From: Mesorhizobium sp. NBSH29
GTDB lineage: Bacteria > Pseudomonadota > Alphaproteobacteria > Rhizobiales > Rhizobiaceae
Direction: 5' to 3'
NCBI RefSeq assembly: GCF_015500055.1
Contig: NZ_CP045492.1
Span: 1,746,501 to 1,810,500 of the forward strand
DNA length: 64,000 bases
Shown here in pieces: positions 1-64,000 of this stretch. Below the pieces are notes generated by a model. It did no database searches. It was not told the DNA's origin and saw nothing but the letters and a program-made list of their open reading frames with translations. The translations under genes were made by a program, and so were the position numbers. Positions within the stretch are counted from its first letter, which is position 1, and every line of letters starts with the position of its first letter.

Positions 1-1113
1 CTCCGAATAGGCGGCCATCTGACGGTCTTTGTATCCGCGCGCCAGCTCGAACATGCCGAAATTGAGCTGGTGGAAACCGGCCAGTGTGATGAACTGGAAC
101 TTGTAGCCCATGGCGCCCAGTTCGCGCTGGAATTTTGCGATGGTCGCGTCGTCCAGGTTCTTTTTCCAGTTGAACGACGGCGAGCAGTTGTAGGCAAGGA
201 GCTTGCCCGGATGCGCCTTATGCACGCCCTCGGCAAAACGACGTGCCTGGTCGAGATCGGGCTTGGACGTCTCGCACCAGATCAGGTCACAGTAAGGTGC
301 GTAAGCGACCGCGCGTGCAATGCACGGCTCAAGCCCATTTTTGACGTTGTAAAAGCCTTCAACGGTACGACCTGCGTCGTAGTCAACAAATGGCTGGTCG
401 CGCTCGTCAATGTCGGAGGTCAGAAGTTTTGCAGCTTCAGCGTCGGTGCGGGCAATCACCAGCGTTGACGTGCCCATGACGTCAGCTGCCAACCGTGCCG
501 CATTGAGATTGCGGATATGAGCTGCAGTAGGGATAAGAACCTTGCCGCCCAGATGTCCGCACTTCTTTTCCGATGCCAACTGGTCCTCATAGTGCACACC
601 GGCAGCACCCGCCTCTATAAACGCCTTCATGATCTCAAAAGCATTGAGAGGTCCGCCGAACCCGGCTTCAGCGTCTGCGATGATCGGCGCAAACCATGTG
701 TCGACCGACAGGCCCTTGCCTTCGGCGGTCTCAATCTGGTCGGCGCGCTGCAGCGTCTTGTTGATGCGCTTGGCAAGCTCGGGTGCTGCATTGGCCGGAT
801 AGAGCGACTGGTCGGGATACATCGACGACGCAGTATTGGCGTCAGCTGCCACCTGCCAGCCCGAAAGATAGATCGCCTTCAGCCCGGCGCGGACCATCTG
901 CATGGCCTGATTGCCCGACAGGGCGCCCAGCGCGTTGACAAAGTCTTCCTCATGAAGCAGCTGCCACAACCGGTTGGCTCCCATCTCGGCCAGGCTGTAC
1001 TTGATCTGGACGGACCCACGCAGACGCGTCACATCCTCGGCGGAATAAGGCCGCTCAACGCCGTCATAGCGGCCCTGTGGCGCAGAAGGAACGAGGTTGT
1101 AAAAGTCAGTCAT
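1..1113 (-). CDS. aceA: Isocitrate lyase, C-terminus cut by window start
   Basis: This enzyme cleaves isocitrate to succinate and glyoxylate, the first step of the glyoxylate shunt used for growth on acetate and fatty acids. Reading the minus strand gives a start [18 protein letters not shown] and a continuous frame of about 371 residues to the window edge, out of roughly 430 expected. The family signature KKCGHLGGK, with the catalytic cysteine, lies near residue 180, preceded by the substrate-loop region [20 protein letters not shown] six bases upstream favours the second of two adjacent ATG codons. The gene is divergent from an ScfR-type regulator that probably controls it. The missing C-terminal part lies outside the window. 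Confidence 0.95.
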
Positions 1114-1116
1114 CAT

Positions 1117-1333
1117 AGGCTCCGTGGTAGGAATGTCTGAAATTCTTCATTCCCGATCCGCCGGAAATGTCTGTGACTTCTGTGACATCACGCTCAGCTA
1201 TCCGCCAGAAAAACCGTTATATCTCGGTGAAAATTCGCGTAACCCTGTGTTGATTGTGACTTGTCCTTGATGTAAATCTGTAAAGATTGTCATCAGCGCC
1301 GAGAGGCGTGCCTTTGTCACAGCGGTACACAAT
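1117..1333. promoter_or_regulatory. Divergent aceA / scfR control region
   Basis: This 217-bp gap must hold both promoters. The hexamer TGTGAC occurs at 1172, 1181 and 1255, and its inverse GTCACA at 1316-1321. The first two copies are 9 bp apart. These are candidate binding sites for the ScfR-type regulator or another factor. The assignment is inference from position and repetition only. Confidence 0.35.
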
Positions 1334-2770
1334 ATGGCCGAGCATAAGATCTTCGCGGGCGCGCGCATCAGGCGGATCCGTATCGGCAAATCGCTTACAC
1401 AGACCGCAATGGCACATGGGCTCGGCATTTCGCCGTCCTATCTCAACCTCATCGAGCGGAACCAGCGCCCGCTGACGGTTCAACTCATTCTGAAGCTTGC
1501 CTCCGTCTATCAGGTCGAACCGGAAGAGTTGCACGGCGAGGAGAGCGGTTCACTTGCATCGCTGCGCGAAGTGTTCGCTGATCCCCTGCTTGCAGGTGAA
1601 TTGCCCGGTGAGCAGGAATTGATCGAAATTTCCGAAGCTGCCCCCAACGCCGCTGCAGGCGTGATCAAGCTATTCCGCGCCTACCGCGAGCAAGCCACGC
1701 GGCTAACGGATCTGTCCGACATCATGGCGCGCGATGGCCAGCAGGCAGCCTTTGCCGGTGCGCGGCTTCCCATCGACGAGGTGCGCGACACTTTTGAGCG
1801 CCGCCCCAACCATTTTCCCGCGCTGGAAGAAGAGGCGGAGGCGTTCATAAAACTGCTCGCTCCGGGAGACGATCTTGCTAGCGCGCTGAAGGCATGGTTG
1901 CGCACCGAGCTTGGCATCGTCGTCAAGGTGCTTCCAGTCTCGGCCATGCCCAACTGGCGCCGCCGCTATGACCGCCATTCGCAGCGGCTCTTCATTTCCG
2001 AACGCCTGTCGCCTTTTGATCAGTTGCGCGAGATTGCCATGGAGGCATGTCTGGTCCGTATGCGTGTCGCTATTCCGGCCGCGCTGCAGGCGTTGAACCT
2101 CTCTTCTGAAGAGGCGCGGCGGCTTGGCCGCTTCGAACTTGCGCGCTACGCCGCGCACGCTCTGATGATGCCTTATCAGCCGTTTCTCGCCGCTGCCCAG
2201 CGCGCGCGCTATGATATCGACGTGCTTCGTTCGCGCTTTGGTGTGTCGTTCGAGCAGGCGGCAAACCGGCTGACCATGCTGACGCGGCCGGGCGCTGGCG
2301 GCGTACCGTTCTTCATGCTCGAAATCGATCATGCCGGCCACCGGTTTCGCAAAGCCGGTGCACAAGGTTTTCCCCAAGCTCGCTTCGGCGGTGCCTGCCC
2401 CAAATTACCCATTCACACCACGTTCTCCCAGCCCGGCCAGGTATTGGTCGAGGCGGTGGAAATGCCAAATGGTGCCGAGTTTCTGGTCGTGGCCCGCACG
2501 CTGGAAGGCCCGCAAGGGGCGTTTTCAGAACGTCCGCGTCGCACCGCGCTGTTGCTCGGCTGCGATATCTCCTTTCGCGACGATATTATCTATGGCGGCG
2601 CCTTGCCGGCAGCTGCGGCCAAGGGCCAGGCCGCGCGCGCGACACCCATCGGTCCAGCCTGCCGCTTGTGCGAGCGGGTAGCCTGTCTCGCTCGTGCCGA
2701 GCCACCTATCACTCGACCACTGGGGCTTGACGAAATGGTCACAGGACTAAGCGCGTTCGACTTCCAGTAG
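1334..2770 (+). CDS. ScfR/RamB-type short-chain fatty acyl regulator
   Basis: This is a transcription factor of the XRE/ScfR (RamB-like) family, whose characterised members control glyoxylate-shunt, acetate or propionate genes. It has an N-terminal helix-turn-helix at about residues 10-65 (SLTQTAMAHGLGISPSYLNLIE), a central IrrE-N-like region at about 170-280, and the family C-terminal tail with a Cys pair CRLCERVAC and a terminal SAFDFQ. The 478-residue length is normal for the family. The central region reads REIAMEACLVR where a metallopeptidase would carry HExxH, so a protease role is unlikely. Its position divergent from isocitrate lyase supports control of aceA, but the ligand is inferred. 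Confidence 0.85.
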   Translation: MAEHKIFAGARIRRIRIGKSLTQTAMAHGLGISPSYLNLIERNQRPLTVQLILKLASVYQVEPEELHGEESGSLASLREVFADPLLAGELPGEQELIEISEAAPNAAAGVIKLFRAYREQATRLTDLSDIMARDGQQAAFAGARLPIDEVRDTFERRPNHFPALEEEAEAFIKLLAPGDDLASALKAWLRTELGIVVKVLPVSAMPNWRRRYDRHSQRLFISERLSPFDQLREIAMEACLVRMRVAIPAALQALNLSSEEARRLGRFELARYAAHALMMPYQPFLAAAQRARYDIDVLRSRFGVSFEQAANRLTMLTRPGAGGVPFFMLEIDHAGHRFRKAGAQGFPQARFGGACPKLPIHTTFSQPGQVLVEAVEMPNGAEFLVVARTLEGPQGAFSERPRRTALLLGCDISFRDDIIYGGALPAAAAKGQAARATPIGPACRLCERVACLARAEPPITRPLGLDEMVTGLSAFDFQ

Positions 2771-2878
2771 CCTGCCACAACCGGGAAGATAGTGCTGGAC
2801 CACGCAGTCGCTGCCAGAAGGCAATAGGGCATAGGCCAGCGCGTTGCGCACTTTTTTCCTTCTGGTGGTGGTGCAAGC

Positions 2879-3838
2879 ATGAGCAGAGAAACGCCAACCT
2901 CAACGAAAGTTCCAACCACCGCTACAGTTTCGCTGCGGGATGAGCGTGTCGGCTTTCTGCTGGTGTTTCTTTCGGCTCTGTTCTGGAGTTTTGGTGGCGT
3001 CATCGCGCGCTTCATCCAGTCGGGAGACGCTTGGACGGTTGTGTTCTGGCGCGCTTCCTGGGCGACCGCCTTTCTGCTCGCCTTCATGCTCTGGCGCGAC
3101 GGACCGCAAGGCATGCGAACATTGTTCCGCACCATGGGGCTGCCGGGAATTGCGGTAGCCCTGTGTTTTGCCACCGCATCCACTTCCTTTGTAGTCGCGC
3201 TCGGCTACACGACAGTCGCCAATATCCTTCTCATGCAGGCGGGCGTACCGCTTCTTTCAGCCCTCCTGGCGTGGCTTCTGTTTCGCGAGAGTGTGCGCCT
3301 CTCGACCTGGATCGCTATTGTAGCGGTGATCAGCGGCGTCGCCATCATGGTGTCTGATTCTTTCGGCGGCGATATCTCCCCTATCGGCGACGGCCTGGCG
3401 CTTCTGATCGCGGTGGCGTTTTCGATCGCCACCGTCATCACCCGCCGATACGCGCATGTCCGGATGACACCTGCGACCTGCCTCGGAATGTTCGTCGCTG
3501 CTCTTTTTGCTGCCACCCAGACGGCAACATTCCTGGTGCCGGCCTCCGATATGGCCTTTCTGTTTGCCTTCGGCGCCATCAACCTTGGACTTGGCCTTGC
3601 CTGCTTCGCTTCTGGTGCCCGGCTCATACCAGCGGCATTCGCAGCGTTGCTTGGCACGCTTGAAACCGTGCTGGGGCCGATCTGGGTCTGGCTGATCCAT
3701 GCCGAAATTCCGTCCAGCCGAACGATTGCTGGTGGTGCCGTCATCTTTGTCGCCCTGCTGGTCCATATCGGGCTGGAATTCAAACGCCAGTCGCAGCCCG
3801 CCCGGCCTGGCGTGACCGGAATGCCGTCACCCAATTAA
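2879..3838 (+). CDS. EamA-family DMT transporter
   Basis: This is an inner-membrane drug/metabolite transporter of the EamA (DMT) superfamily, which usually exports metabolites or amino acids. The 319 residues include about ten hydrophobic segments arranged as two five-helix EamA repeats. The first begins near GFLLVFLSALFWSFGGV, and the second begins near GDGLALLIAVAFSIATVITRR. The N-terminus is Ser/Thr-rich and cytosolic, and the C-terminus ends in a short hydrophilic tail. The ribosome site is weak (GGTGGTG about 5 bases upstream). The gene stands alone between the regulator and the polyamine operon. The substrate cannot be assigned. Confidence 0.85.
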   Translation: MSRETPTSTKVPTTATVSLRDERVGFLLVFLSALFWSFGGVIARFIQSGDAWTVVFWRASWATAFLLAFMLWRDGPQGMRTLFRTMGLPGIAVALCFATASTSFVVALGYTTVANILLMQAGVPLLSALLAWLLFRESVRLSTWIAIVAVISGVAIMVSDSFGGDISPIGDGLALLIAVAFSIATVITRRYAHVRMTPATCLGMFVAALFAATQTATFLVPASDMAFLFAFGAINLGLGLACFASGARLIPAAFAALLGTLETVLGPIWVWLIHAEIPSSRTIAGGAVIFVALLVHIGLEFKRQSQPARPGVTGMPSPN

Positions 3839-3996
3839 TCTCGCCAGACCACGAACTTCGTCCTCGTCAGATGACACAACCGGCATCGCCAAAAAATTGA
3901 AGCTTGTCGCACTGCAAAATCGCCAATAGGCTTGCATCAACCACCCAGAGAGGCTGCACCAACGGTCCGGGTAAACAATCCTATGAGGAGAATTTG

Positions 3997-5097
3997 ATGA
4001 GACGTACCTTGCTTCGCCTGTCAGCAGCGCCGCTGGTTGTATTATCCCTGTCGGTTGCGGCAATGGCGCAAGATCGTGTCGTCAACGTCTACAACTGGTC
4101 GGACTATATCGATGATTCGATCATCGCCGACTTCACCAAGGAAACCGGCATCAAGGTCGTCTACGACGTCTATGATTCCAACGAAATTCTGGAAACGAAA
4201 TTGCTTGCCGGCGGCAGCGGCTATGATGTGGTTGTGCCGACCGCCACCCCGTTCATGGCGCGTCAGATCGAGGCGGGCGTTTACCAGAAGCTGGACAAGT
4301 CCAAGCTGCCAAACCTCGTCAATATGTGGGACATGGTCAGCGAGCGTGTTGCCAAGTTCGATTCCGGAAATGAGATTTCAGTCAACTATATGTGGGGCAC
4401 CACCGGCATCGGCTACAACAAGGCCAAGGTGAAAGAGCGGCTTGGCACCGATGTAATCGACAGCTGGGATGTGTTCTTCAAGCCTGAAAATCTCGCCAAG
4501 CTCGCCGATTGTGGCGTCTATGTGTTGGATTCTCCGACTGATATTCTACCCACCGCGCTCAATTATCTGGGACTTGATCCCAACAGCACGGAACCAGATG
4601 ATCTTGCCAAAGCAGAAGAGGCTCTTTTGGCGGTTCGCCCATCGATCCGCAAATTCCATTCGTCCGAATATATCAACGCGCTCGCCAATGGCGATATCTG
4701 CTTGGCTGTCGGCTTTTCGGGTGACCTTTTCCAGGCAAGGGACCGCGCCTCTGAGGCTGATCAGGGTGTTGAGATTGCCTATTCCGTGCCCAAGGAAGGC
4801 GCTGAAATGTGGTTCGACCAGATGGGCATTCCAGCTGATGCCAAGCATGTCGCTGAAGCACATGAATTCATCAACTACATGATGAAGCCGGAAGTCGCAG
4901 CAAAGGCCTCCAATTACGTGTTCTACGCCAACGGCAACAAGGCATCGCAGCCCATGCTGGACAAGGAAATCATCGACGATCCGGCTATCTATCCGGATGA
5001 AACGACCATGGCCAAGCTGTTCACCGTGAAGCCGTACGACGCCAAATCCAATCGGCTGATAACGCGCAGCTGGACGAAAATAGTCACAGGTCAGTAG
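3997..5097 (+). CDS. potF: Polyamine ABC transporter substrate-binding protein
   Basis: This is the periplasmic spermidine/putrescine-binding protein of a PotFGHI-type importer. The start at 3997 is preceded by GAGGAG six bases upstream and opens a clear signal peptide (MRRTLLRLSAAPLVVLSLSV ending AMAQD). An upstream TTG in frame has no ribosome site. The mature protein begins VVNVYNWSDYID, typical of PotD/PotF, and continues with the usual acidic polyamine-pocket context. Length is 366 residues, normal for PotF. It is the first gene of a four-gene operon with an ATPase and two permeases. Whether putrescine or spermidine is preferred cannot be decided from sequence. Confidence 0.9.
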   Translation: MRRTLLRLSAAPLVVLSLSVAAMAQDRVVNVYNWSDYIDDSIIADFTKETGIKVVYDVYDSNEILETKLLAGGSGYDVVVPTATPFMARQIEAGVYQKLDKSKLPNLVNMWDMVSERVAKFDSGNEISVNYMWGTTGIGYNKAKVKERLGTDVIDSWDVFFKPENLAKLADCGVYVLDSPTDILPTALNYLGLDPNSTEPDDLAKAEEALLAVRPSIRKFHSSEYINALANGDICLAVGFSGDLFQARDRASEADQGVEIAYSVPKEGAEMWFDQMGIPADAKHVAEAHEFINYMMKPEVAAKASNYVFYANGNKASQPMLDKEIIDDPAIYPDETTMAKLFTVKPYDAKSNRLITRSWTKIVTGQ

Positions 5098-5110
5098 GTA
5101 GCCCCGCAAA

Positions 5111-5135
5111 TTCCCCGGCTTTTCTAACCGGGGAA
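5111..5135 (+). other. Intercistronic hairpin, potF-potG
   Basis: An 8-bp perfect stem (TTCCCCGG at 5111-5118, CCGGGGAA at 5128-5135) closes a 9-base loop and is not followed by a T-run. It sits just after the binding-protein stop codon. Such hairpins often protect the abundant binding-protein message and lower expression of the downstream ABC genes. That role is inferred here. Confidence 0.6.
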
Positions 5136-5170
5136 TAACGGCGCAGTATCACTATAGGAGCGGGCACTAT

Positions 5171-6310
5171 ATGAAATCGCTTGGCAGCATTCGCAGGGCC
5201 TTTGCGCCCTGGAACGACCCTTCGGCCAAGCCCTACATTTCCTTTGAGAACGTCACCAAAAAGTTTGGTGACTTCACCGCAGTGAACAATCTCTCGCTGT
5301 CGATTTTCGAAAAAGAGTTTTTCGCCCTACTCGGCGCGTCGGGCTGCGGCAAGTCCACGCTTCTGCGCATGCTGGCAGGTTTTGAAGAGCCAACGGCAGG
5401 CCGCATTCTGCTTGACGGGCAAGACCTGCGCGGCATCCCGCCCTACCGGCGTCCGGTCAACATGATGTTCCAGTCTTATGCGCTGTTTCCGCATATGAGC
5501 GTCGAGAAAAATATTGCGTTCGGCCTCAAACAGGATGGCATGCCCAAGGCCGACATCGCAGCCCGCGTCGCCGAGATGCTGCAACTGGTCAAGCTGACCG
5601 AGTTCGGAAAACGCAAGCCGCACCAGCTTTCCGGCGGGCAGCGTCAGCGCGTTGCACTCGCCCGCTCTGTCGCCAAGCGGCCAAAGGTTCTGCTGCTTGA
5701 TGAACCACTCGGCGCGCTCGACAAGAAGCTGCGCGAGGAAACGCAGTTCGAGCTGATGGACCTGCAGCAGGATCTCGGTCTCACCTTCCTTGTCGTCACG
5801 CACGATCAGGAAGAGGCGATGACGATGGCCGACCGCATCGCCATTATCGACAAGGGTGAGGTGATGCAGGTTGCAACGCCGGCTGAAGTATATGAAGCAC
5901 CGGCATCCCGTTTCGTCGCCGGTTTCGTCGGCACCATTAACATGTTCGAAGGTACGGTTACGAGCCGGGATGCGGGAACCGTGCGCATTGCGGGGGCTAG
6001 CGGAGCTGAAATCACTGTGGAAAATGCCGGCGATGTCGCTACCGGCAAGCCAGTTGCACTCGCGGTACGCCCTGAAAAGATAAAAGTCTCTCCCCAAAAG
6101 CCCGCTGACACCACCAACGCCATGGAAGGCGAGGTCTACGACCTTGCCTATCTGGGCGACATGACTGTCTACCACATCCAATTGGACGACGGTCAGATCG
6201 TCAAAGCAAGCGCCCTTAACAGTTCCCGCCTGACCGCAAATCCGCTGACCTGGAGCGACCGTGCATGGATATCTTTCCAGCCGGATGCCGGCGTCGTGTT
6301 GACGCGCTAG
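5171..6310 (+). CDS. potG: Polyamine ABC transporter ATPase
   Basis: This is the ATP-hydrolysing subunit of the polyamine importer on the inner face of the membrane. It has Walker A GASGCGKST near residue 59, the Q-loop FQSYALFP, the ABC signature LSGGQRQRV near 156, Walker B VLLLDEPLGALD, and the H-loop VVTHDQEEA. The C-terminal 130 residues form a TOBE-type regulatory domain typical of PotA/PotG. Length (379) is standard. AGGAG lies ten bases before the start. It follows potF across a hairpin and precedes the two permeases on the same strand. Confidence 0.92.
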   Translation: MKSLGSIRRAFAPWNDPSAKPYISFENVTKKFGDFTAVNNLSLSIFEKEFFALLGASGCGKSTLLRMLAGFEEPTAGRILLDGQDLRGIPPYRRPVNMMFQSYALFPHMSVEKNIAFGLKQDGMPKADIAARVAEMLQLVKLTEFGKRKPHQLSGGQRQRVALARSVAKRPKVLLLDEPLGALDKKLREETQFELMDLQQDLGLTFLVVTHDQEEAMTMADRIAIIDKGEVMQVATPAEVYEAPASRFVAGFVGTINMFEGTVTSRDAGTVRIAGASGAEITVENAGDVATGKPVALAVRPEKIKVSPQKPADTTNAMEGEVYDLAYLGDMTVYHIQLDDGQIVKASALNSSRLTANPLTWSDRAWISFQPDAGVVLTR

Positions 6311-6318
6311 GGGCGGAG

Positions 6319-7281
6319 ATGGCCGACATTACAGCCGCCACCGCCAAATCTCCTGCCAGCCGCTCGGCGCTGGGCAGCGCCCTCAACGCTGTCGTCAGCC
6401 GTCTTGTTATCCTGGTGCCCTATCTGTGGCTGTTCACCTTCTTCCTTGTTCCGTTCTTCATCGTCGTCAAAATATCACTTTCTCAAACGGCCACCGCGAT
6501 GCCACCCTACCTGCCAGTAATCGGATTTTCCGAAGGCATTTCGGGATTCTTCAGCCAGATCGGAAAACTGAGTTTTGACAATTACGTCTGGCTTACCCAG
6601 GATTCCCTCTATTTCAACGCCTACATTTCGAGCGTTGGCATCGCTGCCGGCTCTACTTTCCTGACGTTGCTTGTCGGCTATCCGATCGCCTACGGCATGG
6701 CCCGCGCGCCGGCTTCCATGCGCCCCACTTTGCTGATGCTGGTCATCCTGCCGTTCTGGACGTCGTTCCTGATCCGCGTCTATGCGTGGATTGGTATCCT
6801 CAAGCCTGAAGGACTGCTCAACCAGGCTCTGCTGGCCACAGGCATTATCGACCAGCCATTGATCATCCTCAACACCCACACCGCCATCTTCATTGGCATC
6901 GTCTATTCTTACCTGCCCTTCATGATCCTGCCGCTCTATTCCGCGCTGGAAAAGATGGATTTCTCACTGATAGAGGCCGCGCAGGATCTCGGATGCCGGC
7001 CCATCAGCGCGTTCTGGAAGGTCACTTTCCCGCTGTCGCTGCCGGGCGTTGTCGCCGGTTGCCTGTTGGTCTTCATCCCGGCGGTAGGTGAGTTCGTCAT
7101 CCCTGATCTTCTCGGCGGCCCACGCACGCTGATGATTGGCAAGACGTTGTGGAACGAGTTCTTTGCCAACCGTGACTGGCCGGTGTCATCGGCTGTGGCG
7201 GTGATTCTGCTCCTGCTTCTGGTGGTGCCGATCATGATCTTCCAGCAGGCGCAGGCCAAAGCCCAGGAGCAGGGACGATGA
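6319..7281 (+). CDS. potH: Polyamine ABC transporter permease (first)
   Basis: This is one of the two inner-membrane permeases of the polyamine importer. It has about six hydrophobic segments and the ATPase-contact loop EAAQDLGCRPISAFWKVTFP near residue 230. I chose ATG at 6319 because AGGGG lies five bases upstream. An earlier in-frame start at 6265 would overlap the end of potG by 46 bases. The protein is about 320 residues, normal for PotH, with a hydrophilic N-terminal stretch of about 25 residues. Its stop overlaps the potI start as ATGA, which suggests translational coupling. Confidence 0.9.
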   Translation: MADITAATAKSPASRSALGSALNAVVSRLVILVPYLWLFTFFLVPFFIVVKISLSQTATAMPPYLPVIGFSEGISGFFSQIGKLSFDNYVWLTQDSLYFNAYISSVGIAAGSTFLTLLVGYPIAYGMARAPASMRPTLLMLVILPFWTSFLIRVYAWIGILKPEGLLNQALLATGIIDQPLIILNTHTAIFIGIVYSYLPFMILPLYSALEKMDFSLIEAAQDLGCRPISAFWKVTFPLSLPGVVAGCLLVFIPAVGEFVIPDLLGGPRTLMIGKTLWNEFFANRDWPVSSAVAVILLLLLVVPIMIFQQAQAKAQEQGR

Positions 7282-8099
7282 ACGCCTCGTGGAGCCGCTT
7301 TAACATCGTTTCCATTGTGGCGGGCTTCGCTTTCCTTTATCTGCCCATCGTCATCCTGGTGATCTTCTCTTTCAACGAATCTCGCTTGGTCACCGTCTGG
7401 GGTGGTTTCTCGACCAAATGGTATGTCGAGCTGTTCAACAACAAGGGCCTTTTGGACGCGGCCTGGGTCACGTTCCGCGTCGGGCTTATCTCGGCATCCG
7501 TAGCCACGGTGCTGGGCACGCTGGCGGCGCTAGCCTTGACCCGCTACACGCGCTTTCGTGGCCGCGTGCTCTTTTCCGGCATGGTGTTTGCGCCGCTGGT
7601 CATGCCCGAGGTGATCACCGGGCTGTCGTTGCTGCTGCTCTTCGTGGCCATCGGCATGGACCGTGGCTTCGTCACGCTGACGCTGGCCCACATCACATTC
7701 TCGATGTGCTTTGTCGCGGTTGTCGTCCAGTCGCGCCTTCTCACATTCGACCGTTCGCTCGAGGAAGCCGCCATGGATCTCGGCGCCCCGCCGGTCAAAA
7801 CCTTTCTGCACATCACGCTGCCTGTCATCCTTCCAGCCATCGTGTCGGGATGGATGCTGGCCTTCACGCTATCGATCGATGATCTGGTAATTTCGAGCTT
7901 CACCTCAGGCCCCGGCGCGACCACGTTGCCGATGAAAATCTACAGTCAGGTGCGCCTTGGGGTGACCCCGGAAATCAACGCCGCCTGCACCATTCTCATC
8001 GGCGTTGTCACGGTCGGCGTCATCGCCGCCTCGCTGGTCAACAAGCAGCGCGAAGTCCAGCGCCTGCGCGACGAGCAGGCCGCTCAACGCATCTCATAG
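7278..8099 (+). CDS. potI: Polyamine ABC transporter permease (second)
   Basis: This is the partner permease of PotH. The 273 residues contain about six membrane segments and the EAA loop EEAAMDLGAPPVKTFLHITL near residue 155. The N-terminus is typical of PotI (a hydrophobic first helix followed by FSFNESR). The start overlaps the potH stop by four bases (ATGA). The last six bases overlap the end of the convergent AsmA gene on the other strand. This completes a full PotFGHI-type importer. Confidence 0.9.
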   Translation: MNASWSRFNIVSIVAGFAFLYLPIVILVIFSFNESRLVTVWGGFSTKWYVELFNNKGLLDAAWVTFRVGLISASVATVLGTLAALALTRYTRFRGRVLFSGMVFAPLVMPEVITGLSLLLLFVAIGMDRGFVTLTLAHITFSMCFVAVVVQSRLLTFDRSLEEAAMDLGAPPVKTFLHITLPVILPAIVSGWMLAFTLSIDDLVISSFTSGPGATTLPMKIYSQVRLGVTPEINAACTILIGVVTVGVIAASLVNKQREVQRLRDEQAAQRIS

Positions 8100-9932
8100 A
8101 TTGGGCGCCTGCGGCGGCAGCTGCAGGATTGGCGAAATGAACGGCACGCTCCAGGAGCCGCCGACGAAGAATGTGGCATCGGGTGGCGTCACCGCCTTAT
8201 CCGCGCCGGGCGGAAAAATCTTGCCCGAAAGCGCTAGCCCGCCACCGATGTAAGGCACCAGCCCGCCGAGCCAGATGTCCTTTACCGCCGATTTAGCCTC
8301 GGCCTTCTCGATTGTGACGACCCCTCGATTAATGCTGGCTTTAACCTCGGCCATCTTGATCGGAAGCGAACCGTCGGACACTTCCGTGAGCGCAAAAAAG
8401 CCGCCGCGCGCCGCACGTTCGAGGAACGCGGGGATGTTGAGCCCTTTCAGCTCGCCGGCACCGAAATTCGCCGTAATCGACCCGTCCGCATTCTCCAGCA
8501 GATGACGCCATGATTGCGCGGGGCCCTTGAGGATCGCCGAGATGGTGCCACGCCCGGTCGGCATCAAGCCGCTCATGCCGGTTGCAGCCGCAAAAATAGC
8601 TCCGTCAATCTCATTTGCCAGCATACGCAGTTCCACCGTGTCGGTGGGCCCGTTGTGGTCAAGCCTGAGTCCCGCCTGCAGCGTGCCACCAAAGGCAGTC
8701 GCGTCCGAGACGTCGAGCATAGCAAGCCCGTTCTTGACCTGAACAGTGGCTGCCACCTGCGTCAGGCCGATAGTTCCGGCGGCGGCTTTGGCAGCAGAGA
8801 GTCGCAGGTCGAGTTCAACCCGGCTGGCAAACTCGCTTTCCAGATCTGTGTCCGTGTCCGAGGGCGCAAGCGGGGTGAGCGCGGAAAGAAATGATCCTAG
8901 ATTGAGTGTTTCAAATGCCAGCGTGCCCGCGATATTCGGAACGGGTCCCTCAAGCGAAACATCGAGCAAGCCCGTGCCCGGATTGCCATCGAGCGCCAGC
9001 TCGGTATTTTCGAATTTCACACGCTGCGCATTGCCCGTGAGGTGACTTTTGATCGAGATCGAGCCAATTGCCGATTTCGGCGCGATATCACTTTGCAGCC
9101 ATTCCATCAGGCGGCGGATCGACGGCGAGGCAAACGCGAACTGCCCGTCAACGAACGGGTTTTCCGATGCATTGAGCGAGCCTTCAAAGCTCATGGTAGC
9201 GGAGTTGGATTTCAGCGCCACGGAAAGGGCGGCACTGCCGCCCGCAAAAAGCGCCACAGGATTGGCGGATGATAGATTGATAGCAACATTCTCCCCCCGC
9301 CAGATACCATTAGCTGCAAGCTTTCCGCTCCGGTTTGTCGCACTCCAGTCGACCAGTCCCGAAATGCTGGTGACAGCTTCTTCTTCTCGGCTGCCATCGA
9401 CGGTGACGATCCGTCCATCGGTAAACTCAACTTTGCCGAATGGCTCAGATGCAACCGCATCAAGTGCTGGACTCTCGGGATTGGCAGCGATGGCGGCGCG
9501 TGCACTTCCGATCGACCGCGACACGCGTCCTCCACCGGGCGGAGCAGGCAGGTAGAATTGACCCGAGGGAACCAGCCGCAATGTGGGTCGGATCAGCCGG
9601 ACATCGGAGAAAACAATTTTGCCGACCAGTGCTGCCAGCGGCGACAGGTCCACTTCAACCCGTTCAGCGTCGACAATCGGCTTTGCATCAGTATCGCGCC
9701 AGTCGGAAAGCGTCACATTGCGCAACGTCGCTTTCACAATTGGGAAGAACGTGACCTCCGGCGGCGCGCCGACTGAAACCCGGTAGCCGCTCCACGCGCT
9801 CATCTCGAGGGCGATGCGATCGCTCACCAGTCGCGTTGAAGCTACCATGGGAAATAGCACAGCCAACACCGCCAGCAAGGCGGCAAGTGCCGCAATCACC
9901 CACACGCTCCGTCTGACCATCCCTGACGGCAT
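8094..9932 (-). CDS. AsmA-family protein
   Basis: This is a large periplasmic AsmA-like protein anchored by one N-terminal membrane helix (SVWVIAALAALLAVLAVLF). Family members are linked to outer-membrane assembly and to phospholipid transport between the membranes. The 612 residues show the N-terminal AsmA pattern (VRLIRPTLRLV, alternating beta strands) and a C-terminal AsmA_2 region ending in KFEN...LDG and GGLVPYIGGGLALSG-type strands. It is divergent from acetoacetyl-CoA synthetase and convergent with potI, overlapping it by six bases. No partner gene nearby helps narrow its role. Confidence 0.8.
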   Translation of the reverse strand: MPSGMVRRSVWVIAALAALLAVLAVLFPMVASTRLVSDRIALEMSAWSGYRVSVGAPPEVTFFPIVKATLRNVTLSDWRDTDAKPIVDAERVEVDLSPLAALVGKIVFSDVRLIRPTLRLVPSGQFYLPAPPGGGRVSRSIGSARAAIAANPESPALDAVASEPFGKVEFTDGRIVTVDGSREEEAVTSISGLVDWSATNRSGKLAANGIWRGENVAINLSSANPVALFAGGSAALSVALKSNSATMSFEGSLNASENPFVDGQFAFASPSIRRLMEWLQSDIAPKSAIGSISIKSHLTGNAQRVKFENTELALDGNPGTGLLDVSLEGPVPNIAGTLAFETLNLGSFLSALTPLAPSDTDTDLESEFASRVELDLRLSAAKAAAGTIGLTQVAATVQVKNGLAMLDVSDATAFGGTLQAGLRLDHNGPTDTVELRMLANEIDGAIFAAATGMSGLMPTGRGTISAILKGPAQSWRHLLENADGSITANFGAGELKGLNIPAFLERAARGGFFALTEVSDGSLPIKMAEVKASINRGVVTIEKAEAKSAVKDIWLGGLVPYIGGGLALSGKIFPPGADKAVTPPDATFFVGGSWSVPFISPILQLPPQAPNL

Positions 9933-10109
9933 TGTTCTGGCACCCTTTGAGCCGGCTTTGCGCCGGCCGATATGGGTTTAGCGGACACTTGTCGCTTTTC
10001 AAACCCGCAACGCCGCCGCAGCGTCCTTTCCCACAGGTGTCGATGCCGCGCCCATCTTGTATTGCGGGCTTGCACTATGCATAACCGCCCGATCCTGGAG
10101 GACGTGTTG

Positions 10110-12065
<1,956 letters not shown>

Positions 12066-12300
12066 AACCAATCGCAACCGCTACGGTTAACGAAAGATGA
12101 CCGTAAAATTTACCAGGAATTCACGGGTGATACACTTCCGTAAACATGTCTATACTCTGGTAAGGTCTTGTTAACGGTTGACGTTGATAGTCGTGCGTAA
12201 CTTGCGGGAGAAATCCCACTCATCGAATTTACGAAGAGCCCAAGTCCTTTGCTAACAGCTTCTAACTCAGGCGCCCTTTGGGCGCCTTTTCTTTTCTTTT
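12066..12300 (+). ncRNA. Candidate small RNA ahead of a strong terminator
   Basis: This gene-free stretch after acetoacetyl-CoA synthetase ends in a textbook terminator. It contains a -10-like TATACT at 12151-12156, a stem-forming GCGGGAGAAATCCC near 12205, and no convincing reading frame. The terminator lies 200 bases from the previous stop codon, further than expected for a simple operon end. A transcript from about 12163 to 12300 would be near 140 bases. The small RNA is inference; it could also be a long 3' untranslated region. Confidence 0.3.
12270..12300 (+). terminator. Rho-independent terminator
   Basis: GGCGCCC (12270-12276), a TTT loop and GGGCGCC (12280-12286) are followed by TTTTCTTTTCTTTT. 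The orientation ends plus-strand transcripts from acetoacetyl-CoA synthetase or a candidate small RNA. Confidence 0.85.
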
Positions 12301-12330
12301 CTACAGACTGAGGCCCGGATCTTGATTGCT

Positions 12331-14025
12331 CTAGAGCAGTGCATCTCGGTCACGCATCAGCGCGCTGGAAAGCAGGATAACCGGCACCAGAGCCGTCAGG
12401 ATGATGACAATCGCTGCCACTGCGCCTTCTTCAGGAACGCCGCGAGAGGCGTTCTCGTAGACATAGGTCGCAAGCGTGTTGAAGCCGAAAGGACGCAGCA
12501 GGATCGTTGCCGAAAGCTCCTTGATCGTATCAACGAACACCAACACTGCAGCGGTCAGGATCGCCGGTTTTAAGAGCGGCAGGAGCACGGTCGTGGCGCT
12601 TCTCGTCGGTGTCTGCCCAAGGCTGCGCGCCGCCTGATCGAGATGCGGTGGGAGTTTTTCCATACCTGACTGGATTGCGCCTTCAGCCAGCGCCAGAAAG
12701 CGGATTGTGCAGGCAATGATCACGGCCGCCGCCGATCCGGTGAAGAGTAAACCAGTCGAAATCCCGAACGTGGAACGCGCAAACGCATCAAGCGAATTGT
12801 CGAACCGCGCCAGCACAAACAGGAGGCCAAGCCCCAGGACACCGCCGGGCAGGGCATAGCCAACTGCAGCAAGCCGGACGGTAGAGCTGATCACCCGCCC
12901 CCGGGAGAGACGGGCCGCGTTGATCAGAAAAAGCGCCAGAACAATAGTGATTGATGAGGTGACGGCTGCTGTAAACACGCTGTTGACGAAGGCGCTGGCC
13001 ACAGCCGGCGAAGCAAATTGGTCGAGCCGTCGCAACGCATATTGACCGAATGTCAGAAGCGGGATGCCGAATCCGGCCAGTACCGGCAGCGCCACGGCGG
13101 CCAGTGCGCCAAATGCGGCGATACCGGTAAGCTTTGCGCGCGGCGGGTGCGCTCGCAACTGTGTGGCACGGCCACTGTGAAAACGCTGCCGTCGCCTTGC
13201 CCAATGTTCGGCCGCGATCAGCACGAACACGATCACAAGCATCAACAGAGCTATCTGCGCGCCGCCTTCCAGGCTGCCGCGCGCCAACCAGGTTGTGTAG
13301 ACCGAGAATGTGAGCGTGCGCACGCCCAGAAATTCTGACGCGCCGATATCGTTCACGGTCTCCATCAGCACCAGTGCAACACCAGCGACAATAGCCGGCC
13401 GCGCCACCGGCAGCAGCACGGTCCAGAACACTTTTGCAGGCCGCGCCCCAAGCGTTCGTGCCACATCCGCAATGTTTCGACCCTGCATGAGAAACACGAT
13501 GCGGGTCGTCAGATAAACGTAGGGATAGAGGACCGAGGACAACACAAAGGCTGCGCCCGGCGTCGAACGAATATCGGGGAACCAGTAGTCTCGCATGGAA
13601 GTGAACCCGAACAGGTCGCGCACCAGCCCCTGAACTGGCCCCGAATAATGGAAGAACTCGCCGAATGCGTAAGCGGCCAGATAGGGGGGCACGGCTAGTG
13701 GCAACACCAGCGCCCATGAAAATGTCCGCCGCAGCGGAAAATCATAGCCGACAACCAGCCACGCGCCCGCAACGCCGACGACCGAAGTGGCAATCGCCAC
13801 CATTGCCAGCAGCGACAGCGTTGTGACCGTTGCGCCGGGCAGCACGTGTGCGAAAAGGTGCGGCCAGTCAGCCCCCGTCCCACTCAACGCGACATAGAAA
13901 AGCGAAAAGATCGGCAACAGTACCAGCGCCGAAAGCGCCAGCGCACTGGCGCTAACAAAGGGCTGCCGCAGCCGCTTGACGGGCAGCCTGCGTGCTGCGT
14001 CGAAACCTGGCTGGATGCTTGCCAT
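12331..14025 (-). CDS. fbpB: Ferric iron ABC transporter permease (fused FbpB type)
   Basis: This is the inner-membrane permease of an FbpABC/AfuB-type Fe(III) importer. The 564 residues form a duplicated permease with about twelve membrane helices and two EAA loops, DVARTLGARPAKVFWTVLLP near residue 190 and DQAARSLGQTPTRSATTVLL near 475. That duplication is typical of iron(III) permeases such as SfuB and FbpB. It lies downstream of the binding-protein gene on the same strand with a 74-base gap containing a hairpin. No ATPase gene (fbpC) is adjacent, so the importer must use one encoded elsewhere. Confidence 0.88.
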   Translation of the reverse strand: MASIQPGFDAARRLPVKRLRQPFVSASALALSALVLLPIFSLFYVALSGTGADWPHLFAHVLPGATVTTLSLLAMVAIATSVVGVAGAWLVVGYDFPLRRTFSWALVLPLAVPPYLAAYAFGEFFHYSGPVQGLVRDLFGFTSMRDYWFPDIRSTPGAAFVLSSVLYPYVYLTTRIVFLMQGRNIADVARTLGARPAKVFWTVLLPVARPAIVAGVALVLMETVNDIGASEFLGVRTLTFSVYTTWLARGSLEGGAQIALLMLVIVFVLIAAEHWARRRQRFHSGRATQLRAHPPRAKLTGIAAFGALAAVALPVLAGFGIPLLTFGQYALRRLDQFASPAVASAFVNSVFTAAVTSSITIVLALFLINAARLSRGRVISSTVRLAAVGYALPGGVLGLGLLFVLARFDNSLDAFARSTFGISTGLLFTGSAAAVIIACTIRFLALAEGAIQSGMEKLPPHLDQAARSLGQTPTRSATTVLLPLLKPAILTAAVLVFVDTIKELSATILLRPFGFNTLATYVYENASRGVPEEGAVAAIVIILTALVPVILLSSALMRDRDALL

Positions 14026-14049
14026 GTTTCGCCGCCTAAACAGCCGTAA

Positions 14050-14072
14050 GGCCGGCGCCTTTCGGGCCGGCC
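14050..14072 (-). other. Intercistronic hairpin, fbpA-fbpB
   Basis: GGCCGGC at 14050-14056 pairs with GCCGGCC at 14066-14072 in the gap between the iron-binding protein and its permease. There is no T-run, so processing or differential stability of the operon message is more likely than termination. This is inference. Confidence 0.5.
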
Positions 14073-14099
14073 CGTGTTGCTGGAAAGCGAATTTGCAAG

Positions 14100-15137
14100 T
14101 TAGCTGCTTGGGCCATCGTCAAGACCGACCCTGTCCACCATCTCGGAAGCCGCCTTGCGGTTTCCGGCAATGTCGACCAGCGGTAGCGTATCGGCCTTCA
14201 GATCACCGAACGACTTGACCATCTCTGAAGCCTCAAGGCCCGGTTCCACCGGATATTCAAAGTTCTTCTCGGCATAAACCTGCTGTGCCTCGTGGCTGGC
14301 AAGGAAACGGATCAGCTTCACCGCGCTGTCACGATGTGGCGCGTTCTTGGCCAGCGCGATGCCCGAAATGTTCACATGTGTCAGGCCGTTCTCGAAGGTC
14401 GGGAACAGCACATTAACAGCTGCACCCCAATCCTTCTGCTGTGGTTCTTTATCATTGGTGCGCATCAGTCCCACATAATAGGTGTTGCCAATTGCCAGAT
14501 CACATTCGCCGCTCGCAATAGCACCCGCCTGCTGGCGGTCCCCGCCGTCGGGCTTCTTTGCCAGATTGGCCTTCAGACCCTTCATCCATTCTTCAGTCTT
14601 CTCCGCACCCCAATGCGAAATGGCAGCAGAAAACAGCGCCAGATTATAATCATGCTGGCCTGAGCGCATGCAAATCTTGCCCTTCCACTTTGGGTCGGCC
14701 AGGTCCGCATAGGTTAGCGCGGTGTCGCTGACACGTTCCTTCGAAGCATAGACCACGCGTGCGCGCTTGGTCAGACCGAACCAATGGCCTTCGGGATCGC
14801 GATATTCGGTCGGCAGCAGCTTGTTGACATCTTCATCAGTCAGCGCCTGGGTGATACCCTTTTCCTTGGCTGCGGTAAGGCGGGCAATATCGACCGTCAT
14901 GATGACGTCCGCTGGCGAATTAACACCCTCGGCAGCGACCCGCTCTTCCAGCCCCTTGTCGAGAAAAAGCACCTCGGTCTTGATACCGGTCTCTTTGCTG
15001 AAAGCATCGAGGACCGGCTGAATAAGCTCTGGCTGGCGATAGGTGTAGACGTTGACCGTTTCTTCAGCCTGCGCGCCGAATGCGGCGATCAAGGCAAGGC
15101 CGGCGGTCGCGGCAAAAAGGGAAAATTTCTTCATCAT
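14100..15137 (-). CDS. fbpA: Ferric iron-binding periplasmic protein
   Basis: This is the periplasmic Fe(III)-binding protein of the importer. ATG ATG at 15137/15134 follows GGAG and opens a signal peptide (MKKFSLFAATAGLALIAAFG ending AQAEE). The mature protein starts VNVYTYRQPELIQPVLDAF, and the region AIGNTYYVGLM carries the adjacent tyrosines that bind iron in FbpA/FutA proteins. Length is about 345 residues, normal for the family. A perfect Irr-type box lies about 110 bases upstream of the start, which suggests iron-responsive control. Confidence 0.9.
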   Translation of the reverse strand: MMKKFSLFAATAGLALIAAFGAQAEETVNVYTYRQPELIQPVLDAFSKETGIKTEVLFLDKGLEERVAAEGVNSPADVIMTVDIARLTAAKEKGITQALTDEDVNKLLPTEYRDPEGHWFGLTKRARVVYASKERVSDTALTYADLADPKWKGKICMRSGQHDYNLALFSAAISHWGAEKTEEWMKGLKANLAKKPDGGDRQQAGAIASGECDLAIGNTYYVGLMRTNDKEPQQKDWGAAVNVLFPTFENGLTHVNISGIALAKNAPHRDSAVKLIRFLASHEAQQVYAEKNFEYPVEPGLEASEMVKSFGDLKADTLPLVDIAGNRKAASEMVDRVGLDDGPSS

Positions 15138-15245
15138 ACGCTCCTGAGGGAGAGGGAGGGCGGTGCAGACTTCGAGTCCGTGAACGCCACCCCTATCCTC
15201 AATCTGACAAAAAAGGTCAAGTTTTAATCTGAACAAATTCAAATA

Positions 15246-15262
15246 TTTAGAAAAGTTCTAAA
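15246..15262. promoter_or_regulatory. Irr-type iron control box
   Basis: TTTAGAA-AAG-TTCTAAA is a perfect 7-3-7 inverted repeat upstream of the iron-uptake genes. It matches the iron control element bound by the Irr regulator in rhizobia and Brucella, as established in those groups. Its place upstream of fbpA strongly supports a regulatory role. Binding itself is inferred. Confidence 0.75.
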
Positions 15263-15304
15263 CTAGCAGTGTCGCAATGAGTCGATGGTGTCGCGCGCCG
15301 TCGC

Positions 15305-18300
15305 CTAGTCGGCCAGCACCCGCGTCGATGGAAAAGTCACTTCCACGAGTGTGCCTTCGCCAGGCGTCGAAAGAATCGAAAACCGCGCGCGATTGGCTTC
15401 CACCATCGCCTTGGTCAGCGGCAGTCCAAGCCCCGTGCCGTCACCACGTCCGCGTTTCAGGGCGTTGATCTGCTTGAAGGGTTTAAGCGCCTGCTCGATC
15501 TCGGCCGTACTCATTCCAATGCCGGTGTCACGCACCCGCATCACGATATCACCGCTCGGCTCATAGGCGGTCGAAATGATCACCTGCCCACCAGCCTGCG
15601 TATAGCGCACCGCGTTGGACAACAGGTTGAGTGCGATTTGGCGAACGCTTCGCAGATCTGCCACCACCTCTGGCAGTTGCGAGGCAAGGCTGGAGCGAAT
15701 GATCACCCGTTCGCGATTGGCCTGCGGCTGCATCATCGCCACAGTTTCCGAAAGGGTGTCGTTAAGCGAAACCGCCTCATAGGCCATTTCCTGCTCGCCC
15801 GCCTCAATCTTGGAAATATCGAGCAGGTCGTTCACAAGGTCCAGCACATGATTGCCGGAACGGTAGATGTCGCGCAGATAGTCGCGGTAACGGTCATTGC
15901 CGATCTTGCCGAACTTTTCGTCGATCATCAGTTCGGAGAAGCCGATGATGGCATTTAGCGGCGTGCGGATCTCATGGCTGACACGCGCCAGAAAATCGGT
16001 CTTCTGCGAAGAAGCCCGTTCGGCTTGCGCCCGCGCCTGGGTCAGTTCCTCTTCGGCACGCTTCCACTGGGTGATGTCGCGCACTACTGCGCAATAGCCG
16101 CTGTCATTGGGAAGGCGTCCGATGGTCATGAACAGAGGTATGAATCGGCCTTCAGCCTCGCGGCCGATCACTTCCAGTCCGTCATTCAAAACGCTGGCAA
16201 CGCCATGTTCGGAAAGCCCGGCAAGATAGTCGCGCGCCGACCGCTGACTCTCGATGGCAAACAGCGAGGCGAATGGCTTGCCGGTCACATCGTCATTGTC
16301 GAACCCGAACAACGCCTCCGCAGCGCGGCTGATTGAGCGGATCGTTCCGGCTTTATCAAGCACCACCACACCATCGGTAGCAGTGTCGACGATTGCCCGC
16401 ATCTCGGCTACGCGGCTTTCAAGATCGTCGTTATCGTCAGCGTCCAGTGTTGCGTTTGACGCAACAAGCGTGGGCTTGGAAATCTCCGTCAGCGGTTCCT
16501 CTTCAACGCGTGTCAAAGCCAGCAACAGCGCTTTGCCGGCGCCCCAAGGCACCGACTGCAAGCGAACCGAAACCGGAATTTCATGGCCCTCGCGAGTCAC
16601 CAGCCGAAGCTTCCGGTCGCCTTCTCCCTCGGGAGGGTAGGGATCGCCAAACAAGGTTTCCAGCCCGCCACTGTCCGCCAGCGCTTCCAGCGTCGGATAC
16701 TCCGTCAGCGCGAAAAATTCCTCATTGGCAAAATGCAGCGTGTCGCCGGCATGGATGATCACAGGTACTGGCAACCGTGAAAGGATCGCCAGATCGCCAT
16801 TGTCGTGAACTGGCTGCGCACCTTCACGAAAATTGTCGGCCTCCTCGGGAGAGCCAAAAATCCCCGACGCCTCATCGGCTTCGGAAAGTATGGGTGCAGT
16901 TGCAAAATCAGACGGCAGGTTCTCGTCGTTCGCGCTGGACACGTCAGGCTTGCGGGCCCAATCGTTCACCGCGGCTACGACCGGGTCCAGGTGTTCGAGT
17001 AGGTGTGGGTCATCACCATCAGCGGTGGCTTCGCGGGACGAAGGGGCGGTCTGGTCTACGCTATCGGCATCGCTGCTCTGGTCGGCATTTGCGTCACCAC
17101 CGCTTGTGGCTGATTCCGCTCCGGTCGGCACAAGGCTTTCGCCGCGCGGCCAAAATTCGGGCTCGGCGTTTTCTGCGTCGCCTGAAATCGCCGCGTCCGG
17201 CTCGCCAGAGGCGCGAGTATCGGTATTGCTGCCGGGTGTCGCATCCAGCTCCGAATGCGTTGCAACCGGTTCGTCTGCCATTGCCTCACCGCCGAACGGT
17301 GTCACCGATTCCGCGCCTGTAGTATCGGCGACGAACGTTGTTTCGGATTTGAGCTCACCCGCAACGCTCGGATCGTTGATCATATCAGCGGAAACGAAAT
17401 CGTCTGGCAGGCTAGCCTCAGCCGTAACTTCAGCGTCTACAGCTTCCGTCTCAGCCGCGTCGCGTGTCACCACGGCGCCGTCTGGCGCGTGCACCTTTTT
17501 CAGCCGGTCGCCAATCTCGCGAAACGCGTTGCGTTCGCCGGGCGAAAGGCTCTTGTCGATACCGCCTGGCGTCCGGTGCTCGGCCAGTCTGATAACCTTG
17601 TCGCTATAGCGGCGCTCCTGCTCTTCAACAATCGCCAGCGCTGGCACTTCGCCCTTGAACGGGTCGTTGTCCGCTACGGTCTCAGGCGCATCGACTTCCA
17701 TCCGCTTGGGTACAACCAACTCTTCAGTGACGGTGCTGGCTGCTTCGATGGCGTGTGCAGCCGGCTGGCCAGAGACAGCGTCGCCACCACGCGCCACGCC
17801 AAAGCCGCGAAACCCTTCGAAATTGCGCTCGCGCCCATAGACGGGAAGCGCCGCCAAATCGACGGGCACCCGAAGCGCGCTGTCGCTAACCGGCCACATA
17901 ACCGTGCGCCCCGACCAGGTGTCACGCCGCTCCAGAAGACCGGCGATCTCACCGGACGGGTCAAGCTGCAGGCGGCTCGCGACATCACGAAATAACTGGC
18001 CAACCACATCGGCCGAGCCCGCGCCGACCGCGCCAGCAAACTCTGGCGACATGGCGCTGAACTTGCCTTCGGCATCGGTGCGCCACACAAATCTCACGGG
18101 GCTCAAAGTACGCTCAAAAGCCGCCGCCGTTGCCTGCGATTCACCCTGGGGTGCTACTTCTGCCGCAGCACCGGTTTCTAACGGCGCTTCTACTTCTGCT
18201 GCTTCCGGGATTTCCAACGCGCCGCCTGGCGTTTCTGTAAAGAACGCTTCCGGTTGCGCTGGAGATGGATGCGTCGCTGCGAGCTGCTCCGGCTCTACGG

Positions 18301-19195
18301 GCGCTGCCGCTTTGGCTCCAAAGTACCAGCGTTCTTGCCGCGACGGCATCGCTTGGGCTGGTTCCGGGGTTTCTGATGTCGTCTGCACAGGCGCCCTGCG
18401 CCCTGCGTCAGATTCATGCTGAATGGTGGTGGTTGCGCTGGAGCCCACTCCTGCGCCAGCCACTTGAGCCTCTGTCGGGCGTGAGCCCGCGCCGGGCACA
18501 TCAGCTTTGCCTGGCAGGGCGCTATCAGCTTCGTCCTGCACATCGCTGACAACCACCAGCAGGTGCAGCGCTGGCTCATCGGCCAGCCGCGCAAACCCGG
18601 CAGGCAGACGGCCTGCTGCGGCAGGAATCATCCGTTTGACCAAACGGTCCTTTTGCGCTCCGGCTTCAGTGACCAGTGCCGCAAGTGTATCGGGCGCAAT
18701 GCCAAGCTTTGCCAGCCCTTCGGCTGCGGCCACAATTTCTCCCGAACCGTCTATCAGCGCCGCGAAATGTCCTGCTCCGTCAAACCCGCCGACTGCACGC
18801 TGCGCCCTTTGTCCCGCGTCTAGCGTGCTGGCATCGGATGCTGCCAGCAGGATTGCCCGTTCCCCACCCGGCAACACGATCGCGCTTGCCTGAAACGGAA
18901 CAGCCTTGCTGCCTGCACCTGACGTGATCCGCACGGCCACGTTACGATTGCTTCCGATGGCCGGAAACCCAGAAGTCGCTTTGATCTGCCGCCGCGCAAT
19001 CAGACCAAGATTGGCCGGTGCGCCAATTGCCGCCTCGATATCCGCATAGCCAAAGAGGGATGCTCCCGGTCCATTTGTCCAGATCACCGCGTCGAGATCA
19101 ATCGACAGCACCGCCAGCGCATCGCCTGCGGCAAACCGCTGGCGCACCGCATCCAATACGGCAATGTCGAGAAATGAATATGTCGATGACGGCAT
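15305..19195 (-). CDS. PAS sensor histidine kinase, PdhS/PleC/DivJ-like
   Basis: This is a very long (about 1,296 residues) cytosolic histidine kinase. From the C-terminus back, it has an ATPase domain with the N-box ALNLLSNAVRYTQ and the G-box RDTGIGMS, and a dimerisation domain with SHEIRTPLNAIIGFSELM, where His is near residue 1,072. A PAS domain (about 930-1,050; GVVVLDKAGTIRSISRAAEA) precedes these, with weaker PAS-like segments before it. Residues of about 230-860 include long Ala/Glu/Ser-rich low-complexity stretches. The kinase core and N-terminal SFLDIAVLD resemble PdhS, the PleC/DivJ-family cell-cycle kinase of Brucella and relatives. ATG at 19195 fits that N-terminus; one at 19222 is also possible. 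No response regulator is adjacent. Confidence 0.82.
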   Translation of the reverse strand: MPSSTYSFLDIAVLDAVRQRFAAGDALAVLSIDLDAVIWTNGPGASLFGYADIEAAIGAPANLGLIARRQIKATSGFPAIGSNRNVAVRITSGAGSKAVPFQASAIVLPGGERAILLAASDASTLDAGQRAQRAVGGFDGAGHFAALIDGSGEIVAAAEGLAKLGIAPDTLAALVTEAGAQKDRLVKRMIPAAAGRLPAGFARLADEPALHLLVVVSDVQDEADSALPGKADVPGAGSRPTEAQVAGAGVGSSATTTIQHESDAGRRAPVQTTSETPEPAQAMPSRQERWYFGAKAAAPVEPEQLAATHPSPAQPEAFFTETPGGALEIPEAAEVEAPLETGAAAEVAPQGESQATAAAFERTLSPVRFVWRTDAEGKFSAMSPEFAGAVGAGSADVVGQLFRDVASRLQLDPSGEIAGLLERRDTWSGRTVMWPVSDSALRVPVDLAALPVYGRERNFEGFRGFGVARGGDAVSGQPAAHAIEAASTVTEELVVPKRMEVDAPETVADNDPFKGEVPALAIVEEQERRYSDKVIRLAEHRTPGGIDKSLSPGERNAFREIGDRLKKVHAPDGAVVTRDAAETEAVDAEVTAEASLPDDFVSADMINDPSVAGELKSETTFVADTTGAESVTPFGGEAMADEPVATHSELDATPGSNTDTRASGEPDAAISGDAENAEPEFWPRGESLVPTGAESATSGGDANADQSSDADSVDQTAPSSREATADGDDPHLLEHLDPVVAAVNDWARKPDVSSANDENLPSDFATAPILSEADEASGIFGSPEEADNFREGAQPVHDNGDLAILSRLPVPVIIHAGDTLHFANEEFFALTEYPTLEALADSGGLETLFGDPYPPEGEGDRKLRLVTREGHEIPVSVRLQSVPWGAGKALLLALTRVEEEPLTEISKPTLVASNATLDADDNDDLESRVAEMRAIVDTATDGVVVLDKAGTIRSISRAAEALFGFDNDDVTGKPFASLFAIESQRSARDYLAGLSEHGVASVLNDGLEVIGREAEGRFIPLFMTIGRLPNDSGYCAVVRDITQWKRAEEELTQARAQAERASSQKTDFLARVSHEIRTPLNAIIGFSELMIDEKFGKIGNDRYRDYLRDIYRSGNHVLDLVNDLLDISKIEAGEQEMAYEAVSLNDTLSETVAMMQPQANRERVIIRSSLASQLPEVVADLRSVRQIALNLLSNAVRYTQAGGQVIISTAYEPSGDIVMRVRDTGIGMSTAEIEQALKPFKQINALKRGRGDGTGLGLPLTKAMVEANRARFSILSTPGEGTLVEVTFPSTRVLAD

Positions 19196-19340
19196 GTGCG
19201 GACCAGGTCTGCCCCTGCCCATGCGGCAAAGGATTGATTAATCGTTCGTTAATAAAAGCAGCAATCGCGAAGGTCTACAAATAGGGGCCCCGTACACCGG
19301 AAATTTGGCCAGCGTGGTTAACCTCGGGAAGATTTTGTGG

Positions 19341-19387
19341 TGCATCGCAGCAAATATGTTGCAATGCACAAAAAAATCCTCTATATA
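19341..19387 (+). promoter_or_regulatory. Phasin promoter with paired TGC-N3-GCA sites
   Basis: TTGCAA (19359-19364) and TATATA (19382-19387) are separated by 17 bp and form a good sigma-70-type promoter. TGCATCGCA (19341-19349) and TGCAATGCA (19360-19368) share the dyad TGC-N3-GCA with centres 19 bp apart, and the second covers the -35 box. PhaR repressors of PHB genes bind similar TGC-N3-GCA dyads in other alphaproteobacteria. Control by PhaR is inferred. Confidence 0.55.
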
Positions 19388-19444
19388 AAATCCACACAAG
19401 ATGGGCCCCGACAAAAAAGCCATCGCCAACTGGAAGGATACAAC

Positions 19445-19900
19445 ATGTCCAAGACCGCAGCCAAGACCAATGAGACCATTGAATTCCCGACCTTCGACGC
19501 GTCGAAGGCCACCGACCAGTTCCGCGCGTTTGCCGAAAAGGGCGCCGAACAGTCGAAGGAAACCTATTCCAAGATGAAGACCGGTGCTGAAGAAGCCCAG
19601 AAGGCACTTGAAACCACCCTCGAGACCGCGAAGTCCGTCGGCGGCGACCTGTCGCTAAAGACCATTGCCGCTATGCGCGCCAACGCCGATGCCGGTTTCT
19701 CGCATCTCGAAGCGCTGGCCGGCGTCAAGTCGATTTCAGACTTCGTCGAACTCCAGACCGCTTTCATGCGCAAGAGCTTCGAAACAGCTGTTGAGCAGGG
19801 CAAGGAATTGCAGTCGATCGGCAGCAAGGCCGCCACCGACGTATCGAAGCCCGTCAAGGATGTCTTCGAGAAGGCAATGAAGGAACTGAAAGTCGCCTGA
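19445..19900 (+). CDS. Phasin (PHB granule protein)
   Basis: This is a phasin-family protein that coats intracellular polyhydroxyalkanoate granules and controls their size and number. It has 151 residues, mostly amphipathic helix rich in Ala, Lys and Glu, with the family-typical pattern FRAFAEKGAEQSKETYSKMK near the N-terminus and SISDFVELQTAFMRKSFE in the middle. GGAAGGA lies six bases before ATG 19445. The upstream region carries a strong promoter overlapped by candidate PhaR sites. Acetoacetyl-CoA synthetase in the same window fits storage-polymer metabolism. Confidence 0.88.
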   Translation: MSKTAAKTNETIEFPTFDASKATDQFRAFAEKGAEQSKETYSKMKTGAEEAQKALETTLETAKSVGGDLSLKTIAAMRANADAGFSHLEALAGVKSISDFVELQTAFMRKSFETAVEQGKELQSIGSKAATDVSKPVKDVFEKAMKELKVA

Positions 19901-19957
19901 TTTCGCGTCGCTCGCCCTGATGTGGGCTCTGATGCGATGCAAAGGCTGACATGAACA

Positions 19958-19988
19958 CAATGGCGCGCTGGCTAACAGCGCGCCATTG
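19958..19988 (+). terminator. Strong hairpin after phasin gene
   Basis: A 13-bp perfect stem (CAATGGCGCGCTG at 19958-19970, its complement at 19976-19988) with a GCTAA loop lies 57 bases after the phasin stop. The T-run is weak (CTGGTTT), so termination is likely but not certain. Confidence 0.55.
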
Positions 19989-20114
19989 CTGGTTTCAGGG
20001 TGTTGGGCCACCCCTGTTTTCCACATGCGTCAAATCAACTGCCCTCCACGCTGCATCGGTCTTGAAATGCCCGCCATTTGTTCGTAAAGAGCCCTTCGCC
20101 AGACATTGGCACGT

Positions 20115-20191
20115 GCGGTTGTAGCTCAGTTGGTTAGAGCGCAGGTTTGTGGATCCTGAGGTCGGTGGTTCGAGACCACCCAACCGTACCA
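20115..20191 (+). tRNA. tRNA-His (GTG), no G-1
   Basis: A full cloverleaf of 77 bases including the encoded CCA. The acceptor GCGGTTG pairs with CAACCGT, the D-stem is GCTC/GAGC, the anticodon loop TTGTGGA carries GTG, and the T-arm is GGTGG-TTCGAGA-CCACC. The base before the acceptor is T, so the extra 5' G (G-1) normal for tRNA-His is not encoded. The first pair is G1:T72 and the discriminator is A73. This pattern belongs to a subset of alphaproteobacteria whose HisRS adapted to it. Positions 31 and 39 are a T-T mismatch at the end of the anticodon stem. Confidence 0.95.
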
Positions 20192-20385
20192 TTCATTGGA
20201 AGCTCACTGGCAGGCCATTGCCTTGGCAAATATTTTTCAGGTTTTTTGACGTCAGTTTGTTGCGTGTATCACCCTACTATATCTCTTGCCTCCAATCCAA
20301 AAATTATTAGATGGTATCGAGATAGCATTGCTTGCCGCAGATACGGTGGTGTCAGGCCAGCGCGAATCTTTAAAGGGCAAATAAT

Positions 20386-22632
20386 ATGCGACGCATCGAA
20401 CGTGCGCGGCAAATTTACCGAGCGGACGGTGCCCTGGGATTACTGTCTCAAAGCCTACGCTATGCTACTTTTTTGGTAGATCGTCTCAAGGGATTCTCGC
20501 TCCCTATCCCGGGGATGCAACCCGAAGCTTCACCTGGCAGCCTGAATGCGATTGGCGCAGTAATTGCTCGGCTCCCCCCGCCCGGATGGAACACGCCTGT
20601 TTCCATTCCGCTTGCCACCACTACGGACTCGACGTTTGAACGCGTCGCAGTGGTCGCCCACATTTTTTACCCGGACCTCGCCGATGGGATGTTGTCGTAT
20701 CTCGACAATATCCCTGTGCCCTATGGCCTGTTCATCTCTACCGACAGCGAGGACAAGCGAAAGCAAATCAGCGAAGCAGCTTCCCGGCTGACAAAGCCCG
20801 TGGAACTGGAGATCAGGGTTGTGCCCAACGTCGGCCGCGATATCGCGCCAAAATACATCGCCTTCCGTGACATCTATTCCCGCTATCCCGCTTTCGTTCA
20901 CATTCATTCGAAGAAATCGCCGCACGCCGGAGACACCTATAAGAACTGGCGATCGTATCTGCTGAGCCATTTGCTGGGCAGCAAGGACATAGTGCGGTCC
21001 AACCTCCATCTTCTGTCACAGGGTCGCATCGGCGTCGTCTATCCAAAGCATGCTGATGTTGTCCGCAATGTCATCAATTGGGGTTACGATTTTGACATCG
21101 CAGCAACATTGCTTGATCGTATCGGCATAAAACTGAACGCCGACATGGTCTTGGAGTTTCCCTCGGGATCCATGTATTGGGGACGCTCTGCCGCGATATC
21201 CAAAATACTCGATCTGGACCTGCAGGTTTCAGATTTCCCGCCGGAAGAAGGCCAGGTCGACGGCACGTTGGCTCATGCCATCGAGCGGGCACTCCTGATA
21301 TTCGTGGAGGCCTCAGGACATCAATGGGTTCGAACGGAGAAGGCGAGGGACGACAAGGCCGGCGCCGGTGTCTGTCCGCCATTCCAGCCGATTCTGGCAT
21401 CCCCGCCGCTCCCCTCCCGCACGGAGATGATCTCGACCGACACGCTTCCTATCTCGGTAACGCCGGTCCACCGGCCACACCGTCGGTTCAACCTTCTGGT
21501 GCCGACCATCAACGCCACGCAGACATTCGGCGGTATCGACACGGCGCTCAAACTATTCACCGAGCTCAGCGACGCCGAACCCAACTCTGATTTCCGTGTC
21601 GTTGTCACCGACTCTGCTGCGACGGAGGGTGTGCCAGCACGGCTGGATGGCTTCACGTTACAACAGCTGGGTGGTGAACAACCGGGGAGAAAAATAGCGC
21701 TGGACTGCAGCAAACGACGCACAGGCCAAACCCTCGAAGTCGCCGCCAACGATGTATTTATCGCTACCGCCTGGTGGACTGCTCACAACGCGTTCAAAAT
21801 CCAGGAACAGCAACGTGTGCTTTTCGGATCGGCCCCGCGTGTCGTCTATCTGATTCAGGACTTTGAGCCTGGATTTTATGCCTGGTCATCACGCTATGCG
21901 CTTGCCGACGCGACCTATCGCAAGCCGGAAGACACGATCGCCATCTTCAATTCTGAAGAACTTGAGAGCTACATGTCCAAGCACTACGCGCTGGCCACCA
22001 AAAGCGTGCTGCGCTATGAGCCCAACCGCAAGGTCGCCGAAGCACTTCAGCCGGTGCCACGCGAGCGCATCATTCTGTTTTATTCACGCCCGTCGGCTAT
22101 CAGAAATTGTTTTGAGATCGGCATTGATGCGCTGACACTCTGGCAAAAGCGCAATCCGGTTCTTGCCTCGAAATGGCAGATCTTTTGTATCGGAGAAGCA
22201 TTTCCACCGCATCTGGCTGGGCCGCTCGCCAACGTCGAAGTCACCGGCAAGATGCCGCTGGACGAATATGCCGGTATGCTAAGCCGCGCCTCGGTGGGTT
22301 TGTCCCTGATGGTCTCGCCGCACCCGAGCTACCCGCCCCTTGAAATGGCCTTTGCAGGTGTGAAGACGCTTACCAACAATTATGAATGCAAGAACATGGC
22401 GCTGCGCAGCCCCAACATCACAAGCGTCGACGAGGTTTCCGTCAACGCGTTGGCTTGCGAACTGGAACGTATGATCGCCTTAGCGGAAGCAAACATCGGC
22501 AAAGTCACCGACATTCGCTGCGCGGTAAAGCATATCGAGACCTCGACCAGCACCTACCGTGCCGCAGATTTGCTTGCGGCGCTAGATAACCCCCGCGACA
22601 GGGGGCTGCGTGATAGAGCAGCCACCACCTAG
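20386..22632 (+). CDS. RgpF-like / WsaF-like fused glycan synthesis protein
   Basis: This 748-residue protein appears to join two glycan-synthesis modules. Residues of about 80-310 match the rhamnan synthesis F (RgpF) type: VVAHIFYPDLADGMLSYL, then NVGRDIAPKYIAF and VHIHSKKSPH. Residues of about 365-735 resemble WsaF-type family 4 rhamnosyltransferases, with a Gly-rich start (NATQTFGGIDTALKLF), VVYLIQDFEPGFYAWS near 485, and a Rossmann-like C-terminal half with EMAFAGVKTLTNNYE. It probably adds sugars to surface polysaccharide or O-antigen. AAGGG lies nine bases before the start. It begins 195 bases after tRNA-His and ends sharing CTAG with the convergent methyltransferase. Sugar specificity is unknown. 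Confidence 0.75.
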   Translation: MRRIERARQIYRADGALGLLSQSLRYATFLVDRLKGFSLPIPGMQPEASPGSLNAIGAVIARLPPPGWNTPVSIPLATTTDSTFERVAVVAHIFYPDLADGMLSYLDNIPVPYGLFISTDSEDKRKQISEAASRLTKPVELEIRVVPNVGRDIAPKYIAFRDIYSRYPAFVHIHSKKSPHAGDTYKNWRSYLLSHLLGSKDIVRSNLHLLSQGRIGVVYPKHADVVRNVINWGYDFDIAATLLDRIGIKLNADMVLEFPSGSMYWGRSAAISKILDLDLQVSDFPPEEGQVDGTLAHAIERALLIFVEASGHQWVRTEKARDDKAGAGVCPPFQPILASPPLPSRTEMISTDTLPISVTPVHRPHRRFNLLVPTINATQTFGGIDTALKLFTELSDAEPNSDFRVVVTDSAATEGVPARLDGFTLQQLGGEQPGRKIALDCSKRRTGQTLEVAANDVFIATAWWTAHNAFKIQEQQRVLFGSAPRVVYLIQDFEPGFYAWSSRYALADATYRKPEDTIAIFNSEELESYMSKHYALATKSVLRYEPNRKVAEALQPVPRERIILFYSRPSAIRNCFEIGIDALTLWQKRNPVLASKWQIFCIGEAFPPHLAGPLANVEVTGKMPLDEYAGMLSRASVGLSLMVSPHPSYPPLEMAFAGVKTLTNNYECKNMALRSPNITSVDEVSVNALACELERMIALAEANIGKVTDIRCAVKHIETSTSTYRAADLLAALDNPRDRGLRDRAATT

Positions 22633-23699
22633 CTGCGGCGCAGCGGTCTGGTCCATCGCCAGCTTCTGGAGTTCTCCATCAACCGCAGGTGCCCGTGCGC
22701 CGAGCGCAATTGGGATGAGAGGTGGATGATCTTCCGTTCTGCGTCTTCTGCCTGAGCCTGAGCGTTAGCCTGTAAGGCCGCAATCTTGTCTTCGGTCTGG
22801 CGCGTCAGCACTGCAATGTTCTGTTGGTGCTGCGATGTCAGCGCCTCAACCGCGTCTTGGTGCTGTGCCGTCAACGCCTCAATCGCTTCCTGCTGTGGCG
22901 TCACCGCTTGTATCGTATCGCCGTGTTGCCTGGTCAGCGCCTCGGCGCGGAGCAGTTTTTCAGCCGTCTCCCGGTGTGCCGCCTGCTCCCTGGACAGGTC
23001 GACCGCGCGCGAGACAGCACGCCCCAGATTGGCAAAGAGCTGACGGACAGCCTCCGCTTCCGTGTCTGAGCATTCGAGCAGCTGGCCGAAGCTATTGGGT
23101 ATTTCGGACCCCACGCCCAGCACGCCGAGCCCGTGGCCGTGGTGGAATGTAAAAGACGGGTACCGTGCAACAAGCTCTTCCCAAAGCTTCCAGACGCCGA
23201 AATCGTCGCGCCTCACGTCAGTATCGTGAAAAAGAATGACACCCCGTTCGCTCATCAATGGCAGCCAGGCCTCAAAATCGGCCTTCACAGCTTCATACGT
23301 GTGCAATCCATCAATATGCAAAAGGTCGATCGAGGCAGGCTCGAAATTCTTTGCCGCATCATCGAAGCGGCTTTGCACCAGACTGGAGAATTCCCCATAA
23401 CGTGCATCATGCACGGTGCGAAGCTGGGCTAAAACCGCGCTGTCATAAAGCCCTGCATGCTCATCGCCTTCCCACGTATCGATAGCGGAGAACGGGGCCT
23501 CGGCACCCAGCACCACCGCGGCCTGGCAGAAGGCGCAATAGGAATCGCCATAGTGGGTTCCCAGTTCGACAAACCGCCGTGGTGCGAGTGTGGCCACAGC
23601 AAAAAACGCGAAAGGGATGTGCTCTACCCAGGCACTGTGACCGGAGAGGTACTGAGGATGGGTGGTGGCTGCTGAGATCGAGCTAATATTGAAATTCAT
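22629..23699 (-). CDS. SAM-dependent methyltransferase with coiled-coil tail
   Basis: A class I methyltransferase of the Methyltransf_24 type, often found in polysaccharide loci. The core carries FVELGTHYGDSYCAF (motif I) near residue 52, SAIDTWEGDEHAGLY, and DLLHIDGLHTYEAVKADFEAW near 135, then GVILFHDTD. The last 120 residues are a coiled coil with repeated ALTRQH/ALTAQH/ALTSQH heptads, ending WRWTRPLRRS. ATG 23699 fits the family N-terminus, and an in-frame GTG at 23786 is possible. It is convergent with the fused glycosyltransferase, and their stop codons share CTAG. A role in O-methylation or chain-length control is inferred. Confidence 0.75.
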   Translation of the reverse strand: MNFNISSISAATTHPQYLSGHSAWVEHIPFAFFAVATLAPRRFVELGTHYGDSYCAFCQAAVVLGAEAPFSAIDTWEGDEHAGLYDSAVLAQLRTVHDARYGEFSSLVQSRFDDAAKNFEPASIDLLHIDGLHTYEAVKADFEAWLPLMSERGVILFHDTDVRRDDFGVWKLWEELVARYPSFTFHHGHGLGVLGVGSEIPNSFGQLLECSDTEAEAVRQLFANLGRAVSRAVDLSREQAAHRETAEKLLRAEALTRQHGDTIQAVTPQQEAIEALTAQHQDAVEALTSQHQQNIAVLTRQTEDKIAALQANAQAQAEDAERKIIHLSSQLRSAHGHLRLMENSRSWRWTRPLRRS

Positions 23700-23795
23700 A
23701 CGCAATTTGTTTCCGGGAAAGCAATTTGTCGCAGCAATGTACCATTGATGTGACCTGATCAAGGTGCTGCGCACAATCGATGTCACTACGGCGTT

Positions 23796-24917
23796 TCATT
23801 CAGAAAACGACTTTCTCAGCCAGGCCTTCGGCAGCGACGGGACAAAATTGCCATCTCGCCCGGCCATATCCTCACTGGCTGTCAGAGCATTCAGGATCGC
23901 TTCCTCGACCGTTTGAACCACCGCGTCGAAAAATGGATTGATATCGACATCTGGCACATAGCGCGCCTCGATCATGGCCCCTGAAATGCCACCGGCAGCT
24001 TGCGCATTGGCGGTGGTGAAGGCGAGGAAAATATCGCCGGAACTGTTGTAGCCAAAACCGCCGGTCAGCGCGACGCCGAGCGGCACCCGTTTCGCCAGCC
24101 GCTTCATCTGGTGCGGCAACAGCGGTGCATCGGTGGCGATGATCGCGATGATGGAGCTCTTCTCCATGCGCGGCGTGTTGTCCTGGATTGCTGGTTCGGC
24201 AAGGTCTGCTCCGGCCCGCACGCCGCGTATCGCAAGATTGTGCCGCGCGCCGAAGTTCGACTGCACGAACGCTCCGACCGTAAACGTCGCATCCTGCCAC
24301 GGGACTAGACGCGAGGCGGTGCCACAGCCCGCCTTGAAACCGAACGTGATCATGCCGGTGCCGCCGCCGACACTGCCTTCCTCGATCGGTCCGCCAGTGG
24401 CAGTATCCAGCGCTGTCTCGACATGGTCGAAACCGACATGGTGCCCGTTGATGTCGTTGAGAAACCCGTCATAGGTTTCGCCCGATACGGGCAGTGCGAA
24501 GGCGCTCTCCAGTGCGTGGGGCTGGATACGCTGCATCCAGCGCAGGGTCGCATCGCGCGTCACCCCGCAGGAATGCGTATTGGTGATGGTGATCGGGAAG
24601 TTGAAGGCGCCTAGTTCCTCGATCAGGTGCGAGCCGGTTAATTCGCCATTGCCGTTCTGCGAAAATAGACCGGCGAAAACCGGTGTCATCAGGTCATTGC
24701 GAGGCCGTGGCAGGATCGCCGTCACCCCGGTCCGCACCGGCCCCTTGCCCACTACAAGCGGACCATCGCCGGAAATCAGCGTCGTATAGCCGACAGTCAC
24801 ACCGGCAACATCGGTAATGGCGTTGTAGGGGCCGGGAGTGCCATCGAATGGTATGCCAAAACTTCTGGCGCGCGGCTTTCCGGAAGGAGTTGCATGATGA
24901 TGCGTGTTCGCGGTCAT
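23796..24917 (-). CDS. P1-family (DmpA-type) aminopeptidase
   Basis: This is an N-terminal-nucleophile hydrolase related to DmpA, the L-aminopeptidase/D-esterase. These proteins cut themselves before a serine that becomes the active site. The start at 24917 has GGGGA about eight bases upstream and gives 373 residues, nearly identical to DmpA length. Family motifs include ITDVAGVTVGYTT, TNTHSCGVTRD, GSVGGGTGM and, at the expected cleavage site, EKSSIIAIIATDAPLL. The residue before the presumed catalytic Ser is Ser here, where DmpA has Gly. It lies 13 bases after xseA on the same strand, so the two are probably co-transcribed. Confidence 0.85.
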   Translation of the reverse strand: MTANTHHHATPSGKPRARSFGIPFDGTPGPYNAITDVAGVTVGYTTLISGDGPLVVGKGPVRTGVTAILPRPRNDLMTPVFAGLFSQNGNGELTGSHLIEELGAFNFPITITNTHSCGVTRDATLRWMQRIQPHALESAFALPVSGETYDGFLNDINGHHVGFDHVETALDTATGGPIEEGSVGGGTGMITFGFKAGCGTASRLVPWQDATFTVGAFVQSNFGARHNLAIRGVRAGADLAEPAIQDNTPRMEKSSIIAIIATDAPLLPHQMKRLAKRVPLGVALTGGFGYNSSGDIFLAFTTANAQAAGGISGAMIEARYVPDVDINPFFDAVVQTVEEAILNALTASEDMAGRDGNFVPSLPKAWLRKSFSE

Positions 24918-24930
24918 GAGTTGATCCCCG

Positions 24931-26493
24931 TTAAAACAGCGTTCCTTGGCCGCCGGGCTTCGGTGCCTTGGCGGATGTGCGCGGCCTGGGCCTTGCCTCG
25001 CCGCTGGTGGCCACTGCCCCGGCAGTGCCATCCGCAAACCGCAACGTCAGAGCGGTACCGGAAGATAGTTCCGCCGCGCGCGTCACCAGATTGCCATCAA
25101 GGTCGCTGACCAGAGCAAAGCCCCGCTCCAGTATCCCCTGATGCGACAGTGTCGCCAAAAGCCGCTCGGTCTGGTCAACGCGGTTGCGCAGCCGCTCAAG
25201 CTTCAGCGCCATTGCCTGTCCATGCCTTCTGGCCAGCAGCGCCAGCGACTCGCGCAGCAATCTTTGCCGGCGCTCAATCGGCTCATGGCGAAGACGGCCT
25301 GAAAGACGGGCAAAATTCCGCCTCTGTTCGCCCACCCGGCCGCGCAGCGCCGCCTGCGCCCGCGCAAGATCACGGTCCACCAGCTTGCGGGCATCAGCGA
25401 TACGCCGTGATAGCAATTGCGGTTGCAGCCGCAGCGCGCCAAGCTGAGCGCGTTTTCGCTCGGTGCCGACTTCAAGTCCTCGACCCAACCGGCTGGTTGC
25501 CTCGTCAAACCGCCGCCGCGGCAACGCCAGCAACTGGTCGGGCGAGGGCAGCATGCGTGCGGTCGCCTTGAGCGTTTCTCTGCGCCGGTCGAGCGAGCGG
25601 CGCATGCAGGCCTTCAGTCGCGCCGAGAGACCGGCCAGCGTCGATTCAAGTTCGGCCTTCACCGGCACGGCAAATTCCGCCGCACCAGTAGGCGTCGGCG
25701 CCCTCACATCGGCCACCATGTCTACCAGCGTCCAGTCAGTCTCGTGGCCAACCGCCGAGATGATCGGGATTGTGGACGCTGCAACTGCCCGTGCTAGGGC
25801 CTCGTCATTAAAGCCCCAAAGATCCTCCAGGCTGCCGCCGCCCCGCGCCACGATCACAATGTCGGGCCGAGGGATGGCGCCACCAGCAGGTAGTGCGTTG
25901 AAACCCTCCACGGCATTGGTCACTTCCGCCGCTGCCGTCTCGCCTTGAACCCGCACCGGCCACACCAGAACATGCAGCGGAAAGCGGTCGGCAATGCGGT
26001 GCAGAATATCGCGGATCACCGCACCGGTTGGCGACGTGATAACGCCTATCGTAAGCGGCATGAAGGGAAGTCGCTTCTTGCGGTCCTGATCGAACAGACC
26101 TTCGCCGGCGAGCCTCTTCTTGCGCTCTTCAAGCAGTGCCATCAGGGCACCGGCGCCGGCGGGCTCCAGATTGTCGATTACGATCTGGTACTTGGAGGAG
26201 CCCGGATAGGTGGTCAGCTTGCCGGTGGCGATCACCTCCATGCCTTCTTCGGGCCGGAATTTCAGCCGCGACATGGTCATCTTCCAGACAACGGCTTCAA
26301 GCTTGGCGCGGTCGTCCTTCAGCGCGAAATAGGCGTGCCCGGAAGAATGTGGCCCGCGATAGCCAGAAATCTCGCCGCGCACTCGAACATGACCAAACGC
26401 GTCCTCGACAGTGCGCTTCAGCGCACCTGAAACTTCGCTCACCGTATATTCGGCGACGTTGGATTTCGAATCGGTGGGAATCATCTCGCTCAT
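24931..26493 (-). CDS. xseA: Exodeoxyribonuclease VII large subunit
   Basis: This is the catalytic subunit of exonuclease VII, which degrades single-stranded DNA to oligonucleotides. It has an N-terminal OB fold ([39 protein letters not shown]), the catalytic core with [15 protein letters not shown] and [23 protein letters not shown] split across 180-270, and a long Arg-rich coiled coil. The C-terminus repeats the RGFALV signature. The 520 residues are normal for Hyphomicrobiales. The small subunit (xseB) is not in the window. No strong ribosome site precedes the start. Confidence 0.93.
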
Positions 26494-26550
26494 CGGCGGA
26501 TTGAGCGGAGCGCGCCGACTGCCGTCAAGCGCGTCGCGGCTCTTGAGGTT

Positions 26551-27507
26551 CTACCAGCCCGGTACAATCTGGCTCGCTTTTTGGCGTCGGCCCCGTAGTG
26601 CCGCAAGCGCAGCGAGGTCAAACACCGCTTCGTCATCCGCCTGTGGCACAGAAATATTGTCGAGGCTTTCAGCGATGTGGCGCGCCAGCGCATTGACGAT
26701 ATCCGGCTTGCTCGAGTTGCCGCGCATGATGCCGATCTTGATATCGGGCAGAGCAGTAAACCCGTCTGCTTCCCCCAATACCCGCATGCCGGGACGTAAC
26801 GCACATTCGGGCAGGGTCGAAATCGCCAACCCTGACATAACGGCAGCGATAATGACTGTGGCAGACCAACTGGTGAACAGAATGCGGTACTCCCGGTTCA
26901 TCAAGTCCAATGCATCGCAGGCGGACCGCCGCCACTGGCAGGTGGACCGGCCGAATGCCATCGGCAAAACATCCTGTTCATGCGTCGGGTGGTTGGCCGA
27001 GCTGACCCATAAAAGCGGCTCGCGCCGCACCACCTCGGACTGGCCACGCGCGTCGTCATGCGTCACCAGCGCCAGGTCCAGATTACCGCGTTTGATGTGC
27101 TCGACCAGATTATAGGTGGGCTCGCAGATGACCGACAGTTCCACCCGGGGGTTGGAACGCGCAAACCGTGCCATGATCTCGGGCAGGAAGCGGTCGGCAT
27201 AATCGTCCGGCGTGCCGATGCGAATGTGACCCTCAAGGCTGGTATCGTCAAACGCCGCCAGTGTCTCCCGGCTAAGCCGGATCATACGCCGTGCATAGCT
27301 TAGCAATTTCTCGCCTTCTTCGGTCAGCCGATTTGTGCGGCCGTCCTTTTCAAACAGCTGTTTGCCGATGCGCTCTTCAAGCCGTCGCATCTGCATCGAT
27401 ACGGCAGATTGCGTGCGATGCACCTCATTCGCCGCCTTGGTGAAGCTGCCAGTATCGGCGATCTGAATAAAGGTTTGCAACTGGTCGAGATCGAGCGGGG
27501 AGGCCAT
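26551..27507 (-). CDS. LysR-family transcriptional regulator
   Basis: This LTTR has an N-terminal winged helix (LDLDQLQTFIQIADTGSF, TKAANEVHRTQSAVSMQMRR) and a C-terminal periplasmic-binding-like effector domain beginning HIRIGTPDDYADRFLPEI. The 318 residues are slightly longer than usual because of a C-terminal tail of about 20 residues. It sits 57 bases upstream of xseA on the same strand and is divergent from the DUF1127 gene. The target and ligand are unknown; the divergent gene is the first candidate. Confidence 0.88.
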   Translation of the reverse strand: MASPLDLDQLQTFIQIADTGSFTKAANEVHRTQSAVSMQMRRLEERIGKQLFEKDGRTNRLTEEGEKLLSYARRMIRLSRETLAAFDDTSLEGHIRIGTPDDYADRFLPEIMARFARSNPRVELSVICEPTYNLVEHIKRGNLDLALVTHDDARGQSEVVRREPLLWVSSANHPTHEQDVLPMAFGRSTCQWRRSACDALDLMNREYRILFTSWSATVIIAAVMSGLAISTLPECALRPGMRVLGEADGFTALPDIKIGIMRGNSSKPDIVNALARHIAESLDNISVPQADDEAVFDLAALAALRGRRQKASQIVPGW

Positions 27508-27684
27508 TGGGTTGATCCATCATCTGCATTGATGAAAAAGATTAAAAACATTCGTTAGACTAATCAATAGGTCGATGGCAATTCTGGCCCGTACACGAAA
27601 TGCGCGTGTGAACAATTTTGGTGGTGCGCCTTTAGAGCGCGCCTGCCGCTCGCCGCGCACGGCCCGAAGAAAAGGAGAACGGCC

Positions 27685-27978
27685 ATGACGACACTCGACC
27701 GCAGCACCCTGGCGCCTCACACGATTGAAGCGCGCCCAGCGATCGCGACCCGTGCCGTGAAAGCCGTATCAGTATTTTATCGCGCCTGGAAAAATCGGCG
27801 CGCCTTTTATCAACTGGGCAATATGTCCGACGCCGAACTGGCCGATATCGGCCTGACCCGCTCTGATCTGCATATGTCGGTGCAGTCGCCCTTCGACCTC
27901 GATCCAACGGCCCGGTTGGGTGCACTGGCGCGCAACCGCTCTGAAATGGCTGAACACGCGGCCCGTCGCGTCTGCTGA
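27685..27978 (+). CDS. DUF1127 (YjiS-like) small protein
   Basis: A 97-residue basic protein with the DUF1127 signature RAWKNRRAFYQLGNMSDAEL followed by ADIGLTRSDL at about residues 33-62. DUF1127 proteins are frequent in alphaproteobacteria. Several bind RNA or affect phosphate, carbon or stress responses, but the role of this one is unknown. AGGAG lies seven bases before the start. The gene is divergent from a LysR regulator and followed by a hairpin terminator. Confidence 0.85.
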   Translation: MTTLDRSTLAPHTIEARPAIATRAVKAVSVFYRAWKNRRAFYQLGNMSDAELADIGLTRSDLHMSVQSPFDLDPTARLGALARNRSEMAEHAARRVC

Positions 27979-28045
27979 TCAAGATCGAACTGTTCTGCAG
28001 GCGCTCCCAACCCTGCCGGTCTTCCCGCCGGCTGCCTGCACCACT

Positions 28046-28073
28046 GCCCGGCCTCTTGGAGGCCGGGCCCTTT
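28046..28073 (+). terminator. Hairpin terminator after DUF1127 gene
   Basis: GCCCGGCCTC (28046-28055), loop TTG and GAGGCCGGGC (28059-28068) form a 10-bp stem followed by CCTTT. The T-run is short but the stem is very stable. It lies 67 bases after the stop codon. Confidence 0.6.
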
Positions 28074-28141
28074 AACGGTGATCCAGGATAAATTATCGCC
28101 ACGCCGCAGGAACCGACCACACCGCGCCACGTTACTGCCCC

Positions 28142-28396
28142 ATGAAACACATTGTCGCCACAGCCATTCTGCTCCTCGCATCTCTGACATCGGCGACGGC
28201 TCACACCGTTACTCTACCTGATGGCACGGAGTGGGTGCATGACGAAAACGCATCCTATTTTGCAGGTGGACCGGTCCGCAACGTTTCCGTGACTGCACCG
28301 CAGGTGACCGACTGTGCGAAGGCCACCTGGCCCGACATCCCCGCAGCGTGCCTCATCACCGACAGTCAAGATATGGGTAATAACCCGCAAGGCTAG
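28142..28396 (+). CDS. Small secreted protein, unknown function
   Basis: An 84-residue reading frame with a clear signal peptide (MKHIVATAILLLASLTSATA, cut near AHTV) and a small mature domain. That domain carries two cysteines in the pattern DCAKATWPDIPAACLIT, compatible with one disulfide in the periplasm. I recognise this CAK-WPDIPAACL pattern from small unnamed proteins of related bacteria but know no function. No ribosome site is visible, so the start and expression are uncertain. The gene ends nine bases before the convergent DUF937 gene. Confidence 0.55.
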   Translation: MKHIVATAILLLASLTSATAHTVTLPDGTEWVHDENASYFAGGPVRNVSVTAPQVTDCAKATWPDIPAACLITDSQDMGNNPQG

Positions 28397-28404
28397 CGTA
28401 AGGC

Positions 28405-29415
28405 CTAGCGCGGCCGGTCCATGCCCTTGGTGAACTGCTCGAAGATCGATTCGACACCCTTTTGATAGTTTCCGGGCTGCTTTGCGCCGGGATCAAACAT
28501 TTTTCCGAGCATTTCTTCAAGCGGGTTACGTGGGGCGGCTTGCGGGCTGGCGGGAGCTTGTGCCTGCTGTTGTCCACCGCCCATCATCTGCTCGAAGATT
28601 TTGCCGAGCGGATTTTCGCCGGCGGCGCTGCCTGGTGCCTGTTGACCACTCTGCGCTTGGCCGCCAGCGCCGCCAAACATGTCCTGAATCATCTTGCCGA
28701 GCGGATTCTCGACCGACGCCTGTGCCTGACCGGGCGTGGCTTTGCCGCCACCCATCATCTGTTCGAAAATTTTCCCGAGCGGGTTCTCGCCTGATGACAC
28801 CTGCGTGCCGCCCGGCTGCGGACCGCTGGCGCCACCCAGGATATCCTGGAACATCTTTCCAAGCGGATTGTCGCCTGCCGCATGGGGCTGTGCCTGGCTC
28901 TGCTGTGTCGCGCCGCCAGCCTGCCGCATCATCTGACCAATGATCTCACCGAGCGGGTTGCTCGGCGCGCCAGAGGCGCTCGCCGCCTGCATCTGCCCGG
29001 TTGACTGTTTGAAAAGACCCCCCATCAGCATCGAGGCGACCGCCGGCAGCATCTGCTTTAGCACATCCTGGCCCACGCCACTTGCCTGAGCCGCCTGGCC
29101 GGCAACCGCACGCGAAAGATCCTTTGAACCGAACAGATGTCCGAGAATGCCTTTGCCATCCTTCAGCCCCTGCTGGCCAACAGCTTTGGCCGGATCGTCG
29201 AAATATTGCGCGTGCTTGCCGCTGGTCATCGCCGCCATAAAGGAGCCCATGCCCTGCGGGTCCGCCGTGTTGCGCTTGAGCCCCTGGCTGAAAGCCGGCA
29301 CCAGCGCAGCGACAGCCTGCTCGGTCTGTTGTGGCGTAAGATTGAACTGTTTTGCCAGCGCAGCCATTCCCTGGCCATTCTGGGCATTCGTCAGCATCTC
29401 AAAAAGCGGCAACAT
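28405..29415 (-). CDS. DUF937 protein with six NPLG helix repeats
   Basis: A 336-residue protein with an N-terminal DUF937 (YidB-like) helical domain at about residues 1-135. The C-terminal half is built from short amphipathic segments: NPLGEIIGQMM (153), NPLGKMFQDILGG (183), NPLGKIFEQMMGG (211), NPLGKMIQDMFGG (237), NPLGKIFEQMMGG (268) and NPLEEMLGKMF (297). Linkers of 14-20 residues rich in Gly, Gln and Ala separate them. A seventh, degenerate helix may be ESIFEQFTKGM at the end. There is no signal peptide or membrane segment. Function is unknown; the repeats suggest multivalent self-association or binding to a repeated partner. Confidence 0.8.
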   Translation of the reverse strand: MLPLFEMLTNAQNGQGMAALAKQFNLTPQQTEQAVAALVPAFSQGLKRNTADPQGMGSFMAAMTSGKHAQYFDDPAKAVGQQGLKDGKGILGHLFGSKDLSRAVAGQAAQASGVGQDVLKQMLPAVASMLMGGLFKQSTGQMQAASASGAPSNPLGEIIGQMMRQAGGATQQSQAQPHAAGDNPLGKMFQDILGGASGPQPGGTQVSSGENPLGKIFEQMMGGGKATPGQAQASVENPLGKMIQDMFGGAGGQAQSGQQAPGSAAGENPLGKIFEQMMGGGQQQAQAPASPQAAPRNPLEEMLGKMFDPGAKQPGNYQKGVESIFEQFTKGMDRPR

Positions 29416-29536
29416 GTCATGGTCTCCTCTGGGTCTCGTCAGGGAAGCCTAGAACCTTTCCCTTACAGGTTGAAGGGACATTCAATCGGCGTCGTTACCA
29501 GTTTCTCTCGCTGTAATGTCAGAACCGTGACGGTGC

Positions 29537-30910
29537 TCAATAAGCGTATTCGAGGAATGCCGGCTCGATCGAACCGCCCCAACGCGTATGAAACGCATTG
29601 GTCATCTCCTGTGCGCTGGTGGTCCCACGCGAAACCACCTCGTCGAGAGGCGACAGGAAAGTCGTCTCGTCATAGCCATCGCGGTTTTCGCGGGCGCGGT
29701 TCTTGAGACCGAGCTTCGATATCGCAAGAACATCGCGCGCCATCTCACGCATCGCATGGCCACGAAATTCGGTGGCAAGCCCTTCAGCCGGCACCGTCTC
29801 GCGCATGGCTAACACCTCGTCAAACGTCCAGTCCGCCGTCAGCGCCTCGGCCGCATCGAGGGCTGCCTCATCATAGAGCAGACCGACCCAGAAGGCTGGC
29901 AGCGCGCAGATACGCCGCCACGGGCCGGCATCGGCGCCGCGCATTTCCAGAAAGCGCTTCAGCCTGACATCGGGAAACAGTGTCGATAGGTGGTTCGCCC
30001 AGTCGCCGATGGTGGGCAAACCGTCGGGCACCGAATTGCGCAGCGCCCCATCCATGAACTGACGGAAAGTGACGTGAGTCACATCGTGGTAATGGCCGTC
30101 TCGAATGACGAAGTACATCGGCACATCGAGCGCCCACGTTACATAATCGGCAAAACCAAACTCCGGCGAAAAACAGAAATCGAGCAGGCCGGAGCGCTGA
30201 TTGTCGGTGTCGCGCCAGATCTCGCCACGCCAGCTCTGCAACCCGTTGGGCCGACCATCGGTAAACGGCGAATTGGCAAACAAAGCTGTCGAAAGCGGCT
30301 GCAGCTTCAGTGAAACTTGCATCTTGCGGCGCATGTCACGCTCGCTGTCAAAGTCGAGGTTCACCTGGATCGTACAGGTGCGGTACATCATGTCGAGGCC
30401 CTGGCTGCCGACCTTGGGCATGTAGCGCGTCATGATCTGATAGCGAGATTTGGGCATCTTTGGCGTCTCCGCCAGCGTCCATTTCGGACTTCCGCCAAGA
30501 CCAAGAAAGCGGATGCCGAGCGGCTCGGCGATTTCGCGCACCTGCGCCAGATGCGCATTGCCCTCGCGGCAGGTCTGATGGATCGTCTCCACCGGCGCGC
30601 CCGAAAGCTCGAACTGGCCGCCCGGCTCAAGCGATATCGCCCCCTGTCCGGTCGGCTCCACCAGCCCAATGATACGGCCATCATCGATAATCGGGTCCCA
30701 GCCGAGCGTCCGTTGCATACCCTCGAGTAGCGCCCGGATGCCCCGGTCGCCGCCATAGGGAACCGGCGCATTGCCATCAATGTAGAAGGGAAACTTTTCG
30801 TGCTCGGTGCCGATGCGCCACTGGTCCTTTGGCTTGTTGCCCTCGGCCAGATAGGCGACCAGCTCGTCAATGCTCTCGACGGGCCGGAAATCGGTCGTGT
30901 CACGCGCCAT
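29537..30910 (-). CDS. gshA: Glutamate-cysteine ligase
   Basis: This enzyme joins glutamate and cysteine with ATP, the first and rate-limiting step of glutathione synthesis. It belongs to the plant/alphaproteobacterial class of about 457 residues. The start at 30910 has GGGAGG eight bases upstream. Family motifs include WRIGTEHEKFPFY, SLEPGGQFELSG near residue 95, FLGLGGSPKWT, RTCTIQVNLDFDSE and WALDVPMYFV. The C-terminus ending AFLEYAY is typical. In this class activity can be redox-regulated by cysteines, as known in plants. The next enzyme, gshB, is not in the window. Confidence 0.92.
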   Translation of the reverse strand: MARDTTDFRPVESIDELVAYLAEGNKPKDQWRIGTEHEKFPFYIDGNAPVPYGGDRGIRALLEGMQRTLGWDPIIDDGRIIGLVEPTGQGAISLEPGGQFELSGAPVETIHQTCREGNAHLAQVREIAEPLGIRFLGLGGSPKWTLAETPKMPKSRYQIMTRYMPKVGSQGLDMMYRTCTIQVNLDFDSERDMRRKMQVSLKLQPLSTALFANSPFTDGRPNGLQSWRGEIWRDTDNQRSGLLDFCFSPEFGFADYVTWALDVPMYFVIRDGHYHDVTHVTFRQFMDGALRNSVPDGLPTIGDWANHLSTLFPDVRLKRFLEMRGADAGPWRRICALPAFWVGLLYDEAALDAAEALTADWTFDEVLAMRETVPAEGLATEFRGHAMREMARDVLAISKLGLKNRARENRDGYDETTFLSPLDEVVSRGTTSAQEMTNAFHTRWGGSIEPAFLEYAY

Positions 30911-31330
30911 GAAATTTCCTCCCAATCTGGCCAAACCGCACAATTGCGGACCGCCAGCGGATGCTACGCACAAAGGTGGGGCTTGATGGCTGAAATGTCA
31001 GGAGCCACGCAAGCAAAAAATCCTGATCGTGACTTCAACAAGCGTTGATTGAGATAACGGAAGGAATTTGTCGGAACTACACCGTGAATCGCCTGTGTAC
31101 ATTACAGAGTGAACAAAAAAATCCTACAAATGCAATGAATACGGATTATCCATCATAAATAAAGTACAAATAAAAATTATTCTTACAAGGATTGAATAGC
31201 CATTTTCGTTTCAGCTTTATATTCCCAAATTGCTCTCAATATGGTGCTAATTGTTATAGATAGGTATCGTCATAATATTTAAGAAAGCAGCCGTGGGAAT
31301 CAGTCTCGGTCCGGGGCTGAGAGGTAGGAA
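30911..31330 (+). promoter_or_regulatory. AT-rich gene-free leader upstream of autotransporter
   Basis: This 420-bp gap is visibly more AT-rich than its surroundings, especially 31090-31290, with runs such as AATAAAAATTATTC. It separates gshA from the autotransporter and must hold the latter's promoter. I see no coding potential and no confident -35/-10 pair. AT-rich DNA before a surface-protein gene often marks acquired DNA or a silencing target; that is inference. Confidence 0.45.
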
Positions 31331-33637
31331 ATGCCGTCTAGGCGCGGCAAAACATCCAGCGAGCTGAACAGAATGAAGATTTTTTCCCGTAGTGCACCCT
31401 CACGCTGTGCACATTCAACAAGACTCCGCGCAATGTTGGCTGCGACTGTTGGTGCCGCGGCACTCATCTCTCACGCCGCTTATGCGGGTGATCTCGATGG
31501 CGAAGACGCGCTGGTTGGCCCGGGTGAAGCGCCTGAGTACTGGAGGGTCGAAAATGGTTCCAATCTCACAATCATCCATGGTGGCCAGTCCTACAACATA
31601 ATCGCGAGAAACGATTCGACGATAAGCCTCAACGGCGCGAATGTCGTTCGCGCTCCGTGGCAGTCGGGCAGTGCATTGATTGGTTTGATCAATGGCTCGA
31701 CGGCGTCAATTGTTGCTTCCACCATATACAACGACGCGGGGCCGGGGCTCGTCGTTGGCAACGTTCCAGCCTCCCCAGGCGAAGGTGAAAGCTCTTACGC
31801 GTATATTGAAGGTAGCAGTATTACCGCGATGGGTAGAGCCGCGAGCATTGCATCCGGTTCTACGATGGATGTTGTTGGCTCACATCTGGTGGGTTGGGCG
31901 CATCCAGGCAGCACCGGCTATGGCATTTCGTTGACCAATGGTTTCGTCAACGTCCGCGGCGGCAGCGACATCACGGGTGAGACCAGTGGTATCCGTCTCG
32001 TTCGCGGGGGTAGCGATACTGTTAGTGACAAGGGCCGTACATTGTTGGTCGACGGGTCCCATGTCGAGGGACTAACCGGTGCGGCGATTGTTGTGATGAG
32101 TTCCGAAGAAAACCCCACTGACGCGACCATTGTCGTTCAAAATCGGTCGACGCTAGTGGGTGGCAATGGCCGTATTCTTGAAGTGGGTGCCAATGCGTCT
32201 ACCTCTTTTACGGTAGATAATTCGGAACTGGTTGGCGACGTGGTGGTGGAAGAGGGTGGCCACGCGAATGTCACACTCCGAAATTATGCCTCGCTCAAGG
32301 GTCGCATGACTGGCGTCGAAAACCTGCACCTCAACGCTTTTGGTAACTGGCAGATGGTTGAATCCTCTGCGATCAAGAACATCATAATGGATCGCGGCCA
32401 GATAACGCTTAGCGACGGGTCTGCAGGCTTTAACACGCTGACAGTCGAAAATCTGTCGGGTAGCGGCACATTCAAGATGAACACGGATATCGCGAACGAC
32501 CAAGGCGACCTTTTGAGGGTAACGGGAAATGCCGCCGGCGCGCACACTCTGCATGTGAAAAATACGGGTATTGACCCCACAAGCGTTGGCGACCCGCACC
32601 TCGTGGTCGAAACTGCTGGTGGTGATGCGATTTTTGGACTTCTCGGCGGTGCAGTAGATCTCGGCGTCTACAAATACTTGCTTAACAAGAGCGGCGACAA
32701 TTGGTACCTGCAGGAAACCAGCTATGTCACCCCCGGCACAGCCACGGCAATCGGGTTGCATGGCGTCGCACCAACCGTCTGGTATGGCGAATTGGCAACC
32801 CTGCGCCAGCGTATGGGTGATGTGCGCAACAATCGCGGCGATGGCGGCCTGTGGGCGCGCACTTATGGCCGCGGCTTCCAGATCTCGGCGGGCGCCGGCC
32901 AGACCTATGACCAGACCCAGTGGGGCATGTCGGTAGGCGCGGACCGCTCCTTCAACCTCGGCGATTCCGATGTGCTGGTGGGCGTGATGGGCGGCTATTC
33001 GAACTCGTCGGTCAAACTCGAAGGCGGCTCACGGGGTGACGTCGATTCCTACTATGGTGGCCTCTACGGCACCTGGCTTGCCTCGAACGGGCTTTATGTG
33101 GACAGCCTGTTCAAACTGAACAGGTTTGAAGACGCCGCCCACGTGCGCATGAGCGACGGTTCCGGGGCCGAAGGCAATTATGGCGCCACCGGCATTGGCG
33201 GCCAGATCGAGGTCGGCAAACATATCGCGCTGGCCAATGAGGTGTATGTCGAGCCCTTCGCCCAGCTTGCTGGTGTGAATGTGGGATCGTCGAACTACTG
33301 GCTGGACAATGGCATGCACGTTCAGAACGGCGCGATGGACTCGCTGATCGGGCGGCTGGGTGCCACCATTGGCATCAACTACGAGATGGCCAATGGCAGC
33401 AAAGTTCAGCCATATATGCGCCTTGCCGTGGCTCAGGAATTTGCCGGTGGCAACGACCTGCTCATCAACTCCACCGCCTTCAGCAACGACATGAAGGGCA
33501 CACGCGGAGAAATTGGCGTCGGCTTTGCAGCCCAGGTAGCCGAGAAAGTGCAGATCCATGGCGAGTTCGACTACGCCGATGGCAAAAACCTCAAGCAGAA
33601 CTGGGGCCTAAACCTCGGATTGCGGTACGCTTTCTAG
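31331..33637 (+). CDS. Autotransporter outer-membrane protein
   Basis: A type Va secreted surface protein of 768 residues. Residues 1-52 form an extended signal peptide ending ISHAAYAGDL. Residues of about 53-450 are a beta-helical passenger rich in Gly, Ser, Thr and Val with repeats such as DGSHVEGLTGAAIVV. The last 290 residues form the autotransporter barrel, starting near GLWARTYGRGFQISAG and ending LNLGLRYAF with the terminal aromatic residue expected for barrel insertion. GAGG lies six bases before ATG 31331; a second ATG at 31373 is possible. The passenger DNA is less GC-rich than the barrel. The binding target is unknown. Confidence 0.88.
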   Translation: MPSRRGKTSSELNRMKIFSRSAPSRCAHSTRLRAMLAATVGAAALISHAAYAGDLDGEDALVGPGEAPEYWRVENGSNLTIIHGGQSYNIIARNDSTISLNGANVVRAPWQSGSALIGLINGSTASIVASTIYNDAGPGLVVGNVPASPGEGESSYAYIEGSSITAMGRAASIASGSTMDVVGSHLVGWAHPGSTGYGISLTNGFVNVRGGSDITGETSGIRLVRGGSDTVSDKGRTLLVDGSHVEGLTGAAIVVMSSEENPTDATIVVQNRSTLVGGNGRILEVGANASTSFTVDNSELVGDVVVEEGGHANVTLRNYASLKGRMTGVENLHLNAFGNWQMVESSAIKNIIMDRGQITLSDGSAGFNTLTVENLSGSGTFKMNTDIANDQGDLLRVTGNAAGAHTLHVKNTGIDPTSVGDPHLVVETAGGDAIFGLLGGAVDLGVYKYLLNKSGDNWYLQETSYVTPGTATAIGLHGVAPTVWYGELATLRQRMGDVRNNRGDGGLWARTYGRGFQISAGAGQTYDQTQWGMSVGADRSFNLGDSDVLVGVMGGYSNSSVKLEGGSRGDVDSYYGGLYGTWLASNGLYVDSLFKLNRFEDAAHVRMSDGSGAEGNYGATGIGGQIEVGKHIALANEVYVEPFAQLAGVNVGSSNYWLDNGMHVQNGAMDSLIGRLGATIGINYEMANGSKVQPYMRLAVAQEFAGGNDLLINSTAFSNDMKGTRGEIGVGFAAQVAEKVQIHGEFDYADGKNLKQNWGLNLGLRYAF

Positions 33638-33664
33638 AAAGCACTTGAAGACCAACAAACCTGG

Positions 33665-33693
33665 AACGCCCCGGCAGCACTGTCGGGGCGTTT
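33665..33693. terminator. Bidirectional hairpin terminator
   Basis: AACGCCCCG pairs with CGGGGCGTT around a short loop, followed by TTCC on the plus strand. It lies between the convergent autotransporter and rsmE genes and probably serves at least the plus-strand gene. Confidence 0.65.
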
Positions 33694-33723
33694 CCATAAC
33701 GAGTCTGGGCTTGATTGGCCCCC

Positions 33724-34458
33724 TCACCAATCCCCGATCGTGGCCTGGATCACCGCAAGCGCTGCTGCGGCCGCCGTGTCTGCCCGCAGGATGCGCGGGC
33801 CAAGCGGGATGGGGGTGACGAAGGGCAGCGCGCGTAATTGCTTGCGTTCATCATCGGAAAACCCGCCTTCGGGGCCGATAAGCAGCCCAAGCTTACGGCC
33901 CGCCAATGTTTTCAAAATGGGCACTGGATTATTGGTCTCAGCCCCTTCATCGCAGAAAATGAGCTGGCGTCCCGGCTGCCACTCCCAGAGCAGCCGGTCG
34001 AGCTTCACCACCTCGCCCACAGTCGGGATGGCCAGGATGCCGCACTGTTCCGACGCCTCGACCGCATTCGCCTTCAGCCGGTCGATTCCCACGGTAGACA
34101 TTTGCGTGTGCTGCGTGATGACAGGCTGCAAATGTCCAGCACCCATCTCCACTGCTTTCTGGACCAGATAATCAAGCCGTCCCTGCTTGAGTGGGGCAAA
34201 GCAATAGACGAGATCGGGATGCGGCGGCTGCCCGCGTGTCTGCGTGACAGGTTGCAGCATCACCTTCTTCTTGGCGAGGCTCGCAAGCGATGACAACCAT
34301 TCACCGTCGCGCCCGTTGAACAACAGAACCTGCGCCCCTTCGCTCAGGCGCAGCACATTGGCCAGATAATGGCTCTGCGGCGGGTCGAGCTCGATCTCGA
34401 CGTCGGCAGAAATATCCTGCGGCACATAAAGCCGCTGCATTCGATAATTGGCGCGCAT
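33724..34458 (-). CDS. rsmE: 16S rRNA m3U1498 methyltransferase
   Basis: RsmE methylates N3 of uridine 1498 in 16S rRNA using S-adenosylmethionine. The 244 residues show an N-terminal PUA-like part ([20 protein letters not shown]) and a C-terminal SPOUT knot domain with [13 protein letters not shown] and [16 protein letters not shown], the cofactor-binding knot. Length and motifs match RsmE well. The gene is on the minus strand next to a conserved unknown gene, 33 bases away. Confidence 0.93.
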
Positions 34459-34491
34459 GGCGTGGAGAAATGCGCGAGCATTGTGGCGGGG

Positions 34492-35130
34492 TCAAGGGCC
34501 TGCGGAAGGATGCCACACTGGCGAAAACCCGGCTGCGAGAATGGCGACTGTCGTCGGTGGTGTTATCAGCGTCAGCGCCCGCTCATGGGTCGACATGGAC
34601 GGGCCGTAGCCGGTGAAACTCCACGGCAACAACCAACCCCCCTTCAGCGCAAAGGCAGTGCTGCCCCCCGCAACCATCGTCCCGTCGGGCAGCGTATCTG
34701 TCTCGCCCGCCTCCAGCGCCCTGCCGATTGCACGAACCGCAAGCCGCTCCTTGTGCAGCTGACGGTCAATCTGTGACGTGCGCGCCGCCACGTGAGGAAA
34801 GGCTTTGGCAAAGCCTTTCCCAAACGTCTTCGCCCGCAGCCGCTGGCAATGAAAACATGGCCGGTGCCCCGCTGCCAGCGCGGTTACCTCGTCGAGAAAG
34901 AAAAGCTCCGTCCAGCCGGCCTCGCCACCGCGACCATTGCGTCCCATCGGAACCCGACGCACATCCCGAAAATCGCACACGCAGATGATCCACGCCGGTG
35001 ACGCCCAGCGCTTTTTCAGAAGTGTGCGGGTGTCAGGATCATGGATAATTCCCCGGTTACCAGTAAACAGCCCGCGCTCTGCCACGGCATGAACGACGCC
35101 AAAAGGGTCGACGCGATTTTGCAGTGGCAT
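34492..35130 (-). CDS. Conserved protein of unknown function with CFHCQR motif
   Basis: A soluble protein of about 212 residues. It begins MPLQNRVDPFG and contains RGLFTGNRGIIHDP, then TRTLLKKRWASPAWIICVC, RVPMGRNGRGG, WTELFFLDEVTALAAGHRPC and FHCQR. The CxxC pair within HRPCFHCQR and the earlier Cys residues could bind metal. I recognise the block as a widely conserved alphaproteobacterial unknown, but no function is known to me. ATG at 35130 fits the conserved N-terminus better than 35145. It is 33 bases upstream of rsmE on the same strand. Confidence 0.75.
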   Translation of the reverse strand: MPLQNRVDPFGVVHAVAERGLFTGNRGIIHDPDTRTLLKKRWASPAWIICVCDFRDVRRVPMGRNGRGGEAGWTELFFLDEVTALAAGHRPCFHCQRLRAKTFGKGFAKAFPHVAARTSQIDRQLHKERLAVRAIGRALEAGETDTLPDGTMVAGGSTAFALKGGWLLPWSFTGYGPSMSTHERALTLITPPTTVAILAAGFSPVWHPSAGP

Positions 35131-35212
35131 ATCTTCGTTCCGCATTCCCGGTCTTGTCGTGCCATGCTAGCTGTAGGGAAAAATCTGTCACGCCCGTTTT
35201 GTCAGGAATGAG

Positions 35213-35932
35213 ATGCGCGTTCTGGTCGTCGAGAATTTTCAGGGTACAAGTCTTGGCCAGGTGGGAGTTGCCCTCTCGGAGGCGGGTGCCCAGATTGACC
35301 TGCGCGTACTCCATGAGGGGGCAACCCTCCCGCAAGCATCAATCGAGCACGACGCGATAGTGGTTCTTGGTGGTGCCCAAAACGCACTGGATGATGAAGG
35401 TTCCCCCTATATCCCGGCACTTCTTGAATTGATGCGGGATTTCATTGCCGCCGACAAATCAGTGCTCGGCATCTGCCTCGGCGCTCAGCTTCTGGCTCGT
35501 GCGGCGGGGGGCACCAACCAGATAGGCGGTGCTACTGAATTCGGCTGGCACCGCATGGCGCTGACCCCGGATGCGACACAGGATCCGGTCTTTGCACGCC
35601 TCGACCACGCGTTCCCGATTTTCGAATGGCACGACGATACGTTCACACTTCCTCCTGGCGCCACCCACCTCGCCACAAGCTCATGTGCTGCCAATCAGGC
35701 GTTTCGTTTGGGCCGCGCAGCCTATGGAATACAGTTCCATTTCGAGGCCGACACCGTACTTGTGCGCGAATGGAGCGAATGCTTTGCCGAGGTCATCGCG
35801 GACCGTAATCCGCATTGGCCAATGATCCTCGAAACCGAGATTGCTGTTCATGGAGAAGCTGCCGATGCGGCTGGTTTGGCGCTTGCGCGGGGCTGGGTGT
35901 CGACAGTGAGGCCCTCTGCAAACCCGGCCTGA
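35213..35932 (+). CDS. Class I glutamine amidotransferase-like protein
   Basis: A 239-residue protein of the GMP-synthase-type class I amidotransferase family. It has the nucleophile elbow GICLGAQLLARAAGG (Cys near residue 85) and the His-x-Glu pair in QFHFEAD near 176, so a full Cys-His-Glu triad is present. It lacks a synthetase domain. Members of this stand-alone group release ammonia from glutamine or act on gamma-glutamyl compounds; the substrate here is unknown. AGGA lies five bases before the start. It is divergent from the CFHCQR gene. Confidence 0.85.
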   Translation: MRVLVVENFQGTSLGQVGVALSEAGAQIDLRVLHEGATLPQASIEHDAIVVLGGAQNALDDEGSPYIPALLELMRDFIAADKSVLGICLGAQLLARAAGGTNQIGGATEFGWHRMALTPDATQDPVFARLDHAFPIFEWHDDTFTLPPGATHLATSSCAANQAFRLGRAAYGIQFHFEADTVLVREWSECFAEVIADRNPHWPMILETEIAVHGEAADAAGLALARGWVSTVRPSANPA

Positions 35933-36163
35933 AACCCTCTGCACAGCCCTTGCCTGCTGCAACCGTGTCATAAAAATCACGCTTCAATTTTGATGTTGAA
36001 ATGCCGGTTGCAAGCACTGGCTTTGGCCCCAACTATCAGCCTAGAAGGGCGCGCCTCGTGGAGCGCAGTGGCGGCCATTGTAACCGGATAGGTTGCATTG
36101 ATCACCCGGCGGAAACCCATTCGTAATATTTTGTGTGCAGAAGTTCAGGAAGCCGAAACCGAG

Positions 36164-36304
36164 ATGAAGCCGTTGAGAATTACGCTCCTGTCCTTTTTCA
36201 TGCTGTTCGGTATCTCTGCCTGGGGTGTCGCGATCTACATTGCTGACGAGGCCACCGGTCACGCCGTTGTCGACGGCTACGGAGTATCCGCTCAGGTCCG
36301 CTGA
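36164..36304 (+). CDS. Small single-helix membrane protein
   Basis: A 46-residue frame MKPLRITLLSFFMLFGISAW followed by GVAIYIADEATGHAVVDGYG. It has one clear membrane helix at about residues 6-28. An earlier in-frame start at 36098 lacks a ribosome site, and AGGA lies about 13 bases before 36164. Function is unknown, and the support is only the hydrophobic segment and the uninterrupted frame. Confidence 0.4.
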   Translation: MKPLRITLLSFFMLFGISAWGVAIYIADEATGHAVVDGYGVSAQVR

Positions 36305-36334
36305 TTGCCGTTGCGATGCTCGCGTGGAGAACAG

Positions 36335-37078
36335 CTAGCCTGATACGCTGACGACACGCTTGACGGCGCCGTCAATGATCAGCGCTGTCAGCCGCCCCGA
36401 TTTGTACGCGCCGGTGTCCACATTCACTCGGTTTGCCATCACTTCTGCTTCGCCGGCAGGCGTATGTCCGTGCACTACGATCTTGGGGTGCAGCCCGGGA
36501 AAATTCAAAAACGCCTCGCGTATCCAGATCAGGTCTTCCGGGTCCTGCTCCGCCAGCGGCACTCCCGGACGGATGCCGGCATGGCAGAAGAAAAAATCTT
36601 CCAGCGTGATGTGCCGGGGCAGTGTTCTGAGAAACTCCATATGGCTGAGCGGCACCACCTTGCACAATGCGGCGTGCCCGCGCCGCAGACCCCAAGGGCT
36701 GTCGAAGTCGATCTCCACGCCATAAGACAACGCAGTCTGCCTTCCGCCATAAAGCGCGAAAACACCTTCAGGATCTGGCCGTGCCAGAAACTCCTGAAAC
36801 GCCGCATCATGATTGCCCGCAACGCAGATATAGCGCGGATCAGAGGCGGATTTTTGGATCAGGAAGTCGATCACTCCTTTGGAGCTTGGTCCCCGGTCGA
36901 CAAAGTCGCCAAGATGGATGACACGAAAGTCTGTCGCGCTGCTGCGTACCCGGTCAGCGTCGATCATTGCGTGCAGCTTCTCCAGTAGATCGAGCCTGCC
37001 ATGCACATCGCCGATAGCCGCGACATGCATGCCAGTGGGCCCGCGCGCGTCCAGAAAATGGATGCCGTCAGTAATCAA
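36335..37078 (-). CDS. PPP-family serine/threonine phosphatase
   Basis: A metallophosphoesterase of the bacterial PPP type. The motifs GDVHGRLD, GDFVDRG, GNHD, CHAGIRPG and VHGHTP supply the two-metal site. The 247 residues are normal. The start is TTG at 37078, whose TTGA overlaps the stop codon of lldD, suggesting coupled translation; ATG at 37030 is an alternative that would remove a 16-residue N-terminal stretch. It is the third gene of an operon with a GntR regulator and an FMN lactate dehydrogenase, so its substrate may relate to that pathway. Protein phosphatase activity is inferred. Confidence 0.85.
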   Translation of the reverse strand: MITDGIHFLDARGPTGMHVAAIGDVHGRLDLLEKLHAMIDADRVRSSATDFRVIHLGDFVDRGPSSKGVIDFLIQKSASDPRYICVAGNHDAAFQEFLARPDPEGVFALYGGRQTALSYGVEIDFDSPWGLRRGHAALCKVVPLSHMEFLRTLPRHITLEDFFFCHAGIRPGVPLAEQDPEDLIWIREAFLNFPGLHPKIVVHGHTPAGEAEVMANRVNVDTGAYKSGRLTALIIDGAVKRVVSVSG

Positions 37079-38250
37079 CTCTTGCGCCGCACTTTCTTCG
37101 ACGTCCCGGGCTGACCCTCATAGATCAACTCGGGTCCGACATCCTTGATGTTGCGCTTGCCGCACAACGCCATGGTGATGTCGAGTTCCTTGCGAATGAT
37201 CTCCAGCGCCTGTGTCACGCCCGCTTTGCCGCCCGCACCGAGCCCATACAGGAACGGCCGTCCGATATGCGTGCCCTTGGCGCCGAGCGCCAGCGCCTTC
37301 AGCACATCCTGCCCGGACCGGATGCCGCCATCCAGATGCACATCTATTTTATCGCCCACAGCATCGACAATCTCCGGCAGCACCGCGATGGACGAGGGCG
37401 CGCCATCAAGCTGGCGCCCGCCGTGGTTGGAAACAATGATCGCATCGGCGCCGGTCTTCAGCGCCATCAGCGCATCCTCACGGTCCAAAATTCCTTTCAG
37501 GATAAGCTTGCCGCCCCATTGCTTCTTGATCCAGGCGACATCTTTCCATGATAGCCGCAGGTCGAACTGATCATGCGTCCATGCGGATAAAGAGGTCATA
37601 TTGTCGGCGCCCTTGGCGTGGCCAACGATGTTGCCGAATGTGCGCCTTTTGGTGCCAAGCATGCCTAGGCACCAGCCTGGCCGCGTCGCCATCTGGTAAA
37701 GATGTTTGGGGGTCAGGCGCGGCGGCGCCGAGAGCCCGTTGCGCAGGTCCTTGTGGCGCTGCCCCAGAATTTGAAGATCAAGTGTCAGCACCAACGCGGA
37801 GCATCCGGCAGCCTTGGCCCGTGCGATCAGGTTGGTCACGAAATCCCTGTCGCGCATGACATAAAGCTGAAACCAGAACGGCTTTGTGGTCGCTGCCGCT
37901 ACATCTTCCAGCGAGCAGATGCTCATAGTCGACAGCGTGAACGGCACGCCAAATTCCTCCGCCGCCTGCGCGGCAAGAATTTCCCCGTCTGCATGCTGCA
38001 TTCCCGTCAGCCCGGTCGGCGCCAACGCAACCGGCATCGACACTTTCTCGCCGATCATGGTGCTGGCCAGCGACCGGTCGGTCATGTCCACCAAAACGCG
38101 TTGGCGCAGTTTTATCTTGGCAAAATCCTCTTCATTGGCGCGGTAGGTGCTCTCCGTCCACGCGCCGGAATCCGCATAGTCAAAGAACAGCTTCGGCACC
38201 CGCCGGCGAGCTCGTTCCTTCAAATCGGCGATGGTCAACATAGCGCTCAT
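37075..38250 (-). CDS. lldD: FMN-dependent L-lactate dehydrogenase
   Basis: This membrane-associated flavoenzyme oxidises L-lactate to pyruvate and passes electrons to quinones. It has the alpha-hydroxyacid oxidase fold over 391 residues: LFFDYADSGAWTESTYRANE at the N-terminus, APTGLTGMQHADGE, the active region WFQLYVMRD, VSNHGGRQLDGAPS (catalytic His and Arg) near residue 280, and DGGIRSGQDVLKALALGA for FMN phosphate binding. The start codon overlaps the stop of the GntR gene as ATGA. The neighbouring FadR-type regulator suggests lactate induction. Another 2-hydroxyacid substrate cannot be excluded. Confidence 0.9.
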   Translation of the reverse strand: MSAMLTIADLKERARRRVPKLFFDYADSGAWTESTYRANEEDFAKIKLRQRVLVDMTDRSLASTMIGEKVSMPVALAPTGLTGMQHADGEILAAQAAEEFGVPFTLSTMSICSLEDVAAATTKPFWFQLYVMRDRDFVTNLIARAKAAGCSALVLTLDLQILGQRHKDLRNGLSAPPRLTPKHLYQMATRPGWCLGMLGTKRRTFGNIVGHAKGADNMTSLSAWTHDQFDLRLSWKDVAWIKKQWGGKLILKGILDREDALMALKTGADAIIVSNHGGRQLDGAPSSIAVLPEIVDAVGDKIDVHLDGGIRSGQDVLKALALGAKGTHIGRPFLYGLGAGGKAGVTQALEIIRKELDITMALCGKRNIKDVGPELIYEGQPGTSKKVRRKS

Positions 38251-39071
38251 TCCTGGTCCCCCGTGCCGGAGCGGTCTGCCGCCGGTCTTTTGACGCTTGT
38301 ACCTTCGGAGCGCTGCCGTAGCCGCAGCCGTGACACGCGCTCCCAATCCCCGGTTCGCTCCGCATCCACCATGGCTCGCGTGACGAAATCCATATGCGCC
38401 ATTGCCGCTTGTTTAGCCTCCAATGGATCGCCCGCAATCACCGCCTGGTAGATCGCCTGATGCTGATCATAAAGCTGCTGGCGCGCGGCGGGCATTGTAA
38501 AGACCAGCATGCGGTTTCGAAACACGCCATCCGAAAGCAACCGGTAGCAGGAGCGCAGGGTGTGGAGCAAAATAATATTGTGCGCACATTCACCGATCGC
38601 TGAATGAAACTCGACATCGATGGCAGCCTCTTCCTCGAAGTCGCCACGCTGATGCGCGTCTTCCATCCGCACCATGATCGCACCGAGTAGCGCCCGGTCA
38701 TCGGCGGTGGCGCGGCTGGCGGCATGTTCGGCGGCAATGCCTTCAATGTCGCGCCGATACTCCATGTAGTCGGCCGCCGCTTTCGCATGCGACGAAATGA
38801 GATCCAGCACAGGTCGTGCAAACACCTCGCCGATGACATCGGCAACGATAGTGCCGCCACCATGACGCGTTGCCAGAAGCCCTCGCGCCTCCAGTGATTT
38901 CAAGGCATCACGCAAGATGGGCCGCGATACATCAAGCTGCACCGCAAGCTCGCGTTCCGCCGGCAGCCGGTCACCCACGCGCAACACGCCCTCTAGAATG
39001 AGGCTCTCAACCTGCTGCACCACCTCATCGGCAGTGCGAGAATGCTCTATTCGAGAAAAAATGTCGTTCAA
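38247..39071 (-). CDS. GntR/FadR-family regulator, LldR-like
   Basis: A 274-residue regulator with an N-terminal winged helix (LPAERELAVQLDVSRPILRD at about 37-56, then LEARGLLATRHGGGT) and a C-terminal FCD domain with metal/ligand-type His residues (EFHSAIGECAHN, then HQAIYQAVIAGD). It precedes lldD with an ATGA overlap, so it probably senses lactate or a related acid and controls its own operon. A dyad TTGACC-N6-GGTCAA lies 44 bases upstream. Confidence 0.87.
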   Translation of the reverse strand: MNDIFSRIEHSRTADEVVQQVESLILEGVLRVGDRLPAERELAVQLDVSRPILRDALKSLEARGLLATRHGGGTIVADVIGEVFARPVLDLISSHAKAAADYMEYRRDIEGIAAEHAASRATADDRALLGAIMVRMEDAHQRGDFEEEAAIDVEFHSAIGECAHNIILLHTLRSCYRLLSDGVFRNRMLVFTMPAARQQLYDQHQAIYQAVIAGDPLEAKQAAMAHMDFVTRAMVDAERTGDWERVSRLRLRQRSEGTSVKRPAADRSGTGDQE

Positions 39072-39114
39072 CGAGACGCTCGCGTTTTCGGTGACTGGTG
39101 GCAGGATAAAGCGA

Positions 39115-39132
39115 TTGACCTCAACTGGTCAA
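39115..39132. promoter_or_regulatory. Candidate GntR operator upstream of lldR
   Basis: TTGACC (39115-39120) and GGTCAA (39127-39132) form a perfect inverted repeat with a 6-base spacer, upstream of the GntR gene. GntR regulators of this type bind GGTC/GACC-containing dyads. Binding by the neighbouring regulator is inferred. Confidence 0.5.
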
Positions 39133-39282
39133 CTTTCTGATCCAATTTGGACGGCGCAAACAATTACCGGCCGTGGCATAAAATTGCGCAGTGCTTGAAA
39201 TTTGCGGTTTGTGACCTTCGCGCCCCGGTGCTGTTATGGCGCCTGGCTGAACGCCACGCTGGCAAAGGCGCAGGGATCACGG

Positions 39283-40605
39283 GTGACGACAGACAGGGAA
39301 AGTCTCGAATTCCAGGCGCGCGCAACAGGAAGCGTGCTGGGCTTTCCCGCGCATGAGGGCCGTCCCGGCGCGTTGGGCGAGGTTCATGCACGGCCTCACC
39401 CACTGGTAGAGACCCCACGCGTTCTGGTCCAGCTTTCATTCATGACCGAGGGCGGCTCGGGCGTCGACCAAGCGGTTCTGTCCGAACTCTCGCGTCGGCT
39501 TGGCATCGCAGCGCCCGGCCGCAGCGCCCGCCACCACGCCATGAAATGGGGGCAGGGCACGCTGCGCTGGGAGCGCCACACCGAGTTCTCGACCTACCAG
39601 TGGGAAGGCCCGCTTGGGGAGGGTGGACGCGCCAGTGAGCAGACGCCCTTTGGCAATGGCTTTTCACCCCCCGGAACAGTCATTTCCGGCATCCGGCTGG
39701 AGGTCCGCCCCTGGACACCGGCCAACGAGGCGCTGATCTATAGTTTTGACGCGGCAAGTCTGTGCTATTCACGCGTGGAGCAGGGCAAGGCTGCCATCAT
39801 TACCGATTTCCGTCAGGATGGTGATGGCCTGACACGTATTCTGGTTCTCGATCGTGGCCTCACTCCGGCCCGCACAGGCGCTCTCCTGCAGCGGCTCATC
39901 GACATCGAAACTTATCGCACGCTGGCCATGCTCGGACTTCCGCTTGCGCAAAGCCTGTCGGCACGCGCTCGCGGCATCGAGGACCGTCTGGCCATCGCCA
40001 CCCGCGAAATGAAGGATGCTGAAACCCGCAACAGCCAGACGCTGCTCGCGGATCTCACCGAACTCGCCGCCGAACTGGAGGCCGATGCCGCGTCCAGCCT
40101 TTACCGTTTCGGCGCCAGCCGCGCCTATGACGGCATCGTCATCGAACGGCTGGATGCGCTCGATGAGGAAGCCGTGCCCGGCTACGATACTTGGGCCGGC
40201 TTTTTGCAGCGCCGCGTCGCGCCGGCAATGCGCACCTGCCGCTCGGTTGAAGAACGCCTTGCCAATCTGTCGCGAAAACTCACCCGCGCGACAACATTGC
40301 TGCGCACCTGGGTAGATGTGGAGGTCGAACAGCAAAATCGCGATTTGCTTGCATCAATGAACAACCGCGCCCGCCTTCAACTGCGCCTGCAACAGACGGT
40401 CGAGGGGCTATCGGTCGCCGCCGTCTCCTACTATGTGGTCGGCCTGATCGCCTATCTGGCCAAGGGTGCATCCGTGTTCGGTCACGCCATTGCACCCGAG
40501 ATCGTCACCGCAGCCGCCGTCCCAGTCAGCATCTTGCTGGTCTGGTGGGGTGTGCGCCGCGTCCGCCGCATGCATGCCGAGCCCGTCAAGCCCGCCGGCG
40601 AGTAG
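39283..40605 (+). CDS. DUF3422 membrane protein
   Basis: A protein of about 440 residues matching DUF3422, a family of unknown function common in alphaproteobacteria. It begins with a conserved block (GFPAHEGRPGALGEVHARPH) and continues with FMTEGGSG and WERHTEFSTYQWEG. It has a long helical middle and ends in two membrane helices (VSYYVVGLIAYLAKG and IVTAAAVPVSILLVWWGV). GTG at 39283 has AGGGA about seven bases upstream; an earlier TTG is possible. It lies between the lactate operon and glcDEF but nothing shows a functional link. Confidence 0.8.
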   Translation: MTTDRESLEFQARATGSVLGFPAHEGRPGALGEVHARPHPLVETPRVLVQLSFMTEGGSGVDQAVLSELSRRLGIAAPGRSARHHAMKWGQGTLRWERHTEFSTYQWEGPLGEGGRASEQTPFGNGFSPPGTVISGIRLEVRPWTPANEALIYSFDAASLCYSRVEQGKAAIITDFRQDGDGLTRILVLDRGLTPARTGALLQRLIDIETYRTLAMLGLPLAQSLSARARGIEDRLAIATREMKDAETRNSQTLLADLTELAAELEADAASSLYRFGASRAYDGIVIERLDALDEEAVPGYDTWAGFLQRRVAPAMRTCRSVEERLANLSRKLTRATTLLRTWVDVEVEQQNRDLLASMNNRARLQLRLQQTVEGLSVAAVSYYVVGLIAYLAKGASVFGHAIAPEIVTAAAVPVSILLVWWGVRRVRRMHAEPVKPAGE

Positions 40606-40716
40606 CGCTGTTGCCCGTCCGCCGTGTCGGTGCCAGCGGCAGATTGCCGCTGCGGAAGCAGTGCACGCCAGTGCTGCGCCGATTGCACAAAGCTTGATTT
40701 GCCAGCTTCGCTCATC

Positions 40717-40739
40717 ACTGGTAAAAGATTATTACCAGT
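40717..40739. promoter_or_regulatory. Perfect dyad in glcD leader
   Basis: ACTGGTAA (40717-40724) and TTACCAGT (40732-40739) are perfect inverted repeats with a 7-base spacer, ending six bases before the AGGAGG ribosome site of glcD. It may be an operator for a GntR-type regulator of glycolate genes, or an RNA hairpin that affects translation. Which one applies is inference. Confidence 0.5.
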
Positions 40740-40759
40740 TACTCAGGAGGATGGCCAGA

Positions 40760-42256
40760 ATGTCCGGGCTGATAATGCCGCCACCAGATCAGCAGACGCT
40801 GGCGCGCCGCGCCGAGATTGTGGCCGACATGCGCCAGATCGTGCCGGGCGAGGGTGTGGTCGATGCTGTCAATTCCATGCGCGCTTTTGAGAGCGATGGG
40901 CTGACCGCCTATCGCCAGCTGCCACTGGTTGTGGTGCTGCCTGAAACCACCGCGCAAGTGTCGCGCATTCTCACCTATTGCAATCAGCGCGGCATAAAAA
41001 TCGTGCCGCGCGGTTCTGGCACATCGCTGTCGGGCGGTGCATTGCCGCTGGAAGATGCGGTGCTTCTGGTCATGAGCCGCTTTAACCGCGTGCTGGATAT
41101 TGATTTTGATAATCGATGCGTGGTCGCCCAGCCGGGCGTCACCAATCTTGGCATCACCACCGCCGTCGAGCAGCAGGGGTTTTACTATGCCCCTGACCCA
41201 TCCTCCCAGATCGCCTGCTCGATCGGCGGCAATGTCGCGGAAAATTCAGGCGGTGTGCACTGCCTGAAATATGGCCTTACCGCCAATAATCTTCTCGGCA
41301 TAGAAATGGTGATGATGGATGGCGAAGTGGTGCGCCTTGGCGGCAAGCATCTGGATAGCGAGGGCTATGATCTGATCGGCGTGATGACTGGTTCTGAAGG
41401 GCTGCTCGGCGTCGTCACCGAAGTGACGGTGCGCATTTTGCAAAAGCCTGAAACGGCGCGTGCTCTGCTTCTGGGGTTTCCAACCTCTGAAGAGGCCGGC
41501 CAATGCGTGGCCGATATTATTGGCGCGGGCATTATTCCAGGCGGCATGGAAATGATGGACCGCCCCGCCATCCATGCGGCGGAAGATTTCGTCCATGCCG
41601 GCTACCCGCTCGAATGCGAGGCGCTTTTGATCATTGAACTCGATGGCTGCCCTGATGAAGTGAACCATCTGATCGAGGCAGTGGAACGGATTGCCGCCCA
41701 AAACGGCTCCACCACCTGCCGCATCTCGCAAACCGAAGAAGAGCGCATGACCTTCTGGGCGGGTCGCAAGGCAGCCTTTCCGGCAGTGGGCCGCATCTCG
41801 CCAGATTATTACTGCATGGATGGCACCATTCCGCGCAAACAATTGCCGACCGTTCTGGCTGGAATGCGCGAATTGTCCGCCAAATACGGTCTGGGCGTTG
41901 CCAATGTCTTCCACGCTGGCGATGGCAATCTGCACCCGCTCATTCTCTATGATGCCAACAAGCCCGGCGAACTGGAAAAGGCAGAAGATTTCGGCTCTGA
42001 TATTTTGCGCCTCTGCGTCAAGGTCGGCGGCGTGTTGACTGGCGAACATGGCGTCGGTGTCGAAAAACGCGATCTGATGCCTGAAATGTTCAACCAGATA
42101 GATCTCGACCAGCAGATGCGCGTCAAATGCGCGTTCGACCCCAACCACCTGCTTAACCCCGGCAAAGTGTTCCCGCAATTGCGCCGCTGCGCCGAACTTG
42201 GCCGTATGCATATTTCCGGCGGCAAACTGCCCTTTCCAGATATTCCACGGTTTTGA
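40760..42256 (+). CDS. glcD: Glycolate oxidase subunit GlcD
   Basis: This is the FAD-binding catalytic subunit of glycolate dehydrogenase, which oxidises glycolate to glyoxylate. Residues 1-498 include the FAD-binding PCMH domain (VPRGSGTSLSGGALP near 93, then PDPSSQIACSIGGNVAENSG) and a C-terminal domain with NVFHAGDGNLHPL and the terminal HLLNPGKVFP. ATG 40760 has AGGAGG nine bases upstream; a nearer in-frame ATG at 40751 directly abuts it. It is the first gene of glcDEF and is followed by an unusual array of palindromic repeats before glcE. Confidence 0.93.
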   Translation: MSGLIMPPPDQQTLARRAEIVADMRQIVPGEGVVDAVNSMRAFESDGLTAYRQLPLVVVLPETTAQVSRILTYCNQRGIKIVPRGSGTSLSGGALPLEDAVLLVMSRFNRVLDIDFDNRCVVAQPGVTNLGITTAVEQQGFYYAPDPSSQIACSIGGNVAENSGGVHCLKYGLTANNLLGIEMVMMDGEVVRLGGKHLDSEGYDLIGVMTGSEGLLGVVTEVTVRILQKPETARALLLGFPTSEEAGQCVADIIGAGIIPGGMEMMDRPAIHAAEDFVHAGYPLECEALLIIELDGCPDEVNHLIEAVERIAAQNGSTTCRISQTEEERMTFWAGRKAAFPAVGRISPDYYCMDGTIPRKQLPTVLAGMRELSAKYGLGVANVFHAGDGNLHPLILYDANKPGELEKAEDFGSDILRLCVKVGGVLTGEHGVGVEKRDLMPEMFNQIDLDQQMRVKCAFDPNHLLNPGKVFPQLRRCAELGRMHISGGKLPFPDIPRF

Positions 42257-42270
42257 TGCACTTGAGCGCC

Positions 42271-42464
42271 CCCCTCTCCGTCGCGCTTCACGCGCCACCG
42301 CTCCCCCGAAGGGGGCGAGGAACCATGTTTGCGATTAGCAGTTCCTCGCCCCGCCTGCGGGGAGAGGTGGATTGGGCAAAGCCCAAGACGGAGAGGGGCC
42401 TTTGCGCCCTCATTGTTTTTGCCATGCGGGGTGTGTCGGCATGAAATCATTTTCTGTCGTGGCT
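42271..42464. repeat. Palindromic repeat unit 1 of 4
   Basis: The first of four tandem units of about 194 bp between glcD and glcE. A 128-bp palindromic core (42271-42398) has nested arms: CCCCTCTCCGTC with GACGGAGAGGGG outside, and GGGGGCGAGGAAC with GTTCCTCGCCCC inside. A 66-bp spacer containing TTGTTTTTGCCATGCGGGG follows. It resembles the dispersed palindromic elements of rhizobial genomes but is not one I can name with certainty. Confidence 0.85.
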
Positions 42465-42658
42465 CCCCTCTCCGTCGCGCTTCGCGCGCCACCTCTCCCC
42501 CGAAGGGGGCGAGGAACCATGTTTGCGATTAGCAGTTCCTCGCCCCGCCTGCGGGGTGAGGTGGCTTGGGCAAAGCCCAAGACGGAGAGGGGCCTTTGCG
42601 CCCTCATTGTTTTTGCCATGCGGGGTGTGTCGGCATGAAATCATTTTCTGTCGTGCTC
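42465..42658. repeat. Palindromic repeat unit 2 of 4
   Basis: Nearly identical to the first unit, with core 42465-42592 and a spacer to 42658. Differences are single bases such as GGGGTGAGG for GGGGAGAGG. Confidence 0.85.
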
Positions 42659-42853
42659 CCCCTCTCCGTCGCGCTTTGCGCGCCACCTCTCCCCCGAAGG
42701 GGGCGAGGAACCAGGTTTGCGATTGTCAGTTCCTCGCCCCGCCTGCGGGGAGAGGTGGCTTGGGCAAAGCCCAAGACGGAGAGGGGGCTTTCGCGCCCTC
42801 ATTGTTTTTGCCATGCGGGGTGTGTCGGCATGAAATCATTTTCTGTCGTGCTC
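42659..42853. repeat. Palindromic repeat unit 3 of 4
   Basis: Core 42659-42787 plus spacer. The inner loop reads GATTGTCAG instead of GATTAGCAG, a variant shared with the fourth unit, which suggests stepwise duplication. Confidence 0.85.
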
Positions 42854-42982
42854 CCCCTCTCCGTCGCCCTTTGCGCGCCACCGCTCCCCCGAAGGGGGCG
42901 AGGAACCATGTTTGCGATTGTCAGTTCCTCGCCCCGCTTGCGGGGAGAGGTGGCTTGGGCGAAGCACAAGACGGAGAGGGGG
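42854..42982. repeat. Palindromic repeat unit 4 of 4, no spacer
   Basis: The core is complete but the spacer ends after GCTTTCGCGC and runs into the glcE leader. Slight decay in the outer arm (GAAGCACAAG for AAAGCCCAAG) suggests this copy is among the older ones. Confidence 0.85.
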
Positions 42983-43005
42983 CTTTCGCGCTCCAAGGCA
43001 AAACC

Positions 43006-44232
43006 ATGACCACATTCACCCCCACGACCCCCGACGAAACTCTGTCCACCGTCCAATGGGCGTTGGGCGAAAGCCAGCCGCTGGAAATCGAAGGCCAGGG
43101 CTCCAAGCGCGGCATTGGCCATCCGGTTCAGGCAGCCCATACGCTCAGCCTGTCGAAGCTGACCGGCGTGACACTGTATGAGCCGGAAGAGCTGGTGCTT
43201 TCAGCCCGTGCTGGCACGCCGATTGCGGAGATAGAAAAGCTGCTTGCGGCCAACAGGCAGGAACTGGCTTTCGAGCCGATGGATTACGGCCCGCTTCTGG
43301 GCACCGGCCAGAAAAACGCTGGCACTATTGGAGGCGTTCTGGCGACAAATCTTTCCGGTCCGCGCCGGCTGAAAGCGGGTGCAGCGCGCGACCATGTGCT
43401 GGGCATCAACGCCGTTTCAGGCCGTGGCGAAGCGTTCAAATCCGGCGGGCGTGTGGTCAAGAATGTCACGGGCTATGATCTGTCCAAACTCATGGCTGGC
43501 TCATGGGGCACGCTGGCGGTGGTGACCGATGTCACCTTCAAAGTTTTACCGGCCGCTGAAACGGAAACCACGCTCGTCCTCACCGGCCTGCTCGATGATG
43601 TCGCCGCCAGCGCTATGGCGCTGGCGCTTGGTTCAAGCGCAGAAGTGGCAAGTGCGGCCCATCTGCCTGAAAACATCGCCCGGCTTGTGGGCGGCGGCGC
43701 ACTTGGAACGGATGCCGCGACCCTGCTGAGGCTGGAAGGGTTTGGCCCTTCGGTCGCCTACCGCTTGGCGCGTCTGCGTGATCTGCTCAAAGCAGCGCCC
43801 GGCATGATCGAGCTTGAGGGCTCAGCCTCAAAATCCCTATGGCGAGAGGTGCGCGATTGCGCGCCCTTTGCGGATGGCACCGACAAGCCGGTCTGGCGTG
43901 TCTCAATGGCACCGTCCCGCGCGCATGAAATGGTGCTGGCGCTGCGCATGGAACTGGCCGCCGATGCCTATTATGATTGGCAGGGCGGGCTGGTGTGGCT
44001 GCGCATGGAAAACGAGCCGGAAGCAGCGTTGCTGCGCGGTCTCGTGCAACAGTTCGGCGGCGGCCACGCAACGCTTGTGCGCGCTGCCCCGCACTGGCGT
44101 ATTGCAACGCCGCTGTTTGAACCGCAAGCTGCCCCCCTGGCCGCATTGTCTGCGCGGGTGAAGCATGAGTTTGACTCCCAGAACATTCTCAATCCTGGCC
44201 GGATGGTCGCAATGGCTCAGGCAGGGCAATAA
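43006..44232 (+). CDS. glcE: Glycolate oxidase subunit GlcE
   Basis: This is the second FAD-binding subunit of glycolate dehydrogenase. The 408 residues contain a PCMH-type FAD site (GPLLGTGQKNAGTIGGVLAT near 100, then GGRVVKNVTGYDLSKLMAGS near 148) and end FDSQNILNPGRM. The start at 43006 follows the palindromic array by 23 bases, with only a weak AAGG as ribosome site. The frame stays open upstream through the repeats, but that part is repeat DNA and not homologous. glcF follows after three bases, which fits an operon. Confidence 0.9.
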   Translation: MTTFTPTTPDETLSTVQWALGESQPLEIEGQGSKRGIGHPVQAAHTLSLSKLTGVTLYEPEELVLSARAGTPIAEIEKLLAANRQELAFEPMDYGPLLGTGQKNAGTIGGVLATNLSGPRRLKAGAARDHVLGINAVSGRGEAFKSGGRVVKNVTGYDLSKLMAGSWGTLAVVTDVTFKVLPAAETETTLVLTGLLDDVAASAMALALGSSAEVASAAHLPENIARLVGGGALGTDAATLLRLEGFGPSVAYRLARLRDLLKAAPGMIELEGSASKSLWREVRDCAPFADGTDKPVWRVSMAPSRAHEMVLALRMELAADAYYDWQGGLVWLRMENEPEAALLRGLVQQFGGGHATLVRAAPHWRIATPLFEPQAAPLAALSARVKHEFDSQNILNPGRMVAMAQAGQ

Positions 44233-44235
44233 AAG

Positions 44236-45522
44236 ATGCAAACCACATTCACGCCCGCTCAATTGGCCAATCCGCATGTCGCTGAATCTGAAAAGATCCT
44301 GCGCAATTGCGTGCATTGCGGTTTTTGCACCGCCACCTGTCCCACCTATGTGACGCTCGGCAATGAGCTGGATTCGCCGCGCGGGCGCATCTATCTCATC
44401 AAGGACATGCTGGAAAATGATCGTCCGGCAGATAACCAGATCGTCACCCATATAGACCGCTGCCTGTCCTGCCTGGCCTGCATGACGACATGCCCATCTG
44501 GCGTCAATTACATGCATCTGGTTGACCATGCCCGCGCCCATATTGAAAAGACCTATACGCGCTCCTTCACCGACCGTGCGCTGCGCGCCATGCTGGCCTT
44601 CGTGCTGCCGCATCCGGCACGCTTTCGCGCAGCCCTCAAGCTGGCGCGTCTGGGCAAGCCGTTCGCCGGTCTGTTCGATCGCATCAAACCGCTGAAGCCG
44701 CTGGCCGCCATGCTGCGGCTGGCACCCGCGACCCTGCCGCCCAAGCGCGCAATCAGCGTCGCGCCCATATCAGGCGCTCATAAGCGGGTCGCTATTCTGG
44801 CCGGCTGCGCGCAATCTGTGCTCGACCCCGGCATAAATGATGCAACGCGCCGCCTGCTGGCGCGGCTCGGCGTGGAAGTGGCTATACCCAGGAACGAAGG
44901 CTGCTGCGGTGCGCTGGTGCATCATCTGGGCAAGGAAGAACAGGGATTGGCCGCCGCGCGCCAAAACGTCGATGCCTGGACCGCCGAGATGGAGCGCGGG
45001 CTGGATGCCATCCTTATCACCGCATCCGGCTGTGGCACAACGATCAAGGATTACGGCTTCATGCTGCGGCTCGACCCTGCCTATGCCCAAAAAGCCAGGC
45101 GCGTGTCTGAAATCGCCTGCGACATCACAGAATTTCTGGCCACGCTGCAACTGCCCGAACCTGCGCAGCAAACCGGCCTCAGCGTCGCCTATCATTCCGC
45201 CTGTTCCATGCAGCACGGCCAGAAGATCACCCGCCTGCCTAAAGACCTTCTGGCACGGGCAGGCTTCACCATCCGCGAACCGCGCGAAGGCCATTTGTGC
45301 TGTGGCTCAGCTGGCACCTACAACATTCTCCAGCCCGAAATCTCGGCCCAATTGCGCGACCGCAAAGTCAAAAACATCGCCGCCACCAAGGCTGACATCA
45401 TCGCCACCGGCAATATTGGCTGCATGACGCAGATATCAGGCCGCGCAGGAATGCCGATTGTGCATACGATAGAATTGCTCGATTGGGCCTATGGCGGGCC
45501 AAAGCCGGTGGCTTTGGGTTGA
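44236..45522 (+). CDS. glcF: Glycolate oxidase iron-sulfur subunit GlcF
   Basis: This is the electron-transfer subunit of glycolate dehydrogenase. It has two 4Fe-4S clusters: CVHCGFCTATCPTY near residue 22 and CLSCLACMTTCP near 76. Two CCG-type domains follow with NEGCCGALVHHLG and GHLCCGSAGTYN, which bind further cofactors or subunits. The 428 residues are normal for GlcF. It starts three bases after glcE. The stop codon is separated by one base from the convergent Abi-like gene, so no terminator fits between them. Confidence 0.93.
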   Translation: MQTTFTPAQLANPHVAESEKILRNCVHCGFCTATCPTYVTLGNELDSPRGRIYLIKDMLENDRPADNQIVTHIDRCLSCLACMTTCPSGVNYMHLVDHARAHIEKTYTRSFTDRALRAMLAFVLPHPARFRAALKLARLGKPFAGLFDRIKPLKPLAAMLRLAPATLPPKRAISVAPISGAHKRVAILAGCAQSVLDPGINDATRRLLARLGVEVAIPRNEGCCGALVHHLGKEEQGLAAARQNVDAWTAEMERGLDAILITASGCGTTIKDYGFMLRLDPAYAQKARRVSEIACDITEFLATLQLPEPAQQTGLSVAYHSACSMQHGQKITRLPKDLLARAGFTIREPREGHLCCGSAGTYNILQPEISAQLRDRKVKNIAATKADIIATGNIGCMTQISGRAGMPIVHTIELLDWAYGGPKPVALG

Positions 45523-45523
45523 T

Positions 45524-46201
45524 CTATTGGTGCGGCGTGACTGTGATGGGCAGTGATACGCCTTGCTCGGGGTAGAGGCTCTCAAACCGGCAGGTAGCCT
45601 TGCACCAATCAGCAGCGACGGGAGATAGCCACCCTGTCAGCTCTAAAATGTTTGCGTAATGCTTGGGTAGGTCCCAATGCAGCACAGTCTCGTGGTGAGC
45701 GAGGCGATTGCGAAGGGTTCGAACAGCGCCGAGTGATCTCGTGAAATCCTTGCGCCGTAATCCTTTTCCGTTCTCGCGTTTGGCTATGTCCTTCAACGTT
45801 ATCTGCCAGAGATTTTCATATTCTTTCCCAAGCATCGCCGTCCAGAAGCCGAAGGTCAGTGCTGCAACGATCCGTGATGGAATAACTTCTTTCCGCTGCT
45901 CCGTCAGGTCTTTGCGTGCTTTGGCAATCATGTTGATTTGAATGGGGTTTAGGTGGTGCGCTGGATGGTCGAACCAATGGTCCCCATGAGCGTCACTCAT
46001 AACACGATGAATGCGGTTCCGCAGTGCAATCTCGAGCATCTGAAGTGGCGTATACAGGCTCTCACTGAGCACGGCATTGAGGGTGTAAAGCTCGACAGCT
46101 TTGTTGCGGTCACCGCTTGCCCACGTGAGGTAGGTGCCAAACCTTTCAATTGAAAGGCTCTCTTCTAGGCCGGGATAGGGCCTGATCTCATCTAGTTCCA
46201 T
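45524..46201 (-). CDS. Abi-like protein with HEPN motif
   Basis: A 225-residue protein of the Abi_2 (AbiD/AbiF-like) family, associated with abortive infection against phages. The core runs FGTYLTWASGDRNKAVELYT, LYTPLQMLEIALRNRIHRVM and ends with RTLRNRLAHHETVLHWDL. The last segment contains RNRLAH, the RX4-6H motif of HEPN ribonucleases. There is no antitoxin gene beside it. The local GC appears lower than in the glc genes, which fits acquired DNA. Abi activity is inferred from the family; many such homologues are untested. Confidence 0.78.
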   Translation of the reverse strand: MELDEIRPYPGLEESLSIERFGTYLTWASGDRNKAVELYTLNAVLSESLYTPLQMLEIALRNRIHRVMSDAHGDHWFDHPAHHLNPIQINMIAKARKDLTEQRKEVIPSRIVAALTFGFWTAMLGKEYENLWQITLKDIAKRENGKGLRRKDFTRSLGAVRTLRNRLAHHETVLHWDLPKHYANILELTGWLSPVAADWCKATCRFESLYPEQGVSLPITVTPHQ

Positions 46202-46400
46202 GAGTTCATGGGCAGATTATATCCCAGGCTATTGGTATATTCGTTTGATTTTCGTGCAGTTTAATTGTATATATCCGCTTGTAAACCCCGGTACCGTCTC
46301 TGCCCTAGGCACGCGGCCGGGGTAATTTTTTATAGCCGGTTGGATACAGCAAGAGTGCGCCTGAAGCTCCTGCGGATCAATTGCAAACTGTGCCTCTACC
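46202..46400. other. Gene-free AT-rich gap between abi and ldt
   Basis: No convincing reading frame. It probably contains the promoter of the Abi-like gene (AT-rich stretch 46226-46275). A weak hairpin ACCCCGG (46285-46291) / CCGGGGT (46317-46323) is followed by AATTTTTT on the plus strand and may be an orphan terminator. Confidence 0.4.
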
Positions 46401-46430
46401 AAAAAACCCGGCCTCTCGCGAAGCCGGGTT
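46401..46430 (-). terminator. Terminator of L,D-transpeptidase gene
   Basis: On the minus strand AACCCGGC and GCCGGGTT form an 8-bp stem followed by TTTT. It lies 26 bases past the stop codon of the L,D-transpeptidase gene, the expected place for its terminator. Confidence 0.8.
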
Positions 46431-46455
46431 GTTTCATGCCAAACGGTCATATGTC

Positions 46456-47229
46456 TTAGCGCACAATCACCTTCGTGCCGACCTTCACCATATTGTACAA
46501 TTCGCTCACATCTTCATTGCGCATGCGGATGCAGCCGGAGGATACCGCGCCGCCGATGGTCCATGGCTGGTTGGTGCCGTGGATGCGGTAGAGTGTGGAG
46601 CCGAGATAAAGCGCGCGGGCGCCGAGCGGGTTTTCTGGGCCGCCTTCCATATGGGCGGGCAGAATGCGGCCCTTGGCGCGTTCGCGGGCGATCATTTCTG
46701 CGGGCGGGCGCCAATCTGGCCATTGGCGTTTCTGGGTAACCTTGTGGGTGCCAGCCCACTCAAAACCCGGCTTGCCGGTGCCAACGCCGTAGCGCCGTGC
46801 CTTGCCGCCCGCCTGCACATGGTAGAGGAAGTTCTGTGTCGTATCGATAACGATCGTACCGGGCTTTTCACCGCTATTGTAGGCGACAGTCTGCGGCAGA
46901 TACATCGGGCTGATCTGTGGCTGGATCTCCCGGCGAGCAGGTGCGCGGGCACCCACGGTCTGGAAGCTGGAAGGCGCTGGCTGCCGATAGACGCGCCGAA
47001 CCTCGCGCAACGAAGGCTGTGCCATCACGGCGACAGGTGCGCTGCGCTCGCGATATTTGCGCTGCTTTTGGCGCTGCGACGTGCGGCCAAGCTGCATCAC
47101 CCACGGTGCTGAAAGATCAGGGCTCACCACCACCGGTGGCCGCTGGCCATAGCGCTCAGTCGCCTGCGCGCCAGTTGCGCCGAAAATAAGAAGTGCGGCC
47201 GCTCCGGCCCATAAAAAATTGCGTCTCAT
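46456..47229 (-). CDS. L,D-transpeptidase (YkuD)
   Basis: This periplasmic enzyme makes 3-3 cross-links in peptidoglycan or attaches proteins to it. ATG 47229, with AAGGGG six bases upstream, opens a signal peptide (MRRNFLWAGAAALLIFGATG ending AQA). A basic, Arg/Gln-rich linker of about 70 residues follows. The YkuD domain at about 125-257 has the catalytic motif HGTNQPWTIGGAVSSGCIRM, with nucleophile Cys in SGCIRM and its conserved His. L,D-transpeptidases are numerous in Hyphomicrobiales, where 3-3 cross-links are common. Confidence 0.9.
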   Translation of the reverse strand: MRRNFLWAGAAALLIFGATGAQATERYGQRPPVVVSPDLSAPWVMQLGRTSQRQKQRKYRERSAPVAVMAQPSLREVRRVYRQPAPSSFQTVGARAPARREIQPQISPMYLPQTVAYNSGEKPGTIVIDTTQNFLYHVQAGGKARRYGVGTGKPGFEWAGTHKVTQKRQWPDWRPPAEMIARERAKGRILPAHMEGGPENPLGARALYLGSTLYRIHGTNQPWTIGGAVSSGCIRMRNEDVSELYNMVKVGTKVIVR

Positions 47230-47442
47230 AAACACCCCTTCCAATGTCACACACCAACCCGGAAAAGGCTGGTCGGTTCCATATCAGCTTGTCTGCTGGC
47301 AGCAACTGAAAGGTGAATCCGGGTGCTTAAAATGCGCAAATGTCAGGAAAGCTTTTGGTGTGGTTACCGCCGCCTTCAGGAATCTGGTAAAGCGCGCGTA
47401 AATCGGGTGGTTTTTCCCGTTAACGAATGGGAATGCGCCACC

Positions 47443-48075
47443 ATGAGCGAACAAGAGCCCGATCTGATCCAAGGCGAAGACGGAAAATTCCGCTGCTTCT
47501 GGCCGGGTGTAGATCCCTTCTACCAGCAATACCACGATGCCGAATGGGGCCGACCGGTCATGGATGACCGCCGGCTGTTTGAGAAGATCTGCCTGGAAGG
47601 TTTCCAGTCCGGCCTCTCCTGGCTGACCATCCTGCGCAAGCGCGAGAACTTCCGCGCCGCCTTCGACAATTTCGATGCGGAAAAAGCCGCCGTCTACGGC
47701 GATGCCGAGATCGCCCGGCTGGTGGCCGATGCCGGCATTGTGCGTCATCGCGGCAAAATTGTCTCCACCATCAACAACGCAAATCGCGCGCTGGAACTGA
47801 AAAAAGAATTCGGGTCGCTGGCGGCATTCTTCTGGAGCTACGAGCCCCAACCAAAGGACCGGCCAGCCAAAATCACCCGCGCCTCCATCCCCGGCTCGAC
47901 GGAAATCTCGACCGCCATTTCCAAGGCACTGAAAAAGCGCGGCTGGAGTTTTGTTGGCCCCACCACCGTTTATGCCTTCATGCAGGCCATGGGCATGGTC
48001 AACGATCATATCGAAGGCTGCTTTTGCCAGGCGGAGGCAGAGGCAGAGCGCGCGGCGTTCAAACGGCCTTCCTGA
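47443..48075 (+). CDS. tag: DNA-3-methyladenine glycosylase I
   Basis: Tag removes 3-methyladenine from alkylated DNA, starting base-excision repair. The 210 residues carry the HhH-GPD-like Tag fold: [18 protein letters not shown] at the N-terminus (metal-ligand Cys and His pairs), [19 protein letters not shown] near 50, and [20 protein letters not shown] near 175, followed by the zinc-ligand region [11 protein letters not shown] 47443 is the family-consistent start, since the frame continues upstream without homology. The gene is divergent from L,D-transpeptidase and precedes hisS. Confidence 0.93.
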
Positions 48076-48163
48076 CCTCCCACCTTGCCGGGGCAAACCC
48101 CTTCGGTTACACCGCGCGAGGAAAAAGTGCCGCAAGGCGCCAAGCAACAAAGCGACAAAAACC

Positions 48164-49648
48164 ATGGCCGGAAAATCCGAAAAAACAAAGGCACGCCTGC
48201 CGCGTGGGTTTGCCGACCGCACGCCGCATGATATTCGCGCCGTCAATGAGATGGTGGAGAAAATCCGCAGCGTTTATGAGCGCTATGGTTTTGACCCCAT
48301 TGAAACCCCGATGCTGGAATATACGGACGCGCTGGGAAAATTCCTGCCCGATCAGGACAGGCCCAATGAGGGCGTGTTTTCCATTCAGGATGATGACGAC
48401 CAGTGGATGAGCCTGCGCTATGACCTGACCGCGCCACTGGCGCGCCATGTGGCTGAAAACTTCAACGAAATTCAATTGCCCTACCGCACCTACCGCGCGG
48501 GCTGGGTGTTCCGCAACGAAAAGCCGGGTCCAGGCCGCTTCCGCCAATTCATGCAGTTCGACGCCGATACAGTCGGCGCGCCTTCCGTCGCCGCCGATGC
48601 GGAAATGTGCATGATGATGGCCGATGTGATGGAAGCACTCGGCATTGCCCGCGGCGATTACGTCATCCGCGTCAACAACCGCAAGGTGCTCGACGGCGTG
48701 ATGGAAGCGATCGGCGTTTCAAGCGACGCTCAGAAGCTGACTGTACTGCGCGCCATCGACAAGTTGGATAAGTTCCCGGTGGGCGACATTGTGCTTCTTC
48801 TCGGCCCCGGCCGTTGGGATGGCGGCAAGGAAGGCGAGGGAGATTTTACACCCGGCGCCGGACTGGATGAACTCAAAGCGCAACTCGTATTGGATTACGT
48901 CGCTGGCAAGGACAGTGCCATCGAAAGTCAGCTCTTTACCGATGGTAAGACAGAGCTTGGCGAAATCGAAAATCTCTGCCGCGCCGCCGGCTACGACACC
49001 GACCGCATCCTGATCGACCCCTCCGTAGTCCGTGGCCTTGAATACTACACCGGTCCCGTTTTTGAAGCTGAACTCACCGCCGAAATCCCCAATGAAAAGG
49101 GTGAGATCGTGCGTTTCGGCTCGGTTGGCGGCGGTGGGCGTTATGATGGGTTGGTGTCGCGCTTTCGGGGCCAGCCAGTGCCAGCCACCGGTTTTTCCAT
49201 CGGCGTGTCGCGCCTTGCAACCGCGCTTAAAAATCTGGGCAAACTGGGCAATAATCCCGTACTGGCACCGGTTCTCGTCACCGTCATGGAGGGCGGCACC
49301 GAGGCTATGGCCAAATATCAGGCATTCACGCAACAACTGCGCAATGCCGGTATTCGCGCCGAAATGTATCAGGGCAATTGGAAGAAGTTTGGCAACCAGC
49401 TGAAATATGCCGACCGTCGTGGCTGCCCCATTGCCATCATTCAGGGCGGTGATGAACGCGGCGAAGGCAAGGTTCTCATCAAGGATCTGATTGAGGGCGC
49501 AAAGCTCTCCGAAGAGATTGGCAGCAATGAGGAATGGCGTGAGGCGCGTGTGGCGCAAATAGCCGTGCCTGAGGCCGAACTGGTGGAGACCGTGCGTCGC
49601 ATTTTGGCGGAGCAAGCGCGCGACCGCGACGGCCAAGGCGCCCGATGA
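48164..49648 (+). CDS. hisS: Histidyl-tRNA synthetase
   Basis: HisRS charges tRNA-His. The 494 residues show class II motifs: motif 1 [14 protein letters not shown], motif 2 [19 protein letters not shown], the HisA loop [14 protein letters not shown] and motif 3 [18 protein letters not shown] 48164 gives normal length; the frame is open further upstream across tag without homology. The stop overlaps the hisZ start as ATGA. The window's tRNA-His lacks G-1 and has A73, so this HisRS should belong to the alphaproteobacterial type adapted to that tRNA. Confidence 0.95.
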
Positions 49649-50766
49649 CCCACCGCTACCCGACTTTTGCACCGGACATTCTGGCGCTGTTTGCCGCGCG
49701 CGATGCGCAGCCGGTGGATGTGGCCATTATCCAACCGGCCGATCCGTTCTTGGACATGGCGGGCGAAGATCTGCGCCGCCGCATTTTCCTCACCGAAAAT
49801 GAAACGGGCGCTGCACTCTGCCTGCGGCCAGAATTCACCATTCCGGTCTGCCTCGACCATATTGAAAGCCGCTCGGGCACACCGCGCCGTTATGGCTATC
49901 TGGGCGAAGTGTTTCGCCAGCGCCGTGAAGGCGGCAATGAGTTCTTTCAGGCAGGCATTGAGGATCTTGGCGAAACCGATATCGCCGCTGCCGATGCGCG
50001 CTCTGTGGCCGATGCCTGCGCAGTGCTGCGCACTGCATTGCCCGGACAGCAATTTGCTGTGACACTGGGCGATCAATCTATTTTTGAGGCGGTACTTGCC
50101 GCCCTTGGCCTGCCGCGTGGCTGGCAGATGCGCCTGGCGCGTGCCTTTGGTTCGCCAGAAGCGCTATCGGGTGCATTGGCAGATCTTGCCAATCCGCCAG
50201 TTGTCGCTGCGCTGGATGATGTGGCGGCAGCACTGGTTATGGAAGGCGATATGGCTGCGCTGGCCGCCCATATTGGCGAGGCGATGGAAGCCTCTGGCCT
50301 GTCGCAGGCAGCCGGGCGTTCGCCGGAAGAAATTGCCCGCAGGCTTATCCAGAAATCAGAACTGCGCTCGGTGCGCTTGGCTGATACTGCACTGGATGCG
50401 CTGAAACGCTTCCTGGAAATCCGCGTGCCGCTCACACAGGCCAATGATGCGCTGGAGGCTTTTGCGGCAGATGCAGGCCTGTCACTCGGTGGCGCGTTGC
50501 AGCGCTTTTCGGCACGTGCCGAACGCATTGCTGAAAATGGCCTGTCGATGGACATTGTTCATTATGATGCCGCCTTTGGCCGCCCATTGGATTATTATAC
50601 GGGCCTTGTCTTCGAGGTGATGGCGCAAGGCGAAACGCAGGTTCTGGCCGGTGGTGGCCGCTATGACCGGTTGTTGACGCTTCTGGGCGCAGCCAAGCCC
50701 ATCCCCGGTGTTGGTTTTTCTGTCTGGCTGGACCGCGTGGCCGCATTGCAGGAGCGCGCGCAATGA
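49645..50766 (+). CDS. hisZ: ATP phosphoribosyltransferase regulatory subunit
   Basis: HisZ is a HisRS-like protein without charging activity that binds short HisG and makes the ATP phosphoribosyltransferase complex sensitive to histidine. The 373 residues keep synthetase-like motifs ([39 protein letters not shown]) and a degenerate C-terminal part with [13 protein letters not shown] and GGGRYDRLL. It overlaps both hisS and hisG by four bases (ATGA each), so all three are probably translated as one coupled operon. Its presence explains the short HisG next to it. Confidence 0.93.
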
Positions 50767-51464
50767 GCATTAGTCTGGCATTGCCCTCAAAGGGGCGTTT
50801 GAAAGAACAGGCGCTGGACGTGCTGGCCCGTGCCGGCCTGCCAGTGACGCTGCCTGATGACGAGCGCAAGTACCGCGCCACCATCCCCGCGCGTCCCGGC
50901 ATCGAGGTGGCGTTCTTGTCGGCATCCGAAATCGCCAATGAGGTCGGGCAGGGCAGGGTGGATCTGGGCGTCACAGGCGAGGATCTGGTGCGCGAAACCA
51001 TTCCCGATTGGGAAGCCCGCGTGGAAATCGTCGCGCGTCTGGGGTTCGGCCACGCGGATGTGGTGGTGGCGGTGCCTGATATTTGGCTGGATGTTGATAC
51101 AATGGCGGATCTGGATGATGTGGCGGCAGATTTTCGCCAGCGTCATGGGCGGCGTCTGCGGATTGCTACCAAATATTGGCGGCTTACCCAGCAATTCTTT
51201 TCGCGCAAGCATGGCATTCAGGTCTATCGCATTGTCGAAAGCCTTGGTGCCACCGAAGGCGCACCCGCTGCCGGTTCGGCAGATGTGATTGTCGATATTA
51301 CCTCGACAGGCTCGACCCTGCGCGCCAATCATTTGAAGGTTCTGGAAGACGGGGTGATCCTGAAATCACAGGCCTGTCTGGTGGCTTCCCTGTGCGCGCG
51401 TGACAGCGAGGATCAGGCGCTTCTCAACGAAACGGCGGCTCTTCTCAGAGCCGCCGTCACGTAA
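50763..51464 (+). CDS. hisG: ATP phosphoribosyltransferase, short form
   Basis: HisG joins ATP and PRPP, the first and committed step of histidine synthesis. The 233 residues are the short HisG_S type, without the C-terminal regulatory domain, so it depends on HisZ. Typical motifs are [16 protein letters not shown] at the start, [13 protein letters not shown] and the PRPP-binding stretch [18 protein letters not shown] near 178. The start overlaps hisZ by four bases. Confidence 0.94.
51432..51457 (-). terminator. Hairpin at hisG end, likely doxX terminator
   Basis: ACGGCGGCTC and GAGCCGCCGT (51432-51441, 51448-51457) form a 10-bp stem inside the end of hisG. Read on the minus strand it is followed by TTTCGTT and lies 25 bases past the DoxX stop codon, so it may terminate doxX. 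Confidence 0.45.
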
Positions 51465-51482
51465 AACAAGCAACTAAAAGGT

Positions 51483-51869
51483 TCAGCCGCGCTTGGCGTC
51501 TACCGAATAGAGGCCAGCACCGGCAGCTGCCAGAATGAAGAAGCCGCCGGCCACGCCGAGGTTTTTCTGCAGCAGCAAAACCTGCATCGGATCGCCAAAG
51601 TTCATATGCGCCAGCGCAGTTGCAGCCAGCGTAAATACGCCGAGCGCAAGGGCGGCAATGCGTGTCTGGAAGCCGATCAAAATGGCAATGCCGCCTAGCA
51701 GTTCAAGCAGTCCCACCAGAACAGCAACGATCATCGGTGCGGGCAGGCCCAGGCTTCCAAAAAAGCCAGCCGTGCCGGCAAGGCCCATCAGCTTGGAAAA
51801 GCCGGCGAGAATGAACATGATGGAAAGCAGGATACGACCGAGAAGGATGAGGGCAGAATTGTTCGACAT
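51483..51869 (-). CDS. DoxX-family membrane protein
   Basis: A 128-residue inner-membrane protein with four hydrophobic segments and the DoxX N-terminal pattern ALILLGRILLSIMFILAGFS. DoxX-like proteins are linked to redox or thiol-stress complexes in some bacteria, but many are uncharacterised. GGAG lies five bases before the start. It is convergent with hisG, with 18 bases between the stop codons. Confidence 0.85.
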   Translation of the reverse strand: MSNNSALILLGRILLSIMFILAGFSKLMGLAGTAGFFGSLGLPAPMIVAVLVGLLELLGGIAILIGFQTRIAALALGVFTLAATALAHMNFGDPMQVLLLQKNLGVAGGFFILAAAGAGLYSVDAKRG

Positions 51870-52238
51870 GGTGGCTCCGTTGAAAATGTTTGGAGCGTAT
51901 CTCTATGCGAATTCAATCGTTCACAATACCCGCCAAATTGCATACGCAGCGTTCACCTAAACGAGGCGTTGGCAGTCAAAGCTTGAGCCCTCTGCGCGAT
52001 GAACTTTTCCGCGTGTTGATGTCCTCAACAAGCGCGTCATCCCATGCAGGACCCGACAAAAGGCTGCTGATGATGTTGGGCTGGCTCGAACCAGGAGAGA
52101 ATTTTCCTTGCTCCAGCTTGGCCCGCGAGTGGTAAGCCTGCGGGAGCTGATACCATGTTGATACAATCCAGTGGTGCGATCTGCCGAGCACTTTATCCTC
52201 CCGTTTGATCGTAGACGGAAAGTATTACATTCACAAAG
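51870..52238. other. Gap doxX-fumC, no recognised gene
   Basis: A 369-bp stretch. The only frames of note are about 70 residues long (for example minus-strand 51976-52191) and match nothing I recognise; their codon use does not argue for translation. I see no tRNA, repeat or clear terminator. It may be a decayed gene or plain spacer. Confidence 0.4.
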
Positions 52239-53636
52239 TTACCCCGGATGCGTCATGTCCTCTGGTCGCACTATGCGGTCATAGTCTGCGCCGCTCACCA
52301 AGCCGGTCGCCAGCGCTTCTTCACGCAGTGTCGTGCCGTTCTTATGTGCGGTCTTGGCGATTTTTGCTGCCGCATCATAGCCGATGGTCGGCGCGAGCGC
52401 GGTTACCAGCATCAGCGAGCGATCAAGTGCGGCTTTGATATTGTCTTCACGCGCCTCGATGCCAACCACACAATTATCGGTGAACGAAACCACGGAATCG
52501 CTGAGCAACTGCACGGATTGCAGGAAATTATAGGCCATCAACGGATTGTAGACGTTCAGCTCAAAATGTCCCTGGCTGCCCGCAACGGTTATGGCTGTCT
52601 GGTTGCCGAACACCTGCACGCAAACCTGCGTCAGCGCCTCGCACTGGGTCGGGTTTACCTTGCCCGGCATGATGGAAGAGCCAGGCTCGTTTTCAGGAAG
52701 CGAAAGTTCGCCCAAGCCCGAACGCGGGCCGGAGCCGAGAAAGCGAATATCATTGGCGATCTTGAACAGGGCCGCCGCTGCCGAATTGATGGCGCCATGC
52801 GAAAACACCATCGAATCATGCGCCGCCAAGGCTTCAAACTTGTTGGGCGCTGTGGTGAAGGAAAGGCCGGTGATTTCAGCAATGCAATCTGCCACCTTTT
52901 CAGCAAAGCCAACAGGTGCGTTCAGCCCGGTGCCGACAGCCGTGCCACCCTGTGCCAGTTCCATCAGGCCGGGCAGGGTCAGTTCAATGCGCTTGATCGA
53001 GGACGCGACCTGCGCCGCATAGCCGGAAAATTCCTGGCCGAGCGTCAGCGGGGTTGCGTCCTGCGTATGGGTGCGGCCAATCTTGATGATGTGGTCGAAC
53101 GATTTCGCCTTGGCATCCAGCGCTGCATGCAGATGCTTGAGCGCCGGCAAAAGATCGTGCACCACGCGCTCGGCACAGGCAATGTGCATGGCGGTCGGGT
53201 AGGTGTCGTTGGACGACTGGCTCATATTCACATGGTCATTGGGGTGAACAGGCTTCTTGGTACCCATCTCGCCGCCCAGCATTTCAATGGCGCGGTTGGA
53301 GATCACCTCATTGGCATTCATGTTGGACTGCGTGCCTGATCCCGTCTGCCACACGACCAGCGGAAAATGATCATTGAGCTTGCCGTCAATCACTTCCTGC
53401 GCGGCGGCAATGATGGTCTGGCTGAGCTTTGGGTCCAGACGGCCAAGGGCTGTGTTGGCCTCCGCGCAGGCGCGCTTGACGATACCGAGCGCGCGAACCA
53501 CTGAAAGCGGCTGCTTTTCCCAACCGATCTTGAAATTGCCGAGCGAGCGCTGTGCTTGCGCGCCCCAGTAACGATCCGAGGCAACCTCGATGGGGCCGAA
53601 TGTATCGGTTTCGGTTCTGGTCTTTTGAGCGCTCAC
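52239..53636 (-). CDS. fumC: Class II fumarate hydratase
   Basis: FumC interconverts fumarate and malate in the citric-acid cycle without an iron-sulfur cluster. The 465 residues include [20 protein letters not shown] near 100, [36 protein letters not shown] and the family signature [16 protein letters not shown] near 318. I chose GTG at 53636 because GGAGA lies seven bases upstream and the length matches other FumC proteins; the upstream in-frame extension has no homology. Confidence 0.94.
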
Positions 53637-53749
53637 GGCATGTCTCCGATTGATTGGCACCGGCCTATCGCGTTGCACAATTGGCATCAAGGAAAGAATG
53701 CCGGCCAGCCGGATACAAATCGGTTCAGGCGTACCGGCACGGTGTTTGT

Positions 53750-54508
53750 CTATGCCAGGAGCGACCGCGCCGTCGGCTGAAGCCCGCTGGTCTCCGCCGC
53801 ACGGGTACACAGGCCTTCCAGTTTCATGGCCAGTTCCGACCACTCTTGCGAGTGATGCTGCGCATCGCGAACTTTGTCCAAAGCGGCAGTGCTGGCAAGC
53901 CGCGAGAACCAGACGAACACGTTTTCCTCGGCGCGCACGGGCAACCGGGAAAAGTTGTTTTCCGCATGCTCAGTCACAAAAGCACCGGCGATTTCGGCGC
54001 CGAGTGCGGATAACAGCGGCGCCGCCTTTTTGTGGAACAGATCGACAAACGCCTGTTCATCCGCCGGCCGTACGTAGTGGGTGGTGGTCAGCCACGCGGT
54101 TGCCGGGACGCTTTGAATGGCCGCCACAGGCGCACGATTATGACCCGTCAGATCAAAACCAGCATCCTCCCACGCCGGGCGTAGCAGAAGCACGTCATCG
54201 GACGAAATCATCGTCGCATTGGCCGCGTCCTTGTGTGCATCCCACACCGGCCCGCCGTAAAACTGGGTCAACCCATCGCGCCGCGCTTCCATATCGGCAA
54301 AGCCGCGCAGCCAGACAAAATGGTCCGGTTGCCCGTGATCGCGAAACTGCCCCAGCACCGCCATCCCGCAATCTTCCTGCGGCTCCACCAGTTCCCGGTC
54401 AAACAGCTCGATCAGCGCTTCGCGTCGGCCGGTGTGGAGTTTGTACCGCCGCAACTCGACGACATGCTGGTGACGCATAGCCGCGACGGGTAGGGCAGAG
54501 GTTTCCAT
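53750..54508 (-). CDS. NIPSNAP-family protein
   Basis: A 252-residue protein with two NIPSNAP-like ferredoxin-fold halves: [20 protein letters not shown] at the N-terminus, [17 protein letters not shown], and a second half starting [27 protein letters not shown] proteins have unclear biochemical roles in bacteria. GGAG lies six bases before the start. It is divergent from a TetR regulator and shares its palindromic operator, which suggests induction by a small molecule sensed by that regulator. Confidence 0.82.
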
Positions 54509-54518
54509 AGCTCACTCC

Positions 54519-54542
54519 ATAACAGGGCATTTACCCTGTTAT
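54519..54542. promoter_or_regulatory. TetR operator between nipsnap and tetR
   Basis: ATAACAGGG (54519-54527) and CCCTGTTAT (54534-54542) are perfect 9-bp arms with a 6-base spacer. A further half-site CCCTGTTTTG lies at about 54557. The operator is between the divergent genes, so TetR probably represses both itself and the NIPSNAP gene. Binding is inferred. Confidence 0.7.
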
Positions 54543-54640
54543 AAACAAACCGGTTGCCCTGTTTTGTCAACCTGCTATCGATGTACCGCGTGATGCTCCT
54601 GACAAGTGAAGGGCGTCCCGCCACGGGAGCATCTAGAGAA

Positions 54641-55246
54641 ATGGGAAAACAGCGCGCCAATGATCCGCAGGGAATGCGCAACAAAGTGCTGGATGTCGCT
54701 GAACAGGCATTTCAGTCGCAGGGCTACCACGCCACCAGCCTCGGCGACCTGATGAAGGCGGCAGGCGTCAGCGGCGGCGCGCTTCACCACCATTTTCCCA
54801 CCAAGAAAGCCATCGGGCTTGCGGTAATCGGGGAGCGCATCGCTCAGGCAGTCCGCCAGACATGGATCGTCCCAATCCACGAGGCCCGGTCAGCCCGCGA
54901 GGGCGTGCGCACAGTCTTCACCACTGTTGCAGCCGAGCTTGAAGCGCAGAAGTTCGTGCGGGGTTGTCCGCTCAACAATCTGGCGCATGAACTGTCTCTG
55001 GCAGACCCTGATTTTCGCATCGCGTTCAACATCATTTTTGGGCAGTGGCAGGCCGCGATTGAACAGGCTTTTGTGGCCGACCAGCAGGCCGGTCGTGAAC
55101 CCGCCTCGAATGTTGCGTCGGATTTCGCCCTCAAGGCTGTAGCGCTGTATTCGGGCGCTATGTCGATGGCCAAGACCGCGCAGGACCCCGCGCCGTTGCG
55201 CATTTGCGGAGCAGCATTCGAGGCGGACGTCGCCTTTGCTCTGTAA
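54641..55246 (+). CDS. TetR-family transcriptional regulator
   Basis: A 201-residue repressor with an N-terminal helix-turn-helix (VLDVAEQAFQSQGYHATSLG, then LMKAAGVSGGALHHHFPTKK, about residues 16-55) and a ligand-binding C-terminal domain of the TetR_C type with VRGCPLNNLAHELS, common in regulators of redox enzymes. ATG 54641 gives the family N-terminus. It is divergent from the NIPSNAP gene across a perfect palindrome, its likely operator. Confidence 0.85.
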   Translation: MGKQRANDPQGMRNKVLDVAEQAFQSQGYHATSLGDLMKAAGVSGGALHHHFPTKKAIGLAVIGERIAQAVRQTWIVPIHEARSAREGVRTVFTTVAAELEAQKFVRGCPLNNLAHELSLADPDFRIAFNIIFGQWQAAIEQAFVADQQAGREPASNVASDFALKAVALYSGAMSMAKTAQDPAPLRICGAAFEADVAFAL

Positions 55247-55324
55247 TCATCGTCAATTCCGCAGGATTTGCCTGCCTTCGTAGTGCAAATATCCTCCTTG
55301 GACTTCAAGGCAAAAGGGGATTTC

Positions 55325-56181
55325 ATGCCGAAACGACAGACCCAGGAAAGTTACAATGATCGCCTCAATCGGGTGATGGACCACGTCTATTCCCATCTTG
55401 AAGAAGATGTGTCTTTCGACAGGCTGGCGGAAGTCGCCTGCCTTTCTTCGTATCACTGGAGTCGGATCTATCTGGCGATGCGCGGAGAAACCATCGTGTC
55501 GACAATGCGTCGGCTGCGGCTTCAGCGCGCCGCGGATCGCTTGGCAAATTCCGATCTTGAGGTCGGAGAAATCACCCTTCGCGCTGGCTACAGTTCAGGG
55601 ATACTTTTGGGCGGGCTTTCAAGGATGCATTCGGCATGAGCCCATCCGTCTATCGCGAAAAGGGATCTCATGCCGTGTTCCGGGTTGCCAACTCTACCGG
55701 CGATAAACGTGCATTTTCGGTGTCTGTGGAGGACTTACCACCACTGCGCTGCGCTGGGATCGACCACAAGGGATCCTATATGGAAATCGATCACGCCATG
55801 GGACGGCTTTTCACCGAACTTGCCGCCCGTCAGGCTCTGCCCACCGAACCAGCCATGATAGGTGTGTTTTTCGACGATCCCGATCTTGGTGCGGAAGAGG
55901 ACCTGCGCTCGCGTGCCTGCATTCCTGTCGCTAGCTCGGTGATCGACATGCCACTCGTGGAGACAATGTTGCGGGGCGGTCTCTACGCGAAGCTGAGCTA
56001 TACCGGTCCCTATGCCGACATGCGGGGTGCATATCGATGGCTTCTGGGCGCTTGGCTACCCGCGTCCGGCTACGAACCCGACGAAGCACCGATTTACGAA
56101 GCCTATCTCAACGACCCTCGCGAGGTGCCGCAAGCCGAGTTGAGAACCGATATCCACCTGCCATTGAAGGCAGTGACATGA
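55325..56181 (+). pseudogene. AraC/GyrI-like regulator split by a frameshift
   Basis: An N-terminal AraC DNA-binding domain (YNDRLNRVMDHVYSHLEED, CLSSYHWSRIYLAMRGE) and a C-terminal GyrI-like ligand domain (LPPLRCAGIDHKGSYMEID, then GLYAKLSYTGPYADMRG) lie in two frames. The change is in the second AraC helix near 55598-55610: after AGYSS the expected FGRAFKDAFGMSPSVYR continues in the other frame, as if one base were lost next to TTTT. The first frame ends at 55639 and the second can start at ATG 55636, an ATGA. A good ribosome site (AAGGGGA) precedes 55325. It is either a recent pseudogene, a sequencing error, or two coupled proteins. Confidence 0.75.
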
Positions 56182-56621
56182 ATGCTCCAGCGGTTCCAGC
56201 TTCGACCGTCGAGGCACTGTCGCGTTTTCCGTCATCGGTGCGGATACGTCTCATGCAGATTAGAACTATGATCTTCGCAGCGGCTGTCGAAGAGGGTGTC
56301 AGCCCGTTGACTGAATCGCTCAAATGGGGCGAGCCTGCCTATCGGAATGAAGCAGGCAGGAGTGGAACGACGATCAGGCTGGGGGTTGTCAGATCGGCAC
56401 CAAAAGACTGCGCCGTACTGTTCAACTGCAAAACGACACTTGTTTGTTCATTCAGAATGCATTTCGCCGACGAATTCACCTTTGAGGGCAACCGCGCCCT
56501 CATAATGCCGAGCACAAAGCCCTTGCCCCGCGATCCGCTCATGCTGTGCCTGCGCGCTGCATTGACCTACAGGCGGAAAGGCACAACGGGCACGCCTAGG
56601 CAGTTCGCGCATTTCCTATAG
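56178..56621 (+). CDS. DUF1801 protein
   Basis: A 147-residue protein of the DUF1801 (YdhG-like) family, with LSRFPSSVRIRLMQIRTMIF at the N-terminus and SLKWGEPAYRNE near residue 55. Function is unknown. The ATG overlaps the stop of the GyrI-like frame as ATGA, so translation is probably coupled. GyrI-type regulators and DUF1801 proteins being next to each other suggests a shared small-molecule theme, but that is inference. Confidence 0.8.
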   Translation: MNAPAVPASTVEALSRFPSSVRIRLMQIRTMIFAAAVEEGVSPLTESLKWGEPAYRNEAGRSGTTIRLGVVRSAPKDCAVLFNCKTTLVCSFRMHFADEFTFEGNRALIMPSTKPLPRDPLMLCLRAALTYRRKGTTGTPRQFAHFL

Positions 56622-56739
56622 CTGCGCTGAGCGGGTCGAGTGGGCCGCTTGAACAGCGTCGGCCCGTCTATGACCGCATGCGGATCACACATGCCAAATT
56701 GAGGGCCTGCATTGCATTGCCTGCCACCCTCCGCCGCAA

Positions 56740-58215
56740 TCACGTCCCGCAAAAAGTCTGCAGCACGCGTTCGTGCGGCTGCGGCGGTTCGGCGTAGCGC
56801 GCGAAGGACGGTTGGTCTTCATACGGCCTCGACAAAACCTCCATCAGTTCCCCGAAGGGGCCGAAATCATCCTGCTCCACGGCGGCTGAAATCATCGCCT
56901 CGATCTGGTGGTTGCGCGGAATGTAAGCTGGATTGACCGCGTTCATGGCGGCGCGTCGCGTATCGTCGTCCTGCTGCTCCTGCCCGAGCCGCTGTCGCCA
57001 ATTCGAAGCCCACCCGTCAAAAGAGGTGGGATCGCCGAACAGGCTTCGCACCGCTTTGTCGCCCTTGGCACCGCTTGCCGCATCGCTGAGGCGCCGGAAG
57101 GTCAGAGTGTAGTCAGCCCCGTTTTCGGCCATGATCTTCAAAAGGTCCTGCACCAGCGTGACATCGCCATCCTGCTCGGTAACCAGACCGATCTTGCGCC
57201 GCATACCAGCGTGGAACTTCGTCTTGAACCGTGTTGCAAAGACATCGAGCGCCTCTTGCGCCCGGGCGACAGCAGAATCCTGGTCTTCGGCTAGCACTGG
57301 CAGCAGTGCTTCTGCCAGCCGCGTCAGATTCCACTGGGCGATAGACGGCTGGTTGCCATAGGCGTATCGGCCGTTCTGGTCGATCGCGCTGAAGACGGTG
57401 CCGAGGTCGTAGGTGTCCATGAACGCACAAGGGCCGTAGTCGATGGTCTCGCCGGCCACCGACATGTTGTCGGTATTCATCACGCCGTGGATAAAGCCCA
57501 CCAACAACCACTGCGCGACGAGATCAGCCTGCGCCGCAATGACCGCGTCGAGCAGCGCACGGTAAGGCTCAGGACTTTCAGCCGCGTTGGGGTAATGCCG
57601 GGCGATGACATAGTCGGCCAAAATCCGCACCCCTTCGACATCGCCACGCGCGGCGAAGAACTGAAACGTACCAACCCGGATGTGGCTGGATGCGACGCGG
57701 GTCAGCACAGCGCCGGGTAACAGCGTTTCTCGTGCCACCGTATCGCCGGTTGTCACCGCCGCCAGCGCCCGCGTCGTCGGAATACCAAGCGCCGCCATCG
57801 CTTCGCTAACGACATATTCGCGCAGCACCGGCCCCAGCGCCGCACGCCCGTCGCCCCGTCGAGAGAACGGCGTCGGCCCCGACCCCTTGAGCTGAATGTC
57901 GCGGCGCGCGCCATCACGGTCAATGACCTCGCCGAGCAGGATGGCGCGGCCGTCGCCGAGCTGCGGAACGAACTGGCCGAACTGGTGTCCGGCATAGGCT
58001 GCCGCGATCGGCTCGGCATTGTCCGGAAGCCGGTTGCCGGAAAGCATGTCAATGCCCACCGGACTGGCAAGCCATCCGGCATCAAGGCGAAGCTCTTCGG
58101 CAAGCCCGGAGTTCAGCCGGATCAGCCGTGGCGTTGCCACCGGCGTAGGGTCGACGCGGGCGAAAAACCGGTCCGGCAGGTGGATATAACTGTTGTCGAA
58201 CTGAGGATAGGACAT
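56740..58215 (-). CDS. selO: Protein adenylyltransferase SelO
   Basis: SelO (YdiU) is a pseudokinase that transfers AMP to protein hydroxyls and links to redox balance. The 491 residues carry YAGHQFGQFVPQLGDGRA near 75, the nucleotide-binding region DIQLKGSGPTPFSRRGDGRA, and MNTDNMSVAGETIDYGPCAF near 250. The C-terminus ends TFCGT, with the Cys that is selenocysteine in animal homologues. ATG 58215 gives MSYPQFDNSYIHLP; an in-frame TTG at 58230 with GGAG nearby is an alternative start. It lies on the minus strand downstream of csbD. Confidence 0.92.
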   Translation of the reverse strand: MSYPQFDNSYIHLPDRFFARVDPTPVATPRLIRLNSGLAEELRLDAGWLASPVGIDMLSGNRLPDNAEPIAAAYAGHQFGQFVPQLGDGRAILLGEVIDRDGARRDIQLKGSGPTPFSRRGDGRAALGPVLREYVVSEAMAALGIPTTRALAAVTTGDTVARETLLPGAVLTRVASSHIRVGTFQFFAARGDVEGVRILADYVIARHYPNAAESPEPYRALLDAVIAAQADLVAQWLLVGFIHGVMNTDNMSVAGETIDYGPCAFMDTYDLGTVFSAIDQNGRYAYGNQPSIAQWNLTRLAEALLPVLAEDQDSAVARAQEALDVFATRFKTKFHAGMRRKIGLVTEQDGDVTLVQDLLKIMAENGADYTLTFRRLSDAASGAKGDKAVRSLFGDPTSFDGWASNWRQRLGQEQQDDDTRRAAMNAVNPAYIPRNHQIEAMISAAVEQDDFGPFGELMEVLSRPYEDQPSFARYAEPPQPHERVLQTFCGT

Positions 58216-58276
58216 TGACCACTTATACAATCAAACATCTCCGGTGTGGAGAAATGCGAGGCCCTCGGCAGGCGCG

Positions 58277-58318
58277 TAAAAAAAGAGGTTGCTGCCCGTT
58301 CCCGGCGCAGCAACCTCT
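58277..58318 (-). terminator. Rho-independent terminator of csbD
   Basis: AGAGGTTGCTGC and GCAGCAACCTCT form a 12-bp perfect stem (58284-58295, 58307-58318); on the minus strand it is followed by seven T residues. It lies 24 bases past the csbD stop. Confidence 0.88.
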
Positions 58319-58342
58319 CGGACTTCAAAACGCCTGAACGGA

Positions 58343-58522
58343 TCAGAGCGCCTTCTTGACCTTTTCCTTGGCATCGCCAACGGTTTTCTGAACCTTGCCC
58401 TCAACTTTGTCAGCCTTGCCGCTGACTTCCGTCTTGCTATTGCCGGTCACCTTGCCAACGGCTTCCTTGACCGAACCCTTGGCCTGCTTTGCGACGCCCT
58501 TAACCTGATCCTTGTTCACCAT
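58343..58522 (-). CDS. CsbD-family stress protein
   Basis: A 59-residue hydrophilic protein with the CsbD pattern MVNKDQVKGVAKQAKGSVKE and alternating Lys/Glu/Val, ending VGDAKEKVKKAL. CsbD-like proteins are small general-stress proteins of unknown mechanism, often made in large amounts. AGGAG lies six bases before ATG 58522, and a strong terminator follows. No partner is evident. Confidence 0.88.
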   Translation of the reverse strand: MVNKDQVKGVAKQAKGSVKEAVGKVTGNSKTEVSGKADKVEGKVQKTVGDAKEKVKKAL

Positions 58523-58605
58523 GTCCAACTCCTGATGTTATGTTGCAGGAAGCACAACGGCGCCGACCGAATAGGGTTCCGTAAGGGCATTGCAGCGCCA
58601 GAAAC

Positions 58606-59382
58606 TTACGCCCAGCCGAGATACTGAGCACTCTGCCATCCAGCCAGTAGCATGATCAGCGTACCCACCAGCCTCAGCAGAATGGTGGCAGGCATCCGCT
58701 TTACCACCGAACCGGCAAGCGGAGCAGCAAGCACGCCGCCAACGATCAGGCCGGCGATAGCCGAAAGGTTTTGTGTCAGGTCACCCACATCTTCCCAGTG
58801 CCCGGTCAGGATGGCGATCAGGAAGGTCAGCGAGACCGAAAGCGTAATCAGGAATTCGCTGGCATTGACGGTGCCGATCACATAGCGCGGCGCACCGCCT
58901 GCGCCCAAAAGTCCGGTGGTGACGATCGGCCCCCAGCCGCCGCCGCCCGCCGCATCAAGAAAGCCACCGACTGCGCCGAGCGGGGCCACGACGAGGTTAG
59001 GCACCGGCTTGGAGGGAATGGCGCGGAAGGAACGCAGGATCAGCCATGCGCCCACCAGCGCCAGATAGGTTGTGACCACCGGCTTCATCGCAGATGCGTC
59101 AACCGAGGTCAGAACATAGGCACCAAGGCTACCGCCCAGAATGCCGAATGGAGCCAGCCGCCAGAACAGCTTCCAGTCGATATTGCGATGGTAAAGATGC
59201 GCCGAGCCGGAGGCAGCGGTGGTGAAAAGCTCGGCGCTGTGAACCGCAGCCGACGCATGCGCCGGCGATACGCCAAAGGCCAGCAGCGTGGTGGATGAGA
59301 TGACACCATAGGCCATGCCCAGCGCCCCATCGACGCTCTGCGCCAGAAACCCCACAAGGGCAAACAGCAAAAACTCTTCCAT
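58606..59382 (-). CDS. TSUP-family permease (TauE/SafE-like)
   Basis: A 258-residue inner-membrane permease with about eight hydrophobic segments in two halves. The first is ALVGFLAQSVDGALGMAYGV with the conserved GxxG, the second AVGGFLDAAGGGGWGPIVT. TauE/SafE/YfcA-type proteins move sulfite, sulfoacetate or other organic anions. GGGGAG lies eight bases before ATG 59382. The gene is next to a deoxyribosyltransferase-like gene on the same strand, but the substrate is unknown. Confidence 0.86.
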   Translation of the reverse strand: MEEFLLFALVGFLAQSVDGALGMAYGVISSTTLLAFGVSPAHASAAVHSAELFTTAASGSAHLYHRNIDWKLFWRLAPFGILGGSLGAYVLTSVDASAMKPVVTTYLALVGAWLILRSFRAIPSKPVPNLVVAPLGAVGGFLDAAGGGGWGPIVTTGLLGAGGAPRYVIGTVNASEFLITLSVSLTFLIAILTGHWEDVGDLTQNLSAIAGLIVGGVLAAPLAGSVVKRMPATILLRLVGTLIMLLAGWQSAQYLGWA

Positions 59383-59510
59383 ACAGTGCTCCCCGCCGTG
59401 ACGAACTGTCAGGCGGGGCGGAGTGTACGGGTGTTTTTTGCGCTCGCAAGAAAATGCGGTCTCATATTCCGCATCTCCTTGGAACGTCATTGCGCGTTCT
59501 GGCCATGATC

Positions 59511-59885
59511 TCAGGCGGCAGGTACTTCTGAAAGATCAAAATAGACGGCAAGCCCGCGCTCACGCGCCAGCCGCACATCTTCGTCGGCCCCCTTCGAATC
59601 GCCGGGCAATCGCAACACCGCATCACAATGCTGCAACAGGCGATCCGCCACCGGATAGGCGAATTCGTCATAGATCGGATCGCTGACCCCGGTCGATCCG
59701 GCGCGGTTGCCAAGCGGCAGTGCCACCCATTCACCGATCATCGGCAGATGCCCGGCGCGAAACAACGGCACCGCAATATCTTCCAATCGCGCCAGATTGT
59801 CGGCCATCTTCGCTGGGTCATCTCCAGTGCCGGAGCGATATGGGCCGGCAATCAGGATCATCAAAGGCTTTTTACGCATCAACAT
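59511..59885 (-). CDS. Nucleoside deoxyribosyltransferase-like protein
   Basis: A 124-residue protein with the N-terminal pattern MILIAGPYRSGTGDDPAKMA, then HLPMIGEWVALPL and LLQHCDAVLRLPGDSKGADE. It resembles DUF4406 and nucleoside 2-deoxyribosyltransferase-like proteins, whose fold handles N-glycosidic bonds. Catalytic residues cannot be assigned with confidence. AAGGAG lies nine bases before ATG 59885. It is divergent from a DeoR regulator across phased repeats, which supports a sugar or nucleoside link. Confidence 0.65.
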   Translation of the reverse strand: MLMRKKPLMILIAGPYRSGTGDDPAKMADNLARLEDIAVPLFRAGHLPMIGEWVALPLGNRAGSTGVSDPIYDEFAYPVADRLLQHCDAVLRLPGDSKGADEDVRLARERGLAVYFDLSEVPAA

Positions 59886-59920
59886 GAACACACTCTCCTT
59901 AAGGAAGGCGGCCTCTAGCA

Positions 59921-59960
59921 GTTCGCGCAATTTCGTGCAATAGCGTGCATGTTCGTGCAC
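59921..59960. promoter_or_regulatory. Four 10-bp-phased CGTGCA repeats (DeoR operator)
   Basis: CGCGCA at 59924 and CGTGCA at 59934, 59944 and 59954 repeat exactly every 10 bp, one helical turn, on the same strand. They end 12 bases before the DeoR start and lie between it and the divergent deoxyribosyltransferase-like gene. DeoR-family repressors commonly bind such repeated sites. Binding by this DeoR is inferred. Confidence 0.65.
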
Positions 59961-59971
59961 AAGGCAGATAG

Positions 59972-60730
59972 ATGCTTACCACCCAACGCAAACAGCTCAT
60001 CCTCGAAACCCTGCACCGCGAGGGTCAGGTCATCGCGCGAGAGTTCAGCCAAAAACTATCTCTGTCTGAGGACACGATCCGGCGCGACTTGCGCGAGCTT
60101 GCCGCCGAGGGCAAGCTCCAGCGCGTCCGTGGCGGCGCGCTTCCAGCCTCGCCAACAGTTGCCAATCTCACCGCCCGGCGTTCCATGGAAAGTGACGCCA
60201 AAGCAAGGCTTGGCCGTACCGCAGCAGGTCTCATCAAGCCCGGCCAGACCGTCATCTTCGATGGCGGCACCACCAATCTTGAGATCATCCGGCATTTGCC
60301 AGCCGCGCTTGCCTTCACCGCCATTACCCATAGTCCCACCATCGCTGTGGCCCTGGAAGAATTCCCGGCAGTCGAGGTGCTGGTCATCGGCGGTCGCCTC
60401 TACCGCCATTCCATGGTGACCGTCGGCGCACTGGCAGTCGAGCAGTTAAGCCGCATCCGCGCCGATCTGTTCTTTCTTGGAATCACCGGCATCCACCCCC
60501 AGCACGGCCTCACCACCGGCAACATGGAAGAGGCGGCAGTCAAGCGCGCATTGCTGTCGCGCGCCGCCGAAACAGTGGTGCTCGCAACCTCCGAAAAGCT
60601 GGGGGCAGTGTCGCCTTGCCTCATCGCAGCCGCTGATGAAATAGGCACGCTGGTTGTCGTGCAGCACACATCGGCAGCCAGCGTTGCGGGGCTCGCAGCT
60701 AAGGGTATGACGGTGCTTCGCAGCGTCTGA
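59972..60730 (+). CDS. DeoR/GlpR-family transcriptional regulator
   Basis: A 252-residue repressor with an N-terminal DeoR helix-turn-helix (QLILETLHREGQVIAREFSQ, then LSLSEDTIRRDLRELAAEGK, about residues 8-48) and a sugar-phosphate sensor domain with DGGTTNLEIIRHLP and LFFLGITGIHPQHGLTT. Such regulators respond to phosphorylated sugars or nucleosides. It is convergent with groEL; a shared terminator lies between them. Confidence 0.87.
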   Translation: MLTTQRKQLILETLHREGQVIAREFSQKLSLSEDTIRRDLRELAAEGKLQRVRGGALPASPTVANLTARRSMESDAKARLGRTAAGLIKPGQTVIFDGGTTNLEIIRHLPAALAFTAITHSPTIAVALEEFPAVEVLVIGGRLYRHSMVTVGALAVEQLSRIRADLFFLGITGIHPQHGLTTGNMEEAAVKRALLSRAAETVVLATSEKLGAVSPCLIAAADEIGTLVVVQHTSAASVAGLAAKGMTVLRSV

Positions 60731-60756
60731 ACGGCTCACGCGTGCAAGCCAAAGAA

Positions 60757-60782
60757 AAAGGGCGACCTTGCGGCCGCCCTTT
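60757..60782. terminator. Bidirectional terminator, deoR / groEL
   Basis: AAAGGGCG (60757-60764) and CGCCCTTT (60775-60782) form an 8-bp stem with a 10-base loop; the minus strand continues TTCTTTGG. It serves groEL and probably also deoR. Confidence 0.8.
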
Positions 60783-60810
60783 CCTTGATGTCTGAGCTTT
60801 GGAGCGTGGA

Positions 60811-62484
<1,674 letters not shown>

Positions 62485-62528
62485 TCACAGCCCGAATTCG
62501 AATTGATGGTGCGGATGAAGGGCTCGGC

Positions 62529-62825
62529 TCAGCCGATGATGCCCATAATGTCGCTTTCCTTCATGATCAGAAGGTCTTCGCCATCGAGCTTCACTTCGGT
62601 ACCGGACCACTTGCCAAACAGGATGCGGTCGCCGGACTTGACGTCGAGCGGAACCAGCTTGCCGGCCTCGTCGCGTGCGCCTGAACCGACAGCGATGATC
62701 TCGCCTTCCTGCGGCTTTTCCTTGGCGGTATCCGGGATGATGATCCCGCCCTTGGTCTTCTCTTCAGATTCGACCCGGCGAACGACCACGCGGTCATGAA
62801 GCGGGCGGAACTTCGATTTAGCCAT
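62529..62825 (-). CDS. groES: Co-chaperonin GroES
   Basis: GroES is the seven-subunit lid of the GroEL chamber. The 98 residues show [20 protein letters not shown], the mobile loop [16 protein letters not shown] near 30 and the C-terminal [16 protein letters not shown] lies nine bases before the start. It is the first gene of the groES-groEL operon. Confidence 0.97.
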
Positions 62826-62882
62826 GATTAGATATCCTCGATTGGGATTTGAAGGTTCCTCTGTCCGGCAGGCCGGACTCGG

Positions 62883-62909
62883 TTAGCACTCACAACAAAG
62901 GAGTGCTAA
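62883..62909. promoter_or_regulatory. CIRCE element (HrcA operator) of groESL
   Basis: TTAGCACTC (62883-62891) and GAGTGCTAA (62901-62909) with a 9-base spacer are a perfect match to the CIRCE consensus. HrcA binds CIRCE and represses groESL until heat stress. It lies just downstream of the promoter, 58 bases from the groES start. Confidence 0.95.
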
Positions 62910-62920
62910 TCGTGGCGTGG

Positions 62921-62948
62921 AGATAGTCTTCGGATGTGGCGGAGTCAA
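62921..62948 (-). promoter_or_regulatory. groESL promoter
   Basis: On the minus strand TTGACT (62948-62943) and CTATCT (62926-62921) are separated by 16 bp, upstream of CIRCE and groES. The hexamers fit both a vegetative and an RpoH-type heat-shock promoter; which sigma factor applies cannot be told. Confidence 0.65.
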
Positions 62949-63281
62949 GAACACCTGACGATAAACTCGTACCCGGAAACGCCATTTGCTTCCTTTCCTT
63001 GCCGAGAAATCGGCTCGGCTTGGTGCTCCTGACGACTTTGGCATTCGCCACGCTGATCTCGATTTCCGTACCGAATGCGGTAATCACGTTGGAGGCGGAT
63101 AACCTGTCAACATTCGCTGATGGTTTCCTACGCCAGCGACTTCAAGCCATCGCTCTGATGGCGGGCGCTTGTTCCCGCCCATCACACGGAAGCGGTAGGC
63201 ACAAAAACTGCTTGAGCAATGCCAACCACTATAGGGTCGTGCGCCTGTTTTCTCTCCAGTACAGATATAGCAATTGCATCG
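62949..63281. other. Gap groESL-glycan gene, no recognised gene
   Basis: A gene-free stretch of about 330 bp between the groESL promoter and the partial glycan gene. A plus-strand frame from 62936 to 63352 shows no ribosome site and no recognisable domain. I see no repeat, tRNA or terminator here. Confidence 0.5.
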
Positions 63282-64000
63282 CTATTTTATGCCTGCAGAG
63301 AATTTTATCTTGTCCAGGAAATCCAACTGACTCCCCATCCCTTTTTTTCTGATCTCCGTGAAAATATGTTCACGGCCTTCGTCGATTCCGGCCTTGTCCA
63401 AAAGGCGCTCAACCTCCCGAGCGTCGAACTGCATGCGATAAACCAAATCCCGCTTCATCAATGGATTTTCCATGTACTTTGTAAAAAGTAAGCCTGCGGT
63501 ATGGATTGGTGACCGCGTTGCTGCCCTATGGGAGACGAGATTTGCGATCTCGGTCGCTGGTAGAAATCTTACCTCCTGGGTCTGGGGTCGAATTGTAGCA
63601 GGCAAGAAAGATGGCCAAGACTTTGCTTCTTTGTCGTTAAATGTTTCCAAGGTAGAGCTTAAATCGGAGAGGCGAAAAACGATATCGATCTCGTTGGTTG
63701 TTTGCAAAATCTTTTTAGTGAGAATGGCTTCGCCACGGTTTATCGCCCATACTCGAGAGTTTACTGGGAGGTATTTCTTCCAAAACTTTTGAAATGGCTC
63801 AGATGCAAACATTCGACCAGAAAATGAAACACAGAATGATTGGAGATGGTACCTGATTTCCCAATTCTCGAAAGCGCCAACGACGTCTGCAGGGCTCTCG
63901 AAAAGACGTGTGATGACCCGCGATAAGCCACGTTTGAAGTAATATACACTGTCGTTGAGGTAAGCCACTTTTTCAGGCTTGGCGGTGCGTGTTATAAACG
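63282..64000 (-). CDS. RgpF-like polysaccharide synthesis protein, N-terminus cut
   Basis: The frame is open to the window end, so only the C-terminal 239 residues are seen. The segment SPADVVGAFENWEIRYHLQS, then SFSGRMFASEPFQKFWKKY and AILTKKILQTTNEID, resembles the RgpF-type/lipopolysaccharide synthesis pattern in which D-V-G-x-x-(D/E)-x-(W/Y)-E and YHLQS are conserved. The DNA is visibly less GC-rich than the core genes, which fits an acquired surface-polysaccharide locus continuing past the window. The product name is tentative. Confidence 0.45.
   Translation of the reverse strand, partial: FITRTAKPEKVAYLNDSVYYFKRGLSRVITRLFESPADVVGAFENWEIRYHLQSFCVSFSGRMFASEPFQKFWKKYLPVNSRVWAINRGEAILTKKILQTTNEIDIVFRLSDLSSTLETFNDKEAKSWPSFLPATIRPQTQEVRFLPATEIANLVSHRAATRSPIHTAGLLFTKYMENPLMKRDLVYRMQFDAREVERLLDKAGIDEGREHIFTEIRKKGMGSQLDFLDKIKFSAGIK

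Follow-up and report, generated by a model that had tools for sequence, protein, structure and literature searches.

A tandem palindrome array at the glcD-glcE junction of Mesorhizobium sp. NBSH29 and a candidate DUF559 nuclease partner

How does a chain of long palindromes come to lie between two genes of one operon, and what might have put it there? The window analysed here, a stretch of 64,000 nucleotides of Mesorhizobium sp. NBSH29 (contig NZ_CP045492.1, positions 1,746,501 to 1,810,500), holds such a chain between a glcD-like and a glcE-like gene. The initial annotation, made from the letters alone, had described it as four tandem units of 194, 194, 195 and about 129 bp with hairpin-forming cores; the array is real, its units beginning at 42271, 42465, 42659 and 42854, with TRF in agreement. 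It proves to be a tandem cluster formed by a REP/BIME-like palindrome that is dispersed in the genome. The main point is one that could not be seen from the window alone, namely a nuclease partner. We regard as probable that the array is a locally amplified REP/BIME-like cluster whose family is partnered with a Vsr-like DUF559 nuclease, which may cut the palindromes, with repair spreading them.

The array and the junction that holds it

The features discussed are as follows, with positions those of the window.

40466..42256 (+): glcD-like gene; longest frame from a GTG at 40466, the true start lying further downstream; the stop codon (42254-42256) is overlapped by an ATG (TGATG)
42271..42464 (+): unit 1, 194 bp; palindrome core 42271-42398, then linker up to 42464
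42465..42658 (+): unit 2, 194 bp; core 42465-42592 (left half about 42465-42518, 14-nt centre, right half about 42533-42592), linker 42593-42658
42659..42853 (+): unit 3, 195 bp; core 42659-42786, then linker up to 42853
42854..42982 (+): unit 4, 129 bp; core without linker, 24 bp upstream of the glcE start codon
43006..44232 (+): glcE-like gene, 408 aa (G000:C1:1789506-1790729)
44236..45522 (+): glcF-like gene, 428 aa, following glcE in the operon

The name glcD comes from the initial annotation and the neighbouring genes, homology to relatives having been computed, and the last gene we take to be glcF from the glcDEF order and its two CxxCxxC-type clusters. Across 42271-42982 the units run head to tail, TRF calling 42270-42991 with a period of 194, 3.7 copies and 96% matches. 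The cores are 92-97% identical to one another and the three linkers 95.5-98.5%. Units 1 and 2 have the variant GATTAGCAG in common and units 3 and 4 the variant GATTGTCAG, and likeness is generally highest between adjacent units; this is the pattern predicted by stepwise duplication, which the initial annotation had proposed.

Each palindrome consists of two inverted halves of about 55-60 nt. Core 2 (127 nt) is predicted to fold into one long stem bearing two small side hairpins, at -91.9 kcal/mol as compared with -54.0 kcal/mol (sd 3.8) in 200 dinucleotide shuffles, none of which was as low (z -9.9); this agrees with the long hairpins claimed for the cores. A search of the whole window with Rfam at gathering scores returned nothing but one tRNA. 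Intrinsic terminators or promoters within the array were considered and set aside, both being at chance level; a weak hairpin with a T run behind it does recur per unit at the linker starts (42395-42410, 42589-42604 and 42783-42800), the number of such sites also being at chance. Further short tandem repeats lie elsewhere in the window, at 60824-60883 (12-bp period) and 22824-22886 (33-bp period).

From the glcD stop to the start of the glcE match the window has 749 bp. Among 30 glcE loci, our own included, this gap is at most 64 bp in 19, 83 and 107 bp in two, and at least 590 bp in nine, the measure running up to the start of the glcE match, which is not in every case the start codon. The array does part genes that lie close together in most of the relatives compared, as had been claimed. 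The nine long junctions are of four kinds: the window's array, a DUF559 gene between half palindromes (twice, in G001 and G034), a vapBC-like gene pair (three times, L026, L027 and L028) and a Uma2-like gene (three times, L032, L033 and L036). These cassettes were typed with Pfam on one PIN and one Uma2 member and otherwise by eye, two PIN genes being checked further. With four kinds of content in nine of the 30 loci, the glcD-glcE junction looks like an insertion hotspot.

We write R for a half palindrome and L for its inverted form. In G001, which belongs to the same genus as the window's genome, half palindromes enclose a DUF559 gene at the junction, and there is no array. When contigs were scanned with the DUF559 alignment, DUF559 genes adjoining glcD came to light in four further cases, namely M. 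neociceri, Mesorhizobium sp. Root102, a Hyphomicrobiales MAG and M. alhagi. The order glcD-R-DUF559-L-glcE is present in five relatives, namely G001, G034 and the first three of these; in M. alhagi it reads glcD-R-DUF559-L, and the contig breaks off within another palindrome, short of glcE. G001 has an extra open stretch upstream of R, and the Root102 copy, with a match of 404 bases, has an apparent frameshift further on.

Reading these sequences by eye, we found the DUF559 frame open through R in all six junction relatives; in five of them an ATG placed at the glcD stop or directly behind it could serve as the DUF559 start. The two observations together suggest coupled translation of DUF559. 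The R half palindrome is itself read in frame as the N-terminal stretch of the DUF559 frame (L223-L226, L129 and L138). The outer ends of the window's array are L...R, the opposite of the R-DUF559-L order in the relatives, so that plain loss of the gene from such a unit does not yield the array.

The palindrome family and its association with DUF559 genes

The whole-genome search that the initial annotation had recommended for the core revealed a dispersed family. BLAST with the array unit gives 40 matches, spread over about 14 sites of its own genome (4.0 Mb, 4 contigs) and all on C1 among the matches listed; in the per-genome repeat counts, which are lower bounds with 13 candidates scored per genome, this genome has at least 36. 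The family occurs as L-R palindromes, lone R halves, one lone L half and R-linker-L. A second array, at C1:3161687-3163115, has five complete palindromes and one partial one behind a gene that is presumably nrdJ, for a B12-dependent ribonucleotide reductase, to go by its C-terminus. The linkers of the two arrays are unlike one another and are alike within stretches of each, as is expected from local duplication. Among 12 aligned L-R copies the main-stem sequence is conserved, and since both sides have changed in only 1 of 38 consensus pairs we make no claim of selection on structure through compensatory change. By a crude ORF test, six of 13 palindrome sites are clear of frames of at least 150 aa and seven overlap one, several of these at the edge of the frame. 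At one further place (L190, G000:C1:2898800-2902200) two L-R palindromes stand about 550 bp apart, and between them is another inverted repeat with CCTCATCCTGAGG-like ends, which belongs to a different repeat family.

The one DUF559 (PF04480) match in this genome, at C1:3162251-3162559, lies between palindromes of the second array. It scores 113.8 bits against a curated cut-off of 20.6, and the junction genes of G034 and G001 score 113.3 and 116.6 bits. A tree of 81 DUF559 domains (133 columns) unites this gene and the six junction genes in a clade (support 96/89) and nests it within the junction genes (81/88). In the glcE tree the window groups first with G001 as its sister (88/88) and next with G034 plus L225 (87/88), and all of these relatives have a junction DUF559; support on the key inner branches of both trees is moderate only. 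The simplest history would be that a DUF559 gene once stood at the window's junction and has since gone, with a member of its lineage now elsewhere in the genome.

We next consider DUF559 genes at large. For each DUF559 match the 500 bp upstream were aligned to the reverse complement of the 500 bp downstream, and a score of at least 40, a cut-off chosen after the scores were seen and standing at a wide gap from the controls, was counted as an inverted repeat. In the first set (74 matches in 60 genomes, our own included, less two weak matches and one at a contig end) 44 of 71 loci were positive and 27 negative. In the second set of named loci (80 kept of 577, less two at a contig edge) the result was 52 positive and 26 negative of 78. 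By comparison, inverted flanks were found at none of the 28 PIN-domain loci tested, which came from 10 of these genomes (30 taken, two dropped as too short), and, in 20 segments of 20 kb that were hand-picked at round coordinates in 16 genomes and are thus not random, at none of 115 ORFs and one of 760 windows. At least three loci (L091=L245, L094=L273 and L099=L244) are common to both DUF559 sets. One of these places scored 57 as L099 and 20 as L244, the match bounds having run into the arm in the latter, and the positive counts accordingly depend on those bounds. Positive named loci are from alpha-, beta- and gammaproteobacteria and from MAGs labelled Nitrospira, Binatia and SAR202, labels which may be wrong.

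Two genomes reveal the boundaries of the unit. In G029, copies L097 and L101 share 94.5% identity across 508 bp; in G028, copies L126 and L153 share 88.9% across 470 bp. In both pairs the identity breaks within the palindromes, and the collinear flanks beyond are 23-29% identical, which is chance level.

Protein and palindrome are also paired in type. Over 44 flank clusters, with shared loci collapsed, protein similarity and arm similarity are correlated (Mantel r 0.26, 0 of 5000 permutations), and in 18 of the 44 the nearest protein partner is within the three nearest arms (permutation mean 3.0, maximum 11). This run replaced an earlier one, duplicates and orthologues included, that had given a Mantel r of 0.36 and 38 of 77. 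The upstream arm is G-rich towards the gene in 66 of 77 loci, the reverse in 10 and tied in one, orthologues included.

With regard to co-occurrence, the window-type repeat is present in 10 of 34 genomes with DUF559 as compared to none of 26 without (Fisher p 0.0017), and a second type, the L231-type repeat, in 9 of 16 with and 4 of 20 without (p 0.028), both values being uncorrected for kinship and genome size. The four genomes with L231-type repeats and no DUF559 match are G009, G012, G036 and G040, which indicates that such repeats can exist today without the gene being there today. G012 has about 20 such copies and G040 about 15; the gene may have been lost, or another agent may be spreading the repeat.

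The protein itself has a nuclease fold. The predicted structure of the M. neociceri DUF559 protein (L224) has a pLDDT of 82.5, and DUF559 matches PDB entry 3hrl by sequence at E 1.4e-36. In structure comparison (Foldseek/VIA) the model reaches Z 14.4 to 3hrl, 11.0 to I-Bth0305I and 8.8 to Vsr, with Foldseek E values of 4.8e-7, 5.9e-3 and 4.6e-2, of which only that for 3hrl passes 0.001. Among 21 DUF559 sequences E28, D57, D70, H74 and D80 are invariant, at spacings of 29, 13, 4 and 6. By spacing these residues appear to fit, in a mapping of our own, those of the DUF559 protein VsrA of Caulobacter (CCNA_02930), which are E73, D102, D115, H119 and D124, spaced 29, 13, 4 and 5 (PMC12907096, accessible part). 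The same part of that source reports that VsrA is genetically required for a DNA-damage response in a methylase mutant, that its overexpression brings no SOS rise in the wild type, and that it is proposed to be a mismatch-repair enzyme (PMC12907096).

A possible mechanism and the alternatives

How might such a family spread? The basic piece is the half-unit R (inverted, L), roughly 55-60 nt in length, which forms a hairpin of its own and bears a G-rich tail; two such halves, inverted relative to each other round a short centre, make the palindrome L-R, and the partner, a small DUF559 nuclease of the Vsr / I-Bth0305I fold, is carried as R-DUF559-L. Such a unit may have stood at glcD-glcE in the ancestry of the genus. 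In the window's lineage the gene would then have gone from the junction, which kept an amplified chain of palindromes, and the second array behind nrdJ now houses a gene of the same clade. We envisage that the nuclease would recognise palindromes of its own type, perhaps when they are extruded as hairpins, and nick or cut them. Repair would then make further palindromes by copying or duplication, sometimes together with the gene and sometimes not, and slippage or unequal exchange between adjacent units would lengthen the tandem chain. The cutting, the movement it would cause and the order of events at glcD-glcE are what we infer rather than observe. DUF559 proteins are not known to cut palindromes, and a search of the open-licence literature found nothing linking DUF559 to palindromic repeats.

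Alternatively, the array might be an ordinary REP/RIME-type cluster, with DUF559 a cellular Vsr-like repair gene or a passenger among repeats spread by other machinery. The L231-type repeats in genomes lacking a DUF559 match would fit this, as would the apparent role of Caulobacter VsrA as a repair enzyme (PMC12907096, accessible part) and the description of similar rhizobial repeats with no such gene in the accessible parts of two studies (PMC5082802, PMC2873474). Against it stand the inverted palindromes on both sides of DUF559 in over half of the loci of either set, as against one case in all the controls, and the unit boundaries at the palindromes in G029 and G028. The tracking of arm type with protein type after collapsing shared loci and, with kinship uncorrected, the confinement of window-type repeats to genomes with DUF559 point the same way, and we consider this alternative unlikely, though the strongest of the rivals. 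A selected RNA function, as the initial annotation had entertained, is a good deal less probable still. Here the hairpin chain would set how much glcD message there is relative to glcE-glcF message, through processing, protection of the 3' end or partial termination; four highly stable predicted hairpins in a 749-bp gap within an operon invite the idea, and REPs are reported to protect upstream message and to act in termination at the RNA level (PMC5082802, accessible part). But what relatives have at this place is either a gene cassette or nothing at all, and the hairpins are accordingly not conserved at the junction; terminator-like sites number three against 2.0 +/- 1.8 in shuffles; and the 12 copies offer that single doubly changed stem pair. 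An RNA effect on glcD versus glcE would likely be a by-product, as for REPs elsewhere. As to assembly artefact, tandem repeats are a classical source of error, but the units are not identical, with differences at several positions, and the array is far inside a contig of 3.6 Mb in an assembly of four contigs; about 13 other sites carry the family as well. Distinct units within so long a contig speak against an artefact, which we find scarcely credible.

Returning to the preferred reading, a nuclease-partnered palindrome family, we can put forward a bolder version of it only tentatively, and hold it to be possible rather than probable: DUF559 with inverted palindromes would form a widespread self-spreading class, in which a Vsr/homing-type PD-(D/E)XK nuclease, in place of a transposase, recognises its own palindrome, and cutting and repair would give rise to REP-like repeats in many Proteobacteria and perhaps beyond, the glcD-glcE array being an amplified remnant. 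If alphaproteobacterial palindromic repeats without a RAYT do have a Vsr/homing-type nuclease partner, this would represent a second, testable route to REP-like repeats, would provide a role for a domain of 'unknown function' and would link a repair-enzyme fold to selfish DNA. At glcD-glcE itself, an operon junction appears to have repeatedly received small nuclease cassettes and repeat arrays.

Comparison with known systems

The closest parallel in layout is that of the REP, BIME and REPIN sequences that are paired with RAYT (Y1 HUH) transposases and have a conserved tetranucleotide at the hairpin foot. As in that system, the palindromes here are short and dispersed, with lone halves, inverted pairs and tandem clusters (REPIN/BIME) all represented; a gene is flanked by inverted copies, and there is one repeat type per protein type. 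The numbers are modest, about 14 sites and 40 matches as compared to the hundreds quoted for REPs, and the flanked gene is a PD-(D/E)XK, Vsr-like DUF559 nuclease. A RAYT as driver was rejected, as a search of the window's own genome for Y1_Tnp (PF01797) gave 0 matches; with the defining transposase absent, the element resembles REP-RAYT by layout and is not a member. The Rhizobium-specific intergenic mosaic elements (RIME; Osteras 1995) are reportedly palindromic intergenic mosaic repeats of the same bacterial family. The array palindrome presumably resembles RIME in sequence, and RIME is not known to have a partner gene.

For the nuclease, the nearest known parallels are the homing endonuclease I-Bth0305I and Vsr (PDB 3r3p, 1cw0, 1vsr; EDxHD), which it resembles in fold, at the Z scores given above, and in its pattern of acidic and histidine residues. 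It differs from them in that the DUF559 gene stands by itself between palindromes and was not seen within an intron. Caulobacter VsrA is of the same domain family and has the same predicted catalytic residues, but was studied for mismatch repair, and palindromes and intergenic or inverted repeats are absent from the accessible part of that text (PMC12907096). Finally, there is a likeness to TIR transposons and MITEs, in that terminal inverted repeats stand round a gene (R-DUF559-L) and an internally changed short form (R-linker-L) occurs beside it.
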